Origin: an uncultured Mycobacteriaceae bacterium
GTDB taxonomy: Bacteria > Actinomycetota > Actinomycetes > Mycobacteriales > Mycobacteriaceae
Reading direction: 5' to 3'
Assembly: GCA_902826815.1 (NCBI GenBank)
Contig: CADEGF010000034.1
Coordinates: forward strand, 1 to 64,000
Length of the DNA stretch: 64,000 nt
Below are positions 1 to 64,000 of the stretch, piece after piece. Each line of letters starts with the position of its first letter. Position 1 is the stretch's first letter. The position numbers and the translations under genes are program-made. The notes under the pieces were generated by a model. The model was not told where the DNA came from, did no database searches, and was given only the letters and a program-made list of their open reading frames with translations.

Positions 1-25
1 CCACACAACTCTATGGGTGCAGCCC

Positions 26-43
26 AGCCGAACCCTTTCGGCT
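26..43 (-). terminator. possible terminator hairpin after the first amidohydrolase gene
   Basis: A 7-bp perfect stem (AGCCGAA/TTCGGCT) with a 4-base loop sits at the stop codon of the leftmost gene, where a terminator for minus-strand transcription would lie. There is no U-rich tail, so this is only a candidate. Confidence 0.25.
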
Positions 44-1058
44 AGTCGGTCATGCCGAGCAATTTCGCCGCGTTGAGGCCAGCGACCTTGTCGCGAACCG
101 GGCCAGCATCGATCGCCTCGTGCATCGCGCCGACGGGATCGTCGACGCCCATGTCGAACGGATAGTCGCTGCCGAGCATGACGTGATCTTCACCGATCGT
201 CTCGACGAGGAACTGCAACGCCCGCGGGCTGTGGGTCAACGAGTCCGCATAGAACGAATCCAGGTACGAGTACGGGTTTTTCATCGGCGGATTGCTCGGC
301 GCCAGCCGGGCCTCGTACCCATGCTCCCAGCGGCTGAGGATGTACGGGGCCGCCCCGCCGCCGTGGGCGAAGCACGTCTTGAGATGTCCCACATCCTCGT
401 ACACCCCGTCGAACATCAACGACGCAAGCGCGCAGGCGCTCTCGATCGGCAGACCGACGAAGTTGCCCATGTCGTGGCGGTTGATCCGCCCCTCCCGTAG
501 GCCGAGTGGCGGCGGGGACGGATGCAGGAAGATGAACGCGTCCAACTCGGCGACCGCCTCCCAGAACGGCCTCAGGCACTTGTCGCCGAGGTTCTGCCCG
601 TCGACCTGTGTGCTGATCTGGGCGCCCGCGAAGCCCAGTTCGAGCATCGCCCTTCGCAGCTCCTTTGCGGCGGCGTCGGGATCCTGAAGGGGAACGTTGG
701 CCAACGGGCGGAAGCGGTTGGGATGCGGCTCCGTCGCCTCGGCCATCGAGTCGTTCATGGTCTGGCTGATCTTCAGCCCGTCCTCGGCGCCCGCGAGGTA
801 CTGCATCAGCGGCGGTGCCACCGAGGCGGCGACGACGTCGAGTCCCACCCGGTCCATGTGTTCGATGGCGGCCTCCACCTCGCAGAGTTCCGGCGGGAGT
901 TCCTGGGTGAACTCGCGGAAGCCGAGGTCGACCTTGATCTCAGGGTCGCCGTTGTCGTCGACCTGATAGCGCCCCTTCAACGGCACCTTGCCGTCAGCCA
1001 CCGCCTTGACGAACGGTTTGGGGACGTGATGCCAGTGCACGTCGATGTTTTGCGTCAT
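42..1058 (-). CDS. amidohydrolase-2 (ACMSD-like) family protein
   Basis: A 338-residue TIM-barrel metal hydrolase or decarboxylase of the amidohydrolase-2 family (ACMSD, gamma-resorcylate decarboxylase relatives). Visible metal-site residues are the N-terminal HxH (H8 and H10 in DVHWHH), H179 (FLHP), H232 (AHGGG) and D298 (LGSDYP). The ATG at 1058 is chosen because a GAAGGAG ribosome site precedes it; the upstream in-frame extension is unlikely to be coding. It is clearly paralogous to the gene at 7954, which opens with the same DVHWHH motif. A TTCGAnnTCGAA palindrome lies 170 bp upstream, linking it to the catabolic locus to its right. The likely reaction is non-oxidative decarboxylation or C-C hydrolysis of a ring-derived acid; the substrate is unknown. 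Confidence 0.88.
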   Translation of the reverse strand: MTQNIDVHWHHVPKPFVKAVADGKVPLKGRYQVDDNGDPEIKVDLGFREFTQELPPELCEVEAAIEHMDRVGLDVVAASVAPPLMQYLAGAEDGLKISQTMNDSMAEATEPHPNRFRPLANVPLQDPDAAAKELRRAMLELGFAGAQISTQVDGQNLGDKCLRPFWEAVAELDAFIFLHPSPPPLGLREGRINRHDMGNFVGLPIESACALASLMFDGVYEDVGHLKTCFAHGGGAAPYILSRWEHGYEARLAPSNPPMKNPYSYLDSFYADSLTHSPRALQFLVETIGEDHVMLGSDYPFDMGVDDPVGAMHEAIDAGPVRDKVAGLNAAKLLGMTD

Positions 1059-1227
1059 ACGAAATTGGCTCCTTCGGGTTTCAGTCAGGACCCGAAACGC
1101 CAGCTGCAAACTCTTTCGGATCGCAGATGGTCAACATGTGACCCGACCCGAAGGCTCCTCGGCCGCTTCGATAACGACACCAGCTTCTCCATCGCCGCCA
1201 CCCGCGTCAAGTCTTGGAGGGCGACGG

Positions 1228-1239
1228 TTCGAAATCGAA
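1228..1239. promoter_or_regulatory. TTCGAnnTCGAA operator candidate, site 1
   Basis: TTCGAAATCGAA: half-sites TTCGA and TCGAA separated by two bases. It lies in the 213-bp gap between the MarR fusion gene and the amidohydrolase gene, 170 bp upstream of the latter's start. It shares the core with palindromes at 4877, 18102 and 19970. Confidence 0.55.
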
Positions 1240-1271
1240 GGACTTTCAAGCGGACTGGGGCACTCACCCGG

Positions 1272-2663
1272 TCATGAATGGATGCCGTCGTACAGGCCTG
1301 CGCCCGCGGTGCGCTCGTATTCGCTTCGCAGTCGACGGGACAACTGGCGCGCCCGATGCACCGGCTCAGGAAGCCTCAGTTGCTCTGTCGTGTGCACGGC
1401 GACGTCACGGGCGAGCTCGGGCGTGGTGAGCCAGCCCGCGTGCGCCACGATCGTGTTGCTTCGTTCATGTGTGCGCACCTGATAGCCGACCACCTCGCCG
1501 TCAAGCCGGACCGGACCCGCGTCGCCTCGGTTGGCACCGGTTTCCGGTGCGATGCCGACATCGGTCTTGTCCGTGATCCCGATCGTGGGGATGCCAAGTG
1601 CACTGCCGAGCTGAATGGCCAGGCCCGCCCTGCGCACATGGTCGCGCCCCGCAGCGTTGACGATGACTACATCCGGGCGCATCGGCAGTGCGTGCACGAC
1701 GTCTTCGAGGATCGGGCCGACCGCAACCGCCAGGTACCCGGGGTGATACGGGCGGGTCAACCGGCGCGTACAGGTGGCGGTTGCCACCAGCGTGTGGCCC
1801 TTCATCACCACGGCTCCGGCCCACGCGATGTTGCGTGGTGCGCCCGCCGTTCTCGTCGTCGGAAGCGATACGAACACACCACCGATCGCAGGATGCGCCC
1901 CTTGCGGCCATTGCCACGGGGGTGCACTCTTCGCCTTGCGCGCGAGGTCGTGTTGCAGGTCTTCCAGCTCGGAGTCCGACGATGGCCACATGTTGATCCG
2001 GACGAACGCGTCAGATGCTTGCGGCGATGCGGCCGGAACGGTCCAATTTGCGCTGTCGGGATGCGGCAGGCCACTAGTACGACGTCGCGGCGCCGGGTCT
2101 TCGTATTCGACCAGCATGCCGCGCATCTCGCGCAACGCGGTGTCGATGTTGTGAAGGTCCGACTCGCCGAAGAGGTCGTGACCCTTCTGCGTGCACGCCG
2201 CCATGGCCCGGTTCACCATGTCGAGGCCGAGCGCGGTGAGCACCACCGGCATGTTGCGTCGGTCGGACTGGTCAGCGGTGCGTTCGATGAATCCCTTCGC
2301 CTCCAGCCTGCACAGCCGGTTGGTGACCGCGGCCGGCGACAGCAGCAGCAGCCGGTGCAGGTCGCGGGGCAGCATCCGAAACGGCGGCCCTGCGCCGCGC
2401 AGCGTCGCAAGCACCAGGAACTGACCCCAGTCGAGGCCGTACACCGAGGAAGCCCGCTCCATGCACTGCTGCAGAACATGCGCCATCCGGGAGAGTCGCG
2501 CGGTGACCGCTATCGACTCCACCTCGGTGCGCGCCTCTTCGGAGAACGCCCCGAGGACGGCGTCGACGGGATCGACGCCGAGCGGTTCATGCGTGATGTC
2601 GCGCATCGGCGCGAGGGGGTAGACGTTGTCGCGCTGCACGGGTATTCGACGGGCCTGTGTCAC
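1272..2663 (-). CDS. MarR-family regulator fused to an endonuclease V-like domain with lost catalytic acids
   Basis: A 463-residue protein. Residues about 50-190 form a MarR winged helix-turn-helix (LSPAAVTNRLCRLEAKGFIER, then DQSDRRN as the wing). Residues about 255-447 match endonuclease V along their length: GGVFVS, PYHPGYLA, PDVVIVNAAG, HVRRAGLA, GIPTIGI, DGEVVGYQVRT and RLPEPVHRA. Compared with active EndoV, as I recall Thermotoga maritima D43, E89 and D110, the positions here are F264, V315 and N336, so nuclease activity is probably lost. The PYxP DNA-wedge motif (305-308) and the H116 equivalent (H342) remain. The start is GTG with a strong AGGAGG. It is the last gene of the CaiB-MaoC-MaoC operon and is probably its regulator. 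The EndoV fold is assigned from recalled motifs; no search was run. Confidence 0.85.
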   Translation of the reverse strand: MTQARRIPVQRDNVYPLAPMRDITHEPLGVDPVDAVLGAFSEEARTEVESIAVTARLSRMAHVLQQCMERASSVYGLDWGQFLVLATLRGAGPPFRMLPRDLHRLLLLSPAAVTNRLCRLEAKGFIERTADQSDRRNMPVVLTALGLDMVNRAMAACTQKGHDLFGESDLHNIDTALREMRGMLVEYEDPAPRRRTSGLPHPDSANWTVPAASPQASDAFVRINMWPSSDSELEDLQHDLARKAKSAPPWQWPQGAHPAIGGVFVSLPTTRTAGAPRNIAWAGAVVMKGHTLVATATCTRRLTRPYHPGYLAVAVGPILEDVVHALPMRPDVVIVNAAGRDHVRRAGLAIQLGSALGIPTIGITDKTDVGIAPETGANRGDAGPVRLDGEVVGYQVRTHERSNTIVAHAGWLTTPELARDVAVHTTEQLRLPEPVHRARQLSRRLRSEYERTAGAGLYDGIHS

Positions 2664-2672
2664 GGGTGCCTC

Positions 2673-3110
2673 CTAGCTTCGCGTCGGCAGGACGACGACG
2701 GCACTTCCTGGCGTCGTCACCTCGCCGCGCGAGTTCTCGATCCAGATCTCCAGCTCGACACGGGTTTCACCCGCGACGACCGACGCATCGCGGACCACTC
2801 CGCGACAGCGCAGGTCTTCCCCCGGTTCGTCCAACCCCCGATACGAGCAGCGGAACGACACGACGCGACCATCGGGCGCGATCCAGTCGTGTAGTAGCTG
2901 ACCGAGAAAGGCGTACTTGAGTGCGCCGTGCACGACAAGTCCGGGAAGCCCGGAAGCGCGCGCGAATTCGGCGTCGTAGTGGATCTCGTAAAAATCTGGG
3001 GCTGCCCCCGCCCACATGACCAGCTGTCGCGGCGTGCAATTCTTCACCAGCTCGGGCAGTTCATCGCCGGGGTGGACGTCCTCGGCGTAGATCTGCTGGG
3101 CTGGTGTCAC
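2673..3110 (-). CDS. MaoC-like hot-dog hydratase, catalytic-type subunit
   Basis: A 145-residue single hot-dog domain protein of the MaoC/(R)-hydratase family, which adds water to enoyl-CoA thioesters. The hydratase motif is visible as AAPDFYEIHYD, with D39 and H44 as the probable catalytic pair, followed by GLVVHG. It starts at GTG and overlaps the preceding MaoC-like gene by 4 bases (GTGA), so the two are translationally coupled. The partner lacks the His, so the pair looks like a heteromeric hydratase of the HadAB or ChsH1-ChsH2 kind. Ten bases downstream lies the MarR fusion gene. The substrate is unknown, presumably a CoA ester made by the CoA-transferase at 3589. Confidence 0.85.
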   Translation of the reverse strand: MTPAQQIYAEDVHPGDELPELVKNCTPRQLVMWAGAAPDFYEIHYDAEFARASGLPGLVVHGALKYAFLGQLLHDWIAPDGRVVSFRCSYRGLDEPGEDLRCRGVVRDASVVAGETRVELEIWIENSRGEVTTPGSAVVVLPTRS

Positions 3111-3592
3111 GCCCCGTCATCTCCTCGGTAGTTGATCACCGTGGCGGTCAATTTGCATACAAGTTCACTGTGCCTGGAGAACCGCACCTCGCGGGTCAAA
3201 ATCACCATTTGTCCCAAGGATCCCTGCCGTTCCTTGATGTCGACGAGGACCGGGGTGGCCACCAGTTCGTCGCCCGCGAAGACCGTCGCGAGGTACTCCA
3301 GCTCGGTGCCACCGTTGACACTGCGGGCCAGACCGGGCAACAGTCCCCGGATGGGTGGACCCGGCTCCGGCTCGCCAGGTCGGAAGCGCGGCACACCGAG
3401 GTATCCCGGTGGTGCGGGCAGGCGCGGGTAACCGCGCTCGCGGGCGACGTCCTCGTCGAAGTAGACGGGGTCGTCGTAGCCGACGGCGCGCGCCCATGCC
3501 CGGATGCCGGTGCGGTCGACCTCATGGATGATCGCGGGCCAAGGTTTCCCGATCAGCGCCTTGATGTCCTCGGTGAGCAGCGAGGTGGTCAA
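3107..3592 (-). CDS. MaoC-like (FAS1-dehydratase-region) non-catalytic subunit
   Basis: A 161-residue hot-dog protein resembling the N-terminal MaoC dehydratase domain (LIGKPWPAIIHEVDRTGI, then YDDPVYFDEDVAR). At the place where catalytic MaoC proteins carry Asn-x-x-His it reads DPVYFD, so it probably acts as the structural or substrate-binding half of a heterodimer with the 145-residue protein at 2673. The chosen start is the TTG at 3592, because its bases overlap the stop of the CoA-transferase gene (TTGA) and the homology begins there; the longer in-frame reading lies inside the CoA-transferase gene. The end overlaps the next gene by GTGA. Confidence 0.8.
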   Translation of the reverse strand: MTTSLLTEDIKALIGKPWPAIIHEVDRTGIRAWARAVGYDDPVYFDEDVARERGYPRLPAPPGYLGVPRFRPGEPEPGPPIRGLLPGLARSVNGGTELEYLATVFAGDELVATPVLVDIKERQGSLGQMVILTREVRFSRHSELVCKLTATVINYRGDDGA

Positions 3593-4770
3593 CCGAACGC
3601 CCCCGCCGCCGCCAGCTTCTCGATCTGCTCCCTCGTGTAACCGAGCACCCGGCTCAACACGTCCGAGACGTCGCCGCCCAGCGTCGGGGGCGCAGTCGTT
3701 TCCGGCTCTGCACCGCCTACGACCTTGATGGCGTTCCCGACGGCGCGCATCTCGCGCCCGTTCTGGACGAACGACTTGATCATCCGGCGAACCTCGATGT
3801 GCTTGTCGGAGAACATCTCCGGCATCCTGTTCACCGGTGCGGCGGGAACCCCGCCGTCTTGCAGCATCGCCAGCCACTGTCGGCTCGGGCGTGTCTTGAT
3901 GATGGACTCCAGCAGCGGCAGCAGCTCGCTGCGGTGTGCCTGACGCGACTTGGCGTCGGCGAACTCGGGTTTGTTCGTGATCTCGTCGACGCCGAGCACC
4001 GCGCAGAACTTGGACCAGAAATGCTCCTCGCGCGGAGCGACGACGATGTAGCGGTTGTCACTGCATCGGAATGCCTGCCACGGGGTGATGAACGGGTGCG
4101 AGGAGCCCTGCGGTTGCTGGTCGGTTCCGGTGTTGAGGTAGAGGGTGCCGACGTGGGCGAGCATCTCGACCATCACGTCGAACATCGCGATGTCGATGTG
4201 CGTGCCCTCGCCGGACTCGCGGCGCGCCTCGACCGCCGCAAGCAAGGCGACCGCGGAGAACACCCCTGCGAGCAGGTCTGCGATCGGAATCCCCATGATG
4301 ACAGGGGGTCTGCCCTGTTCGCCCATGATGGACATGTGGCCGGTCATCGCCTGCAGGATCAGGTCATACGCCGGCAGGACGCGGTAGGGACTATCCGTGC
4401 CGAAGCCCGACACCGACACTAGGACGATGCGCGGATTCACCGCACGTAGGCTGTCGTAATCGATGCCGAGGCGCATCAGCACGTCCGGCCGGAAGTTTTC
4501 CACTACCGCGTCCGCCGTGCGCACCAGGTCGAGCAGAACCGCTCTTCCCTCGGTGGTGCGCAGGTCCAGCACGACGCTCTTCTTGTTCCGATTGTTCGTC
4601 AGATGGATCGCGCTTTCCTCGCCGATCCCGTAGATGCCCGACCGCCTGCCCGCGTCACCGGTCGGCGGTTCGACCTTGATCACTTCGGCCCCGAGGTCGG
4701 CGAGGATCATGTCGCCGAAGGTGCCCGCAATGACCTGACCCAACTCGATGACGCGAAGGTGGCTCAACAC
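3589..4770 (-). CDS. CaiB/BaiF family (class III) CoA-transferase
   Basis: A 393-residue class III CoA-transferase that moves CoA between carboxylic acids. Family features are the N-terminal VIELGQVIAGTFGDMILADLGAEVIKVE type opening, the NNRNKKSVVLDL segment, VVENFRPDVLMRLGID and DLLAGVFSAVALLAAV. The GTG start at 4770 has AGGAG seven bases upstream. It is the first gene of the operon CaiB-MaoC-MaoC-MarR and diverges from the DRE-TIM lyase operon across a 221-bp region with a palindromic operator candidate. In this context it would activate the acid substrate of the pathway as a CoA ester. The substrate cannot be read from the sequence. Confidence 0.9.
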   Translation of the reverse strand: MLSHLRVIELGQVIAGTFGDMILADLGAEVIKVEPPTGDAGRRSGIYGIGEESAIHLTNNRNKKSVVLDLRTTEGRAVLLDLVRTADAVVENFRPDVLMRLGIDYDSLRAVNPRIVLVSVSGFGTDSPYRVLPAYDLILQAMTGHMSIMGEQGRPPVIMGIPIADLLAGVFSAVALLAAVEARRESGEGTHIDIAMFDVMVEMLAHVGTLYLNTGTDQQPQGSSHPFITPWQAFRCSDNRYIVVAPREEHFWSKFCAVLGVDEITNKPEFADAKSRQAHRSELLPLLESIIKTRPSRQWLAMLQDGGVPAAPVNRMPEMFSDKHIEVRRMIKSFVQNGREMRAVGNAIKVVGGAEPETTAPPTLGGDVSDVLSRVLGYTREQIEKLAAAGAFG

Positions 4771-4876
4771 TTATTGCTCCTCGCGTGCGCGGGCACTACA
4801 CCCACCCGCCCGGTTGCGTCATGCAGCACATGGTCTGCCCGAGCATCCGGCCGGGGCAACCTCCACCCACGGATAT

Positions 4877-4888
4877 TTCGACGTCGAA
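4877..4888. promoter_or_regulatory. TTCGAnnTCGAA operator candidate, site 2 (divergent promoter region)
   Basis: TTCGACGTCGAA is a perfect 12-bp palindrome. It lies almost exactly midway between the divergent CoA-transferase start (107 bp away) and DRE-TIM lyase start (104 bp away), as expected for a regulator controlling both operons. Confidence 0.6.
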
Positions 4889-4904
4889 TCAAAATTCCGC
4901 AACG

Positions 4905-4934
4905 TTGAGGTACTTCTCAGCCAGGTCCTAGCAT
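4905..4934 (+). promoter_or_regulatory. candidate sigma70-type promoter of the DRE-TIM lyase operon
   Basis: TTGAGG, an 18-base spacer and TAGCAT lie 58 bp before the lyase ATG and 17 bp downstream of the palindrome at 4877. Box quality is modest and mycobacterial -35 boxes are loose, so this is only suggestive. Confidence 0.3.
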
Positions 4935-4991
4935 CGCGTTTCGTCAAGCAAGCTCGCTGACGCCGAAATCGCTTCTCCGGGAGGTTTTTTG

Positions 4992-6329
4992 ATGTCCATC
5001 GAACTGCGGGAGTGGCTGTCCGGACCTGCGGTGCCGACCGCGCCGCCGGAGAGCTCGGATACGAAGGCCGGTCATGTGCCGGACACCGGTGTCGGCACAC
5101 CGGGATTCCGCGAAGGCATGTGGGCGGTCAGCCCGTACTGCTTCGACGAGAAGATCCGATCGGATATGCACCTACCCGACACCATCCAGCTGATGGACAT
5201 GACGCTGCGCGAGGGCAGGCAGGTCGCCGGAGTCTCGGTCGGCATCGACGAAGTCCTCGAATTCGCCCGCCGGATCGACGAGGTCGGTGTGCACATCGTC
5301 GAGATGCACCACGACTTCATCGACGAAATCAAGCGGACAAAGGCCATGGGGGTCAAGTTCCGCATCCAGGCGCTGGTGCACCCGACGGCGGCACTCAACC
5401 CCGCGGCGTGCCGCGAGGAGATCGACCTGTGCCTGGACGCAGGCGCCGACATCATCTGCCCGGCGTTCGCCATCTCCGACTACAACTACAAGCTCGTCGA
5501 GTCCATGGGTGGTCTGACGATCACCCGCGAGGAGGCACTCGACCGCGCCTGCGAGGCCATTCAGTACGGCAAAGAGCAAGGCGCGTACATGAATCCGAAC
5601 CTGATGGACTTCTCGCGGTTGGACCTCGATCGTCTGAAGACCATCGTTTCGCGGCTCAAGGAAGCCGGCATCGACGGTCTGCGCATCGACGACATCTGCG
5701 GCGCGTGCATTCCGGCCGTGTACAAGCACCACGCATGGGAGGTAAAGCAGATCCTCGGCCCCAAGATTCCGCTGGCGATCCACAGCCACAACGACTTCGA
5801 GCTCGGTACGGCGGGTCAGCTCGCGGCACTCGAGGGTGGCGCGGAGGTGCTCGAGGGCTGCATCAACGGCCTCGGCGAACGCGCGGGCGTGCCCAACCTC
5901 GCGGTGATGGCGCCGGTGCTGGAGATGATGTACGGCTACGACACCGGCATGCGGCTCGAGCTGCTGCAGGACCTGTGCGAGTGGGTGGCCGACGTCTGGA
6001 ACCAGCCGATCCCCGAACATCAGGCCGGCTGCGGGCACACTGCGTTCTCCCACGCCGCCGAGGTGCACTACGCGCTGCCGGACGGCGACGAATGGTCGTT
6101 CAACGCCTGGGCGCCGCGCGTCATCGGCAACGACCACTATGTGCCTCTCTGCCACTACTCCGGCGTCGAGGCGATCAAGCGCACGGTGATCGAGCACGGC
6201 TGGGACCCCATCGACAGCGACGTCGCGCAACGGGTGCTCGAGCGTGTCCGTACAGAAGTGAGACACCGCAGGCGTGAACCGAGCGACCGCGTCCTTGCAC
6301 AGATCGTCGAAGAAGAACAGCGGCGCTGA
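4992..6329 (+). CDS. DRE-TIM metallolyase (HMG-CoA lyase / isopropylmalate synthase-like)
   Basis: A 445-residue TIM-barrel protein of the pyruvate carboxyltransferase/HMGL superfamily, which makes or breaks C-C bonds next to carbonyls with a divalent metal. The signature MDMTLREG (D69, R73, E74) and the metal-binding IHSHND (H264, H266, N267) are intact. GCINGLGERAGVPNLA matches the usual downstream family motif. The ATG at 4992 follows GGGAGG; the TTG directly before it is not needed. It is the first gene of a seven-gene plus-strand operon. The product could be an acyl-CoA lyase or a Claisen-type synthase; the sequence alone does not decide. Confidence 0.87.
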   Translation: MSIELREWLSGPAVPTAPPESSDTKAGHVPDTGVGTPGFREGMWAVSPYCFDEKIRSDMHLPDTIQLMDMTLREGRQVAGVSVGIDEVLEFARRIDEVGVHIVEMHHDFIDEIKRTKAMGVKFRIQALVHPTAALNPAACREEIDLCLDAGADIICPAFAISDYNYKLVESMGGLTITREEALDRACEAIQYGKEQGAYMNPNLMDFSRLDLDRLKTIVSRLKEAGIDGLRIDDICGACIPAVYKHHAWEVKQILGPKIPLAIHSHNDFELGTAGQLAALEGGAEVLEGCINGLGERAGVPNLAVMAPVLEMMYGYDTGMRLELLQDLCEWVADVWNQPIPEHQAGCGHTAFSHAAEVHYALPDGDEWSFNAWAPRVIGNDHYVPLCHYSGVEAIKRTVIEHGWDPIDSDVAQRVLERVRTEVRHRRREPSDRVLAQIVEEEQRR

Positions 6330-6358
6330 GCCGTCCCAACGAGAAGTAAGGAACATTC

Positions 6359-7141
6359 ATGAGGCAACTGGACGGCAAGAACGTCTTCCTGACCGGCGCA
6401 AGCAAGGGGATGGGGCGGGAGATCGCGCGCGGTCTCGCCAAGGAAGGCGCGTCGATCGCGCTGGTGGCCCGCACCGAGTCGGCGCTCAAGGAACTGGCCG
6501 AGGAAGTGGCAGGCCTTGGCGGGCGGGCGATCGCGGTGCCGACCGACGTCACCGACAAGGAGCAGATCAAGGAAGCAGTGCGGCGCGCCCGCGACGAATT
6601 CGGCCAGATCGACATCCTGATCAACAGCGCGGGTGTGCTCGACAATGAGCCGATCGCCAACCACAGCGACGAGGCGTGGGAATTCCACTACGGCGTCAAT
6701 GTGAACTCGTACTTCTACACGATCCGCGAGATCATCGGCGAGATGCTGGACCGCCGTTCCGGCCGGATCATCAACATCGCGTCGACGTCGAGCAAGGTAC
6801 CGATCGGGCCCAACCGTGCTGCCTACGTGTCGTCGAAGCACGCGGTGCTCGGATTAACCAAGGAGGTCGCGTTCGAGGCCGCGCCGTTCGGCGTGACCGT
6901 CAACGCCATCTGCCCCGGCTTCGTGTTGACCGACATGGTCGAGGACAGCATGCGCAAATTCGCCCGTGACTCCGGGAAGACTCCGGAGGAGACTCGGGCG
7001 ATGTGGATCGCCAAGATCCCGATGGGCCGGTTCATCGACCCGACCGAGGTGGTGGGGCTGGTGCTGTTCCTGGTGTCCGACTCCGCAGGCGCGATCACCA
7101 TGCAGGCCATCAACGTCGACGGCGGCTTCTGCCCCAACTGA
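6359..7141 (+). CDS. short-chain dehydrogenase/reductase (SDR)
   Basis: A 260-residue classical SDR with the nucleotide-binding TGASKGMG at residues 14-21, the NSAG motif, a catalytic Ser in INIASTSS and the YVSSK catalytic Tyr-Lys. The C-terminal ITMQAINVDGG is typical of FabG-like members. It probably interconverts a hydroxyl and a keto group on a pathway intermediate with NAD(P)(H). It lies 29 bp downstream of the lyase gene with GAAGTAAGGA before the ATG, and 16 bp upstream of the enoyl-CoA hydratase, in the same operon. Confidence 0.9.
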   Translation: MRQLDGKNVFLTGASKGMGREIARGLAKEGASIALVARTESALKELAEEVAGLGGRAIAVPTDVTDKEQIKEAVRRARDEFGQIDILINSAGVLDNEPIANHSDEAWEFHYGVNVNSYFYTIREIIGEMLDRRSGRIINIASTSSKVPIGPNRAAYVSSKHAVLGLTKEVAFEAAPFGVTVNAICPGFVLTDMVEDSMRKFARDSGKTPEETRAMWIAKIPMGRFIDPTEVVGLVLFLVSDSAGAITMQAINVDGGFCPN

Positions 7142-7157
7142 TTTCGAAAGGACTTCG

Positions 7158-7949
7158 ATGAAGGTCACCAGCATCGGGGACGTGTCCCTGGTCGAGACCG
7201 TCTACGAGAAGCGGGACAAGGTCGCCTACATCACGCTCGACCGTGAGAGCGCGGCCAACGCGTTCAACGTGCAGATGTGCAACGAGATGACGGCCATCTG
7301 GACCGACTTCAACAACGACCAGGACTCCTGGGTGGCGGTTGTCACCGGGGCAGGGGAGAAGTACTTCTGCTCGGGCGTCGACGTCAAGGAGTCACGCACG
7401 AGGCCGATGGGGCACATCTGGCTCCCGGTCGCGCGGATCATGGAGGAGATTCACAAGCCGATCATCTCCGCCGTCAACGGCATCTGCTGCGGAGGCGGGC
7501 TGCACTTCCTCTCCGACACCGACATCATCATCGGGTCGACGAACGCGGTGTTCTTCGACTCGCACGTGAACGTCGGCCTGGTCTCCGGCTGGGAGCCGAT
7601 CGGCCTCAGCCGTCGCATCCCGCTGAACTACGTGCTGCGAATGACATTGCAGGGCCGCAACTACAAGATCGATGCGGCCGAAGCGCTTCGTATCGGGCTG
7701 GTCACCGAGATTGTCGAACCAGACCAGTTGCAGGCCAAGGCGGACGAGATCGCGCAGGACATCCTGCAGAACGCGCCGCTGGCCACAAGGTGGTCCAAAC
7801 ACGCGATCATCGAGGGTCTCAACCACGGCATGCGTGACTCCCTCGAGTTGTCGGCGTACATGCTCAAGGAGGTCTGGGACACCGAAGACCGGATGGAAGG
7901 CGCCCAGGCGTTCGCCGAGCGACGCAAGCCCGTCTGGAAGGGCAAATAG
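7158..7949 (+). CDS. enoyl-CoA hydratase/isomerase (crotonase) family protein
   Basis: A 263-residue crotonase-fold protein. The CoA-binding and oxyanion-hole segments are recognisable (SGVDVKES; INGICCGGGLHFLSDTDIII in the paired region is VNGICCGGG). The ATG at 7158 follows GAAAGGA; a longer in-frame reading runs into the SDR gene and is not credible. The usual hydratase Glu positions are not conserved in an obvious way (VNVGLVSGWEP in place of the EVxLG stretch), so the reaction could be isomerisation, hydrolysis or C-C cleavage rather than hydration. It sits between the SDR and amidohydrolase genes of the operon. Confidence 0.85.
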   Translation: MKVTSIGDVSLVETVYEKRDKVAYITLDRESAANAFNVQMCNEMTAIWTDFNNDQDSWVAVVTGAGEKYFCSGVDVKESRTRPMGHIWLPVARIMEEIHKPIISAVNGICCGGGLHFLSDTDIIIGSTNAVFFDSHVNVGLVSGWEPIGLSRRIPLNYVLRMTLQGRNYKIDAAEALRIGLVTEIVEPDQLQAKADEIAQDILQNAPLATRWSKHAIIEGLNHGMRDSLELSAYMLKEVWDTEDRMEGAQAFAERRKPVWKGK

Positions 7950-7953
7950 TCTC

Positions 7954-8952
7954 TTGTCGAAGGTCATCGACGTTCACTGGCATCACATCCCGAAGGCGTT
8001 CGCAGACGCCGTCGTATCCGGGCAGGTTCGGGTGGCGGGCCGGGTCGTGACGAGTGAGGACGGATTGTCGACCGTCCTGCTCGACAACGGCTTCTCCCAG
8101 ACGCTGCCCGCATCCCTGACGGATCCGGCGACGATCCTCGCCGACATGGATGCCGCGGGAGTGGACGTCGTGGCCGCCTCCATCGCCCCTCCGATGTCGC
8201 ATTACGACGTCGATCCTGAACTGGGGCTGGCCGTCAGTCGTGTGATCAACGACTCGTTCGCCGAACTCGCCGGCAACTATGGCGGCCGGGTGTTGCCGCT
8301 TGGAAACGTGCCCCTGCAGGACGTCAAATCGGCAATCGGCGAATTGCGGCGCATCACAGACGATTACGGATTCAAGGGCATCCAGGTCGGAAGCAACATC
8401 GGCGGCAAGAACCTCGGCGACGAGTCACACTTCCCATTCTGGGAAGAGGTCCGCGAACGCGACCTCTTCGTGTTCTCGCACGGCGTGAACCCGCTCGGCG
8501 CCGAGCGGCTGAGGGAGAATCAGCTGCACAACTTCGTCGGCCTGCCCATCGATACCGCGGTCTCGGTCGGCTCGATGGTGTTCAACGGTGTCTACGAACG
8601 ACTCCCCGGTCTCAAGATCTGCTACTCGCACGGCGGCGGTGCCTTTCCGTGTCTTCTCGGTCGCTGGGATCACGGATTCCGTGATCGCCTTTCCAAGCAG
8701 ACCGAGACGACAATCAAGATGCCGACCGACTACCTCGTCGACATGTACGCCGATTCGCTCACCCACGATGCCGCCTCGCTGCGTTTCCTGGTGGAGCGGC
8801 TCGGTGCGAGCCAGGTGTTGCTCGGCAGCGACCATCCCTTCGACATGGGAGAGAGGGATCCCGTGGGCAAGTTAAAGGAAGCCGTCGACGATCCGGATGT
8901 GGTGGCAGCCATCGCCGGGGGCACCGCGGCCCGACTGCTCGGCGTGTCCTGA
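7954..8952 (+). CDS. amidohydrolase-2 (ACMSD-like) family protein, second copy
   Basis: A 332-residue paralogue of the protein at 42-1058. Metal-site residues are H8 and H10 (DVHWHH), H176 (FSHG), H226 (SHGGG) and D293 (LGSDHP). No ATG fits; the TTG at 7954, four bases after the previous stop, gives an N-terminus that aligns with the paralogue. It probably catalyses a metal-dependent decarboxylation or ring-fission-product hydrolysis. The presence of two copies in one regulon suggests two successive steps or two related substrates. Translational coupling to the enoyl-CoA hydratase gene is likely from the spacing. Confidence 0.87.
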   Translation: MSKVIDVHWHHIPKAFADAVVSGQVRVAGRVVTSEDGLSTVLLDNGFSQTLPASLTDPATILADMDAAGVDVVAASIAPPMSHYDVDPELGLAVSRVINDSFAELAGNYGGRVLPLGNVPLQDVKSAIGELRRITDDYGFKGIQVGSNIGGKNLGDESHFPFWEEVRERDLFVFSHGVNPLGAERLRENQLHNFVGLPIDTAVSVGSMVFNGVYERLPGLKICYSHGGGAFPCLLGRWDHGFRDRLSKQTETTIKMPTDYLVDMYADSLTHDAASLRFLVERLGASQVLLGSDHPFDMGERDPVGKLKEAVDDPDVVAAIAGGTAARLLGVS

Positions 8953-8984
8953 CGGCTGGCCAGAAGTGGGTACGCGCCGGCCTC

Positions 8985-10142
8985 GTGGCACTGGCTGTCG
9001 ACGCCGTCGGCGTGCTCCCGATCTTCCTCACCGGAGCGATGGCTGTTCAGCTCCGCGCCGACATCGGCCTTTCGTTGGATTCGCTCGGCCTTGTGTTCGC
9101 ATCGTATTTCGGTGCGGCGGCGCTGTTGTCGATCCCGTTCCGGCACGCCTCGGAACGCATCGGGCTGCGCGCCAGCCTGCGGATCGGGCTGGCCATCTAC
9201 GCGGCCGCGCTGATCGGGATGGCCGTGTTGGCGTCGTCAACAGTGGAGATGTGTGTACTCGCGGGACTGGCGGGCGTCGGCACAGCGGTGACCCGCACTG
9301 CGTCGAGTGTGCTGATCGCGTGGCACTCCGAACCGTCCCGTCAAGGCCTCGCCTTCGGCATCAAGCACGGCTCCATCCCGGTCGCGTACGTGATCGCCGG
9401 GCTGTCGGTGCCTGCGCTTGCGCTGACCGTCGGCTGGCGCTGGGCGTACGCGATCGCGGCCGTGATGGCGTTGATCGTCGCAGCTATGGTGCCGCCGTCG
9501 AGAGCGCGGCTGGCCCGCGGCGAGTCGCCGGGAAGGCCGAACCTGTCGCGGTGGCAGTTGACAGTGGTGGCGATGAGTTTCGGGCTCGGCTCCGCCGCGG
9601 CGGCCTCGCTTGGCGCCTACAGTGTCAGCACCGCGGTGACGGCGGGGCTGAGCGAGGCGGCCGCGGGCGTGCTGGTTGCCATTGGCAGTGTCGTTGGGTT
9701 GGCCAGCCGCGTAGTTGTCGGCTACTGGTCGGATCGCCGGGCAGGCAATCAGCTCGACCTTGTTGCGGGAATGATGGCCGCAGGTGTCGTCGGCTTCCTG
9801 CTCCTTGCAGTGCCACATCACATCGTGGTCGCCATCGCGGTACCGATCGCCTTCGCGACCGGGTGGGCCTGGATCGGTTCCTACAACTTCGCGATAGCAC
9901 GGCTGAACCCGGAGGCGCCAGGCGCGGTGATGGGCGTCGTGCAGACAGGCGCGTTCAGCGGCTCCATCGCCGGGCCGATCATCCTGGGCGTCCTGGCGGA
10001 AAGGCATTCGCACGCAGCAGCCTGGATCGGTGCGGCGATCGCGGCGTCCCTGGCGACATTGGTCATCCTCGTTCTTCGCAGGAAACTGGCCGACCAGCCG
10101 GTGGCCGACGCGAAAAGCATTGAAACACCGCAAAATCTGTGA
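8985..10142 (+). CDS. MFS transporter
   Basis: A 385-residue integral membrane protein with about twelve hydrophobic segments and a duplicated 6+6 layout, typical of the major facilitator superfamily. It probably moves the substrate or a product of the pathway across the cytoplasmic membrane. The first credible start is the GTG at 8985, which begins inside the first membrane segment. The frame is open back to the previous gene's stop (a CTG overlaps it), so the real start may be up to 12 codons earlier. It lies in the middle of the plus-strand catabolic operon. Confidence 0.85.
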   Translation: MALAVDAVGVLPIFLTGAMAVQLRADIGLSLDSLGLVFASYFGAAALLSIPFRHASERIGLRASLRIGLAIYAAALIGMAVLASSTVEMCVLAGLAGVGTAVTRTASSVLIAWHSEPSRQGLAFGIKHGSIPVAYVIAGLSVPALALTVGWRWAYAIAAVMALIVAAMVPPSRARLARGESPGRPNLSRWQLTVVAMSFGLGSAAAASLGAYSVSTAVTAGLSEAAAGVLVAIGSVVGLASRVVVGYWSDRRAGNQLDLVAGMMAAGVVGFLLLAVPHHIVVAIAVPIAFATGWAWIGSYNFAIARLNPEAPGAVMGVVQTGAFSGSIAGPIILGVLAERHSHAAAWIGAAIAASLATLVILVLRRKLADQPVADAKSIETPQNL

Positions 10143-10155
10143 AGGGAGCAACGCC

Positions 10156-10461
10156 ATGCGAACACTGTTGGCCCGGTACCACGTCGAGCCGGGACGAGGC
10201 GACGAGGTCGAGGCGGCATTGCAGAAGATGGCGGCCGCCGTTGCCCGCGACGAGCCGGGGTGCGTGCTGTACCGGGCCGCGCGGTCGGTGGAGGAGCCCG
10301 ACGCCTTCGTCCTGTACGAGGAGTACGTCGACGAAGACGCGTTGCTCGCCCACAGGGAGACCGCGCATTTCCGTGACCTGATCGAGGGCACGGTGGTCCC
10401 CATGCTCACCTCGCGGGAGCGCGAGCTGCTGGTGCCCGTCACGCCGGGTGACGCGTCATGA
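10156..10461 (+). CDS. antibiotic biosynthesis monooxygenase (ABM) domain protein
   Basis: A 101-residue single dimeric alpha-beta barrel domain protein (LLARYHVEPGRGDEVEAAL, then EPGCVLYRAARS and FVLYEEYVDEDALLAH). Family members include quinol monooxygenases and heme-degrading proteins, but many are of unknown activity. The ATG has GAAGGGAG eight bases upstream, and the stop overlaps the next gene's ATG (ATGA). Its place next to an FAH-family gene suggests ring oxidation or handling of a reactive quinone-like intermediate. Confidence 0.8.
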   Translation: MRTLLARYHVEPGRGDEVEAALQKMAAAVARDEPGCVLYRAARSVEEPDAFVLYEEYVDEDALLAHRETAHFRDLIEGTVVPMLTSRERELLVPVTPGDAS

Positions 10462-11486
10462 AGCTCGGCAGGGTCCTGCGGGACACTCCCGACGGGCTGC
10501 AGGCGCGTCTGGTTGCCGTCGATGTCGACGCCGCAACGGCGACCGACCTGCGCGTCGCCGAGAGCAGTCGGTTGCGGCGTGCCGGAGCGACAGCCGAAGG
10601 TGCGCTGCGGATTTCGAGTGCGTACTTCCCGTCGAGCCTGACGGCGGCCCTCGGTGCGGGACCCGACTTTCTGCATCGCGCAAAGGCGGCCGTCGACGAG
10701 CGCGACGACGAGGCGACGCTTTCGCTCGACGGTCTGGCGTGGGCGCCGTCGGTGGACCCGCCTGCGATGCTCGATTTCGCAGCGTTCGAACAGCATCTGG
10801 TGAATGCCCATGCGCGCGGGAAGAAAGAGCTGCTCGACGTCTTCTACGAGCGGCCCGTCTATTACAAAATGGATCCGGTCACCGTGATCGGCCACGGGGA
10901 TACGGTGCGATGGGCGGGCGAAAGCTCGTATATGGACTATGAATTGGAGCTCGGGCTGGTGGTCGGCTCGGCCGGATCCGACCTGCAGCCGGAGTCTGCG
11001 CTCGACCACCTTCTCGGGGTTACGGTGCTCAACGATTTCACCGCACGCGACGTGCAGTCACGCGAGATGCCGTCGGGCTTCGGGCCAGCGAAGGGCAAGG
11101 ACTTCGCAACGGCGCTTGGGCCGTGGGTGACGACGCTGGACGAACTCGACATCGACAATTTGACGATGCTTGCGCGGGTCAACGGCGAAGAATGGTCGCG
11201 TGGCTCGTCGTCGACGCTGACGTGGAGCATCGGCGAAATTCTTGCCTACGCGTCGCGCAGCGGCCAGTTGATACCCGGTGAGGTGATCGGCAGCGGCACG
11301 GTTGGCCTCGGCTGCGGCCTCGAGCTGTACAAGAGCCTTCAGCCGGGTGACGTCGTTGAGCTCGAGATCGAAGGAGTCGGCGTGCTGCGGAACTCGATCG
11401 GCGAGCAGCCTGAACGGTTCTGGCAGCCGCCGACGAAACCACGTAAGGCGTCGGTGACGCTGCCGCCAAGGCCGGCCCGGGCCTAG
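10458..11486 (+). CDS. fumarylacetoacetate hydrolase (FAH) family protein
   Basis: A 342-residue protein whose C-terminal two thirds form the FAH fold. Metal-ligand regions are visible as MDYELELGLVVG, NDFTARDVQ and GPAKGKDF. Family members hydrolyse C-C bonds of beta-diketo acids or isomerise and decarboxylate oxo-acids from aromatic ring fission. It is the last gene of the plus-strand operon, coupled by ATGA to the ABM gene. This is the strongest hint that the locus handles a ring-derived or beta-diketone intermediate; no substrate can be named. Confidence 0.88.
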   Translation: MKLGRVLRDTPDGLQARLVAVDVDAATATDLRVAESSRLRRAGATAEGALRISSAYFPSSLTAALGAGPDFLHRAKAAVDERDDEATLSLDGLAWAPSVDPPAMLDFAAFEQHLVNAHARGKKELLDVFYERPVYYKMDPVTVIGHGDTVRWAGESSYMDYELELGLVVGSAGSDLQPESALDHLLGVTVLNDFTARDVQSREMPSGFGPAKGKDFATALGPWVTTLDELDIDNLTMLARVNGEEWSRGSSSTLTWSIGEILAYASRSGQLIPGEVIGSGTVGLGCGLELYKSLQPGDVVELEIEGVGVLRNSIGEQPERFWQPPTKPRKASVTLPPRPARA

Positions 11487-11504
11487 CTGCGAGGTTGCAA
11501 CCAC

Positions 11505-11531
11505 GCAGGCGAAGCCCGAGAAGGCGCCTGC
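11505..11531. terminator. possible bidirectional terminator between convergent operons
   Basis: GCAGGCG and CGCCTGC form a 7-bp perfect stem with a 13-base loop in the 71-bp gap where the FAH gene and the last ABC ATPase gene converge. There is no clear T-tract on either side. Confidence 0.35.
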
Positions 11532-11557
11532 TGGAATGCCATTTCGCGCAGATCTCG

Positions 11558-12898
11558 CTACTTCTTGCCGCCGTTGTACAGGATGCATGCGGTCTGATGA
11601 TCCAGCCCGACGCCGCTGATTGCCATGTCTTCGACGGGCGAGTACCGCAACCGCACCGAGGTGCCGTCGACCTCGAGGCGCTCGCACGCCTGCCGCATCG
11701 CTTCCGGCGTGCGATCGCTGCTCAGTTCTGCCGCAACGGCTTCGGCTTCCTCGGCCGTGTCGAAGGCGAGCTCACCGTCGAACGGGGACGCCTTGTTGAC
11801 CGCCTTGACGTCGTCGAGCAGATGACTCTGGGTCTCCAGGATGCGTACCGCGTCACCGACGGCCCAGCCGCAGAGTTCCGTCACGACCGGGCATCGCGTG
11901 TGGAACCGGCAGCCTTGCGGGGGATCGGCGGGGTCCGGCACCGACCCGGGCAGCCGGATCGCATCGCCGGAGACCTCCAGCGACGGGTTCGCCGCCAGCA
12001 GCGCCTGCGTGTACGGGTGGCGCGGAGACTCGAAAATCTCTGAGGAGCGCCCGATCTCGCTGATCCGGCCGAGGTACATCACGATGATGCGGTCGCTCAT
12101 GTGCTGAACCACGCTGAGATCGTGGCTGATGAACAGGTAGGTCAGCCGATGCTGTTGCTGAAGCTGGTGCAACAGGTTGAGGATCTGGGCCTGCACGGAG
12201 ACGTCGAGGGCGCTGGTCGGCTCGTCGAGGACGATGAACTCGGGATCCAGAGCCAGCGCACGTGCGATCGAGATGCGCTGCCGCTGACCGCCGGAGAACT
12301 GATGCGGGTACCGGTAGAGGTGCTGGCGGCCGAGGCCGACGTTCTCGAGTAGCTCGACGACCCGCTCGATGAGCGCGGGGCCGGATGCCTCCTTGTGGAT
12401 GCGCAGTGGCCGTCCGACGATGTCGACGACAAGCTGGCGGGGATTCAACGACGAGAACGCGTCCTGGAAGACGACCTGGCAGTTGCGCCGGTAGTTGCGG
12501 TACGACGCCTTGTCGAGCATGTCGATGCGGTACCTGTGATCGATGGCCGCGATCTCGCCCTCGTTTCGCGTCTCCGGCGGCAGCGCACGCTGCACGTCCA
12601 GCCGGTCCACCGAGTCGTTGTCCATACCGAAATAGACGCCACCGGACGTCGGCTGCATCAGGCCTGCGATGCACCGGCCGAGAGTGGTTTTCCCGCAACC
12701 GCTCTCACCGACCAGGCCCACCGTTTCGCCGCGGTGGATATCGAAGCTGACGCCGTCCACCGCCTGCACATGGCCGGCCACCCGCTGCAGCACGCCTTCG
12801 CGGATCGGGAAGAACTTGGTGAGATCGCGGACGCTGACGACGTGGGCTTCAGCCGTGGGGGGCCGCGCGGCGAGTTCGGGTTCCAGAGTTGAGCTCAT
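11558..12898 (-). CDS. peptide-type ABC transporter ATP-binding protein (DppF/OppF-like)
   Basis: A 446-residue ATPase with Walker A GESGCGKT (64-71), a Q-loop in [12 protein letters not shown], signature FSGGQRQRI, Walker [13 protein letters not shown] and H-loop ISHDLSV. The oligopeptide-family C-terminal domain has the CRFHTRCP motif. The Walker A to Q-loop segment is longer than usual and about 80 extra residues follow the oligopeptide domain. The ATG at 12898 overlaps the preceding ATPase stop (ATGA). It is the last gene of the importer operon and would pair with the ATPase at 12895 on the inner face of the membrane. Confidence 0.92.
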
Positions 12899-14232
12899 CG
12901 TTGTGCCCCCGGTCTCGGCATCGCAGCGGCTTCGACATCCAATTCGTCTGCCGTGTCGTAAAGGAAGCACGCCGCCATTCGGTCCGGCCCGTGCAGACGA
13001 AGCTCGGGATCCACGCTTTCGCACACCGGCGCGGTGTGCGGGCAGCGTCCGGCGAACCGGCAACCCGGATCCGGATCGATCAGTTCGGGCACCGTGCCCT
13101 CGATCGCCACCAGATGCCCGCGTGCGTGCTTCGGCGACGGCAGCGCGCCGACCAACCCGCGCGTGTAGGGGTGCATGGGCTGTTCGAAAACCTGGTCGGC
13201 CGGGCCGACTTCGGCGACCCTGCCGCCGTACATCACCGCGACACGGTGGCTGATCCGCCGCACCAGCGACAGGTCGTGGCTGATGTAGAGGATCGCCGTA
13301 TGTGTTCGCTCCTGCAGTTCGACGAGCAGGTCGAGGATGCGCGCCTGGATCGTCACGTCGAGCGCGGTTGTCGGCTCGTCGGCAATCAGCAGTTCCGGAC
13401 CTGCGGCCAGTCCCTGCGCGATCATCACGCGCTGCTTCATGCCGCCGGACAGCTCGTGCGGGTACCGCTTCATGATCTTGCGGGGATTGGGGATACGAGT
13501 CTCCGCTAGTGCTTCGGCGACGCGCTCGTCGAGAACGCGCTGTAACCGCTTGTGCGGCTTGTGCAGTGGCGGGAACAACAACAGCGCTTTCTCGCCGAGT
13601 GTCGAGCGGCGGTGCCCGTCGCGGCGCAAGAGGATGTTCGCGTGCATCGGGTCGAGCCCCGCGTCCTCAAGCAGCCTGGCCGACTGGTGCTCGGCCACCA
13701 CTTCGGCCACCTGATCACGGATCGTCAGCGCGGGGTTCAACGCCTTGCCCGGATCCTGGAAGATCATCGAGATGTGGTTGCCACGGATCGCGCGCATCCG
13801 TCGAATGGAGGCCGTGAGCAGGTCGACGGTCTGCTGCCCGCTTTCGTCGCACTTCTCACACCCGGCACCCGCACACGACCTACATGGGGCGGTGACACGG
13901 CCGGTCTGCTCACACGTCGGGCATCCGGCGCCGTTGCACGCCGAACAGGTGACCTTCGGGTGGAACATGGCGTGGCCGCCCGCGTAGATGCCAGGCGGCC
14001 GAGGCACGAGTTGCAGCAGAGATCTGGCGGTGACGCTTTTTCCCGACCCCGTCTCACCGACAAGGCCGAGTGTCTCGCCCTCGTGGATGTCGAAGTTGAT
14101 CCCGTCGACCGCATGCACCCGGCCACGCTTGGTGGTGAAGTGAATCTGCAAGTCACGCACGGAAAGCAGTGGCGTGTGCGACGGATTCGGCGGCGCGATC
14201 GGCCCGGCGGTGGGGCTTTCGGTCACGTTCAC
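12895..14232 (-). CDS. peptide-type ABC transporter ATP-binding protein (DppD-like) with an eight-cysteine insertion
   Basis: A 445-residue ATPase with Walker A GETGSGKS (59-66), Q159, signature LSGGMKQRV (261-269), Walker B LLIADEP (281-287) and ISHDLS. Between Walker A and the Q-loop lies an insertion with four CxxC pairs: C96/C99, C104/C107, C117/C120 and C125/C128. The spacing and glycines (CxxCxGAG, CxxCxxTG) resemble the DnaJ zinc-binding domain. A second extra stretch of about 55 residues (about 183-237), rich in Leu, Arg and His, precedes the signature. The GTG start at 14232 overlaps the permease stop (GTGA). It would power import together with the ATPase at 11558; the insert suggests metal binding or an extra contact. 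Confidence 0.92.
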
Positions 14233-15164
14233 CGGCCCTCGCTCCGCGGGTCGAGGACGTCGCGAAGGCCGTCGCCGAAGAGATTGAACCCCAGCGACCA
14301 GAGGAACACCATCAAGCCGCCGAAGGTGGCGACCCACCAGCGTCCGGAGATGATGCCGGACTGACCTTCGCTGACCAGGTTGCCCCATTCGGCAAGGCCG
14401 GCCTCGGCGAGGCCGAGGAAGCTCAAGGTGGCCGCGAAGATGACGACGGCGCCCATCTGCAGGGTGGCGTTTACGACCACCGGCGTGATGGAGTTGGGCA
14501 GGATGTCTTTGGTGTAGATGCGCAGCTTGGAGTCACCGATGACCGTTGCGGCATCGACGTATTCGTTCTCCTTGGTGTGGATGATCTGCGCTCTGATTAT
14601 TCGTGCGTACCGACACCAGCCCAGCACGGTGATCGCGATGATGATGTTGGTGAACGACGGTCCGAGCAGCGCCGCGATCGCCAGCGCCATGATCAGGTCG
14701 GGGACGGCGAGGAACACGTCGGTGACGCGCATCAGGAACTCGTCGACCTTGCCACCGATGTAGCCCGCGATGCTGCCGACGATCACACCGATGACCATCG
14801 TCACCCCGACGACGATGAACGCCAGCTTCAGTGATGTCCGTGCGCCCCAGACGATTCCGTAAAGCACGTCGCCGCCTTCGGGGGTGGTGCCCAAGGGATG
14901 GCCAGGTGTGCCAGGCGGCGCATTGATCTGGGCCCAGTCGCGGGGCATCTGGTAGGGATCGGGGAAGTTCGGCTCCATGATCAGCGGGGCGAAGATCGCC
15001 ATGGACAGCAGCGCCAAGATGAGCACGAGCCCGAGCACGGTGGTCGGGCTTCGCATCGCGATGGCCGCGAGTTCGCGGAACCGTCGTGCCCGCGTCTTCA
15101 GACCCTCCCACGGGCCGACCGGGGCGGCGATCGGTCGCTCTGGGCGCTGCGCAAGGTCGGTCAT
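14229..15164 (-). CDS. peptide-type ABC transporter permease (DppC-like)
   Basis: A 311-residue inner-membrane permease of the DppC/OppC family, with a cytoplasmic N-terminus of about 40 residues, a first membrane segment (TTVLGLVLILALLSMAIFA), the HPLGTTPEGGDVLYGIVWG region and a C-terminal set of membrane segments. The EAA-type loop is around EYVDAATVIGDSKLRIYTKDIL. The ATG has AGGAGG upstream. It is the third gene of the five-gene importer operon and would form the pore with the permease at 15177. Confidence 0.92.
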   Translation of the reverse strand: MTDLAQRPERPIAAPVGPWEGLKTRARRFRELAAIAMRSPTTVLGLVLILALLSMAIFAPLIMEPNFPDPYQMPRDWAQINAPPGTPGHPLGTTPEGGDVLYGIVWGARTSLKLAFIVVGVTMVIGVIVGSIAGYIGGKVDEFLMRVTDVFLAVPDLIMALAIAALLGPSFTNIIIAITVLGWCRYARIIRAQIIHTKENEYVDAATVIGDSKLRIYTKDILPNSITPVVVNATLQMGAVVIFAATLSFLGLAEAGLAEWGNLVSEGQSGIISGRWWVATFGGLMVFLWSLGFNLFGDGLRDVLDPRSEGR

Positions 15165-15176
15165 CCGGCCTGCCTC

Positions 15177-16196
15177 CTAGGTGTCCGCCCCGAGGGTGAC
15201 CCTCGGGTCGAGATAGGCGTAGATGACGTCGACGATCAGGTTGACGATCAGGAATATCACCGCGGTGACGAGTACGAAGGCCATGATCGTGGCTCTGTCG
15301 CCGCGGACGACGCCCTCGGTGGCCCAGCGGCCGAGGCCGGGCCATCGAAACACGTTCTCCACCACCACAGATCCCTGCAGGAGTACGCCGAAACCCATAC
15401 CGATAACCGTGACGGTAGGGATCAGGGCGTTGCGACGGGCGTGTCGTTTGATCACCAGTCGCTCGGGCAGGCCCTTCGCCCGCGCGCTGTCGACGTAGTC
15501 CTCGTTCATCTCCTCGACCAGCGACGAGCGCATCATGCGCGCCGTCACCGCCATACCCTCGAAGCCCAAGACGAACGCGGGCAGCGCAAGATGCTTCACG
15601 GCATCCCAGAAGGCGGACAAATTGAAATTCAGTAGCGAGTCGAGCGTGTAGAAGCCGGTGTAATGCGTGATCGTCGCGTAGATCGCCTCGTCGAACCGGC
15701 CGAGCGGAACGATCGGGACGATCAGGTAGAACAGGATCAGCATCAGCAGTGCGAACCAGAACAGCGGCAGGCTGGCGCCGCTGACCGTGAAGATCCGGGT
15801 GAGATGGTCGGAAACCTTGTTGTGCCGCGCGCCCGCGAAGGTCCCGAGGCCGATTCCGAGTCCGACGGCGATCAGCGCACCGAGCGTGGACAGCTCCATC
15901 GTGGCGATGAAGCGGCTCGGCAGCACCTGGGAGACGGGTGCCACCGAGACACCCGACCAGCCCAGATCGCCGTGCAGCACGCCCCAGATCCACTTCAGGT
16001 ACTGCACCGGCAGCGGATCATTGAGGCCGTAGCGCTGCTCGAGAGCCGCGATGTCCTCGTGCGACATCTCGTGCTCGATGTAGACCGCGATCGGCGAGCC
16101 GCCGAGGCGGGAGAGCAGGAACACACCGATGGTGACGGCGATGATGACGAGTGGCAGTTTGATCAGTCGGCGGATGACGTAGTCACGTACCTGCAT
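15177..16196 (-). CDS. peptide-type ABC transporter permease (DppB-like)
   Basis: A 339-residue permease of the DppB/OppB family: an N-terminal membrane segment (IKLPLVIIAVTIGVFLLSRL), a large outer loop with LNDPLPVQYLKWIWGVLHGDLG, five further membrane segments and an EAA-type loop around DYVDSARAKGLPERLVIKRHA. It lies between the solute-binding protein gene (63 bp upstream, a gap that carries three tandem 10-bp repeats) and the DppC-like gene, 12 bases downstream. It forms half of the membrane pore of the importer. Confidence 0.92.
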   Translation of the reverse strand: MQVRDYVIRRLIKLPLVIIAVTIGVFLLSRLGGSPIAVYIEHEMSHEDIAALEQRYGLNDPLPVQYLKWIWGVLHGDLGWSGVSVAPVSQVLPSRFIATMELSTLGALIAVGLGIGLGTFAGARHNKVSDHLTRIFTVSGASLPLFWFALLMLILFYLIVPIVPLGRFDEAIYATITHYTGFYTLDSLLNFNLSAFWDAVKHLALPAFVLGFEGMAVTARMMRSSLVEEMNEDYVDSARAKGLPERLVIKRHARRNALIPTVTVIGMGFGVLLQGSVVVENVFRWPGLGRWATEGVVRGDRATIMAFVLVTAVIFLIVNLIVDVIYAYLDPRVTLGADT

Positions 16197-16222
16197 ATCG
16201 TCTCAAACCCGCTCTCTCTCCT

Positions 16223-16252
16223 AGCCTTTCGCAGCCTGTCGCAGCCTCTCGT
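16223..16252. repeat. three tandem 10-bp repeats (AGCCTnTCGC)
   Basis: Three head-to-tail copies with a 10-base period, differing mainly at one position and in the last base, occupy the 63-bp gap between the solute-binding protein and permease genes. They could be slippage products or shape an intercistronic mRNA structure; no role is shown. Confidence 0.55.
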
Positions 16253-16259
16253 CGTGAAC

Positions 16260-17978
16260 TCAGCCCTTGTTGTAGAAGACCCAGCGCGGCATGATCCACA
16301 GGGGGTTGTAGACGAAGTCCTTCACCCAGCACTGCATGATCTGGACGTTCTTCTCGTCTGCGGCCCAGATCCACATCGGATCGTCGTGGATCAACTGCAG
16401 CGCTTGCTTGTAATCGTTCTCGCGCTCGGTCACATCGGTCGACACCGCCGCTGTGTCCAGCAGTTCGGCCAGTGCGTCGGGGTCCTTCATCCCGCTGCGG
16501 TAGCCCAGCTTGGTGCCCCACTCGCCATCGGGGTGGAAGTACGTCTGCATGAACTGGTACGGATCGGTGAACGGGTCGGCGTTCTTGATCCACATCGCGT
16601 AGGGGAACGGCGTCTGGCCGTGCATCTCGTCGAACTGGGACTCCGCGACCTGAACCACGTTCACGCGGAATTTCGGGTTCAGCTTCTCCAGCGAATCCTT
16701 GAGGATCAGACCGACCGGCGTGAAGGTCGGGTTGGCCTCCTCGACGAGGATTGACACCTCGAATCCCTTATCCCAGTATCCAGTCTCCTTGAAGAGCTTC
16801 TCGGCCTGACCAAGGTCCTGGTTGTAATGCGGTGCGTCCTCCGACCAACCGAGCACACCCGGCGGGAGATAGGTCGGGTTGGCACCGAAGCCCTCGAGAC
16901 CGGAATTCACCATCGTGTCGTAGTCGAATGCGTAATTGAACGCCTGGCGGATCCGCACGTCGTGGAAGAAGTCGGCGGGGATGGTGTCGCTCTTCGGCAG
17001 CTTCGCCTTGTCGATCGCGAGATTGAAGGCCAGATGCAGCGGCTCGAGGAGGTATCCGCCCTCGTCGAAGCACACGTTGGGGGTATTGCCCTTGAGCTCC
17101 GTAACATACTGCGGCGTCGGCTCGACCAGGTCGAAGTCGCCTGCCTTCATGCCGATCGTGATGACACTCGGGTCGTCGACGACCTCCCAGCGGGCATCCA
17201 GTTTCGCCGGGCCGTTCCAGTAGTCGGCGAACTTCTCGAACGTCAGCCGCTCACCGCGATCCCACTTGGTGAGTTTGTAGGGGCCGCTGCCCGCTTCGCT
17301 CGTGGTCATGAATTCGTTCGTCTGGCCGGCCTGCACCCCGCCGTTCTTCTCGACCGCGTCCTTGCTGACGATCGCGGCGGGCGGCGAGTACGCGACGGTG
17401 CCGAGGAAGTAGGCGGCCGGCTCCTTGAGCTTCACCTCGAACTTGTATGGGTCCACCACGCGTGTCGACTCGATGAGGTCGGTCAGCTTGGAAGCCTGAC
17501 CCTCGGGCAGGTTCATCGTCATCACCCGGTCCCACGAGAACTTGACGTCCTCGGCGGTGAGGTCGGTCCCGTCGTGGAACTTGACGCCCTCGCGGATGGG
17601 AAAGGTGTACGTCAGCCCGTCGGGCGAGACCAGCCCGTTCTCCTTGCTCGGCACCTCGGTCGCGATCATCGGCACCGGATCGGCACTGTCAGGCGGGATA
17701 TCGATGAGGAAGTCATACATCTGGATGATGGCGCGGTTGCCGAACCCGCCATCGGTGGTGGCCGCGGGGTCGAGGGACTCGGGCTCACCGCCGAGCGAGT
17801 GGACGAATACACCGGGGTTCTTGACTTCGGACGGCGCGGCGCCATCGCCGCCGCCACCACCTTCACCTTCGGGAGTGGCTGCGTTACCGCACGCCATGGA
17901 CAGCGTGAGCAACACCGCGGAAATGATCGCGAGCGTACGAGCGGCAATGTTTCGCTGGTTGTGTGCAACGGGTTTCAT
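16260..17978 (-). CDS. peptide-type ABC transporter solute-binding lipoprotein (SBP family 5)
   Basis: A 572-residue extracytoplasmic binding protein of the DppA/OppA class. A signal peptide (IISAVLLTLSMAC) ends in a lipobox-like SMAC, followed by a Gly-rich linker (EGEGGGGGDGAA). Family landmarks are GGEPESLDPA, FPIREGVKFHDGTDLTAEDV, IRQAFNYAFD and the C-terminal DDPMWIWAADEKNV. The ATG at 17978 follows AGAGGGG; an ATG five codons earlier is possible. It is the first gene of the importer operon. A TTCGAnnTCGAA palindrome lies 124 bp upstream. The family includes transporters for peptides, nickel, opines and sugars, so the ligand is open. Confidence 0.92.
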   Translation of the reverse strand: MKPVAHNQRNIAARTLAIISAVLLTLSMACGNAATPEGEGGGGGDGAAPSEVKNPGVFVHSLGGEPESLDPAATTDGGFGNRAIIQMYDFLIDIPPDSADPVPMIATEVPSKENGLVSPDGLTYTFPIREGVKFHDGTDLTAEDVKFSWDRVMTMNLPEGQASKLTDLIESTRVVDPYKFEVKLKEPAAYFLGTVAYSPPAAIVSKDAVEKNGGVQAGQTNEFMTTSEAGSGPYKLTKWDRGERLTFEKFADYWNGPAKLDARWEVVDDPSVITIGMKAGDFDLVEPTPQYVTELKGNTPNVCFDEGGYLLEPLHLAFNLAIDKAKLPKSDTIPADFFHDVRIRQAFNYAFDYDTMVNSGLEGFGANPTYLPPGVLGWSEDAPHYNQDLGQAEKLFKETGYWDKGFEVSILVEEANPTFTPVGLILKDSLEKLNPKFRVNVVQVAESQFDEMHGQTPFPYAMWIKNADPFTDPYQFMQTYFHPDGEWGTKLGYRSGMKDPDALAELLDTAAVSTDVTERENDYKQALQLIHDDPMWIWAADEKNVQIMQCWVKDFVYNPLWIMPRWVFYNKG

Positions 17979-18101
17979 CGTGCCCCTCTTCATCGGGCGG
18001 CAGGCGAATAATTGGCTCTTTGCCGGAAGTATGCCTCCGGTCGAAAGAGGATCTGACCGTAATTCGGCATGTTCTCAGTGATCAAGAATGAGGCGATTCG
18101 A

Positions 18102-18113
18102 TTCGACATCGAA
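18102..18113. promoter_or_regulatory. TTCGAnnTCGAA operator candidate, site 3
   Basis: TTCGACATCGAA, with half-sites perfect and the central two bases non-palindromic. It lies in the 179-bp gap upstream of the importer operon, 124 bp before the solute-binding protein start and downstream of the hydrolase stop. Confidence 0.55.
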
Positions 18114-18157
18114 ACAATTGGCGTAGAGGGGATTTGCTCAACCGGAGTTGGCCGCGA

Positions 18158-19921
18158 TCACGGGATCTGTGGTAGCAGAAGGGTGGCGCGTTGTTGCGGG
18201 CCGGTGTGCAGGGTGGTGGTTCCGCCGTAGACGTCGGCAGGCCGATGGTCGGGGTCGGCGTGGGTGTAGATGCCGACGCCGCGCAGCTGTGAACCCCTGA
18301 AGTGGCTCAATTGTGCAGCAGGTCCCTGGTATTCGTAGTCGGTGCCGCGGACGGTCAGTCCGATGCGGTAGCCGGCGGGCACCACGATCGATGTCGGCCA
18401 GATCTCCACATCGAGTCGATAGACGGCGCGGGGAGTCAGCGGCGCAGGATTGTGGTGTGTGTGCCAGGGCCGCCACGGGGTACTCAGATCAGGGTCGAGT
18501 TCGCGGTGTGATGCGCGTAGCCAGCCCTGTCCGATGGGGGTGTGAGGGTCGACGGCGCCCTGCAGGACGACCTCGTCGCCGTCGGGGTCGAATACCCGCA
18601 CCACGGCGAAGATGTCGGCGTCCGTCGTGGTGGACGATATGTAGAGGGTGGCCGCGACCGGACCGGTGATCTCCGTATCGGCCGACATCGGCGGGGAGGT
18701 CATGGTGATGCCCGCATCGGTGAGGGCGGCGAACGATGCCTGCACCCGGCTCGTCGGGGGGTGGAGCGAGAGTGTGCGCGCCGCGGGGTCTAGATGCCAG
18801 GTGGTCCATTGCGTTCGCGCGATGGGCCATTCGTTTTCCGTGCGGTCGATGAAGTCGCCGTCGACGGTGCGGATTCGCAGCATGACCGGCGGCTGGCGGT
18901 CCCAGCCGTTGTCGGCGCCGTTGAGGAAGTGGTCGAAAAACCTTTTCTGCAAACTGATCCCGTAGTCGGTGTAGAACTCCGTCCAGTGCTCGAGGCCGTG
19001 GATTTCGAGCCACTTCTGGCTCGAGGCGGAGCGCAGGTAGCCCTCCACGTTGCCGCGTAGATGCAACGACGAACCTCCCCAGTTTGCCGAGGACAGCAAC
19101 GGGACGGTGATCTTGTCGAAGTGCGCAGACCGATCGCGGTGAAAAGCGTCGTCGAATGGGTGGGCGTCGATCTCGCCGGGAAAGTCGGATCTCTCGGATT
19201 CCAGGTCGACATATGTGCGGGTCTCTGGTCCTGCGACGAGTTCTCCGGTGTTCGCGCTGATGAAGCCGCGCTCCCCGCGACCGTGCTGCACCGTTGTCAC
19301 CGTGCGCTGGTACCAGACCGTCTTCATGTCATTGGCGATGCCGCCGTGGTAGGAGAGCTCACGGTAGAAGTCCGAGAAGCCCTCCCACGGAATGATCGCC
19401 GCGAGGTGCGGTGGATCCATCGCGGCGACCTGCCACTGATTGACGGCGTAGTAGCTGATGCCGAGCAGGCCGACTTTGCCGTTGCTCCATGGCTGGGTGC
19501 CCGCCCACTCGATGCAGTCGCGCATATCGACCATTTCGCGCGTGCTCCACGGATCGATGTAACCGGGTGACCGGCCCCATCCACGGGCGTCGACGCGGAC
19601 GCACACGTAGCCGTCAGGCACCCACTTCTCGGGATCGCATACCTCCCACGCCTGGAAGCGGTTCGACGAACCAGCCGCCACCTCGGGGCAGCGATCGATC
19701 ATCGCCTTCCACGCGTCGGGGTAACCCTCCTGGAACGCCAGATCCTTGCCGTAGGGGCCGTGGCTCAGGACCACTGGATGAGCGAGATCGTCGTCGGGAC
19801 GAAAGACGTTGGCCCTCAGGACCGCGCCGTCGTCCATCTCGATCGGCAGATCCCACTCGACCACCATTCCGATCCCTGGAACCGTCTCGGCGGCTATCTT
19901 GCGACCCACGGCCAGCTTCAC
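18158..19921 (-). CDS. CocE/NonD family (X-Pro dipeptidyl-peptidase S15-like) hydrolase
   Basis: A 587-residue serine hydrolase. The N-terminal alpha/beta-hydrolase domain has a GISYYA nucleophile elbow (the family GxSYxG form) after NGKVGLLG and an S15-type RVDARGWGRSPG segment. The C-terminal part (about residues 370-587) is the jelly-roll X-Pro domain, with ITGPVAATLYISST and RIGLTVRGTDYE. The family cleaves ester or amide bonds, such as cocaine esterase, glutaryl-7-ACA acylase or X-Pro peptidase. No signal peptide is evident. A perfect 16-bp palindrome lies 47 bp upstream. It plausibly cleaves an imported ester or amide to feed the CoA pathway. Confidence 0.9.
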   Translation of the reverse strand: MKLAVGRKIAAETVPGIGMVVEWDLPIEMDDGAVLRANVFRPDDDLAHPVVLSHGPYGKDLAFQEGYPDAWKAMIDRCPEVAAGSSNRFQAWEVCDPEKWVPDGYVCVRVDARGWGRSPGYIDPWSTREMVDMRDCIEWAGTQPWSNGKVGLLGISYYAVNQWQVAAMDPPHLAAIIPWEGFSDFYRELSYHGGIANDMKTVWYQRTVTTVQHGRGERGFISANTGELVAGPETRTYVDLESERSDFPGEIDAHPFDDAFHRDRSAHFDKITVPLLSSANWGGSSLHLRGNVEGYLRSASSQKWLEIHGLEHWTEFYTDYGISLQKRFFDHFLNGADNGWDRQPPVMLRIRTVDGDFIDRTENEWPIARTQWTTWHLDPAARTLSLHPPTSRVQASFAALTDAGITMTSPPMSADTEITGPVAATLYISSTTTDADIFAVVRVFDPDGDEVVLQGAVDPHTPIGQGWLRASHRELDPDLSTPWRPWHTHHNPAPLTPRAVYRLDVEIWPTSIVVPAGYRIGLTVRGTDYEYQGPAAQLSHFRGSQLRGVGIYTHADPDHRPADVYGGTTTLHTGPQQRATLLLPQIP

Positions 19922-19967
19922 CGCGCGGAGCCTACGGATGCCGCGCCGGGGTGGTCAACGGGCTGCT

Positions 19968-19983
19968 GTTTCGATATCGAAAC
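19968..19983. promoter_or_regulatory. TTCGAnnTCGAA operator candidate, site 4 (perfect 16-bp palindrome)
   Basis: GTTTCGATATCGAAAC is fully palindromic and contains the same core as sites 1-3. It lies 47 bp upstream of the CocE-type hydrolase start, where a repressor would block the promoter. Confidence 0.65.
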
Positions 19984-19996
19984 GTAGGAAGCCCCG

Positions 19997-20968
19997 CTAT
20001 CGCAGCGTGACGACGACCTTGCCCTTGGCGGTCCGGTCCTCCAGCGACGCGATCGCTTCTGCGGCACGCTCGAGCGGGTACACCTCCGGTAGCGGCGCGG
20101 ACACCTTGCCCGACGCCAGCAGCGGCTCGAGCTCGTCCCACTGGGAGCGCAGATAACCTGGATGACTCAGAGTCCAAGCGCCCCAACCGACTCCGACCGC
20201 GTCGACGTTGTTCAGCAGCAGGCGGTTCACCTTCACCGACGGGATCTCGCCATCGGTGAACCCGATGACCAGCAGGCGCCCACCCGGCGCCAACGATCGC
20301 AGGGAGTCGGTGAATCGAACACCCCCGACGGGATCGACGACGATATCGACGCCGCGACCGTTCGTGAGCCCCTTGACCGCGTCCTTGAAGCCGTCGGCCA
20401 GCACCACGTCGGAGGCACCCGCTGCCCGCGCGACCTCACCCTTGGCCTCCGTGCTGACCACCGCGATGGTCCGACTTGCGCCGAGCGCAGGTGCCAGTCG
20501 CAGCGACGACGTGCCGATACCGCCTGCCGCGCCGTGCACGAGGACCGTCTCACCCTCGGCCAGCCTGCCGCGTGTCCGCAACGCGAAATGCATTGTGAAG
20601 TCGTTGAACAACAGGCCTGCACCGGCTTCGAATGACACCGAGTCGGGAAGCTTGAATACGTAGTCCGGCTGTAGCACAACGACTTCTGACATGGCGCCGG
20701 TGAACATCGTCAGACCGATGACGCGGTCGCCCGCCTCGACGCCCGATCCCGCCGGTGCACTGCGCACCACACCGGCGAGTTCCGCACCGGGGATGAACGG
20801 CAGAGGCGCCTTGTACTGATAGAGCCCGCGACTCTGCAGAGCGTCCGGAAAGACGACCCCCGCCGCGTGCACGTCGATGACGACCGCGCCGCCGCCGTCG
20901 GGTTCGTCCAGCTCGACGAGCTGAGCGGCCAGGGGACCGTCGAGGCTGGGGATCTGGATTGCGCGCAT
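19997..20968 (-). CDS. fadB4: zinc-independent quinone oxidoreductase-like protein (FadB4-like)
   Basis: A 323-residue medium-chain dehydrogenase/reductase of the NADPH:quinone oxidoreductase branch. It has a GroES-like N-terminal domain, the NADPH-binding VHGAAGGIG and no zinc-ligand cysteines. Length and N-terminus (MRAIQIPSLDG) fit what I recall of M. tuberculosis FadB4 (Rv3141), but no alignment was run. In M. tuberculosis that gene neighbours fadE23; here it is about 42 kb from the fadE23-like gene. The ATG at 20968 is chosen because the long upstream reading is a shadow of other genes. Confidence 0.8.
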   Translation of the reverse strand: MRAIQIPSLDGPLAAQLVELDEPDGGGAVVIDVHAAGVVFPDALQSRGLYQYKAPLPFIPGAELAGVVRSAPAGSGVEAGDRVIGLTMFTGAMSEVVVLQPDYVFKLPDSVSFEAGAGLLFNDFTMHFALRTRGRLAEGETVLVHGAAGGIGTSSLRLAPALGASRTIAVVSTEAKGEVARAAGASDVVLADGFKDAVKGLTNGRGVDIVVDPVGGVRFTDSLRSLAPGGRLLVIGFTDGEIPSVKVNRLLLNNVDAVGVGWGAWTLSHPGYLRSQWDELEPLLASGKVSAPLPEVYPLERAAEAIASLEDRTAKGKVVVTLR

Positions 20969-21031
20969 CGCCCCATTTAACAACCTCGGGTGGCGGGGGC
21001 CGCGGGCGCCTGAAGGTACTATTTGCCAGCT

Positions 21032-22003
21032 ATGCCGAGAGGTCAGCGGGTCAAACGCAAAATCCGGCGGTTCGCCGCGGCCGATGCGCTGCCGCCGTCG
21101 CGTCCCATGACCGTGCGCGCGGGCGACGGTACCGCGCTGCACGCCGAGGTCTTCGGTCCCGAGGACGGCTATCCGATCGTGCTGGCCCACGGCATCACCT
21201 GCGCCATCCGGGTGTGGGCGTACCAGATCGCCGACCTGGCCCGCGACTACCGCGTGATCGCCTACGATCACCGCGGCCACGGCAGAAGCGGTCTGCCGAC
21301 GCGTCGCGCGAACTACGGCCTCAACTTCCTCGCGGCCGACCTCGACGCCGTTCTCGAGGCGACGCTGAAGCCGGGCGAACGCGCCGTCATCGCAGGCCAC
21401 TCGATGGGCGGCATCGCGATCACGTCGTGGTCCGAGCGGTATCCCCTGCGGGTGACCGAGCGCGCGGACGCTGTGGCGCTCATCAATACCACCACCGGCG
21501 ATCTGTTGCGGCACGTCAAGTTGGCGCCCGTGCCGCCGACTCTGACCGACGCCAGGGTGCGCACCGCCGAGGTGCTGTTGAAGAACTTCGGGGCGGCACC
21601 GCTGCTGCGCGGCGTCGACCGTCCGAGCAAGCGGTTCGTGCAGATGATGGCGGTCGGCCGCGATGCGGATCCGGCGATCGCCGATTTCATCTACGAGCTC
21701 TTCACCGAGACACCGCCTGCGGGGCGCGGCGGCTGGGCCCGAAAACTGGTCGATTCGCTTGGCACCAACCAGCACATCGGCCTGCAGAACCTGACGGTGC
21801 CGACGCTGGTGATCGGCAGCGAGAAGGACCGCCTGCTGCCGATGGTGTCGTCGCGCCACATCGCGCGGATGGCGCCCAACCTGGCCCAGTTCGTCGAGCT
21901 GTCCGGCGGGCACTGCGCGATCCTCGAACGCCCCGACGAAGTCAACGCGCAGCTGCGCCTGCTCGTCGAATCGGTCGGCGAGCAGCAGCGCGCCACGTCC
22001 TAG
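21032..22003 (+). CDS. alpha/beta hydrolase
   Basis: A 323-residue alpha/beta-hydrolase with the nucleophile elbow GHSMGG, an oxyanion-hole HGIT, an acid in [10 protein letters not shown] and the His in SGGHCAIL. The Lys/Arg-rich start ([12 protein letters not shown]) has no signal peptide. The ATG at 21032 is preferred over a TTG three codons earlier. It diverges from the FadB4-like gene, and its last 4 bases overlap the convergent amine oxidase gene. The substrate is unknown. Confidence 0.85.
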
Positions 22004-23361
22004 CTGGACAGTTCCTTGTGCACCTCGGTGGCAACCCGGCGGCCCGACCGCACAGCGCCGTCGAGGAAGCCCGTCCATTCGTCGGCGGTCTCCGTGCCCG
22101 CCCAGTGGATGCCCTCCACCGGCTTGCGTAGCCACGGTCCGTAGGTGGTCCACGAACCCGGCGGGACCGCGGCCGTCGGTCCACCTGGCGCGAATTCCTC
22201 GGTGCCCCAACAGTGGTCGATGTAGTCGATCGGCTCCAGTGCCTCGGTGCCGAACAGGTCGGCGAAGCCGGACAGCGCACGCGCGCGACGCTCTTCCGGC
22301 GGCAGCGAATCGAACGTGCGCGGATCGGTGAAGCCGAGCAGCACGCCTGGTCCGTCGTCGTCGGGGCTGACGTCGAACGTGATGAACACCGGCCCCTCGT
22401 CGGACAGCGCCTCGCCGCTGCAGCCGTTGGCGCGCCAGAACGGCGTGTCGTAGGCGGCGTATGCCTTGGACAGATGGCCCTGCGGCCAGTGCTGCGCGAG
22501 CTTCTCGTATTCGGCGGGCAGGGCGGGGGAGAAGTCGATCTTCCCTCGATGCTCTGGCGGGATCGCAACGACGACCGCCTTTGCGGTGACGTCCCCGATG
22601 TCGCCGCCGTCGGTGCTGACGGTGAAGGTGCCGTCGCCGTTGCGTTCGATACGGGACACGGTGACTCCGAGACGGACGCGCTCGCCGAGCTCGTCGGCCA
22701 CCTTCAGCGCGATCTGCTGGGTGCCGCCGGGGAAGCGGTCCTGCTGCGCACCGCCCTCCACGTCGAGCATCCGTCCGATACCGCCCGCGGCCTTGACGTA
22801 GCGAACGGCGTGCAGCATCGACACCTGGTCGGGTTCGCAGCCCCAGGTGACCCTGGACATGATCGCCATCAGGTCGCGCGTCGAGGCGTTCGCATGCACG
22901 TATCTCAACCACTCGTCGAGCGTCTTGCTGTCGAGGATTTCGGCGATCGAGGACGTCCATGGCTCGTGCACCGGCACCCGCCTGCTCACCCGCTCGAACC
23001 GCCACTGGATTCGCCCGACATCGACAAGCTCGATGATCGACAGCTTGGGAATCGTGCTGCGATAGGCGCGGACGCGGCCGCGCCACTTGATCAGGTTCTT
23101 GCCGCGGGCGTGGGTGGGCACCGTTTTGCAGCCGAGCTCGCGGGCGAGATCTTTGACGGCGTCCTGCGTCGGGCCGACGAATGTGCCGCCGAGGTCCACC
23201 GGAATGCCTGCGAGCGTCGTGGTCGACGACCGCCCGCCGACCCGGTCACGGCCCTCCAGCACGACGACCTCGTAGGAGAGTCGGACCAGTTCGCGCGCCG
23301 CGGTCAGCCCCGCGAACCCGGCCCCGACAACGACGACGTCCGCAGTTGTTTCAGGGGTCAC
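22000..23361 (-). CDS. flavin-containing amine oxidase
   Basis: A 453-residue FAD enzyme of the monoamine oxidase/phytoene desaturase superfamily. The N-terminal dinucleotide fold [17 protein letters not shown] and the following [10 protein letters not shown] motif are intact, as is the C-terminal FAD-binding [11 protein letters not shown]. It oxidises a primary amine or a related substrate to an imine/aldehyde with release of peroxide. It is transcribed toward the alpha/beta hydrolase and away from the luciferase-like gene at 23381, with only 19 bp between the divergent starts. Confidence 0.9.
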
Positions 23362-23380
23362 CCAACTAGGCTCTCACGCC

Positions 23381-24370
23381 GTGAAGGTGATGACAGCGCT
23401 GTTCGGGCCCATAAACGCGATCGAGCAGGCGCGGGCATTCCGCGACGCAGGTGCGAGCGGGGTTTTCACCTTCGAGGGAACCAACGACGTTTTCACGCCG
23501 CTAACGCTGGCGTCGACCGTCGGTGGGCTGGACCTGATGACAAACGTTGCAATTGCGTTTCCCCGCAACCCTATTCACCTCGCTCACCAGGCCATCGATC
23601 TTCAACTGCTCAGCGAGGGCAGGTTTGCGCTGGGCTTGGGCACACAAATTCGTACGCAGATCGAGAAGCGGTTCGGCGCGGAGTTCGACAGGCCGGTGGC
23701 CAGGATGACCGAGCTGGTGGCGGCGCTGCGGGCGATATTCGACACCTGGGAGACCGGCGAACGTCTCGACTTCCGCGGTGAGTACTACCGCCACACGCTG
23801 ATGACGCCGACGTTCAGCCCCGGCGAGAATCCGTACGGGCCGCCGCCGATCTATGTGGGTGCGCTGGGCCCTCGGCTGACCCGCGCGACCGCCGAGCACG
23901 CCGACGGCCTGCTGGTGATGCCGTTCGGCAACAGGCGCTTTCTGCACGAGGTCACGATGCCCGCGGTGCGTGAGGGACTGGCCGCCGCGGGCAAGGCGGA
24001 AAGCGACTTCGCCGTCATCCCGGAAATCATCGTGTCGGTCGGCCAAGACGACGACGCCCACACCGCCACCCGGCGCCTGCTGGGTTTCTACGGCTCGACC
24101 CCCGCCTACCGCCCGGTGCTCGAGATTCACGGCTGGGGGGATCTGCAGCCCGAACTCAATGCGCTGTCCAAGCAGGGCCGGTGGGAGGAGATGGGCAAGC
24201 TGATCGACGACGACGTCCTGCACACCATCGCGGCCTGCGGCACGGCCGCCGACGTGGCGGCTCATATCCGCGACCGGGTGGGTGGCATCTCCGACCGGAT
24301 CTGCCTGTACCAGGCCGGACCCGTCGCCCCGGAAACCTTGGGTGAGATCGTTGACGCACTCGGAGGCTGA
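23381..24370 (+). CDS. F420-dependent LLM-class oxidoreductase (TIGR03617-like)
   Basis: A 329-residue luciferase-like TIM-barrel protein. Family features include FRDAGASGVFTFEGTNDVF near the N-terminus, HLAHQAIDLQLLSEGRFALGLG, PPPIYVGALGPRLTRATAEHADG and a conserved C-terminal region. Mycobacterial members of this subfamily are predicted to use coenzyme F420. The GTG at 23381 is the only reasonable start and lies 19 bp from the divergent amine oxidase start. The substrate is unknown. Confidence 0.87.
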   Translation: MKVMTALFGPINAIEQARAFRDAGASGVFTFEGTNDVFTPLTLASTVGGLDLMTNVAIAFPRNPIHLAHQAIDLQLLSEGRFALGLGTQIRTQIEKRFGAEFDRPVARMTELVAALRAIFDTWETGERLDFRGEYYRHTLMTPTFSPGENPYGPPPIYVGALGPRLTRATAEHADGLLVMPFGNRRFLHEVTMPAVREGLAAAGKAESDFAVIPEIIVSVGQDDDAHTATRRLLGFYGSTPAYRPVLEIHGWGDLQPELNALSKQGRWEEMGKLIDDDVLHTIAACGTAADVAAHIRDRVGGISDRICLYQAGPVAPETLGEIVDALGG

Positions 24371-24409
24371 CCACATATCGTGGTACTGAGGGGGACCAAG
24401 GGAGATCAT

Positions 24410-25918
24410 ATGGCCGACGAGCGCTTGCGCGAGGAGACGACCGGCACCGAGGCGGAGTATTCCGACGTTCTGATCATCGGCGCGGGCATCTCAGGGATCG
24501 GCGCGGCCTACCGCATCCACGAGAAGAACCCGAAGCTGTCATACACGGTGCTCGAGCGCCGTGCGCGGATCGGCGGCACCTGGGATATCCACCGCTATCC
24601 AGGCATCCGGTCGGACAGCGACATCTTCACCTTGAGCTTCCCCTTCGAACCGTGGACCGGGGAGGAGAACGTTGCCGACGGGCCCGATATCCGTCAGTAC
24701 CTTATCGACACCGCGCGCAAGCACGGCATCGACACCCACATCCGATTCAACACCCGAGTGCTGTCCGCCAATTGGGATTCGAACACCGACACCTGGATTG
24801 TGCAGACCGAGGTCGACGGCGCGCCAACGACCTACCGCGGCCGATTCCTGTTCTTCGGCACCGGCTACTACAACTACGACGAGCCGTACCGCCCGGATTT
24901 CCCTGGCCTGGAGAATTTTTCGGGTGAGGTGGTGCACCCACAGCAATGGCCGGAATCGCTGGACTACACGGGCAAGCGGTTGGTGGTGATCGGTAGTGGT
25001 GCGACGGCGGTCAGCATGATCCCGTCGCTGACCGAGAAGGCCGGTCACGTGACGATGTTGCAACGCTCGCCGACGTACATGCTGTCGTCACCGCGGATCA
25101 ATCCGATCGTGCAGACACTGCGGAAGGTGCTGCCGTCGCGCGCCGCCTATGCGGCGGTGCGGTGGTACAACACTGCGTTCGTGGTGGTGACGTATGCGCT
25201 GTCCCGCAAGGCGCCAAGGCTGGTGAAGTGGATCATCAGGGCCGGGGCGAAACGCAGTCTGCCCGAGGGTTATCCCGTCGACGTGCACTTCAAGCCGCGC
25301 TACAACCCCTGGGATCAGCGCATGTGCCTGATCCTCGACAACGACCTGTTCGAGGCGATCGGCGACGGGCGCGCGGAAGTGGTGACCGACACCATCGACC
25401 ATATCGACGCGACCGGCATCGCCCTGCGGTCCGGAAGACATCTCGATGCTGACGTCATTGTCACGGCCACCGGTATCCAGTTGCAGGCGCTCGGCGGTGT
25501 CGCGTTGAGCATCGACGGCGCCGAGGTCAAGCCGCAGGACAGGTTCGTCTACAAGGAGCACCTGCTCGAGGACGTTCCCAACGCGGCGTGGTGCGTCGGC
25601 TACATCAATGCGTCGTGGACGCTGCGGGCAGATCTGACTGCCCGCGCGGTGGCGAAACTGTTGGCCTACATGGACTCTCACGGTTACACCCACGCTTACC
25701 CGCATCTCGGGGACGTGCCGATGCCCGAGAAGCCTGCCTGGAACATCAATGCGGGCTACGTGCAGCGCGCTGCGCACGCACTGCCGAAGTCGGGCACCCA
25801 CCGGCCGTGGAATGTGCGCCACAACTACCTGCTCGATGCGATCGACCACCGCTTCGACCGGATCGAGGAGTCGATGGTGTTCGGCCGCGTCGAGGCCAAG
25901 TCGGCGCAGTCGGCCTAG
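24410..25918 (+). CDS. flavin-containing (Baeyer-Villiger type) monooxygenase
   Basis: A 502-residue class B flavoprotein monooxygenase. It has the FAD-binding IIGAGISGIG, the Baeyer-Villiger fingerprint FSGEVVHPQQW and the NADPH-binding VVIGSGATA. It inserts an oxygen next to a ketone or oxidises a heteroatom using NADPH and O2. The ATG at 24410 follows GGGAG; an in-frame start ten codons earlier lacks this. The next gene (a DUF4345-like membrane protein) begins 9 bases after the stop, so they probably share a transcript. Confidence 0.92.
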   Translation: MADERLREETTGTEAEYSDVLIIGAGISGIGAAYRIHEKNPKLSYTVLERRARIGGTWDIHRYPGIRSDSDIFTLSFPFEPWTGEENVADGPDIRQYLIDTARKHGIDTHIRFNTRVLSANWDSNTDTWIVQTEVDGAPTTYRGRFLFFGTGYYNYDEPYRPDFPGLENFSGEVVHPQQWPESLDYTGKRLVVIGSGATAVSMIPSLTEKAGHVTMLQRSPTYMLSSPRINPIVQTLRKVLPSRAAYAAVRWYNTAFVVVTYALSRKAPRLVKWIIRAGAKRSLPEGYPVDVHFKPRYNPWDQRMCLILDNDLFEAIGDGRAEVVTDTIDHIDATGIALRSGRHLDADVIVTATGIQLQALGGVALSIDGAEVKPQDRFVYKEHLLEDVPNAAWCVGYINASWTLRADLTARAVAKLLAYMDSHGYTHAYPHLGDVPMPEKPAWNINAGYVQRAAHALPKSGTHRPWNVRHNYLLDAIDHRFDRIEESMVFGRVEAKSAQSA

Positions 25919-25927
25919 GGGGAATCG

Positions 25928-26293
25928 GTGGCGGTCGGAGTCATTGTGGTGATCGCTGTGTTCTTTCTCGGCATGGGCGGCTACGCGTTGGCCGCACCGG
26001 CCGCATTGATCCGCCCGTTCGGCGTCACGCTCACCTCACCGGTTTCGCGGTCGGAGGTGCGGGCGGTCTACGGCGGCTTCGGGCTGGCGATAGCGGCGGT
26101 GCTCGGATACGCGGCCGTCCGCGGCGGCGAACTGCAGAAGGGCATCGTGATCACCGTCGGCGTGGCGCTTGCCGGAATGGCGTTGGGCCGCATCGTGTCC
26201 GCTCTCTTAGACGAGCGGACGTCGTTCTACCCCAATTGGTTCTATTGCATCGTCGAGGCGGTCGCGGCCGCCGCCCTGTTCGCAGTGGCCTGA
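25928..26293 (+). CDS. DUF4345-like small membrane protein
   Basis: A 121-residue protein with four hydrophobic segments (VIVVIAVFFLGMGGYALAA; AVYGGFGLAIAAVLGYAAV; IVITVGVALAGMALGRIVSA; WFYCIVEAVAAAALFAVA). The layout resembles DUF4345 proteins, whose function is unknown. The GTG start has AGGGGGA just upstream, inside the end of the monooxygenase gene. Co-transcription with the monooxygenase is likely. Confidence 0.72.
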   Translation: MAVGVIVVIAVFFLGMGGYALAAPAALIRPFGVTLTSPVSRSEVRAVYGGFGLAIAAVLGYAAVRGGELQKGIVITVGVALAGMALGRIVSALLDERTSFYPNWFYCIVEAVAAAALFAVA

Positions 26294-26397
26294 CTACGCC
26301 CAAACCAACATTTGGGCGGAGAAGTGCGAGTAGATCGCGCCAAAACGTCGATTTCGGCGCGAAAATGAGCGCAAAAAGCCCGATCGGTGTGCTTTAT

Positions 26398-26411
26398 TGA
26401 CTTATACGTCA
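26398..26411. promoter_or_regulatory. palindromic operator candidate upstream of the diiron protein gene
   Basis: TGACTTATACGTCA has 4-bp perfect outer arms (TGAC/GTCA) around an AT-rich core, 27 bp before the diiron gene. A TTGACT overlaps it and could serve as a -35 box. Confidence 0.35.
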
Positions 26412-26438
26412 GTATGACCACCCGAAGGGCGGCAACGC

Positions 26439-27539
26439 ATGACCACAAGGGATAAGTACACAGTCGTCCCTGAGCCATACTCCCAGAATTTCCCCAGCGC
26501 AGGCGACGCGCGCTTCACGTGGGAGTACGACGACGGGCGGGCCAGGCTCCTTTCCCTATATCAAAAGGGAAAGGACAAGCAATGGGACGCCCAGTCGCGC
26601 ATCGATTGGGGCCAAGACGTCGACCCGACGAACCCAATCGGGCTGCCCGACGAATACCATCCGCTGTTCGGCAGCCCGGCGTGGGAGGCCGCCGACGAAT
26701 CGCGCCGTTCAGAGTTTCGGCAACACCAAGCAGCCTGGACCTATTCGCAGTTCCTGCATGGTGAGCAGGGGGCCATGGTGTGCGCGGCCAAGATCGTCGA
26801 GGTCGTTCCGGACCTGGACGCGAAGTTCTACGCGGCCACCCAGACCATGGACGAGGCCAGGCACGTCGAGGCATTCTCCCGTTTCCTGCAGGAGAAGATC
26901 GGCATGGTCTACCCGATCAACAAAAATCTGACCGCACTGCTGGACGACACATTGCGCGACTCTCGTTGGGATATGCCCTACCTCGGCATGCAGGTGCTCA
27001 TCGAAGGGCTCGCGCTCGCCGCCTTCGGAGTGCAGCGCGACTTGGCCAAGGATGGCTCGCTGGCCAAGCAGTTACTCGCCTACGTCATGCAGGATGAGGC
27101 TCGGCACGTCGCGTTCGGCCGTATCTCGTTGAAGGACTACTACTCTGCGCTAACCGAAGCCGAGCGGGTTGAGCGGGAGGAGTTCGTCGTCGAGGCCTGC
27201 TACCTGATGCGCGACAGGTTCCGCGGCGAGGAGGTCTTCGAGACCCTCGGTCTGAACGTCAAAGAATGCGCCGACTGGGTCGACACGTCGCCGATGATGA
27301 TCCAGTTCCGCTCGCACCTTTTCAGCCGCATCGTGCCGATCGTCAAGGACATCGGGTTGTGGGGCGACAAGGTGCAGAAAGCCTTCTCGGACATGGGCGT
27401 CCTCGACCTCGCCGGCTCAGACATCGACGGGCTGATGAAGGCCGACGAAGATCAGGCCGAAGCGCTTGACACGGCACACGCCGAAATGGCCGAGCGGGCG
27501 CTCGAGGTGGATCGGGCGATCGCGGCAGGCGCGAGCTGA
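26439..27539 (+). CDS. ferritin-like diiron protein (putative oxygenase)
   Basis: A 366-residue four-helix-bundle protein with two carboxylate/His metal motifs, DEARHVEAF and DEARHVAFG, plus acidic helices around SQFLHGEQGAM and LIEGLALAAFG that supply the other ligands. This is the R2/AurF-like pattern of a dinuclear iron (or Mn/Fe) centre. The ATG follows a 145-bp upstream gap holding a palindrome. It is probably monocistronic, converging on the minus-strand gene at 27547 with 7 bp between the stops. An N- or C-oxygenase or desaturase role is possible. Confidence 0.8.
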   Translation: MTTRDKYTVVPEPYSQNFPSAGDARFTWEYDDGRARLLSLYQKGKDKQWDAQSRIDWGQDVDPTNPIGLPDEYHPLFGSPAWEAADESRRSEFRQHQAAWTYSQFLHGEQGAMVCAAKIVEVVPDLDAKFYAATQTMDEARHVEAFSRFLQEKIGMVYPINKNLTALLDDTLRDSRWDMPYLGMQVLIEGLALAAFGVQRDLAKDGSLAKQLLAYVMQDEARHVAFGRISLKDYYSALTEAERVEREEFVVEACYLMRDRFRGEEVFETLGLNVKECADWVDTSPMMIQFRSHLFSRIVPIVKDIGLWGDKVQKAFSDMGVLDLAGSDIDGLMKADEDQAEALDTAHAEMAERALEVDRAIAAGAS

Positions 27540-27546
27540 GCCGCGC

Positions 27547-28661
27547 CTAGGGCGCGACCGTCAGCCAATCCGCGAAGCCCGACGGGTCGTGGCGACCGAG
27601 CGCGCCGTGCTCGAACAGACCCCAGCCCTCGACGGAACGGTTGTTTCCTTCTGTACATAAGGCACGCCCGACGTGATCGATGACGCCGAAGCCCGCGCGC
27701 CCGACGATCGCCGGGTCGGTCATGTCGTAGGTGAGCCGCTCGGTGAACTTGTCGCCCTTCCACGTACCGTGGATCCAGTCCGAGTCGCCGCCGTATCCGC
27801 CGCCGACGTGAATCGGCACGGGCAGTTTGGATTCCACGTCCAGGCGCACCGGTGTGCCGTCGGCGGCGGTGGCGTCGATCGTCGCGCCGGTCGGTATCCG
27901 GGTGCCCGACGTGTAGTGGATCTTCACCCTCGGCCAGCCCAGCTGCTCGACGCGGCCGTCCTTCCAGATCCGCGTGCAGTCGTTCAGCGACCGGAAGCCG
28001 CTCGGCTCCTCCTGGATGATGAGACAGATCGAGAAGTCGTCGAACGCCATCGGCACATAGAGCCACCACATGCCCTCGAACGGCGGATCGGCGGGGCGCC
28101 CGGCGGGCTCGGCCTCACCGATGGGTCGGATGCCCCACGACCGGTCGCGCGAGCCGATCCACACCGACGGGTCGACAGTGATCTCCTCCTCGTCGATCAC
28201 CACGGTGCCACTCCACGAACCCACCTGGGCGAAGCGCTGTGCGTCCAGCGTGATTCGGGTGCCCGACCGCAGGATGTGTCGCTGCTCCTGAATGACGTCG
28301 AAGAGTCCGTTCCAGGTCAGGTCGACGGCCATGCCATCGGTCTCGTCCATCACGATGCGCAGTTTGTGCAGCGGATCGGTGACCTCGACGCGGTAGCCGA
28401 GCACGTTCTGGTTCAGCCTGTCCTGATCGATGGCATCCGAAAGGTGCACGGCCGTCTGCACATCCCCGCGCCGGACCAGCACGAAGGCGTCCTTGACGCC
28501 GAGGTTGGGGTAGTACCCGAGGCCGGTGATCAGGAAGACGTCGCCGGTGCGATCGTGGGCGTTGAAGTAGGACCGGTCGTAGAAGTTGCGATCCGACGAC
28601 CCCGGCCATGCGATCGGCTGCGGAATCTGGTGGATCGGGAATTCGTCCATGGGGCCGAGCA

Positions 28662-28662
<1 letters not shown>
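27547..28662 (-). CDS. conserved protein of unknown function
   Basis: A 371-residue protein that I do not recognise with confidence. It is rich in Trp, Gly and Asp and reads like an all-beta fold: repeated short strands such as TGDVFLITGLGYY, KLRIVMDETDGM, GTVVIDEEEITVD and GMWWLYVPMAFDDF. There is no signal peptide, membrane segment or known catalytic motif. The ATG at 28662 follows GGAGGAG and shares one base with the stop of the phosphotransferase gene (TGATG), so the two are coupled. Similar pairings with APH-type phosphotransferases suggest a joint role, but none can be named. Confidence 0.75.
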
Positions 28663-29819
<1,157 letters not shown>

Positions 29820-29823
29820 CTAA

Positions 29824-29846
29824 TTACGATACGGTGGGTAGCGTTA
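29824..29846. promoter_or_regulatory. imperfect palindrome, TetR operator candidate
   Basis: TTACGATAC, a 5-base spacer and GTAGCGTTA match as an inverted repeat at 7 of 9 positions. It fills most of the gap between the divergent phosphotransferase and TetR genes, reaching the TetR start. A similar half-site (TTACGTTAC) recurs at 31979. Confidence 0.45.
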
Positions 29847-30451
29847 TGAAAGCAGACCCGACTTCGATTGACAAGGCCGCCCCCACGGCGGGACGGCCGA
29901 GGGACCCGCGTATCGACGCTGCCATACTCCGCGCGACCACGGATCTGCTTGTGGAAATCGGTTATTCGAATCTGACCATGGCCGCGGTGGCGGAGCGGGC
30001 AGGCACGACCAAGACGGCGCTTTACCGCAGGTGGTCGAGCAAGGCCGAACTCGTCCACGAGGCCGCCTTTCCGGCTGCGCCGACGGCGATCGAGTCGCCA
30101 CCGGGCGATTTCGGCGCCGATGTCCGCGCCATGATCGCTGCGGCGAGGAACGTGTTCACCAGCCCGGTGGTGCGCGCTGCGCTGCCGGGTCTGATCGCCG
30201 ACATGACGGCCGACGCCGAGCTCAATGCGCGCGTGATGGGCCGCTTCACCGCCGTTTTCGCCGCTGTCCGGACGCGGTTGGCCGAGGCGCTGCAGCGCGG
30301 CGACGTGCACGCCGACATCGACCCGGAACGGCTCATCGAGGTGATCGGCGGCGCGACGATGCTGCGGCTTTTGCTGTGGCCCGAGAAGGATCTCGACGAC
30401 GACTGGGTTGACCAGACGACTGCCATCGTCGCCCACGGTGTGATTGCCTGA
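29846..30451 (+). CDS. TetR-family transcriptional regulator
   Basis: A 201-residue TetR repressor. The N-terminal helix-turn-helix (about residues 25-70) reads IDAAILRATTDLLVEIGYSN, then MAAVAERAGTTKTALYRRW. The C-terminal ligand domain ends with a helix around WVDQTTAIVAHG. The start may be the ATG at 29846 or a GTG at 29834. It is divergent from the phosphotransferase gene and overlaps the PIG-L gene by 8 bases, so it probably controls itself, the phosphotransferase pair and the deacetylase. Confidence 0.9.
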   Translation: MKADPTSIDKAAPTAGRPRDPRIDAAILRATTDLLVEIGYSNLTMAAVAERAGTTKTALYRRWSSKAELVHEAAFPAAPTAIESPPGDFGADVRAMIAAARNVFTSPVVRAALPGLIADMTADAELNARVMGRFTAVFAAVRTRLAEALQRGDVHADIDPERLIEVIGGATMLRLLLWPEKDLDDDWVDQTTAIVAHGVIA

Positions 30452-31142
30452 CACCGTGGTTCATCTGCCTTTCCCCACCGAATGGCGCCGAGCGCTGGTC
30501 CTGGTTCCTCATCCCGACGACACCGAGTACGGCTGCGCGGCCGCTGTCGCCAAGTGGACGTCGCAGGGTAAGCACGTGCACTACGCGCTGGCGTGTCGCG
30601 GCGAGGTCGGTATCGAAGGCATGCCGCCGGAAGAGGCGGCCCCTTTGCGGGAACGCGAACAGCGCACGTCGTCCTCCATAGTGGGCGTCGACGAGGTGCA
30701 GTTCTGGGATTTCCCGGACAGCGAGATTTTCAACACGCCCGAACTCCAGGCCAAGATTGCCGAGACGATCACCACACTGGCGCCCGACGTGGTCATCACC
30801 CTCTACAGCGGCCCGGAGTGGGCGCCGGGTGCGCCTAACCAGCGCGACCACATCGAGTTCTCCAATGCCGTTGCCACCGCCTATGATTCGCTGTCGAACA
30901 AGCCGAGGTGGTTCTTCGAGCACGGTCCGCACGGCACGCACGGCGAAACCGTCGACGACTTCATCGACGTCGCGGTCGCGTCGCTCGCCGCGCACGATGT
31001 CTACCTGTCGGTGTACAACCCCGACGTGCCGGTGATCGAGCAGGCCCGAAAGCAGATTGACATGGCGACAATGCCGCCGCTGCCGGGACTCGAGGGCCAC
31101 CGCTCCGTGGAATTCATCCTCAAGCGGCAGGCGGCTTACTAG
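30444..31142 (+). CDS. PIG-L family (LmbE-like) N-deacetylase
   Basis: A 232-residue zinc-dependent deacetylase related to GlcNAc-PI and mycothiol-pathway deacetylases (MshB, Mca). The metal motif PHPDD lies near the N-terminus and a second His is in NQRDHIEFS. The TTG start at 30444 overlaps the TetR gene end; a GTG at 30456 is an alternative. The substrate is probably an N-acylated sugar or thiol conjugate, but this copy is not in the mshB or mca context. Confidence 0.8.
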   Translation: MPDTVVHLPFPTEWRRALVLVPHPDDTEYGCAAAVAKWTSQGKHVHYALACRGEVGIEGMPPEEAAPLREREQRTSSSIVGVDEVQFWDFPDSEIFNTPELQAKIAETITTLAPDVVITLYSGPEWAPGAPNQRDHIEFSNAVATAYDSLSNKPRWFFEHGPHGTHGETVDDFIDVAVASLAAHDVYLSVYNPDVPVIEQARKQIDMATMPPLPGLEGHRSVEFILKRQAAY

Positions 31143-31161
31143 CTGTCCTGTCCCAGTACAA

Positions 31162-31941
31162 CTAGCCGCTGTCGATTTGGCGCTTGTTGCGCTCGGACAC
31201 GGCGCGGAACTGATCGCCGAGGCCCTCGAAGTCGCGGTGCTGCGCGAACGCGATCTTCTCCTCGGCGGCCAGCGCGGGATCGATGACCGCAGCGGCGCCG
31301 GTGGTGTAGATCGCCTTGAGCCCCAACATGGTCGGCCCGGGCACCTCCGCGATCTGGGTAGCCAGCTCCAGTGCGCGGTCCAGCAGCCGCTCGTGCGGCA
31401 CGACCTCGGTCACCAGGCCGATCTTCTCGGCGCGGGCCGCGTCGACCACCTCGCCGGTCATCGACAACCGTCTGGCCATGCCGAGCCCGACGAGCTGGGG
31501 GAGGCGCGCCGTCATTCCGCCGCCAGGCAGGATCCCGACGCGGGCATGGGTGTCGGCGAACACCGCGCGCTCCGATGCGATGAGGAAGTCGCAGCCGAGC
31601 GCCATCTCGAGTCCGCCGGTGAACGTTGCACCATTGATCGCCCCGATGATCGGTGAGCGCATGTTCCCCGTCGCGGCGATGCAGCTCTGCGACCGGAACT
31701 CCTCGAAGTAGCCCAGCCCGTCGCGCTGCGCCTCCTTGAGGTCCACACCAGCGCAGAACGCGGGATCGGCACCGGTGAGCACCACTGCGCGCACCGCCTC
31801 GTCGGCGTCGGCCCCGGTCAGCGCCGCGTAGGCGGCCTTGATCAGGTCTCTGCTCAACGCGTTCCGGGCGGCGGGCCGGTTCAGTGTCAGCACCCGAACC
31901 GCACCGTGATCGGCGATCAAGACAAGCGGCTCGGTCGTCAT
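31162..31941 (-). CDS. enoyl-CoA hydratase/isomerase family protein
   Basis: A 259-residue crotonase. Recognisable segments are LTLNRPAARNALSRDLI, DPAFCAGVDLKEA (oxyanion hole), IGAINGATFTGGLEMALGCD and HARVGILPGGGMTARLPQLVG. The first catalytic-Glu position is present (GGLEMALGC) but the second is Gly-rich (GILPGGG), so the exact reaction is uncertain. It is probably monocistronic, reading away from a 75-bp region that holds an imperfect palindrome and a decayed monooxygenase gene. Confidence 0.88.
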   Translation of the reverse strand: MTTEPLVLIADHGAVRVLTLNRPAARNALSRDLIKAAYAALTGADADEAVRAVVLTGADPAFCAGVDLKEAQRDGLGYFEEFRSQSCIAATGNMRSPIIGAINGATFTGGLEMALGCDFLIASERAVFADTHARVGILPGGGMTARLPQLVGLGMARRLSMTGEVVDAARAEKIGLVTEVVPHERLLDRALELATQIAEVPGPTMLGLKAIYTTGAAAVIDPALAAEEKIAFAQHRDFEGLGDQFRAVSERNKRQIDSG

Positions 31942-31977
31942 GGGTCGAATCTAGCGGTTTGGCGCACAACGGCGTTC

Positions 31978-32004
31978 ATTACGTTACGACACTCGTTTCG
32001 TTAT
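31978..32004. promoter_or_regulatory. imperfect palindrome upstream of the enoyl-CoA hydratase
   Basis: ATTACGTTACG, spacer ACACT and CGTTTCGTTAT pair at 8 of 11 positions. It lies between the divergent enoyl-CoA hydratase start and the ribosome site of the pseudogene, and its half-site resembles that at 29824. Confidence 0.4.
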
Positions 32005-32016
32005 TGAAGGAGGCTC

Positions 32017-32551
32017 ATGCGTACCGCGCGCCCCGGCCACCACGTCGCGGGCCAACTTCTTGCACGCACGCGGATCCGAGGTCCTCGACCGCCTCGGAGC
32101 GCTGGGCGATCTTCCGGAGCGGTCGGTGCCGGCGATGAAGATCACCACCTATATGGGTGAAAAGCCGATCATGCGGATCCACTTCGGCGACCCCGGGCTC
32201 CGCACGGCTGCACCGCCGATGGTCATCTCTCAGGCCGCGGTCGAGGGGGCGCTTCGGTCTCGGCTCGGCGAACTCGGCGGTGAGATCGAGTGGGCGAACC
32301 CGATTGTCGACCTTCACCAGGACGGTGAGGGTGTGGTCGCGACACTCGGCACGGAGGAAGAAGCCGACGCCGGATGGCTCGTCGGATACGACTGGGCGGG
32401 CAGCACGACACGGCGCCTTGTCGGCATACAGTGGCCATCACGTGACGAAATCCAGTCCATGCCGGCGCATGAGATCGTGCACCGAAACCTTGCCGCCGCG
32501 GCCCGCACCGCCGCCGACCCGCGGTTCCGGCAGGTGGGCTTGCTGTCTTAG
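32017..32551 (+). pseudogene. decayed FAD-dependent monooxygenase (UbiH/PheA-TfdB type)
   Basis: A strong ribosome site (GAAGGAGG at 32006) and ATG-CGT-ACC look like an intact gene start, but that frame gives no recognisable protein. In the frame shifted by +1, the translation from about 32042 reads TSRANFLHARGSEVLDRLGA and continues as the substrate/FAD domain of an aromatic hydroxylase (VISQAAVEGALRSRLGEL). The N-terminal GxGxxG fold of about 30 codons is missing. After RRLVGI the middle of the enzyme is also missing, and the sequence jumps to an unrelated-looking tail. At least two deletions and a frameshift are implied. The stop overlaps the nuoN stop. Confidence 0.75.
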
Positions 32552-34131
32552 CTTAAGAACGTGTTGGCGAGGTTCGCCAGGTCCAGCACGGGCTGCGGCA
32601 GGGCACCGAGGACGAACGTGATGACGGCGGTGACGGTGACGACGCCCGTGGTGAAGATGCTTGGCACCACCACCTCCGGTGCGTCCTCGGGCGGGTCGGT
32701 GAAGAACATCAGCACGATGACCCGCACATAGAAGTATGCTGCGATGCCGCTGGCGACCACACCGACGATGACAAGCGGGATCGCACCGCCCTCGCCTGCC
32801 GCCTTGAACACCGCGAACTTGGCGACGAACCCACTCGTCAGCGGGATACCGGCGAACGCGAGCAAAAACAGCGCGAACACAATGCCGACAATGGGATAGC
32901 GACGGCCGAGGCCGGCCCAGCGCTCCATTGACGTCTCTTCTTGACCGGACTTGTCGCGGACCAGGCCGACGACGGCGAAGGCGCCGAGCGTGCTGAACCC
33001 GTAAGCGAACAGATAGAACAGCGTCGACGACAGCCCGGACTCGTTCAGGGCGATCACACCGACCAGGATGAACCCGGTGTGCGCCACCGCGGAGTAGGCG
33101 AGCATCCGCTTGACGTCGGACTGGGAGATCGCGGTGATGGTGCCTACGACCATGGTCAGGATCGCGATCGCCCACAGCACCGGCCGCCAGTCGGCGCGGA
33201 TCTCCGGCACCGCGACGTAGAAGATGCGCAGCAGGGCCCCGAATGCGGCGATCTTGGTGGCCGCGGCCATGAACGCGGTGATCGGCGTTGGCGCACCCTG
33301 GTAGACGTCGGGAATCCAGGAGTGGAACGGCACCGCACCGACTTTGAACAGCACGCCCACGAGCAGCAACCCGACACCGATCAGCGCCAGCGATGCCTTA
33401 CCGGTATTCGCGTGGATAGCTTCGGCGATGCCTGACAGGCTCAGCGTGCCTGCATAGCCGTACAGCATCGCTGCGCCGTAGAGGAAGAACGCGGACGAAA
33501 ACGCGCCGAGCAGAAAATATTTCAGCGCCGCTTCCTGCGACATCAGCCTGCGGCGACGGGCCAGCCCGCACATCAGGTACAGCGGCAGTGACAGCACCTC
33601 GAGCGCGATGAACATCGTCAGCAGGTCGTCGGCCGCTGGGAACAGCAGCATGCCGCCGATGGCGAACAACGTCAGCGGGAAGACCTCGGTCTGCATCGCA
33701 CCGGCCTTGGTCGCCAGCTTCTCCGCGACGCTGCCGACCACCGCGGAAGCCTGCGGCGTGAACGAATCAAGCCCGCGCACACCGCTTTCCGATTCTGACT
33801 CGGCCTGCGCGGGGATCTGCCTCTCGGCGATCAGAAGGATGCCGAGAATACCGACAAGCAGGATCGTGCCCTGCAGGAAGAGCGCGGGGGCGTCGACGGC
33901 GACAGCGCCGATCACCGCGGTGCGGCCGACCTCACCGTGCAGGTCGCGGGCCACCTGCACCACCGCGACGAACGCGGCTACCAGGCCGACGACACTGAGC
34001 AACACCTGGACGGGGTAGCGCCGCTGGCGGGTAACGAACGCCTCGACGAGCACGCCCGCGATGGCGGCTCCGAACACGATCAGCATCGGGGACAGCAGTC
34101 CGTACTCGACGCTGGGCGTTGGCAGGTTCAT
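32548..34131 (-). CDS. nuoN: NADH-quinone oxidoreductase subunit N
   Basis: A 527-residue antiporter-like membrane subunit of respiratory complex I, one of three proton-pumping modules. About 14 hydrophobic segments are seen, with the family core (MFIALEVLSLPLYLMCGLARR; FHSWIPDVYQGAPTPITAFM) and conserved lysines in the membrane helices. It is the last gene of the nuo operon; its ATG overlaps the nuoM stop (ATGA). A loop around residues 110-135 (Glu/Ser-rich, ESESESGVRG) is longer than I would expect in enterobacterial NuoN. Confidence 0.96.
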   Translation of the reverse strand: MNLPTPSVEYGLLSPMLIVFGAAIAGVLVEAFVTRQRRYPVQVLLSVVGLVAAFVAVVQVARDLHGEVGRTAVIGAVAVDAPALFLQGTILLVGILGILLIAERQIPAQAESESESGVRGLDSFTPQASAVVGSVAEKLATKAGAMQTEVFPLTLFAIGGMLLFPAADDLLTMFIALEVLSLPLYLMCGLARRRRLMSQEAALKYFLLGAFSSAFFLYGAAMLYGYAGTLSLSGIAEAIHANTGKASLALIGVGLLLVGVLFKVGAVPFHSWIPDVYQGAPTPITAFMAAATKIAAFGALLRIFYVAVPEIRADWRPVLWAIAILTMVVGTITAISQSDVKRMLAYSAVAHTGFILVGVIALNESGLSSTLFYLFAYGFSTLGAFAVVGLVRDKSGQEETSMERWAGLGRRYPIVGIVFALFLLAFAGIPLTSGFVAKFAVFKAAGEGGAIPLVIVGVVASGIAAYFYVRVIVLMFFTDPPEDAPEVVVPSIFTTGVVTVTAVITFVLGALPQPVLDLANLANTFLS

Positions 34132-35699
34132 CGTGGGCGGCCTTCCGCCAGTTTGGGTGCGGGGTCGGGTTGGTCGATCGTGGTCAGCGTGTGGTTGACC
34201 GCCGGATTGATCACATCCAGTGCGGGTTTCGGATACACACCGAGCACGAGCAGCAATGCGATGAGCGGCGCGACGACGGCGAGTTCGCGCGGGATGAGGT
34301 CACGCAGCCGGTCGTTGCCTTCTGTCACCGGGCCGCCCATCATCCGCTGATACATCCACAGGATGTAGATCGCCGAGAGCACAAGGGCGATCGACGCCAC
34401 CACTGCAAAGACCGGATAACGGGTGAATGTGCCGATCAGCACAAGGAACTCGCTGATGAACGGCGCGAGGCCGGGAAGCGACAGTGTTGCAAGCCCGGCA
34501 ACGAGGAACGTGCCCGCCAAGACCGGCGCGACTTTCTGTACACCGCCGTAGGCGCTGATCAGGCGGGTTCCCCTGCGCGAGACCAGGAATCCGGCGATCA
34601 GGAACAGTGCTGCGGTGGAGATGCCGTGGTTGACCATGTACAGCGTCGAACCCGACTGGCCCTGGCTGGTCATCACGAAGATGCCCAGGATGATGAAACC
34701 GAAGTGCGATATCGACGTGTAGGCGATCAGCCGCATCACGTCGGTCTGGCCGATGGCAAGGATCGCGCCGTAGACGATGCCGATGACGGCCAAGGTGATG
34801 ATCAGTGGCCGGAAATACATTGACGCGTCAGGGAACAACTGCAGGCAGTAGCGCAGCATGCCGAACGTGCCGACCTTGTCCATGATCGCCATCATCAGCA
34901 CCGCGCTTGCCGGGGTTGCCTCGACGGCGGCGCCGGGCAGCCAGCGGTGGAATGGCCACAGCGGTGCCTTGACGGCGAAGGCGAACATGAAGCCGAGGAA
35001 CAAGGCGTTGAGGATCGCCGGGTTGACGGCCAGCTCACCGCTGGATACCGCGCCGACGATTGCGCGGAAATCGAATGTGCCTGCCTCGAACGCATCGCTC
35101 TGGGCGGTCACGACGTACAGGCCGACGACCGCGGCCAGCATGATCAGCCCGCCGAACAGGTTGTACAGCAGGAACTTCACCGCCGCCTTGGACCGATGCT
35201 CGCCGCCGAACCCGCCGATGAGGAAGTACATCGGGATGAGCATCGCCTCGAAGAAGACGTAGAACAGCAGCACGTCCAGCGAGATGAGCGAGATCACGAC
35301 CATGCCCTCGACGGCAAGGGTCAGCGCAAGGTAGGTGTGCGTGGAGCGGCCCCGTAGGCCGACCTGGTGGTCGGCGTCGTTCCAGCCCGCGACGATCAGC
35401 AGCGGCACCAGCACCGCGGTCAGGACGACGAGCGCCAACGCGATCCCGTCGATCCCGAGGATGTAGCCCGTTCCGAAAGACGGTATCCAGGGCATGCTTT
35501 CGACGAACTGGTACTGCGGGCCCGACGGGTCGAACTCGACCGCGACGATGACGGCGAGCACCAGCACGACCACCGAGATCAGCAGCGCGAACCACTTGGC
35601 CAGTACACGTCCGGTTGCGGGAATCAGCATCACGGCTACGGCGCCGAGCATCGGCACCGCCCACATGATCGTCAGCCATGGCAGGCCAGAGGTCACCAC
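34128..35699 (-). CDS. nuoM: NADH-quinone oxidoreductase subunit M
   Basis: A 523-residue antiporter-like membrane subunit of complex I. The characteristic [36 protein letters not shown] and [12 protein letters not shown] segments are present, including the conserved membrane Glu and Lys. Its start overlaps nuoL by 7 bases and its stop overlaps nuoN by 4, consistent with coupled translation. Confidence 0.97.
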
Positions 35700-37576
35700 A
35701 ATTGCACCGCCAGAATCACGGCGACGACGAGGAGCGCGCCCGTCAGCATGGATAGCGCGTAGGAGCGGGCGAAGCCGGTCTGCGCCAATCGCAGTCCGTC
35801 CGAGGAGCGCCCGACGAGGGCGGCAAGCCCGTTGGTGGCCCCGTCCACTCCCTTGTTGTCCACCCAGACCAGATCCTTGGTGAGGACTTGGCCCGACTTC
35901 ATCAGCACCGCCTCGTTGATCGCATCCCCGTACAAATCTCTGCGCGCGGCCACGGTCAGTGCCGACACCTCCTCGGGTGCGGTGTCAGGCACCGGCTTCT
36001 GTGAGTACATCCGGTAGGCGATGACGATGCCGACTGCGACGACCGACAGCACGATGATGGTGACGACCCAGGCGGGCACGACATGGTGTGCCTCATGGGC
36101 GCCGACGACCGGCTCCAGCCAGTGCTCGAGCGTGCCGCCGATGGCGAACACCGCACCGGAGGCCACCGAACCGACGGCGAGCAGGATCATCGGCCACGTC
36201 ATCACTTTCGGCGACTCATGCGGATGGGCGTCGGCTTTCCACCGCTTCTCGCCGAAGAACGTCATCAGCATGACGCGGGTCATGTAGAACGCGGTGATGC
36301 CCGCACCGAGGATCGCCGCCCCGCCCAGGATGATGCCCTTGGCGCCGCCGGCGCCGAGCGCGGCTTCGATGATGCCGTCCTTGGAGAAGAACCCGGCCAG
36401 TGGCGGGATGCCGATGATCGCGAGGTAGCCCAGCCCGAAGGTGACGAAGGTGATCGGCAGCAGCTTGCGTAGGCCGCCGTAGTGGCGCATGTCCACCTCG
36501 TCGTCCATGGCGTGCATGACCGAACCGGCGCCCAGGAACAGCCCGGCCTTGAAGAAGCCGTGGGTTAGCAGGTGCATGATCGCCACCGCGTAGCCGGCAG
36601 GCCCGAGACCGGCGGCGAGCACCATGTAGCCGATCTGGCTCATCGTTGATGCGGCGAGCGCCTTTTTGATGTCGTCCTTGGCGCAGCCGATGATCGCGCC
36701 GAACAACAGGGTGACGGCGCCGACGATGACGACACCCAGTTGGGCGCCGGGCGCCAGGTCGAACACCGGCCCGGACCGCACGATCAGGTACACACCGGCG
36801 GTCACCATGGTGGCGGCGTGGATGAGCGCCGAGACCGGGGTGGGGCCCTCCATCGCGTCGCCGAGCCAGGACTGCAGCGGCACCTGCGCGGACTTACCGC
36901 ACGCCGCCAGCAGCAGCAGCAGCCCGATCACGTTCAGCGTGCTCTCGCCGAGTTGCGGTGCGGCGGCGAACACGCCCTCGAACGAGATGGAGCCGATGTA
37001 GGCGAACATCACCATCATCGCTATCGCGAGGCCCATGTCGCCGACCCGGTTGACGACGAACGCTTTCTTGGCCGCGGTAGCCGCCGACGGCTTGTGTTGC
37101 CAGAACCCGATCAGCAGGTAGGACGCCAACCCGACGCCTTCCCAGCCCAGGTAGAGGCCCAGGTAGTTGTCGGCCAACACCAGCAGCAGCATCGCGGCGA
37201 GGAACAGGTTCAGGTAGGCGAAGAACCGGCGGCGGTCGGGATCGTCGGCCATGTAGCCCACCGAGTAGATGTGGATCAGCGAGCCGACACCGGTGATCAG
37301 CAGCACGAAACACATCGACAGCTGATCGAGTTGCAGGCCGAAGTCGACGTGCAGTTCACCGACCGGCACCCAGGAGAACAGGTGTTCGTGCATCGCGCGG
37401 TCCTCGCCCGCCCGACCAAGCATGCCGGTGAACAACACCGCGCCGACGGCGAACGAGCCGAGTGAGGCGGCACAGCCCAGCAGATGCCCCCACGGGTCGG
37501 ACCATCTGCCCGTCAGCAGCAGTATCGCCGCACCTGCCAAGGGCAGGGCGATCAGAAGCCAAACCGGAATCGTCAT
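35693..37576 (-). CDS. nuoL: NADH-quinone oxidoreductase subunit L
   Basis: A 627-residue membrane subunit, the distal proton-pumping module with the long lateral helix at its C-terminus. Landmarks are [50 protein letters not shown] and [12 protein letters not shown]. It lies 7 bp downstream of nuoK. All key helices appear intact. Confidence 0.97.
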
Positions 37577-37583
37577 CGCGGCC

Positions 37584-37883
37584 TTAGTTTTTCAGCAGGC
37601 TGGCGTCGTCGACCGAGGCCGAGCGGCGGGTACGGAAAATGGTCATGATGATGGCAAGACCGACCACGACCTCGCAGGCCGCGACCACCATCGTGAAGAA
37701 CGCCACCACCTGACCGTCGAGATGGCCGTGCATCCGGGAGAACGACACGAACGCGAGGTTGGCCGCGTTCAACATCAACTCGACACACATGAACATGATG
37801 ATGGCGTTGCGGCGCAACAACACTCCCGACGCCCCAATCGTGAACAACAATGCGGACAGGTAGAGATAGTTATCAGGATTCAT
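37584..37883 (-). CDS. nuoK: NADH-quinone oxidoreductase subunit K
   Basis: A 99-residue membrane subunit with three transmembrane helices and the two conserved membrane glutamates ([14 protein letters not shown] and [11 protein letters not shown]). The ATG at 37883 is set by the family N-terminus [14 protein letters not shown] and overlaps nuoJ by 11 bases. It links the quinone-binding NuoH to the pump modules. Confidence 0.97.
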
Positions 37884-38619
37884 CCACGCTCCGTCGTTGC
37901 AGGATCGCGGCGACCGACAGCTCGGAGCCCGAGCCGTCGGGCAGGCGCGCCTCGAGGTCCACGGCGTTGTGCCTGGCGAACACACCGGGATTGGGCATCG
38001 GGGTGGGATGTCCGCCCGGCTGGAAGCGCTCTTCGGCGAGTTCGCGCTGCGTCTTGGCCTTCTCGAAGCGCTCCCGGTGCGCCAGCACCATCGCGCCGAG
38101 CGCGGCGGTGATCAGCAGCGCGCCGGTCAATTCGAACGCCCATAGGTAGCGGGTGAAGATCAACGCCGCGAGGCCCTCGACGTTCTGGTTGTTGTTGGCC
38201 TCGGCCAGCCCCTTGAAACCGCCCACCGACACATTGCCGATGCCCGCGATCAGCAGCACCCCGAAGCCTAAACCCGCGATGAGCGCCGCATAGCGCTGGC
38301 CGCGGATGGTTTCCACGAGGTCCTCCGACAGGTCGACGCCGATGAGCATCAACACGAACAGGAACAGCATCATCACCGCGCCGGTGTAGACGACGATCTG
38401 GACGACACCGAGGAACAGGGCTTCCTGCGCCATGTAGAGCACCGCGAGCGAGATCATGGTCGAGGCAAGGAAGATCGCCGAATACACGGCCTTCGGTGCG
38501 GCCACCACCCCGATGGCCCCGATCAGCGCAATGGCGGCCGTCACCCAGAACGTGACCGCCTCGGCGGTCGAGGTTTGGCCCATTGAATCGGCGGCCAGCG
38601 CGACGACGTCGACGGTCAC
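37873..38619 (-). CDS. nuoJ: NADH-quinone oxidoreductase subunit J
   Basis: A 248-residue membrane subunit with five transmembrane helices and the conserved [17 protein letters not shown]. The C-terminus (about residues 175-248) is a hydrophilic extension of the mycobacterial type ([14 protein letters not shown]). The GTG start overlaps the nuoI stop by 4 bases. It contributes to the proton path at the heel of complex I. Confidence 0.96.
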
Positions 38620-39194
38620 CGGGCGTCCTCTGAAACTTTATCTGCTCCTCGCGTGCGCGGAATCTTTTGCGCTTCACGCCAGCTATCGATCGGCGTGATG
38701 TTGCCCAGGTAATAGTCCTCGTCGGTGCTGCCGGGCTGCATCTGATGCGGCGGCGCCACCATCCCCGGTTCCATCGGTGCGAGCAGTTTGTCCTTGCCCC
38801 AGATCAGGTCGGCGCGGTTGTCGTCGGCCATCTCGTACTCGTTGGTCATGGTCAGCGCGCGGGTCGGGCAGGCCTCGAGGCATAGCCCGCAGCCGATGCA
38901 CCGCAGATAGTTGATCTGATAGACCCGGCCGTACCGCTCACCTGGCGAGAACCGCTCTTGCTCGGTGTTGTTGTCGCCTTCGACGAAGATCGCGTCGGCG
39001 GGGCAGGCCCACGCGCACAACTCGCAGCCGATGCACTTCTCCAGCCCGTCGGGATACCGGTTCAGTTGGTGGCGGCCGTGATAGCGCTTGGCGACCGGCC
39101 CCGGCTTCTCCGGGTACTCCTCGGTGATCGGCTTCTTGAACATGGTGCCGAACGTGACCCCGAATCCTGCTAGGGCGTCCAGGAATTTAGGCAT
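38616..39194 (-). CDS. nuoI: NADH-quinone oxidoreductase subunit I
   Basis: A 192-residue peripheral-arm subunit carrying clusters N6a and N6b. The two 4Fe-4S motifs are [12 protein letters not shown] and [12 protein letters not shown]. The ATG at 39194 ([12 protein letters not shown]) overlaps nuoH by 8 bases. A C-terminal extension (about residues 140-192) is present, as in other actinobacteria. Confidence 0.97.
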
Positions 39195-40413
39195 CGGCTT
39201 TCTCCTTGGTCGTTGCCCCGGGTAGCGGCGGTATCGGGAAGGCGCCCGCATCGACGGCTTGAACCGTAATCGTCCTGACGGTCTTGACCTTCATGGAGCG
39301 CCACAGCACTGTGGCGACGAGCAGCGCGAAGACGGTTCCGACGGCGATCAGCCCGTTGGCCCAGGCGGTTTCACCCGCCGCGCGCAGGCTGCGCGAGGAC
39401 GCCACGATCGCAATCCACACCAGTGAGACGGGGATGAGCACCTTCCAGCCCAGCGCCATGAACTGGTCGTAGCGCAGCCGCGGCAGGGACGCGCGAAGCC
39501 AGAAGTAGCAGAACAGGAACGCCCACACCTTGCCGGTGAACCACAGCAGCGGCCACCAACCGGAGTTGGCGCCCTCCCACATGTTGATCGGCCACGGGGC
39601 GTGCCAGCCGCCCAGGAACATCGTGGTGGCCAACGCCGACACGGTCGTCATGTTGACGTACTCGGCGAGCATGAACATCGCGAACTTCAGCGACGAGTAC
39701 TCGGTGTGGAAGCCGCCGACCAGTTCACCCTCGGCCTCGGGCAGATCGAATGGGGCGCGGTTGGTTTCGCCGACCATCGACGTCACGTAAACCAGGAACG
39801 ACGGCAGCAGCAGGATGACGAACCAACGGCCCTCCTGGGCGGCGACGATGCCCGAGGTGGACATGGTGCCCGCATAGAGGAACACCGCGGCGAACGACAG
39901 CGCCATCGCGATCTCGTAGGAGATCACCTGCGCCGACGACCGCAGCCCACCGAGCAGGGGATAGGTGGAGCCAGACGCCCAGCCGGCCAGCACGATGCCG
40001 TACACGCCGATCGACGTGACGGCCAGGATGTAGAGCACCGCGACGGCCAGGTCGGTCAGCTGCAGCGGGGTCTGGTGGCCGAACACCGAGACCACCGGGC
40101 CCATCGGGATGACGGCGAAGGCCAGGAACGCCGGAACCGTCGAGATGATCGGCGCCAGAAGGTAAATCGGCTTGTCGACGCCCGTCGGGACCAGGCCTTC
40201 CTTCAGCCCGAGCTTGAGGCCGTCGACCAGAGACTGCAGCAGGCCCTTAGGGCCGACCCGGTTGGGGCCGAACCGCATCTGCATGCGGCCGAGCAGCTTT
40301 CGTTCGATCAGGATGGCCGCCAGCACCGTCAGCAGCAGGAACACGAAGATGGCGACCGCCTTGACCGCCATCAGCCAGATGGGGTCGTGTCCGAAAGCCG
40401 AGAGATCCGTCAT
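39187..40413 (-). CDS. nuoH: NADH-quinone oxidoreductase subunit H
   Basis: A 408-residue membrane subunit that forms the quinone chamber. It contains the signature [19 protein letters not shown], the loop [19 protein letters not shown] and EYVNM. The ATG at 40413 is set by this N-terminus, two bases after the nuoG stop; longer in-frame readings lie inside nuoG. The last 50 residues form a hydrophilic tail. Confidence 0.97.
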
Positions 40414-40415
40414 GG

Positions 40416-42800
40416 TTACGCCCGTCCGATCGAGACCACGGCACCCGTGGTCACACCGAGTTGCGAGTAGACCGCCGATCCCGGTGAATTCATCGGCAGC
40501 CACACCACCCGGTCATCCATATCGGTGATGTCGAGCGGCAGCGTGACCTCGCCACGGCCAGTGGTCACGGTGACCGAATCTCCTTCGGCTGCCCCGATTT
40601 CGGCCGCGGTCGCCGCAGAAAGCCTGGCCACGGGTGGGCGTGCTGTCCCGGCGAGAGAGGGCTCACCGTCCTGCATCCGGCCTGAATCCAGCAGCATGCG
40701 CCAACCTGTCAGCACCGCCTCGCCCTTTGCTGGCTCAGCGGCGCCGCCTGCGGACACGTCGGGGGCGCCTGGTCGCGCTCCGGCCCACCAGCCGAGCTTG
40801 GCGAGTTCGTCGCCAGCGGCCGCCGCGTCCGGCAACCCGAGGTCGACGCCGATCTCGTCGGCCAGCGTGTAGAGCACCCGAAGATCCGGGTTGGCATTGC
40901 TGGTCAGCGAGGGCTGGAAGGACCGAATCCGGCCCTCCCAGTTGACGAATGAGCCCGCCTTCTCCACCACGGGTGCGACGGGGAAGACGACGTCGGCCAG
41001 GTCGGTGACCGCGCTTTCCCGCAGCTCCAGGCTGACGACGAAAGGCACCGCTTCGATGGCGGCAAGGGCGGCGTCGGAATCGGGCAGGTCGGCGAGTTCG
41101 ACGCCGCCGACCAATAGTGCGCCCAGTTCACCGGCGGCCGCCGCGGCAAGAATGCCCGCGGTGTCGCGACCGGGGGCGGCGGGCACCTCGGAGACGTGCC
41201 ACGCCGACGCGGTCTGCTCACGCGCGGACGCGTCGGCGACGGGTCGGCCACCGGGCAGCAGGTTCGGCATGGCGCCTGCCTCCAGCGCACCGCGGTCGCC
41301 CGCACGGCGCGGCACCCAGCCGAGCCGGGCGCCGGTCGCGGCCGCCAATCTGCTTGCCGCCGAAAGCGCTCCTGGCGAGGTGGCCAGCCGCTCTCCGACC
41401 AGGATGATCGCGCCTGGCTGCGTGAGCAGCGTCTCCTCGGTGAGGCCGTCGAGCGCGGCCGCTTCGCCGCCGGGTGCGGTGCGGATCAGCTTTCCTGACA
41501 TCTTGGTCAGGCCGCGGGTGGTGAAAGGCGCTATGGCCAGCACGCGCACGCCGTCGTCACGGGCGGCCTTGCGCAGCCGCAGAAAGACGATCGGCGACTC
41601 CTCTTCCGGCTCGAACCCGGCGAGCAGCACCGCGGGTGCCTTCTCCAGGTCGGCGTAGGTGACGGTCATCGGCTGGCCCGCGACATCAGAAGCCAGGAAG
41701 TCCGCCTCCTCCTCGCTGTGCGCGCGGATGCGGAAGTCGATGTCGTTGGTGCCGAGCACCATTCGGGCGAACTTCGAGTATGCGTAGGCGTCCTCGACGG
41801 TGCTCCTGCCGCCGACCAGAACGCCCGCGCGCCCGGACGCGGCGGCAAGACCTGTCGCTGCGACACGGAGTGCCTCGGCCCAGGACGCAGGCCGCAGCTT
41901 GCCGTCCTCTTCTCGGATCAGCGGGGTGGTGATGCGATCCCCGACCCCTGCGTAGGTGAACGCCCACCGACCCTTATCGCAGTTCCACTCCTCGTTGACT
42001 TCCGGGTCGTCACCGGCCAACCGGCGCAACACCTTTCCGCGGCGATGGTCGGTGCGCTGCGCGCAGCCGGATGCGCAGTGCTCGCACGCGCTCGGGCTGG
42101 ACACCAGGTCGAACGGCCTGGCGCGGAAGCGGTACACGGTATTGGTCAGCGCGCCGACCGGGCAGATCTGCACGGTGTTCCCGGAGAAGTACGACGAGAA
42201 CGGCTCGCCGGGCGCGATGCCGACCTGCTGCAGCGCGCCGCGCTCGAGCAATTCGATGAACGGGTCACCGGCGATCTGTTGCGAGAACCGGGTGCACCGT
42301 GCGCACAGCACACAGCGCTCCCTGTCCAGCAGCACCTCCGATGAGATCGGGATCGGTTTGGGGAAGGTGCGTTTGATGTCGTCGAAGCGGGTCTCGACCC
42401 TGCCGTTGGACATGGCCTGGTTCTGCAGCGGGCACTCGCCGCCCTTGTCGCAGACCGGGCAGTCCAGCGGGTGGTTGATCAGCAGCAGCTCCATCACGCC
42501 GTGCTGGGCCTTGTCCGCGGCCTCGGAGGTGAGTTGTGTGCGCACCACCATGTCGGGGGTGCAGGTGATGGTGCAGGACGCCATCGGCTTGCGCTGACCC
42601 TCGACCTCGACGAGGCACTGCCTGCACGCGCCGACGGGGTCGAGCAGCGGATGGTCGCAGAACCGGGGGATCTGGACACCCATCAGCTCGGCCGCGCGAA
42701 TCACCAACGTGCCCTTGGGCACACTGATCGGCACGTCGTCGATGGTCAGGTTCACCATCTCCACTGCAGGCGCGTCATTGTTCGGTTCGGTCATCGTCAT
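40416..42800 (-). CDS. nuoG: NADH-quinone oxidoreductase subunit G
   Basis: A 794-residue peripheral-arm subunit. The N-terminus carries the 2Fe-2S site N1b ([17 protein letters not shown]), the N5 ligands ([14 protein letters not shown]), N4 (CVLCARC with a later CPVGAL) and the extra N7 4Fe-4S ligands (CEHCASGC). The rest is a molybdopterin-oxidoreductase-like domain with a C-terminal molydopterin-binding-like segment. The ATG at 42800 overlaps the nuoF stop by one base (TGATG). Two of the first three codons are ATG, so either could be used. Confidence 0.96.
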
Positions 42801-44125
42801 CAGGCACCCACCCCCTCGGTCGCCATCAGGGTCGAGGCGTGTGGATCGAATGGGCAGCCGCCGTCCAGGTGCTCGACATACTCGTCGCGGAAGAACTTGA
42901 TAGACGACATGACCGGGGTCGCCGCGCCATCGCCCAACGCGCAGAACGACTTTCCGAAGACGGTGTCGGAGATGTCCAGCAGTTTGCCGATGTCCTCTTC
43001 GGTGCCGCGCCCCGTCTCGAGTCGCTCATAGATCTGGCTGAGCCAGAAGGTGCCCTCCCGGCACGGCGTGCATTTGCCGCACGACTCGTGCGCGTAGAAC
43101 TCAGTCCACCGCCGCACCGCCCGCACCACGCAGGTGGTCTCGTCGAAGATCTGCAGCGCCTTGGTGCCCAGCATCGACCCGACGCCCGCCATCCCCTCGT
43201 AATCCAGTGGCACGTCGAGATGTTCGGCCGTCAGCAGCGGGGTCGACGATCCGCCGGGTGTCCAGAACTTCAGCTCGTGGCCTGCGCGGACACCGCCCGC
43301 GTATTCGAGAAGGTCGCGAAGCGTGATACCGAGGGGCGCCTCGTACTGGCCGGGATTCGTCACGTGACCAGAAAGGGAGTACAGCGTGAAGCCGGGCGAC
43401 TTCTCGGTGCCCATCGACCGGAACCAGTCGACGCCGTTTGCCACGATGGGCGGCACGCTGGCAATCGACTCGACGTTGTTCACCACCGTCGGGCAGGCAT
43501 AGAGACCAGCCACCGCAGGGAACGGTGGCCGCAGCCGAGGCTGCCCGCGCCTGCCCTCCAGCGAGTCGAGAAGCGCTGTCTCCTCACCGCAGATGTAGGC
43601 GCCAGCGCCTGCGTGCACCACCAAGTCGAGGTCGAAACCCGAGCCGTTGATATCGGCGCCGAGATAACCGGCCTCGTAGGCTTCCGCGACCGCGGCCTGC
43701 AGGCGCCGCAACACCGGCACCACCTCACCGCGCACGTAGATGAACGCGTGGTGTGCGCGGATCGCATACGCCGCGATGATCGCGCCCTCCACCAGGAAGT
43801 GCGGCGTGGTCAGCATCAGCGGAATGTCTTTGCACGTACCGGGTTCGGACTCGTCGGCGTTGATGACGAGGTACTTCGGCTTCGCGCCCGCACCGGTGTC
43901 GTCCTGCGGGATGAAGGACCATTTGGTTCCGGTCGGGAAGCCCGCACCGCCACGGCCGCGCAGGCCGGAGTCCTTCACCAGCGCGATGACCTCGTCGGGG
44001 GTCATCGCAAGCGCCTTCTCCAGCGCGCGGTATCCGCCGTGGCGACGGTAGGTGTCCATGGACCACGGTTCGGGATCGTCCCAGTAGCGGCTGAACACGG
44101 GTGTCAGGGGAGTCGCAGGTGCCAT
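42800..44125 (-). CDS. nuoF: NADH-quinone oxidoreductase subunit F
   Basis: A 441-residue subunit binding NADH, FMN and cluster N3. The FMN/NADH region has [16 protein letters not shown] and [14 protein letters not shown]; cluster N3 uses [10 protein letters not shown] plus a later Cys (FCALGDGAA). It accepts hydride from NADH at the cytoplasmic tip of complex I. It starts one base after the nuoE stop. Confidence 0.97.
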
Positions 44126-44126
44126 G

Positions 44127-45023
44127 TCAGTCGCGTGAATCCGTTTTGCTCGGGTCGGTTTCCGTGGTCGCCGGCTTGGCGGGCACGGTGGCCGACGGGC
44201 CAGGTGCTGGTTCGTCTTTCGTGGTCTCGACGGCCTCTGGCTTGGTGCCGTCGGAGTTCGGTGGCGGCGCGCTCGGCTCGGCGTCCGGCGGGGGCGCCTT
44301 CATGTCGAGCTCGCGGGCGACGCGCAGTCCGGCCAGCGTGGCCGTCGGCACCTGTCCGTCCGCGGTGACTGGGCGGTCGTCAGGCAGTCCGGCGAGTGTG
44401 CGCGCGGTCTGCTTGAACGAGCACAGCGGCGCGCCGCGGCTGGGCACCACTTCTTCTCCCGCGCGCAGCGAGTCGACCAGATCCCTTGCGGAGGAGGGGG
44501 TTTGGTTGTCGAAGAACTCCCAGTTGACCATGATGACCGGTGCGTAGTCGCATGCCGCGTTGCACTCGATGTGCTCGAGCGTGACGCGGCCGTCGTCAGT
44601 GGTCTCGCCGGCGTGGACGCCGAGGTGGTCCTGTAACGAGTCGAGGATCGCGTCGCCGCCCATGATCGCGCACAGCGTGTTCGTGCAGACCCCGACCAGG
44701 TACTCACCGGTGGGGGTACGGCGGTACATCGAGTAGAACGTCGCGACCGCGGTCACCTCGGCTTCGGTCAGGTCGAGCTGACCAGCGCAGAACGCGAGCC
44801 CCGCCTTGGTGAGGCAGCCGTCTTCGGACTGCACCAGGTGCAACAGTGGCAGCAGCGCCGACCTCGGCTGCGGGTACCTGGCGATGATGTCCGTGGCGCT
44901 GGCCTCCAGCCGTGCCGTCACATCCGCCGGGTACAGCGATTCGCCGCTGATCGGCGGGCCCGCCTCGTCCGGTCGCTGGCCGAGCTGGATGAACACCGGA
45001 GAACCGTTGGTGGACAACGTCAT
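44127..45023 (-). CDS. nuoE: NADH-quinone oxidoreductase subunit E with a proline-rich tail
   Basis: A 298-residue thioredoxin-like subunit carrying the 2Fe-2S cluster N1a; the four ligands lie in CTNTLC and CNAAC. The core fits NuoE over about 230 residues. The last 55-60 residues are low-complexity, rich in Pro, Ala, Thr, Glu and Asp ([18 protein letters not shown] onwards), and are probably disordered. It starts with ATG overlapping the nuoD stop by 4 bases and works with NuoF in NADH oxidation. Confidence 0.96.
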
Positions 45024-46351
45024 CTGTCGACGCCTCCCATCACGGGGTCGATGGACGCGACTGCGGAGATGGCGTCGGCGACCATGCCGCCTTCGCAGGT
45101 GGCGGCGACGGCCTGCAGGTTGGTGAACGACGGGTCGCGGTAGTGCACCCGGTAGGGGCGGGTGCCACCGTCGGAGACCATGTGTACGCCGAGTTCGCCG
45201 CGCGGCGACTCGACGGCGACGTACACCTGGCCCGGTGGTACCCGGATGCCTTCGGTGACCAGTTTGAAGTGGTGGATCAGCCCCTCCATCGAGTGGCCCA
45301 TGATCTTGGCGATGTGCGCGGGCGAGTTGCCCAGCCCGTCGGGGCCCAGCGTCAGGTCAGCGGGCCAGGCCAGCTTCTTGTCGTCGATCATCACCGGGCC
45401 CGACGTCTTCTCCAGCCGCTCGACGCATTGGGTGATGATCTTGAGCGACTCGTCCATCTCCTTGACCTTGATCAGGTACCGGCCGTAGGCGTCGCAGCCG
45501 TCGTCGGTGATCACGTCGAAGTCGTAGGTCTCATACCCGCAGTACGGTTGGGACCTGCGCAGGTCGTGGGGCAGGCCGGTGGAGCGCAGCATCGGGCCGG
45601 TGATGCCCAGTGCCATGCAGCCGGTCAGGTCCAGATACCCGATGCCCTGGGTACGGGCCTTCCAGATGTAGTTCTCGGTGAGCAGGTTGTCGAGGTCCTT
45701 CAGCCGTTTGGGCATCAGGGTCAGCATGTCGCGGATCTCGGGCAGGGCCTCCTCAGGCAGGTCGGCGGCCAGCCCGCCGGGCCGGATGTAGGCGTTGTTC
45801 ATCCGCAGCCCGGTGATGGTCTCGAAAATCGTCAGGATCAGCTCGCGCTCGCGGAACCCGTAGAACATCGCGCCCATCGCGCCCAGCTCCATCCCGCCGG
45901 TGGCCAACGCCACCAAATGGGAAGAGATGCGGTTGAGTTCCATCATCATCACCCGGATGATGCTGGCGCGTTCGGGGATGTCGTCGGTGACGCCGAGCAG
46001 TTGCTCGACCCCCAGGCAGTACACCGTTTCGTTGAACAGCGGTGACAGGTAGTCCATTCGGGTGACGAATGTGACGCCCTGGGTCCAGTTGCGGTACTCC
46101 AGGTTCTTCTCGATCCCGGTGTGCAGATAGCCGATTCCGCACCGGGCCGAGACGATCGTCTCGCCCTCGATCTCCAGGATCAGCCGCAGCACCCCGTGCG
46201 TGGACGGGTGCTGCGGACCCATATTCACCACGATCCGTTCGCCGGGATCCGCATCGGCGGCCGCGCTGACGACGTCGGCCCAGTCCTCACCGCCGACGAC
46301 GACGACGGTGTCGGATCCCCCGCTCTCCGGCGGGGTGTTCGGCGTGCTCAT
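45020..46351 (-). CDS. nuoD: NADH-quinone oxidoreductase subunit D
   Basis: A 443-residue 49-kDa-type subunit lining the quinone site. It has the family segments [35 protein letters not shown] and the C-terminal [15 protein letters not shown]. The ATG shares one base with the nuoC stop (TGATG). Confidence 0.97.
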
Positions 46352-47052
46352 CAGCTGTATGCCCTCCGCTCGTCGGGCGGCGGTATCTCGGCGCCGTGGT
46401 ATTCGACGGGGATGCCGCCCAACGGATAGTCCTTGCGCTGCGGGTGCCCGACCCAGTCGTCGGGCATCTCGATGCGGGTCAGTGCGGGGTGGCCGTCGAA
46501 GATGATCCCGAAGAAGTCGTAGGTTTCGCGCTCGTGCCAGTCGGTGGTCGGATAGACCCGGAACAGCGACGGGATGTGCGGGTCTGCGTCCGGTGCGGAT
46601 GTCTCCACCTGGATGCGCCGGTTGTGGGTGATCGACATCAGCGGATACACCGCGTGCAGTTCGCGGCCGGAGTCGGTCGGGTAGTGGACGCCGCTGACGC
46701 CGAGGCTCAGCTCGAACCGCAGCCCGGCATCGTCGCGCAGCGCCTGCATGACCGCGGGCAGCCGTTCGCGGCGCACCTCCAGAGTCAGCTGGTCGCGGTG
46801 CACCACCACCCGCTCGACCGCCGCCGCGAACGCCTCCTCACCGAGGACCGAGGTCAGGGTGTCGACGACCTCGTCGAAATAACCGCCGTACGGGCGCGGC
46901 GAACTGCCCGGCATCGCCACTTCGTGGATCAGGCGTCCGTAGCCCGACGTGTCGCCGGTGCCCTTGGGCCCGAACATGCCGTGGCGGACGCCGACGATGT
47001 CTTTCTCGGCCTTCTCGCTCTCGCCGCTCGCGTTGCCGTTACCGTCCGTCAC
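46351..47052 (-). CDS. nuoC: NADH-quinone oxidoreductase subunit C
   Basis: A 233-residue 30-kDa-type peripheral subunit. The family signature is [20 protein letters not shown], and the C-terminus [12 protein letters not shown] is conserved. The GTG at 47052 overlaps the nuoB stop (GTGA); the longer in-frame reading lies within nuoB and is not credible. The first 50 residues are a hydrophilic Gly/Glu-rich extension. Confidence 0.95.
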
Positions 47053-47603
47053 CGCAGCAGTCCCTTGAGTTCGATGGTGGGCGTGACGGCCAGTGCGGCC
47101 TTCTCTGCTTCGCGGACGGCTTCCTCGCGGTTGACGCCAAGCGGCATCTCCTGGATCTTGTCGTGCAGTTTCAGGATCGCGTGCAGCAGCATCTCGGGCC
47201 GCGGCGGGCATCCGGGCAGATAGATGTCGACGGGAACGACGTGGTCGACGCCCTGGACGATGGCGTAGTTGTTGAACATCCCGCCCGATGAGGCGCACAC
47301 ACCCATCGACAGCACCCACTTGGGTTCGGCCATCTGGTCATAGACCTGCCGCAGCACCGGGGCCATCTTCTGGCTGACCCGACCGGCCACGATCATCAGA
47401 TCGGCTTGGCGCGGCGTCGCCGAGAACCGCTCCATGCCGAACCGCGAAATGTCGAACCGCGGACCCGCGGTGGCCATCATCTCGATGGCACAGCAAGCCA
47501 ATCCGAACGTCGCGGGCCACAGCGACCCCTTGCGGACGTAGCCCGCCAGCTTCTCCACCGTCGTCAGCAGAATGCCGCTCGGCAGCTTCTCTTCTAGTCC
47601 CAA
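47049..47603 (-). CDS. nuoB: NADH-quinone oxidoreductase subunit B
   Basis: A 184-residue subunit holding the terminal cluster N2 that reduces quinone. Ligand regions are [18 protein letters not shown] and LPGCPPRPE. The start is the TTG at 47603, giving [13 protein letters not shown], which matches the mycobacterial family N-terminus as I recall it. It overlaps the nuoA end by 10 bases, and longer readings run through nuoA. Confidence 0.94.
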
Positions 47604-47965
47604 TTCAAGCCTCCCCGGCGCCAGACGTAGGCGTACGCCACGAACACCGTCGCCATGAACAACAACATCTCCACCAGCGCGAATATCCCGAGGCTGTCGA
47701 ACGCCACCGCCCACGGATACAGGAACACGATCTCGATGTCGAAAACGATGAACAACATCGCCGTCACGTAGTACTTCATCGGGAACCGCTGGCCGGCAGC
47801 CGCGGGGTTGGCCATCTCGGGCAACGGCTCGATACCGCACTCGTACGCCTCGAGCTTCGCCCGGTTATAGCGCCGGGGCCCGCCAAGGAGCGCGGCGCCG
47901 ACCGAGAACACGGCAAACCCGGCGGCGACCACGCCGAGTACCAGGATGGGCAGATACAGGTTCAT
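47594..47965 (-). CDS. nuoA: NADH-quinone oxidoreductase subunit A
   Basis: A 123-residue membrane subunit with three transmembrane helices. It has the conserved YECGIEP loop and [11 protein letters not shown]. The ATG at 47965 gives [11 protein letters not shown]; the in-frame extension upstream is not needed. It is the first gene of the 14-gene nuo operon. The 166-bp upstream region must hold the promoter; TTGTGA and TAGGCT 19 bases apart on the minus strand are weak candidates. Confidence 0.96.
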
Positions 47966-48131
47966 GCAGGTATGACCGCTCCCTCGTGGGCTTTCCGATG
48001 TGAGCTGACCCACAGCCTAGCCATGTCCCAAATGGGCGTCACAACAAGGGGTTAGTATCGTTTTAGGTTGCCAGCCGATGGCTTTGCCGTGCCGCGAAGA
48101 ACCAACGGCAACAGCGGATTTGGTGCGACTG

Positions 48132-48533
48132 CTATTGCACGGGGGCGCGCAGCAGGGACACCACGGCCTCACCCAATCGGATGGGGTCGATCGGGTGCGG
48201 AACGGCTGCCTCGGCGCGCGACCAGTTCGCCAGCCAGGCGTCGTCGCGGCGCCCGGTGAGCACCAGGATCGGTGGACAGTCCTCGATCTCGTCCTTGAGC
48301 TGCTTGGCTATTCCCATGCCGCCGACCGGGGTGGCCTCACCGTCGAGAATGACGAGATCGAATCCACCCTCGTCCATCTGCGCGATCACCGCAGGCCCTG
48401 TCGCCACCTCGAGATAGGTCAGCTCGGGTAGGTCCGGATGCACGCGCTTGCCCAGTGCGAGGCGCACCTGCTCGCGGGTCCTCGGGTTGTCGCTGTAGAC
48501 CATGATTCGCAGCGGCCGAGATGATTCGGGCAT
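48132..48533 (-). CDS. stand-alone response-regulator receiver domain protein
   Basis: A 133-residue single receiver domain with no output domain. The phosphorylatable Asp is probably D64 (DLVILDGEA), with T93 (VLTGRR) as the switch Thr. The acidic pocket is reduced (YSD at 13-15 instead of DD), and the conserved Lys of the KP motif is replaced by H113 (VPHPID). M. tuberculosis has a comparable single receiver, Rv3143, near nuoA, so this neighbour pairing appears conserved. It reads in the same direction as nuo and ends 166 bp upstream of nuoA. Confidence 0.85.
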   Translation of the reverse strand: MPESSRPLRIMVYSDNPRTREQVRLALGKRVHPDLPELTYLEVATGPAVIAQMDEGGFDLVILDGEATPVGGMGIAKQLKDEIEDCPPILVLTGRRDDAWLANWSRAEAAVPHPIDPIRLGEAVVSLLRAPVQ

Positions 48534-48556
48534 GCGCCAGATGCTAGACGAACGAG

Positions 48557-49093
48557 TTAGGTCGCGGTGCGGCGGAACACCACGTCGCCCGTCAGCGTCG
48601 CCTCGTCGCCGACCATCCCGACCAAGTTCCCGTCGACCCCGAAATCTTGCCGGTTGACCTTCCCGTGGCCGGTCAGCCGCATTCCGCCGTCGCCGGTCGG
48701 CACCACCTTGGTCGTCAACTCGACAGGCTTCGTCGTGTCCTTGACGGTCAGTTCCGCCCGCAGCCTGATCGTGTCCGCGTCGACGGCATCGCCCCCGGTG
48801 ACGACAAGGCCGATATTCGGAAACTTCTCTGCGTCAAAGAAGTCCGCGGAGTGCATGTGCTCGTCGCGTTTGCGAATCCCGGTTCGCATCGACGCGGCCT
48901 TGATGTCGATGCGGCCGGAAACCGTTTGGGGAGCGGTGATTTGGCCATCGCCGCTGAACTCCGTGAAACGACCCTTCACCGGTACCAGACCCCACATCGA
49001 CTTGGCTTTCACCACGATGGTGGATTGACCGGCGTCGACCGCCCATGTCCCGGCCGATGCCGGATCGCTGAAGAACTCGCTGAGGCTCGCCAT
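48557..49093 (-). CDS. YceI-like family protein
   Basis: A 178-residue lipocalin-like beta-barrel protein of the YceI family, which binds polyisoprenoid or similar lipids. Landmarks are the N-terminal AGTWAVDAGQSTIVVKAKSMWG, KRDEHMHSADFFDAEKFPNI and GHGKVNRQDFGVDGN. No signal peptide is visible, so it is probably cytoplasmic. It lies 13 bp downstream of the SnoaL-like gene and probably shares its transcript. Confidence 0.9.
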   Translation of the reverse strand: MASLSEFFSDPASAGTWAVDAGQSTIVVKAKSMWGLVPVKGRFTEFSGDGQITAPQTVSGRIDIKAASMRTGIRKRDEHMHSADFFDAEKFPNIGLVVTGGDAVDADTIRLRAELTVKDTTKPVELTTKVVPTGDGGMRLTGHGKVNRQDFGVDGNLVGMVGDEATLTGDVVFRRTAT

Positions 49094-49106
49094 GGCACCC
49101 TTCCTG

Positions 49107-49523
49107 TCAGTTCGTCGAATCGAGCAGCGGGGCGATCGCCGCCGGGTCGAAATACTCGTCGATGCGACTGATCAGCCCGTTGGCCCCCACTCTGATAACG
49201 ATGCATACCCGCATTGAGATCAATCCACCGTTGCGACCGGTGGCGTGCAGGATGTGCTGTTGGACGAACCCGCCGTCGAAGAACTGCCTGTCGAGGATCT
49301 CGTACCGGCGCTCGGTGGTGGCGCCCATGAACCAGAAGATGACCCGCAGGGCGCGTTTCTTGGTCTGATCCTCGGGTTCGGCGGACTTCCAGACCAGCAC
49401 GTCGTCGTCCCACAGCGCTTCGACGGCCGCGGAGTCGCCGCGCTCGATGGCCGCAAAAAGCCTGTCGGCGACATCGGCGACGGTTGACCTCAAGTCTGGT
49501 TCAGGTACGACACTGTCAGCCAT
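49107..49523 (-). CDS. SnoaL/NTF2-like domain protein
   Basis: A 138-residue NTF2-like fold protein (LFAAIERGDSAAVEALWDDD; then ISRIDEYFDPAAI at the end). Such proteins can be isomerases, hydrolases or binding proteins; no catalytic residues can be assigned. The ATG at 49523 overlaps, on the opposite strand, the ATG of the divergent methyltransferase (shared CATG). Confidence 0.8.
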   Translation of the reverse strand: MADSVVPEPDLRSTVADVADRLFAAIERGDSAAVEALWDDDVLVWKSAEPEDQTKKRALRVIFWFMGATTERRYEILDRQFFDGGFVQQHILHATGRNGGLISMRVCIVIRVGANGLISRIDEYFDPAAIAPLLDSTN

Positions 49524-50151
49524 GGACCAAACACCTGCTCTCTCTCGCTTTGACGAGTTCTATCGAACGACCACCCCGCCGTGGGTGATCGGTGAACCGC
49601 AGCCCGCTCTCGTGGAGCTGGAACGCACCGGGCAGATCCGGGGCACGGTGCTCGACGTCGGCTGCGGCACCGGCGAACACACGATCCTGCTCACCAGGCT
49701 CGGTTACGTCGTGCTCGGCATCGACTTCGCGCCAGAGGCCGTCGAGCAGGCCCGCCGCAACGCCGACGAGAAGGGTGTTGGAGCGCGATTCGAGGTCGCC
49801 GACGCGATGAACCTCGCAGACGAGCCGGGATACGACACCATCGTCGACAGCGCGCTGTTCCACATCTTCGACGACGGCGACCGCCCGAAATACGTCGCCA
49901 GCCTGCGCAATGCGTGCAGGCCAGGCGGCATTGTGCACGTTCTCGCGCTCTCCGACCAGGGCCGCGGCTTCGGGCCGCAGGTCAGCGGCGAGACGATCCG
50001 GGACGCCTTCGCAGGCGGCTGGGAGTTGGAGGCGCTGGAGCCGACGACCTATCGCGGTGTCGTCACCGAGGTGCACGCCGAGCAGCTCGGGCTGCCGATC
50101 GGCACCCGCGTCGACGAGCCCGCGTGGCTGGCACGGGCCAAAAAGGTCTAG
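49522..50151 (+). CDS. class I SAM-dependent methyltransferase
   Basis: A 209-residue methyltransferase. Motif I is VLDVGCGTGEHT, motif II has VLGIDFAPEAVEQAR, then FEVADAMNL and the post-motif ALFHIFDD. The opening FDEFYRTTTPPWVIGEPQ is common in mycobacterial paralogues. The ATG at 49522 is chosen because the reading upstream is antisense to the SnoaL-like gene; no strong ribosome site is seen. The substrate is unknown. Confidence 0.87.
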   Translation: MDQTPALSRFDEFYRTTTPPWVIGEPQPALVELERTGQIRGTVLDVGCGTGEHTILLTRLGYVVLGIDFAPEAVEQARRNADEKGVGARFEVADAMNLADEPGYDTIVDSALFHIFDDGDRPKYVASLRNACRPGGIVHVLALSDQGRGFGPQVSGETIRDAFAGGWELEALEPTTYRGVVTEVHAEQLGLPIGTRVDEPAWLARAKKV

Positions 50152-50348
50152 CAAGGGCCTCAACCGCCGCCACCGACTCGCATCACCGATCCGCTTTCCA
50201 TCGCGACCCAGACGACGCCGCCGTTTGTCGCTCTGTTGTCGCTGACCAGGTGCGACTGTGCGGTTATGTACGCGCATGCGGCGCGTCGCGGACGAATCCG
50301 CACACTCGGCGGGCGTCGTCGGTGATGCGGCCGGTGTGACCTCAACAG

Positions 50349-50675
50349 TCATGTCGTCTCGTCGTACCCGGGATGTGCGATGGCCAATCGATGCCTGACG
50401 ATCGCCCGAAGGCACGGCAGCACCTCACCCGCACGTTCATCGAGATCTCCGGCCCTGATGGCCGCGGCCAGGTGTTCTTCGTCGGGGTAGCCCAGGAGGT
50501 CGGGTGCGGCTCGGTCGTCGGTCAGTTCGCGCTCGACGGTGCGAAGCACGTTGGCGGCGACCCTGGCGTGGAAGGACACCTGTCCGTCGGTGGCTGGCCG
50601 CACGTCGTTGTCCAGGAAGTCGGCGACGGCGGCAACAAGTTCGGCGGCGGTCGGCCGCCCGTACAGCGAGCTCAC
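50349..50675 (-). CDS. DUF6285 family protein
   Basis: A 108-residue helical protein (PTAAELVAAVADFLDNDV; FHARVAANVLRTVERELTD). It resembles DUF6285, which typically follows an APH-type phosphotransferase and an acyl-CoA dehydrogenase, as here. The GTG at 50675 overlaps the phosphotransferase stop (GTGA). It is the last gene of the minus-strand operon that begins at 57898. Function unknown; it may support the phosphotransferase. Confidence 0.8.
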   Translation of the reverse strand: MSSLYGRPTAAELVAAVADFLDNDVRPATDGQVSFHARVAANVLRTVERELTDDRAAPDLLGYPDEEHLAAAIRAGDLDERAGEVLPCLRAIVRHRLAIAHPGYDETT

Positions 50676-51628
50676 GTGCGCGTCCCTTCCAGCAGATCCA
50701 GCACATCCCACTCGGTTTCGCTGACGCGACGGCCGATGGCGGCCAGCTCGACCGACGGGGTCTGCCCGGACAGGTGGCGTTCGGCCTGGAACCGACAGAT
50801 GACGCCCCAGCGCAGCGTCGCAACCGTCAGGTGCCAGCGGAACGCATCACGGTCGAGGTCGACCCCGGCGGCCTCCTCATAGGCGGACAGGAAGCTCTCG
50901 ACACTGCCGAGGCCACCCGCCCCGAGCGCCTCGGGCGCGCCGAACCGCCAGGCCCGGATGCAGAACCAGGCAAGGTCCTCGTATACCTCGCCGATGTGGA
51001 CGAGCTCCCAGTCGAGCACGGCGGCCAGGCCGGATTCGTCGACGATCAAGTTGCCCATCCGGAAATCCCCGTGCACCAGTCTCGGTGGCGACAACGGCGG
51101 ACGGTGCGCGGCCAGCCATCGGAACGCCCACTCGAATGTCGCTGTGGTGTCGCCCATTTCGTCGAGCCGGTCGCGCCACTCGGAGAGCTGTTCGGAGCGC
51201 TCCAATCCGATGCCGCCGGGGTTGGCCAAGTGGATCGCGGCCAACGCCCGTGCGCATTGCCGCAGCAGTCGCTCGCGGCCCGTATCGTCAAGTGAACGGT
51301 GGATGCGCCTGACGATCGTCTCACCCGCGATGGCGTTGCAGATCAGATAGGGAGTACGCAGTGCGGCAGGTGAGTTGTCCGCCGCGAGGATATGGGGGAC
51401 GGGTGCCCCAACGGCCGCGGCGCGCTGCTGGACGCTTGCCTCGAGCTCCATACCCGCATGCACGTCGTCAGGCGGTCCGGTACGCAGGATCAGGCCCTGC
51501 CGGTCGCTAGGTCCGACAGCGTCGAACGCCCACGTGGTTCGGCTGGCCCCACCGGTCAGCGTGGTGAGGTTCTCGATACCCACCTCGCCGAGGACCGGCC
51601 GAAGAACTTCCGCCAGTTGCTCTTTCAC
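50672..51628 (-). CDS. APH/ACAD10-like phosphotransferase family protein
   Basis: A 318-residue kinase-fold protein with an intact catalytic loop (RLVHGDFRMGNLIVDE) and metal-binding segment (AVLDWELVHIGEVYEDLAW). The GTG at 51628 overlaps the acyl-CoA dehydrogenase stop (GTGA). Together with the dehydrogenase it resembles the two halves of ACAD10/11-type systems that phosphorylate and then dehydrate 4-hydroxyacyl-CoAs; that role is an inference from gene context. Confidence 0.87.
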   Translation of the reverse strand: MKEQLAEVLRPVLGEVGIENLTTLTGGASRTTWAFDAVGPSDRQGLILRTGPPDDVHAGMELEASVQQRAAAVGAPVPHILAADNSPAALRTPYLICNAIAGETIVRRIHRSLDDTGRERLLRQCARALAAIHLANPGGIGLERSEQLSEWRDRLDEMGDTTATFEWAFRWLAAHRPPLSPPRLVHGDFRMGNLIVDESGLAAVLDWELVHIGEVYEDLAWFCIRAWRFGAPEALGAGGLGSVESFLSAYEEAAGVDLDRDAFRWHLTVATLRWGVICRFQAERHLSGQTPSVELAAIGRRVSETEWDVLDLLEGTRT

Positions 51629-52863
51629 TTGCGGCCGAAACCGAAGAGTCGCTGTGCCACCCGTCGGATCTGGATCTCCTCTGCGCCTTCGGTGATCCGG
51701 TAGCGGCGGTGATGACGGTAGATGTGCTCGAACGGTTCGTGTCGGCTGTAGCCAACGCCTCCGAGTACCTGCATAGCCCGATCGGCGGCGTCGCAGACCA
51801 GTCGGTTGGCACGGTAGTTGGCCATCGACACTTTGTCCGACACCTCCATGTGGTGGTTGCGGTCCAACTCCGAGGCCGCATAGCGCACGAGCAACCGCAC
51901 CATCTGTGCTTCGGTCTGCAGCTCCACCAGCGGCCACTGTACGGCCTGGTTCACCGCGAGCGGCTTACCGAACACCTTGCGCTCGCCGGCATACTCCACG
52001 GCCCGGTCGATGCAGTGCTGCGCAGCACCGAGGCTGCTGGCCGCCTGCCGAATCCGGTTCTCGTGCAAGAAGGTCTGGCCGACCTCGAGGCCGCGGTCGA
52101 CCTCCCCGAGGATGGCGTCGGCGGGCACTCGAACATCTTTGAGCTCGACCTCGCCGTGGTCGGTCGGCATGTTGAACGTCCACCAGTAGTAGGGCACGGA
52201 GAACCCCGGCGCGTCGGTCGGCACAAGGAACGCGGTGATGCCGCGGGCCTGGCCTGCTTCACCCGATGTGCGAGCGAACACAAGGTCGTGGGTTGCCCGG
52301 TGCACACCGGTGTTGAACCGCTTGGCGCCGTTGATGACCCAGCCGTCGCCGTCCAGCACGGCAGTGGTCTCCAGCCAGGTGGCGTCGGAACCGTGGTTGG
52401 GTTCGGTCAACCCGAACGCCATCGAGCGCTCTCCGGTGATCAGCGCGTCGGTCCATTCCTGCTTCTGCGCATCGGTGCCGAACCGATCCATCATGATCAC
52501 CTGAGGGAAGTTGCCGACGATCGACGACTCGTCCTGTAGGTCGTTGTGCAGCCCGAGACCCTTGTGCGCCAGGTGTTCCCGGATGACCGCCATGTCGATG
52601 TTGCTGCCGTCGCGGCCGCCGAACTGCGCAGGCAGGCCGTAGCGCAGCCAGCCGGCGGCATCGGCGCGTCTGCGCATCTCGCCGAGCAGGTCCTCCCATT
52701 CCCGCCGCGGAATACCGCCGTTGTCCCAGTCGGTGCGGGCGTTCTCGCGGCGGTGATCGAAATACTGGATGTTCTCGCGTTCCAGCGGCTTGATCTCGGC
52801 CTCGATGAATGCGTCCATCTCGGCCAGCAGGCCAGGAAGGTGCTCGGGGAGAGCAAAATCCAC
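51625..52863 (-). CDS. acyl-CoA dehydrogenase family protein
   Basis: A 412-residue acyl-CoA dehydrogenase fold flavoprotein (FGLTEPNHGSDA; WVINGAKRFNTG; MQVLGGVGYSRHEPFEHIYR; ITEGAEEIQIRRVAQRLFG). The GTG at 52863 is preferred to an ATG six codons upstream because AAGGAG lies six bases before it and that ATG would be used up by the ribosome site. It sits between a TetR gene and the phosphotransferase gene, and probably acts on the phosphorylated hydroxyacyl-CoA or a related ester. Confidence 0.9.
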   Translation of the reverse strand: MDFALPEHLPGLLAEMDAFIEAEIKPLERENIQYFDHRRENARTDWDNGGIPRREWEDLLGEMRRRADAAGWLRYGLPAQFGGRDGSNIDMAVIREHLAHKGLGLHNDLQDESSIVGNFPQVIMMDRFGTDAQKQEWTDALITGERSMAFGLTEPNHGSDATWLETTAVLDGDGWVINGAKRFNTGVHRATHDLVFARTSGEAGQARGITAFLVPTDAPGFSVPYYWWTFNMPTDHGEVELKDVRVPADAILGEVDRGLEVGQTFLHENRIRQAASSLGAAQHCIDRAVEYAGERKVFGKPLAVNQAVQWPLVELQTEAQMVRLLVRYAASELDRNHHMEVSDKVSMANYRANRLVCDAADRAMQVLGGVGYSRHEPFEHIYRHHRRYRITEGAEEIQIRRVAQRLFGFGRK

Positions 52864-52869
52864 GGTGAA

Positions 52870-52875
52870 CTCCTT
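52870..52875 (-). promoter_or_regulatory. ribosome binding site that decides the acyl-CoA dehydrogenase start
   Basis: AAGGAG on the minus strand, six bases before the GTG at 52863. It lies within the codons that a longer, ATG-started reading would translate, arguing for the GTG start. Confidence 0.6.
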
Positions 52876-52888
52876 TTCCATGAAGTCG

Positions 52889-53509
52889 TCAGAACCCGTA
52901 CAGCGTCTTCTTCCAGATCGTCGACAGCGTGGCGATGGCGTCCTCGTCGTCGATCTCCAATCCGAGACCGGAGCGGCCGACAAAAACCGTGGTGAAGTTC
53001 TCGAACAGCAGCGCGATCGCGGCGGCGGTGTGTTCGGGGTTGAGCTCGGTGCCATGGCCCTGCTCCTGGGCCCGCAGCACGGACGCGGCCACGATATCCA
53101 TGCCGAAGCGCCGGAACTCATTCTGCACTTCGGCGAACCGCCTCTGGGTCGCGGCCAGCTGGGCGACCGCGATCATGATCCCGATGTTCTGCTTGAACAT
53201 GTTCCAGTAGCCGGTGACCACCGAGCTGAAGAACTCGCTGTCGTCCGGCGATTCGGGCAGATGCAGGCTCAACCCGGACGGTGTCACGATGTCGCGGAGG
53301 AAGGACTCGGCCAACGCGGCGAGTAGGTCTTCCTTGTCGGTGTAGTAGCGGTAGAACACTGCGGGCGACTTACCGGCCGCAGATGTGATGTCGGCCAGTG
53401 TGGTGCCGTGAAAACCGCGTTCGGCGAACAGCTTTCTGGCCGCCTGTTCGATGGCACCCCTGGTCTGGCGGCCCTTCGGGGTCAGCGTTCCCGATGTCGT
53501 GTTCGGCAC
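52889..53509 (-). CDS. TetR-family transcriptional regulator inside the catabolic operon
   Basis: A 206-residue TetR repressor with the helix-turn-helix in the first 60 residues (GAIEQAARKLFAERGFHG, then LADITSAAGKSPAVFYRYY). The GTG start lies 3 bp after the lyase stop and its own stop is 25 bp before the dehydrogenase start, so it is transcribed within the operon. It would autoregulate through the operon promoter near 57932. Confidence 0.9.
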   Translation of the reverse strand: MPNTTSGTLTPKGRQTRGAIEQAARKLFAERGFHGTTLADITSAAGKSPAVFYRYYTDKEDLLAALAESFLRDIVTPSGLSLHLPESPDDSEFFSSVVTGYWNMFKQNIGIMIAVAQLAATQRRFAEVQNEFRRFGMDIVAASVLRAQEQGHGTELNPEHTAAAIALLFENFTTVFVGRSGLGLEIDDEDAIATLSTIWKKTLYGF

Positions 53510-53512
53510 GCG

Positions 53513-54421
53513 CTACCCACCGAGCAGCCGGTCGCCTGCGCGCAGCAGCGCACCGGGCAGTTCGTGTCCGACGGCGGTTTGCGCGACACCTGCCGCCGCA
53601 ATCGCCGCTTGCAGGTCGACGTCGACGTGAATTCCGCTGTCGCGCAGCAGATAGACCAGGTCCTCGGTGGCGATGTTGCCGCTCGCGCCAGGGGCGAACG
53701 GACAGCCGCCGAGGCCGCCGACGGAGGCGTCGAGCCGGGTGATGCCCGCGCAGACGGCGGCGTATGCGCTGGCGAGCCCTGCGCCGCGGGTGTTGTGGAA
53801 GTGGGCGCCGAGCGGGAGTTCGCCGCTGCGCGCCCGGACTCGGGCGACCAGGTCGCTGACCCGCTTGGGCGTTGTGGTTCCGATGGTGTCGGCGATCGCC
53901 AGCCGGTCGGCGTCGTTGTCGCGGGCCGCCTTCACGATGTCGAGCACACGCTGCGGCGGCGTCGGGCCGTCGAACGGGCAGTCCCACGCGGTGGCGATGA
54001 TGACCTCGACCGTGGCTCCGCTGTCGTGGGCGATGGCGACGATGTCGGGGATCTGCGCGACGGCGTCCGCCGTGGACTTGCCGACGTTGGCGCGGCTGTG
54101 GCCGTCGGCGGCCGAGACCACGTACTCGATGGAGTGCAGGCCCGCGGCGATCGCGCGCTTTGCGCCGTTCGGGCTGGCCACAAGGGCGGAGAACTCGACA
54201 CCGTCAAAGTTGGCCAACTCGGCGGCCAGTTCGGCGGCGTCGGCGAGCGCGGGCACCTTGCTGGGGGAGACGAATGCGGTGGCCTCGACCTCCTTGACGC
54301 CGGTTGCGACGATGGCCTCGAGCATCTTCACCTTGTCCGACAAAGAGATCGGATCCTCGATCTGCAGACCGTCGCGCATCGCGACCTCGCGGATGTCGAC
54401 GTGTTCGGGTAGCGCGGTCAT
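53513..54421 (-). CDS. hydroxymethylglutaryl-CoA lyase-like protein
   Basis: A 302-residue TIM-barrel of the HMG-CoA lyase branch. It has the N-terminal VDIREVAMRDGLQ (the DRE-TIM motif), AHFHNTRGAG as the metal-binding HxHN and the C-terminal GGLGGCPFAPGASGNIATED, whose Cys matches the catalytic Cys of HMG-CoA lyases. It would cleave a 3-hydroxy-3-methylacyl-CoA type ester into acetyl-CoA (or similar) and a keto acid. The ATG overlaps the CoA-transferase stop (ATGA). Confidence 0.9.
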   Translation of the reverse strand: MTALPEHVDIREVAMRDGLQIEDPISLSDKVKMLEAIVATGVKEVEATAFVSPSKVPALADAAELAAELANFDGVEFSALVASPNGAKRAIAAGLHSIEYVVSAADGHSRANVGKSTADAVAQIPDIVAIAHDSGATVEVIIATAWDCPFDGPTPPQRVLDIVKAARDNDADRLAIADTIGTTTPKRVSDLVARVRARSGELPLGAHFHNTRGAGLASAYAAVCAGITRLDASVGGLGGCPFAPGASGNIATEDLVYLLRDSGIHVDVDLQAAIAAAGVAQTAVGHELPGALLRAGDRLLGG

Positions 54422-55629
54422 ATGACGCCCGTCTCCTTCAGCGCGGCCATCTCGGCGTCCGTCCAGCCGAGCAGGTCGCGGTACACCTCGTCGTTGTGCT
54501 GACCCGGTCGGGCCGAACCGGCGTTGCGGATGGTTCCCGGCGACTCCGAAAGCACCGGCACCACACCGGGTCCCTTCACGTTTCGCTCGATGCGTTCGTC
54601 CCAGTGGTCGGCGATCATCCCGCGGGCCTGCAGCTGGGGGTCCTGCACGACTTCGGCCACCGTGTTGATCGGCCCGCTGATCACCCCGGCCTCCGAAAGC
54701 GTGGAGATGATGTCGTCGGGGCTGCGTTCGGCCGCCCAGTCGCCGATGATCTTGTCCAGCTCATCCTGATTACGGCCGCGCGCAACATGATTGGCGAACC
54801 TGTCGTCGGAGGCCAGCTCGGCCTTGCCCATCGCCGCACACAGCCGCCGGAAGACGGTGTCCTGGTTGGCGGCGATCACCACCCAGCTGCCGTCGGCGCT
54901 GCGATAGATGTTCGACGGCGCGATACCCTCGAGCCGGGTGCCGGACGGACCACGGATGACACCGCCGACGTCGTAGTCGGGGATCGTCGACTCCTGCACG
55001 GCCAGGCAGGATTCCGTCAAGGCGGCGTCGACGATCTGGCCCTCGCCGGTGACGGTGCGCCGGTACAGCGCGGCCATCGCGCCCTGGGCGGCGAACATAC
55101 CCGCGAGGCTGTCGCCGAGCGAGAGCGCGAGTCGTGGCGGCGGCCCGCCGGGGAAGCCGTTCATGTGCCGCAGGCCGCTGGCGGCCTCGGCCACCGACGC
55201 GTAGCCCGCCTTGTGCGCCTCTGGCCCGGTCTGGCCGTAGCCGGAGACCCTGACCAGGATGATGCCCTTGTTGCGGGCGGACAATGCGTCGTAGCCGAGC
55301 CCCCACTTCTCCAGGGTGCCCGGCCGGAAGTTCTCGACGATGATGTCGCTGCGCTCGACGAGGTCGAGGAACAGGTCGCGGCCGGCGGACTCACGCAGGT
55401 TGAGCGTGACAGCCTTCTTGTTGCGGGCATGCACCGTCCAGAAGAAGTGATGCCCGTCGAGTTCGGCCTGCCCCCAGGTGCGCAGCGGATCCGGCGCACC
55501 CGGCGGCTCGATCTTGATGACCTCGGCGCCCATGTCGCCGAGCAGCCGGCCCGCGAACGGTCCCGAGATCAATGTGCCGACCTCGATGACGCGAACCCCG
55601 GAGAGCGGTCCCTGACAGGGCTCGGTCAC
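54418..55629 (-). CDS. CaiB/BaiF family (class III) CoA-transferase
   Basis: A 403-residue class III CoA-transferase (VIEVGTLISGPFAGRLLGDM; ARNKKAVTLNL; VENFRPGTLEKWGLGYD; SLGDSLAGMFAAQGAMAAL). The GTG at 55629 overlaps the hydrolase stop (GTGA); the longer in-frame reading lies inside that gene. It would load CoA on the acid released upstream in the pathway, feeding the lyase and dehydrogenase. Confidence 0.92.
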   Translation of the reverse strand: MTEPCQGPLSGVRVIEVGTLISGPFAGRLLGDMGAEVIKIEPPGAPDPLRTWGQAELDGHHFFWTVHARNKKAVTLNLRESAGRDLFLDLVERSDIIVENFRPGTLEKWGLGYDALSARNKGIILVRVSGYGQTGPEAHKAGYASVAEAASGLRHMNGFPGGPPPRLALSLGDSLAGMFAAQGAMAALYRRTVTGEGQIVDAALTESCLAVQESTIPDYDVGGVIRGPSGTRLEGIAPSNIYRSADGSWVVIAANQDTVFRRLCAAMGKAELASDDRFANHVARGRNQDELDKIIGDWAAERSPDDIISTLSEAGVISGPINTVAEVVQDPQLQARGMIADHWDERIERNVKGPGVVPVLSESPGTIRNAGSARPGQHNDEVYRDLLGWTDAEMAALKETGVI

Positions 55630-56795
55630 AGCGAGAACCCGTGCCGGTGCAGCCATTCCGTGCAGATGCCGACGGCCTTGGCGCGGGTCTCGCGCTGGTC
55701 TGGCCCGGAGTAGTAGTGGTTGGCGCCCGGGATTTCGTACATCTCCTTGTCGGGGTGCCCGATCGCCTCGTACAACCGGCGGGTGTGGCTTGGCGTGCAG
55801 GCGTCGTCGGCCAGGTTGCCGATCACCAAGGCGGGCACCGCGATATCGGGTCCGCACGCGACCGCGTCACCGTTGGCATCGTCGTAGCTCCACTGCGACA
55901 GCCAGCTGCGCAGGGTGCAGAACCGCGCGAGCCCCACCGGACTGTTGTTGACCAGCTGTGGTTCGCCCAGGTAGGTCATCCTCGGCGCCCGCTCATTCGG
56001 GTCGACTGTGGGATCCAGCCAGCGGGGGTCGGCCATGGTGCCGTGGACGACGAAGCCGAACTCGTCCTCGGGGCGACCGGAAGCCTTGAGCTCGGCGAGT
56101 TTTTCTTTGACCCACTTGGTGATTCGCCGGTTGCGGGCGATCTGCGCCTCACGGTACCGCGCGAGGAACTCCTCGGTGTACGGCGGCTGATTGGGGTTGT
56201 CCGGGTTGTACAGGTCCAACTCGGGGTCGCGCTTCGACGGATCGGACTCATCGAGAATCGACGCGTCCAGCCATTCGGTGAGCGTGCCGTGGCGGCTGAC
56301 GTGCGCAGCGAGCAGCATGATCGCGTCGGCGGGGATCAGGCCGAGCTTGGTCAGGTCGGGCCCGTCACCCGACGGGCTCGCCGTGATCGTCGGGTTTTGC
56401 GCCTGCTGCTGGTAGAACACCGACAACGAACCGCCGCCGCTCCAGCCGGCCAGTACGACCTTCGAATAGCCCAACCGGTTCTTGGCGTCCTTGATGCATT
56501 CGCCGAGGTCCTCGACGACCTTCTCCATCATCAGCGCGACGTCGGTGCCGCGGAATCGGCTGTTGCAGTAGATGACGTGATGGCCGCCGCGGGCCAGCGC
56601 GTTGATCATCGGCAGGTAGGCGCCGCCGCCGATGGGATGCATGAACACCAGCACGGTATCTGACGGTTTGTCCTTCGGCTTCAGCAGGTAGCTCTCCATC
56701 ACGACCAGCTCGGCGACGCCGCCGTAGGTGTCGCGGACCCCCGAGTTGTTCTGGTAGGCAACCAGATACGGAATGCGGTCGTACTCGTACGTCAT
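55626..56795 (-). CDS. alpha/beta-hydrolase-fold protein
   Basis: A 389-residue serine-hydrolase-like protein. The nucleophile elbow is GWSGGGS (S119), MHPIGGG supplies the oxyanion loop and the His is in GANHYYSG near the C-terminus. No signal peptide is visible. It begins one base into the stop of the dioxygenase-like gene (TGATG) and its stop overlaps the CoA-transferase start. It probably hydrolyses an ester or ring-fission product in the same pathway. Confidence 0.87.
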   Translation of the reverse strand: MTYEYDRIPYLVAYQNNSGVRDTYGGVAELVVMESYLLKPKDKPSDTVLVFMHPIGGGAYLPMINALARGGHHVIYCNSRFRGTDVALMMEKVVEDLGECIKDAKNRLGYSKVVLAGWSGGGSLSVFYQQQAQNPTITASPSGDGPDLTKLGLIPADAIMLLAAHVSRHGTLTEWLDASILDESDPSKRDPELDLYNPDNPNQPPYTEEFLARYREAQIARNRRITKWVKEKLAELKASGRPEDEFGFVVHGTMADPRWLDPTVDPNERAPRMTYLGEPQLVNNSPVGLARFCTLRSWLSQWSYDDANGDAVACGPDIAVPALVIGNLADDACTPSHTRRLYEAIGHPDKEMYEIPGANHYYSGPDQRETRAKAVGICTEWLHRHGFSL

Positions 56796-57898
56796 CAGTG
56801 TTGCCCCAGGTCGTTGGCCAGCACTTCGTCGGACGGGACGAGCCTGCGACGGGTGTCGATGGCGATCACCGACCAGTCCACCCTGTCGTACTCGTCGAAC
56901 TTGCGGCGGGCCCTCTCACGCGCCTTCTCGGGTGCGCCGTGGTGAACGCCTTGCGGCGCATGCGAAACCAGCCCGGGGGGCATCGGGATGCCGTAGAGCG
57001 AACCAGAGTGGAAGAACGCGATCTCGTCGTAGTCGACGTTGCGGTGATACCAGGGGGTGCGCTCGGTGCCAGGCACGCTTTCTGCGGGCTTGGGCAGGAA
57101 GTTCATCACGTAGACGCCGGTTGCCTGCATGAAGAGGTGCACGGTCGGCGGCAGGTGCACGCTGTCCGACGTCACCACGTTGTAGTCGGAGATGTTGAAC
57201 GTGAACGGGAAGTTGTCGCCGCGCCATCCCTCGACATCCAACGGATGGTGTTGGTAGTACAGCGATGTCGGGCCACCCTCGTGAATGAGCCGCACCTCGT
57301 ATTCTCCGTCTTTTTGCGGCCCATCGCCGGAGGCGATCGGTGCGGGATCGGGAATTACCGCCTGTGACGGGTCGAACGGGAAATGCCTGCCGAGCGTGCC
57401 GGGCGGCGGTACCCGCAGTTCGTCGGTCGTCTGGATGAGCAGGACCGTCGCCTCGTCGTCGGGCACTTGCCGGAAGGTGCACGCCTTCGGGATGTAGACC
57501 CAGTCGCCGTCGCGGTAGCGCAGCGGGCCGAACTCGGTCTCGATGAGGCCGGCCCCCTTGTGCACGAACCACAGCAGGTCGCCGTCGACGTAGCGGACGA
57601 AGAACGGCATCGGCTCGGAGCGCCGGGAGAGCAGCACCTGGCAGTCGGCGTTGGAGAACAGCAGCATCGGGCCGCCCGCGGCGTCAGTCGCATCGCTCGG
57701 CTTCAGCTCGCTCGCGAGCACGTCGACGGGTCGCAGCGGACCCGCGCTGCGATACGCGGTCGGATCGTTGCGGCGGTACATGTTGGCGGTGCGGCCGGTG
57801 AACCCGCCGCGGCCGAGCTCGTCGTCCTTGAGCCCGTCGAGGTCGGCGTGCAGGCGCCGCGGAGTGGTGCCTTTTCGCAGGTGAATAAACGATTCCAT
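56795..57898 (-). CDS. homogentisate 1,2-dioxygenase-like protein
   Basis: A 367-residue cupin-fold protein of the homogentisate dioxygenase family, which opens an aromatic ring with Fe(II) and O2. Candidate iron ligands are H285 (WYHRNVDYDE), E292 and H319 or H320 (PQGVHHGAPE). It is shorter than true HmgA (about 430-450 residues) and no maleylacetoacetate isomerase or FAH gene is adjacent, so the substrate may not be homogentisate. It is the first gene of the eight-gene operon ending at 50349; a long inverted repeat lies 34 bp upstream. Confidence 0.85.
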   Translation of the reverse strand: MESFIHLRKGTTPRRLHADLDGLKDDELGRGGFTGRTANMYRRNDPTAYRSAGPLRPVDVLASELKPSDATDAAGGPMLLFSNADCQVLLSRRSEPMPFFVRYVDGDLLWFVHKGAGLIETEFGPLRYRDGDWVYIPKACTFRQVPDDEATVLLIQTTDELRVPPPGTLGRHFPFDPSQAVIPDPAPIASGDGPQKDGEYEVRLIHEGGPTSLYYQHHPLDVEGWRGDNFPFTFNISDYNVVTSDSVHLPPTVHLFMQATGVYVMNFLPKPAESVPGTERTPWYHRNVDYDEIAFFHSGSLYGIPMPPGLVSHAPQGVHHGAPEKARERARRKFDEYDRVDWSVIAIDTRRRLVPSDEVLANDLGQH

Positions 57899-57931
57899 GA
57901 GTGCTCCACGTGGCCGTCGGTGCGGGTCCTA

Positions 57932-57955
57932 AAAAGTAAATCCGACGTTACTTTT
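57932..57955. promoter_or_regulatory. inverted repeat, TetR operator candidate of the second catabolic operon
   Basis: AAAAGTAA, 8 bases, TTACTTTT: perfect 8-bp arms, in the 87-bp gap upstream of the dioxygenase-like gene. Its position just before the first gene suggests it is the binding site of the TetR protein encoded within the operon (52889). Confidence 0.6.
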
Positions 57956-57985
57956 CCGGAGGGCCCGCGTCAACGCGTCGACGTC

Positions 57986-58375
57986 TCAGTCGGTCAGATC
58001 GACCCGGATGGTCAGCAGGTTCGTGCCGAAGGTGCGTACACCGAAGCTGTTCAACTGCGGCAGCGAGCGCAGCCGTTCGTGCGGATCGTCGTCGGGCATC
58101 AGATGGGCGGTGCCGCTGTGCCACACGCCCCGCAGCCGGATCCGGACGCCTGCGTTGGCCTTGATGTTCTTCACGTACTGCGATTTCTCGCCGAACTCCG
58201 AGACGAACCAGAACTCGTTGCCGACCTTGCTGCCGTCCAGCGGGGTGTGGCGCGGCTGCCCCGACTTGCGCCCGGTCGTTTCGAGCAGCGTCTGGATGGG
58301 CAGCCGTCGCATCAGCGGGTTGGCTATCCGCTTCTGGAAGAACGTGGTGAAGCGGTCGCGAAGGTCGTCAGCCAT
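57986..58375 (-). CDS. nitroreductase/quinone reductase family (Ddn-like) protein
   Basis: A 129-residue split beta-barrel protein resembling the deazaflavin-dependent nitroreductase Ddn family (LLETTGRKSGQPRHTPLDG; then GNEFWFVSEFGEKSQYVKNI). Mycobacterial members bind F420. The ATG follows the acyl-CoA dehydrogenase-like gene by 11 bp; the two are probably co-transcribed. The substrate is unknown. Confidence 0.85.
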   Translation of the reverse strand: MADDLRDRFTTFFQKRIANPLMRRLPIQTLLETTGRKSGQPRHTPLDGSKVGNEFWFVSEFGEKSQYVKNIKANAGVRIRLRGVWHSGTAHLMPDDDPHERLRSLPQLNSFGVRTFGTNLLTIRVDLTD

Positions 58376-58386
58376 GGTGGCCCCTT

Positions 58387-59562
58387 TCAGACCATTGATG
58401 TTCGTGGGACATCCATCCCCAGTATCAGCGCACCCGCAAGCTCGCGGCTGGTGTCGTAGTCGAACACCACGTGCCCGGACAGCACGTCGACGTCGCGCTT
58501 GATTCGCTGCAAAGGGTTGTCAAGGAAGTGGGCGCTGGCCCCCGACGCGCCGAGCAATCGCGCGATGACGTCTCGTGACTCGTGGACGATGTGCGCGGCG
58601 GCCAGCCGCGCCTCGCCACGAACCACTCGGGGCACGGGATCGCCTGCGGCAACCAGGGTTTCGAGCTGGCCGACGGTGTCCTCGAGCAGTCCGCGCAGAG
58701 CCCGCAGCCGCACCCTGGCTTCGCTGAGATGGGCCTGGGCGATGGGCTTGTCCTTCTGCGTGACGCCCTCGTAGGCCAGCACGCGTTGCGAGAGGCGCTC
58801 GGCGTAGATGTCCGCCGCGCGTTCGGCACTGCCGAATGCGGGCATCGCCGCCAGCAGCGCCAGTGCGGGCACCATCGGCCAGCGATAGGTGTCACAGTCG
58901 TGCAGCGCGGCGCCGGGCGCGGTGCCCTTGTAGATGTCGGTGACGCGCACCAGCCGGTGGGCGGGGACGAAGGCGTCGGTGATGACGACGTCGTTGGAAC
59001 CCGTCGCGCACATCCCGTCGGTGTGCCAGACGTCGGAGATGGTGGCGTCGGCGATCGGCAGCAGCGCCAGTGCCGGGTAGATGCCGGTGTCCGGGCCGCA
59101 CAGCGCGCCGACGATGACCCAGTTGCCGTGCATCACGCCGGTGGCCCACGACCACCGTCCCGACAGCCGGATACCGCCGTCGACGGCGACACCGCGGCCG
59201 GTGGGTGCCAGGGGTGCGGGCGCCAGGAATGGGCGGGTCGAGAACGCCTCCTCCTGCGCCTCCTCGCCGAACAGCGCCATCATCCAGTTGTGCAGGGTGT
59301 AGAAGCCCAGCGTCCAGGCGCTGGAGGCGCATCCGTGGGCCATCCGGCGGACCGGGTCGAGAATCTCCTGCCACGGGGCCTGTAGGCCGCCGTAGCGGGC
59401 AGGCACGAGCAGTTCCGGCAGCCCGGACGCGATGTAGTCGTCGACGGTGGCGGCGGGAAGTCGGCGCAGTTCCTCGGCGTCCTGTGCGCGTTGCGCCAGG
59501 CTGGCGACGAATTCTGGGCTGATAGCCGGCGCCTTAGAAGGGACTGCCTTGGCCGAGGTCAT
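58387..59562 (-). CDS. acyl-CoA dehydrogenase-like flavin monooxygenase (HsaA/HpaH-like)
   Basis: A 391-residue acyl-CoA dehydrogenase-fold protein of the group D flavin monooxygenase type (LPELLVPARYGGLQAPW; SGRWSWATGVMHGNWVIVG; VWHTDGMCATGSNDVVI; SGHVVFDYD). Such enzymes hydroxylate phenols or oxidise other substrates with reduced flavin from a partner; the Ddn-like neighbour is a possible reductase. A palindrome lies 13 bp upstream and a TetR gene follows it on the same strand further upstream. Confidence 0.85.
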   Translation of the reverse strand: MTSAKAVPSKAPAISPEFVASLAQRAQDAEELRRLPAATVDDYIASGLPELLVPARYGGLQAPWQEILDPVRRMAHGCASSAWTLGFYTLHNWMMALFGEEAQEEAFSTRPFLAPAPLAPTGRGVAVDGGIRLSGRWSWATGVMHGNWVIVGALCGPDTGIYPALALLPIADATISDVWHTDGMCATGSNDVVITDAFVPAHRLVRVTDIYKGTAPGAALHDCDTYRWPMVPALALLAAMPAFGSAERAADIYAERLSQRVLAYEGVTQKDKPIAQAHLSEARVRLRALRGLLEDTVGQLETLVAAGDPVPRVVRGEARLAAAHIVHESRDVIARLLGASGASAHFLDNPLQRIKRDVDVLSGHVVFDYDTSRELAGALILGMDVPRTSMV

Positions 59563-59575
59563 GGCCGCGAACGTA

Positions 59576-59593
59576 CCATACTTTTTGGTATGG
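59576..59593. promoter_or_regulatory. inverted repeat, TetR operator candidate of the flavin monooxygenase operon
   Basis: CCATAC, 6 bases, GTATGG: perfect 6-bp arms between the TetR stop (59602) and the flavoprotein start (59562). The location is right for repression by the upstream TetR. Confidence 0.5.
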
Positions 59594-59601
59594 AAATTGG
59601 G

Positions 59602-60171
59602 TCAGCGCGACAGCATGAGATCGAGGAAGCGCTCCCTGCGGGCCAGTCCCCGCGCGTTCGGCGTTTGCCCCGAGAGATGCAGAAAGCCGATGCCCGCGGC
59701 GAAGGTGGCGTTGGCGCGCAGGTCGGCGTCATCGGCGTCGAATCCGTGATCGATGAACGCCTGCCGAACGGCGTCGAGGACGCGCTGATCGGCCGCTCGG
59801 ACGCTGGCCGCGACGGCATCGTCGGTTCTGGCCCACTCGCGCATGGCCCGCTCCAGCGTCCAGTGCCTGGCGCTCAACAACGACGACATCATTTGCGACA
59901 GCCGCTCCCGCGGCCCGATCCCCGACATATCGGTGAAATGGCTTCGGTCGTCGTCGCGCAATTCCCCCCACGCCTCGATCAGCGTCGCGCGATAACCGGC
60001 GATGTCGGTGAAATGCCAGTAGAAGCTGCCTTTTGTGACCTCGAGTCGGCTGCACAGTCGATCGATCTTCAGCGACGCGATGCCCTCTTCCGCGAGGATC
60101 TCGAAGCCCGCCGCAACCCAGTCGTCAACAGTTAACCGGCTGGTGGCAGCCCCGCCGCGGTCGATGGCCAT
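59602..60171 (-). CDS. TetR-family transcriptional regulator
   Basis: A 189-residue TetR regulator with the helix-turn-helix SLKIDRLCSRLEVTKGSFYWHF at about residues 35-56, and a C-terminal domain ending ARRERFLDLMLSR. The ATG at 60171 is chosen as the homology starts soon after; a GTG at 60243 gives 24 extra residues and cannot be excluded. It is divergent from the antigen 85 gene and upstream of the flavin monooxygenase gene. Confidence 0.88.
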   Translation of the reverse strand: MAIDRGGAATSRLTVDDWVAAGFEILAEEGIASLKIDRLCSRLEVTKGSFYWHFTDIAGYRATLIEAWGELRDDDRSHFTDMSGIGPRERLSQMMSSLLSARHWTLERAMREWARTDDAVAASVRAADQRVLDAVRQAFIDHGFDADDADLRANATFAAGIGFLHLSGQTPNARGLARRERFLDLMLSR

Positions 60172-60253
60172 CGGAGAACACGATACGTCGAACGGACCCG
60201 AGCCCGGCGCCGCCTCGGCAGTCCGAATTGACTCTGGCGTCACGATGAATTTC

Positions 60254-60267
60254 GCTTACGAATAAGC
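60254..60267. promoter_or_regulatory. inverted repeat between TetR and antigen 85 genes
   Basis: GCTTA-CGAA-TAAGC has perfect 5-bp arms, upstream of the TetR start. It may be an autoregulatory operator; evidence is limited to symmetry. Confidence 0.3.
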
Positions 60268-60395
60268 TACAGACCGGCGGCCCGGGTTTTCCCTGCACTG
60301 TTCGCATGTTTTACTCGACAACGCACAACTGATATCACTTCGGTCCGCTCGGATGGTGTAGAGCGGGCAAGACAGGGTGTAGGCGTTCGCGATAA

Positions 60396-61391
<996 letters not shown>

Positions 61392-61658
61392 TCAGCGCCT
61401 GATCGTAGGACTGTGACCTACCCCCGTCGAGGGTTTCCTCGGCGGGGGTTGGTTTTGCGCCATTGAGATGCATGTGCCGAGATGTCCTGCGACGCAAGGC
61501 ACGCCGTTCATCGTCGGCACCGGGCCACCGGAGATGACGGTGGGCACACCGTCGCCGTATGGGGCGTAGTTCGAGTTGTCACCGACAGGCTCTGCGGCCG
61601 CCGTCGGCCCCGCGGCGATCGCGGCAGCGCAGAGAGCGGCGGCAAGAACCAGGCGCAT
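61392..61658 (-). CDS. small secreted protein with two cysteines
   Basis: An 88-residue protein starting with a signal peptide (MRLVLAAALCAAAIAAGPTA), with likely cleavage after the Ala run at 20-22. The mature part is short and Gly/Pro/Asn-rich, with one probable disulfide (C55 and C63 in GVPCVAGHLGTC). I do not recognise a family. Residues 71-80 (PPPRKPSTGV) are encoded by the terminator hairpin of the convergent antigen 85 gene. The ATG shares one base with the stop of the reductase gene upstream (TGATG), so it is co-translated with it. Confidence 0.72.
   Translation of the reverse strand: MRLVLAAALCAAAIAAGPTAAAEPVGDNSNYAPYGDGVPTVISGGPVPTMNGVPCVAGHLGTCISMAQNQPPPRKPSTGVGHSPTIRR
61421..61456 (+). 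terminator. intrinsic terminator of the antigen 85 gene
   Basis: CCCCCGTCGAGG, loop GTTT and CCTCGGCGGGGG form a 12-bp stem with one G-T wobble, followed by TTGGTTTT. It lies 30 bp after the antigen 85 stop and is the best terminator in the window. Confidence 0.8.
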
Positions 61659-62668
61659 CAGAAGCCTCCGGACACCTTCACCACAGCCCGCCCGGAGTAG
61701 CGGCCGTCACGTATCTCGTCGAGCACAGCGACGACATCCTTGACGTCCACGTCGTTGGTGATGTCGGAAAGATGTTGCGGTGCAAGCGTGCTGCCCAGCT
61801 TCTCCCACAGCGCTCGACGGGGCGCGATCGGCATCTGCACCGAGTCCATCCCCAGCAGCGACACTCCGCGCAGGATGAAGGGCATCACGGTGGTGTTCAA
61901 ACCGGGACCTCCGGTCAGACCGCTGGCAGCGACGGCGCCCCCGTAGCGCAGCGTGCTGAGCACGTCGGCCAGCGTCTTGCCGCCGACACAGTCGACGGCG
62001 CCCGCCCACCTGGTCTTGGCCAGTGGTCGCGGTTTGGCGCCGGGGTCTTCTGGCAGCCTGCCGATCACGTCGGCGGCGCCAAGTGCTCTGAGCCGGTCCG
62101 CCGCGTCCGATTTGCCTGTCGACGCCACCACCTCGTAGCCCGCTGCGGCGAGCAGGTCGATGCTGACCGACCCCACGCCCCCCGTCGCTCCGGTCACCAC
62201 GATCGGGCCGTCGTCGGGTTTGATGCCCCAATCGATGAGGGCCGCCACGCTCATTGCGGCGGTGAAGCCCGCGGTTCCGATGGCAGCGCCGTCGCGCGGC
62301 GTCAGAGAGCCGAGCGCGACGACCCAGTCCGCGGGCACCCTGGCGTACTCGGCATAGCCGCCGTGGCGTCCGGTGCCGATCTCGTAGCCGTGGGCCAGCA
62401 CCGCGTCACCGACGGCGAAGTCGGGTGACTGCGACTCGACCACCTCGCCGGTCAGGTCGATCCCAGGAACGATCGGATAGTCGCGCACCACACCGCCTCT
62501 GGGCGTCACCGCCAACGCGTCTTTGAAGTTGACGCTGGAGTAGTCGACCCGGATCGTCACCTCGCCGGGCGGGAGGTCGGACTCGGTCAGGGTCTCGACA
62601 GCACAGTCGATGCGATCGTCGTTCTTGCGGGCGACCAGGGCCTGGAAGTTGTCCATGCCCGGAGACAT
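61658..62668 (-). CDS. AcuI/YhdH-like acryloyl-CoA reductase family protein
   Basis: A 336-residue medium-chain reductase of the AcuI branch (FQALVARKNDD; YSSVNFKDALAVT; PGIDLTGEVVES; VVTGATGGVGSVSIDLL; FILRGVSLLGMDSVQMP). AcuI reduces acryloyl-CoA to propionyl-CoA with NADPH. No zinc ligands are present. The start may be the ATG at 62668 or at 62656 (which begins MDNFQALV). It lies 19 bp after the acyl-CoA dehydrogenase stop and is coupled to the small secreted protein. Confidence 0.88.
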   Translation of the reverse strand: MSPGMDNFQALVARKNDDRIDCAVETLTESDLPPGEVTIRVDYSSVNFKDALAVTPRGGVVRDYPIVPGIDLTGEVVESQSPDFAVGDAVLAHGYEIGTGRHGGYAEYARVPADWVVALGSLTPRDGAAIGTAGFTAAMSVAALIDWGIKPDDGPIVVTGATGGVGSVSIDLLAAAGYEVVASTGKSDAADRLRALGAADVIGRLPEDPGAKPRPLAKTRWAGAVDCVGGKTLADVLSTLRYGGAVAASGLTGGPGLNTTVMPFILRGVSLLGMDSVQMPIAPRRALWEKLGSTLAPQHLSDITNDVDVKDVVAVLDEIRDGRYSGRAVVKVSGGF

Positions 62669-62687
62669 TACGTCGCGGCCGGATCGG

Positions 62688-63902
62688 CTACTTCAGTTCG
62701 GCCGACGACAGGCCGAGCAGCCTGCGCGCCACCACCAGCTGCTGAATCTGCTGGGTGCCCTCGAAGATGTCGAGGATCTTGGAGTCGCGGGCCCACTTCT
62801 CCAGCAGCGTCTCTTCGGAATAGCCTGTGGTGCCTGCCATTTCGACGGCCTTGAGGGTGATGTCGGTGGCTACCCTGGCGGCTTTGGCCTTGCCCATCGA
62901 CGCTTCCTTGGAGTTCGGAATGTCGTTGTCGGCCTGCCATGCCGAGCGGACCATCAGCAGGTAGCCGGCTTCCCAGTCCGCCTCCATCCGCAGGAACTCG
63001 GCGGCCGCGGCGCTCTGGGAGTGCGCGGGCTTGTCGTAGGAGATCTCCACGCCCGCGTCCTCGAGGATCTTCCGCAGGTCCTCCAGTGCCGCCCGCGCGA
63101 TCCCTACGGCCATCGCGGCGACGACGGGCCGGGTGTTGTCGAAGGTCTCCATCACGCCCGCGAAGCCCTTGTCCACGTGGATCTCGGGGCTGCCGAGCAG
63201 GTTGTCCTTCGGGATGCGCACGTTGTCGAAGCGGATGACCGCGGTGTCGGAGGCCTTGATGCCGAGCTTGTCCTCGAGCCTCTCGACGGTGACGCCGGGG
63301 TACTCGCGCGGCACGATGAACGACTTGATCGCGGCTCGACCGAGCGACTTGTCCAGCGTCGCCCACACCACGATGTGGGTGGCGCGCGAACCGGCGGTGA
63401 CGAAGATCTTCTCGCCGTTGATCACGTACGCGTCGCCGTCGAGCTTGGCGGTGGTCGTCACCGCGGCGGAGTCGGAGCCGAAGCCCGGCTCGGTGATCGC
63501 CATCGCGGCCCACACGTCCTTGCCGAGCCGCTCCAGCTGCTCGTTGGTGGCCACCCCGCTGATCGCCGCGTTACCGAGGCCCTGGCGTGGCACTGACAGC
63601 ATCAAAGCCACGTCGCCCCAACTGATCTCCATCACGTTGAGGACGGCCGACATGTTGCCGCCGTTGTGGTTCGTCGCCGTGGTCTCTTCAGCGTCGCGGA
63701 ACGCCTCGGCGCCCGCGAACGCGACGAAGTTCGCCTCGGACATGCCTTCGAAAAGGGTGGCCAGGGTGTCCAGCTCGACGGGATACTCGTGCTCCCGCAG
63801 ATCCCACTTGCGCGATATCGGCCGCAGCATCTCGGCTGCGCCCTGATGAGCCTTCTCGATCACCGCGTTCAGCTTGCGGGGAAGCTCCAGATTGATTGCC
63901 AT
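62688..63902 (-). CDS. fadE23: acyl-CoA dehydrogenase FadE23-like
   Basis: A 404-residue acyl-CoA dehydrogenase. Family motifs are MAITEPGFGSDSAAV, YVINGEKIFVTAGSRATHIV and the C-terminal DIFEGTQQIQQLVVARRLL with the conserved Glu-Gly-Thr. The N-terminus MAINLELPRKL matches what I recall of M. tuberculosis FadE23 (Rv3140), which lies near the nuo operon there too. The substrate is probably a fatty or branched acyl-CoA; FAD is the cofactor. It follows the truncated gene at the window edge by 42 bp. Confidence 0.85.
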   Translation of the reverse strand: MAINLELPRKLNAVIEKAHQGAAEMLRPISRKWDLREHEYPVELDTLATLFEGMSEANFVAFAGAEAFRDAEETTATNHNGGNMSAVLNVMEISWGDVALMLSVPRQGLGNAAISGVATNEQLERLGKDVWAAMAITEPGFGSDSAAVTTTAKLDGDAYVINGEKIFVTAGSRATHIVVWATLDKSLGRAAIKSFIVPREYPGVTVERLEDKLGIKASDTAVIRFDNVRIPKDNLLGSPEIHVDKGFAGVMETFDNTRPVVAAMAVGIARAALEDLRKILEDAGVEISYDKPAHSQSAAAAEFLRMEADWEAGYLLMVRSAWQADNDIPNSKEASMGKAKAARVATDITLKAVEMAGTTGYSEETLLEKWARDSKILDIFEGTQQIQQLVVARRLLGLSSAELK

Positions 63903-63944
63903 GACAAGTTTTCCGTTCTCTGAAAGGAAGGAAGGACGACTCTG

Positions 63945-64000
63945 TTAGAGAACTACGACGCCCTCGGCGACACCGATCGCGCGCAAGTCGCGATACCAGC
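63945..64000 (-). CDS. C-terminal end of a gene cut by the window edge
   Basis: Only the last 18 residues are inside the window, ending WYRDLRAIGVAEGVVVL before a TAA. From the position upstream of the fadE23-like gene, and the M. tuberculosis order fadE24-fadE23, it is probably the acyl-CoA dehydrogenase FadE24, but the fragment is too short to prove it. Confidence 0.5.
   Translation of the reverse strand, partial: WYRDLRAIGVAEGVVVL

Follow-up and report, generated by a model that had tools for sequence, protein, structure and literature searches.

The window analyzed here (the whole stretch of 64,000 nucleotides) contains a gene in which a MarR-type repressor module is joined, in one open reading frame, to an endonuclease V (EndoV) fold without its catalytic residues. 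From its sequence, the product is probably (about 0.6) a one-component transcriptional regulator composed of a whole MarR repressor and a whole EndoV fold unable to cleave. Both halves are of known types, while the combination, and the non-cleaving subfamily to which the second half belongs, appear to be undescribed: in the open-access literature, as far as it was covered (in part), neither a MarR-EndoV regulator nor a non-catalytic EndoV subfamily was found.

The fusion gene is located on the minus strand, with a GTG start at 2663 and a stop codon at 1274-1272 (Table 1). In its product, Pfam finds MarR_2 at residues 75-136 (1.4e-10) and Endonuclease_5 at residues 259-438 (8.7e-29). The scores exceed the curated cut-offs for PF04493 (101 bits vs. 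23.4) and for the winged helix (MarR_2, 41.6 bits vs. 27; MarR, 39.9 vs. 24.6). The N-terminal module has the MarR fold, and the C-terminal part has the complete EndoV (RNase H-like) fold. Thus, the proposal in the first-pass annotation of a MarR regulator fused to an EndoV-like domain, with an EndoV match over the C-terminal part, is borne out. Its own genome contains no Endonuclease_5 match besides the fusion gene.

Table 1. Coordinates of the fusion gene, its parts, altered residues, neighbors, and candidate operators in the window (Tm, Thermotoga maritima EndoV).
Feature	Position	Strand	Remark
Amidohydrolase (by eye)	42..1109	(-)	gene after fusion gene; orthologue in M. agri; no NCBIfam match
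TTCGAAATCGAA, weaker candidate operator	1228..1239	.	one mismatch; between fusion gene and gene 42-1109
MarR/dead-EndoV fusion gene	1272..2663	(-)	463 aa, GTG start; 80% identical orthologue at L004:6001-7392
EndoV fold without catalytic residues, residues 223-453	1305..1997	(-)	Pfam and alignment
R439	1347..1349	(-)	at Tm H214/E. coli D210; R in 21/21 subfamily rows, D in 25/26 catalytic rows
W411	1431..1433	(-)	at Tm H185; W in 21/21 subfamily rows, H in 25/26 catalytic rows
D365	1569..1571	(-)	aligned with Tm K139
D341	1641..1643	(-)	at Tm A115; D in 21/21 subfamily rows, A in 26/26 catalytic rows
N336	1656..1658	(-)	aligned with Tm D110; N in 9/21 subfamily rows
V315	1719..1721	(-)	aligned with Tm E89
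F264	1872..1874	(-)	aligned with Tm D43
Linker, residues 195-222	1998..2081	(-)	poor conservation: 44% identity over residues 191-222
Complete MarR module, residues 21-194	2082..2603	(-)	end-to-end alignment with free-standing MarRs
Winged helix, residues 75-137	2253-2441	(-)	within MarR module
AGGAGG	2669..2674	(-)	5 nt before GTG; inside end of upstream MaoC-like gene
MaoC/HadB-like hydratase	2673..3110	(-)	directly upstream of fusion gene
HadA-like hydratase	3107..3586	(-)
CaiB-type CoA-transferase	3589..4770	(-)	first gene of minus-strand run
TTCGACGTCGAA, candidate operator	4877..4888	.	divergent promoter, 107 and 112 bp from two called starts
Isopropylmalate-synthase-like enzyme	4989..6329	(+)	first gene of divergent run
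SDR dehydrogenase, enoyl-CoA hydratase, amidohydrolase (by eye), MFS transporter	6359..10142	(+)
TTCGACATCGAA, candidate operator	18102..18113	.	109 bp before called start of ABC transporter gene 16260-17993
TTCGATATCGAA, candidate operator	19970..19981	.	49 bp before called start of CocE/NonD hydrolase gene

A scan of genome contigs, which finds close relatives only, revealed a single locus (L004) in M. agri, where the fusion is 80% identical over its full length and has the same three catalytic replacements. The CaiB, two MaoC-type, isopropylmalate-synthase-like, SDR, enoyl-CoA hydratase and amidohydrolase genes are common to the two surroundings. Because a single open frame is found together with the identical architecture and the three replacements in M. 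agri, the fusion is neither a product of chance nor a frameshift. The dN/dS values, calculated between the two fusions by the Nei-Gojobori method with our own script, are 0.140 for the whole protein, 0.133 for the MarR part, 0.307 for the linker, 0.082 for the EndoV part, and 0.046 for the EndoV core (259-372). The EndoV part is under at least as much constraint as the MarR part, and maintenance of the fusion by purifying selection is supported. A local frameshift or pseudogene was rejected on the open frame, the M. agri copy and this selection.

Within the genus, to which, by the search, Mycolicibacterium agri-like species also belong, the whole protein is matched in 166 of 198 genomes including its own, and among the matches listed outside its own genome, all fall in the MarR part (best 5.2e-20). 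The EndoV part is matched in 3 of 396 sampled genus genomes, and the two matches beyond its own are weak and partial (1.7e-4 and 5.8e-4). A mobile origin was rejected, since plasmid and phage records (21 and 3, respectively) match at <60% identity only. A search of viral contigs for the fusion gave 90 candidate stretches, 0 of which were confirmed.

For comparison of the active site, the T. maritima sequence, as the D110N mutant entry 6ozf, was added to a 47-row alignment. According to a published study, D43, E89 (as Q89), and D110 of this enzyme handle Mg, the 5′ phosphate is bound by K139 and H214, and G83, L85, G111, G113, G121, and L142 form the hypoxanthine pocket (PMC4650699). The three catalytic-acid columns, which had been read as F264, V315, and N336, are indeed occupied by these residues, and the losses extend beyond them to K139 (D365) and H214 (D210 in E. 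coli EndoV; R439). Asp and Glu are gone from the catalytic columns of both fusions; the idea of an ordinary catalytic EndoV attached to a MarR protein was rejected on this ground. With both Asp and the Glu of the metal site replaced, and two phosphate-binding residues as well, the domain very probably performs no EndoV-type metal-dependent cleavage. The wedge P79-Y80-I81-P82 falls on P305-Y306-H307-P308 of the fusion, and H116 is retained as H342. The six pocket positions are G309, L311, A337, G339, G347, and D368: four are identical, one is changed from Gly to Ala (G111) and one from Leu to Asp (L142). Judging from the alignment, cleavage is lost while much of the base pocket stays. Compared with Endonuclease V (PF04493; T. 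maritima 2w35/6ozf, S. avermitilis 3goc, E. coli 4xpu), the fusion shares the sequence family, the complete fold, the wedge Tyr, most backbone positions of the hypoxanthine pocket and the His at Tm H116, but differs in the three metal-binding acids and in the K139 and H214/D210 positions, all replaced, in the new fixed residues D341, T364, W411, and R439, and in the attached MarR module.

By the alignment, this altered site is common to a wider EndoV-like subfamily of mostly stand-alone proteins, of which the fusion is a member. Searches with the EndoV part matched 108 of 394 class genomes, 98 of 298 order genomes, 87 of 296 phylum genomes, and 24 of 271 family genomes, and, around two of the matches, 6 of 22 and 10 of 112 family genomes. 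Together, these searches yielded a group of proteins whose scores stand well clear of those of ordinary EndoVs. For the phylum genomes, eight besides its own scored 1e-84 to 1e-70, with the next best at 6e-42; in the other searches, some of the rows had already been included in the search profile. The subfamily rows (19 stand-alone members plus the two fusions) were initially selected for their profile score and for lacking D43; the stand-alone members come from families f22 (four), f4 (seven), f61 (one), f67 (four), f102 (one), and f72 (two).

In all 21 rows, D43 is replaced by F, Y, W, V, or A, K139 by D, H, R, or T, H214 by R, A115 by D, A138 by T, and H185 by W. In the 26 catalytic rows, by comparison, D43, K139, and A115 are unchanged, the H214 position is D (25) or H (1), A138 is A (22) or G (4), and H185 is H (25) or N (1). 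The six-position signature (D115, T138, W185, R214, non-D43, and non-K139) is consequently present in 21/21 subfamily rows and 0/26 catalytic rows. The other two acids are less uniform: E89 is still E in 14 and D in 2 of the 21, and the D110 column reads N in nine rows, A in seven, and D in five. The first-pass annotation proposed that the nuclease fold had been repurposed as a sensing or DNA/RNA-contacting module of a one-component regulator, a role that it may have; the catalytic acids are gone as claimed, but the loss did not arise in this regulator, because the stand-alone subfamily shares it.

In a maximum-likelihood tree, the 21 rows stand on one side of a 100/100 branch, recovered in 100% of 200 bootstrap trees (100/99 in an earlier 13-row tree), which is a coherence check and no independent discovery, since the rows were chosen by score and D43 loss. 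The fusion groups with the f67 and f102 rows, which are outside its class, at 86/83 only; a transfer may have occurred. Several sequences were left out of the counts: L084 and L085 (D/E/D, otherwise unlike catalytic EndoV), L090 (apparently broken, lacking the C-terminal part), L091 (long branch), and L092. Thinning of near-copies further removed L105 and the catalytic L043, L047, L051, L052, L054, L056, L057, L060, and L062 from the 21-vs.-26 comparison, and L106, L109, L110, L113, L114, and most catalytic-range matches of the class, order, phylum, and 271-genome family searches stand outside the alignment. L091 (G1047 C1:1128644-1129126) falls in neither group: it has G at D43 and R at K139, keeps E89 and D110, and sits on a very long branch. 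In L084 and L085 (G295 and G346), D/E/D and K139 are retained, whereas neither the His at Tm H116 nor the DHPRR/AHPRR motif is left. L090 (G886 C12:108377-108763) is a dead-EndoV homologue whose C-terminal part is apparently broken.

Because they match the PF04493 and deoxyribonuclease V models, these proteins are listed in databases as Endonuclease V, and so a subfamily that has a fixed site of its own and does not cleave can be mistaken for a DNA-repair enzyme. The NCBIfam cut-off does not separate the two groups (the catalytic L048 itself scores 224 against a cut-off of 230). The presence of well-preserved, stand-alone, non-cutting relatives in other actinobacteria suggests an overlooked binding module.

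The net charge of the subfamily core averages +8.0 (5 to 13; 13 members) vs. -1.8 (-6 to 3; 31 catalytic rows), with p 2e-7 when the relatedness of the rows is ignored. A DNA/RNA grip, in which the nucleic-acid surface is kept without cleavage and gives a longer footprint or a tie to damaged, single-stranded, or inosine-bearing nucleic acid, is a somewhat unlikely reading of the domain. It would account for the basic core of the subfamily, the invariant wedge Tyr (Tm Y80, Y306; 21/21) and the identity of G83, L85, G113, and G121, with G111 as A337, but D368 in place of L142 and the moderate core charge of the window domain (+7) do not fit it well. Nor do the wedge prolines: persistence of the PYxP wedge (305-308) and H342 had been pointed out earlier, which holds for the fusion, but across the subfamily only the wedge Tyr is fixed, with P79 kept in 14/21 and P82 in 15/21.

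A different enzyme, in which the rebuilt site (D341, H342, T364, D/H365, W411, and R439) has gained a new catalytic function and might, for instance, hydrolyze a pathway intermediate, is quite improbable. In its favor, new polar residues are fixed beside the retained His in 21/21 rows, and the stand-alone homologues lack a MarR partner at most loci examined; position 365, however, is variable (D 14, H 5, R 1, and T 1 of 21), and inspection by eye around 15 of the 19 stand-alone members showed no conserved neighborhood that would suggest a pathway. When an HMM of the MarR part was run on six-frame translations of 58 loci (47 distinct EndoV-like places), it matched the two added fusion loci only, and among 11 further or re-run loci it gave one match, L115. 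Most stand-alone relatives have no nearby MarR gene, and this counts against the regulator reading, as nothing connects the domain with sensing in general. At L115 (G1103; 6557-7051 (-), 8040-8702 (+)), a free-standing MarR gene that matches the MarR profile of the fusion at 1.2e-17 lies about 1 kb from a dead-EndoV gene on the opposite strand, possibly an unfused version of the fusion. In G1103, a second EndoV-type match (two overlapping pieces, C33:2276-2940 and C99:38039-38701) is found beside the dead-EndoV gene, and the dead and the other type may co-exist. A small dodecin-like gene (by eye) occurs near the dead-EndoV gene at L066 (4643-4852) and L121 (3965-4246), which may be a coincidence.

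As for the MarR module, its best sequence matches among solved structures are the urate-responsive PecS (2.3e-19) and MftR (9.6e-16), and the N-terminal extension of the fusion also aligns with such proteins. An N-terminal helix with a conserved Trp is described for urate-responsive MarRs (UrtR; PMC6391409); the corresponding residue is F40 in the window protein and W in M. agri. The C-terminal EndoV domain is absent from the PecS and MftR entries. HucR, a urate-responsive MarR like PecS and MftR, has D73, R106, and R118 as ligand-pocket residues, the two arginines contacting urate. These positions are L83, R116, and R128 in the window protein, two out of three being kept; the first is L83 in both fusions, so that the urate pocket is incomplete and the usual purine pocket altered. 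That change stands against regulation via the usual MarR pocket with the EndoV domain as an inert passenger or a dimer-stabilizing scaffold, and so does the dN/dS of the EndoV part (0.082, core 0.046) relative to that of the MarR part (0.133), a constraint not expected of a passenger. Since the two urate-contacting arginines persist and free-standing relatives regulate with MarR alone, this reading keeps some appeal, but it is unlikely.

Another group of MarRs resembles the fusion in its setting. Regulators of the CouR/FerC/HcaR type are located beside CoA-dependent catabolic genes and have palindromic promoter sites, as the MarR of the fusion does, and several respond to CoA thioesters; they are described as single-domain proteins that bind their ligand in the crevice of MarR (PMC5487221), in contrast to the second folded domain of the fusion. 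In the preferred reading, a one-component regulator, the EndoV-derived domain would be maintained by selection as a binding module whose occupancy alters the grip of MarR on DNA. The weakest step is the ligand, for which the rebuilt, basic site suggests an anion, e.g., an acyl-CoA intermediate, a nucleotide, or a nucleic-acid strand. Acyl-CoA is a sensible first candidate because MarRs of catabolic operons responding to CoA thioesters are known (PMC5487221). One may even speculate, with low expectation, that purine sensing has moved between folds: a urate-type MarR would have lost part of its pocket, the pocket of the dead EndoV, formerly the site of a flipped hypoxanthine, would read a purine-bearing inducer (acyl-CoA intermediate, nucleotide, or inosine-bearing nucleic acid), and the stand-alone relatives would form an actinobacterial “EndoV reader” family that recognizes without cutting.

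The fusion offers a first handle on the job of the subfamily, with a promoter bearing a candidate operator, a defined group of putative targets, and a partner domain whose mode of DNA binding is known. Ligand sensing by the domain would mean that a nuclease fold now serves as the sensor in a one-component regulator, ready for use as a biosensor part. Binding of inosine or damaged nucleic acid in the absence of cutting would make the domain a reader of base deamination.

The MarR dimer would bind the palindrome TTCGAYRTCGAA in promoters of the cluster, including that of its own operon, as its position and conservation suggest. Palindromes previously reported at 4877 and 19968 are present, at 4877-4888 and, for the latter, at 19970-19981. 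The window has three copies of TTCGAYRTCGAA (4877, 18102, and 19970), where 0.01 are expected, and the block at 4877 is conserved in M. agri (L004:3805-3816). Genome-wide there are 16 copies. By our own gene caller, the three in the window are intergenic; of the remaining 13, 11 fall within called genes, two of these at 69 and 76 bp ahead of a further called start, and the last two are intergenic, at least 322 bp from a called start. “Intergenic and within 120 bp of a start,” defined after the sites had been seen and with our own gene caller, thus describes 3/3 copies in the window vs. 0/13 elsewhere (Fisher, 0.0018). When 16 sites were placed at random, 0.8% of the simulations had three of them within 15.1 kb. 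Clustering alone proves little, however, because three intragenic sites elsewhere in the genome cluster more tightly: on contig C33 (44972-50938), three exact copies are found within 6 kb, all inside called genes, an arrangement reached in 0.085% of simulations and perhaps a result of codon usage.

That the fusion regulator, rather than another one, uses the palindrome is inferred from its location. Repression would be its most likely action, on the genes for CoA-dependent catabolism, the ABC transporter, and the hydrolase. Putative targets are the CaiB-type CoA-transferase, the HadA/B-like hydratases, and the regulator itself; on the divergent side, the isopropylmalate-synthase-like enzyme, SDR, enoyl-CoA hydratase, and MFS genes; and at a distance, the ABC transporter (by eye) and the CocE/NonD hydrolase. 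At the M. agri locus, the fusion gene is followed by a small membrane-protein-like ORF, close to whose start there is a palindrome with one mismatch (L004 7814-7825).
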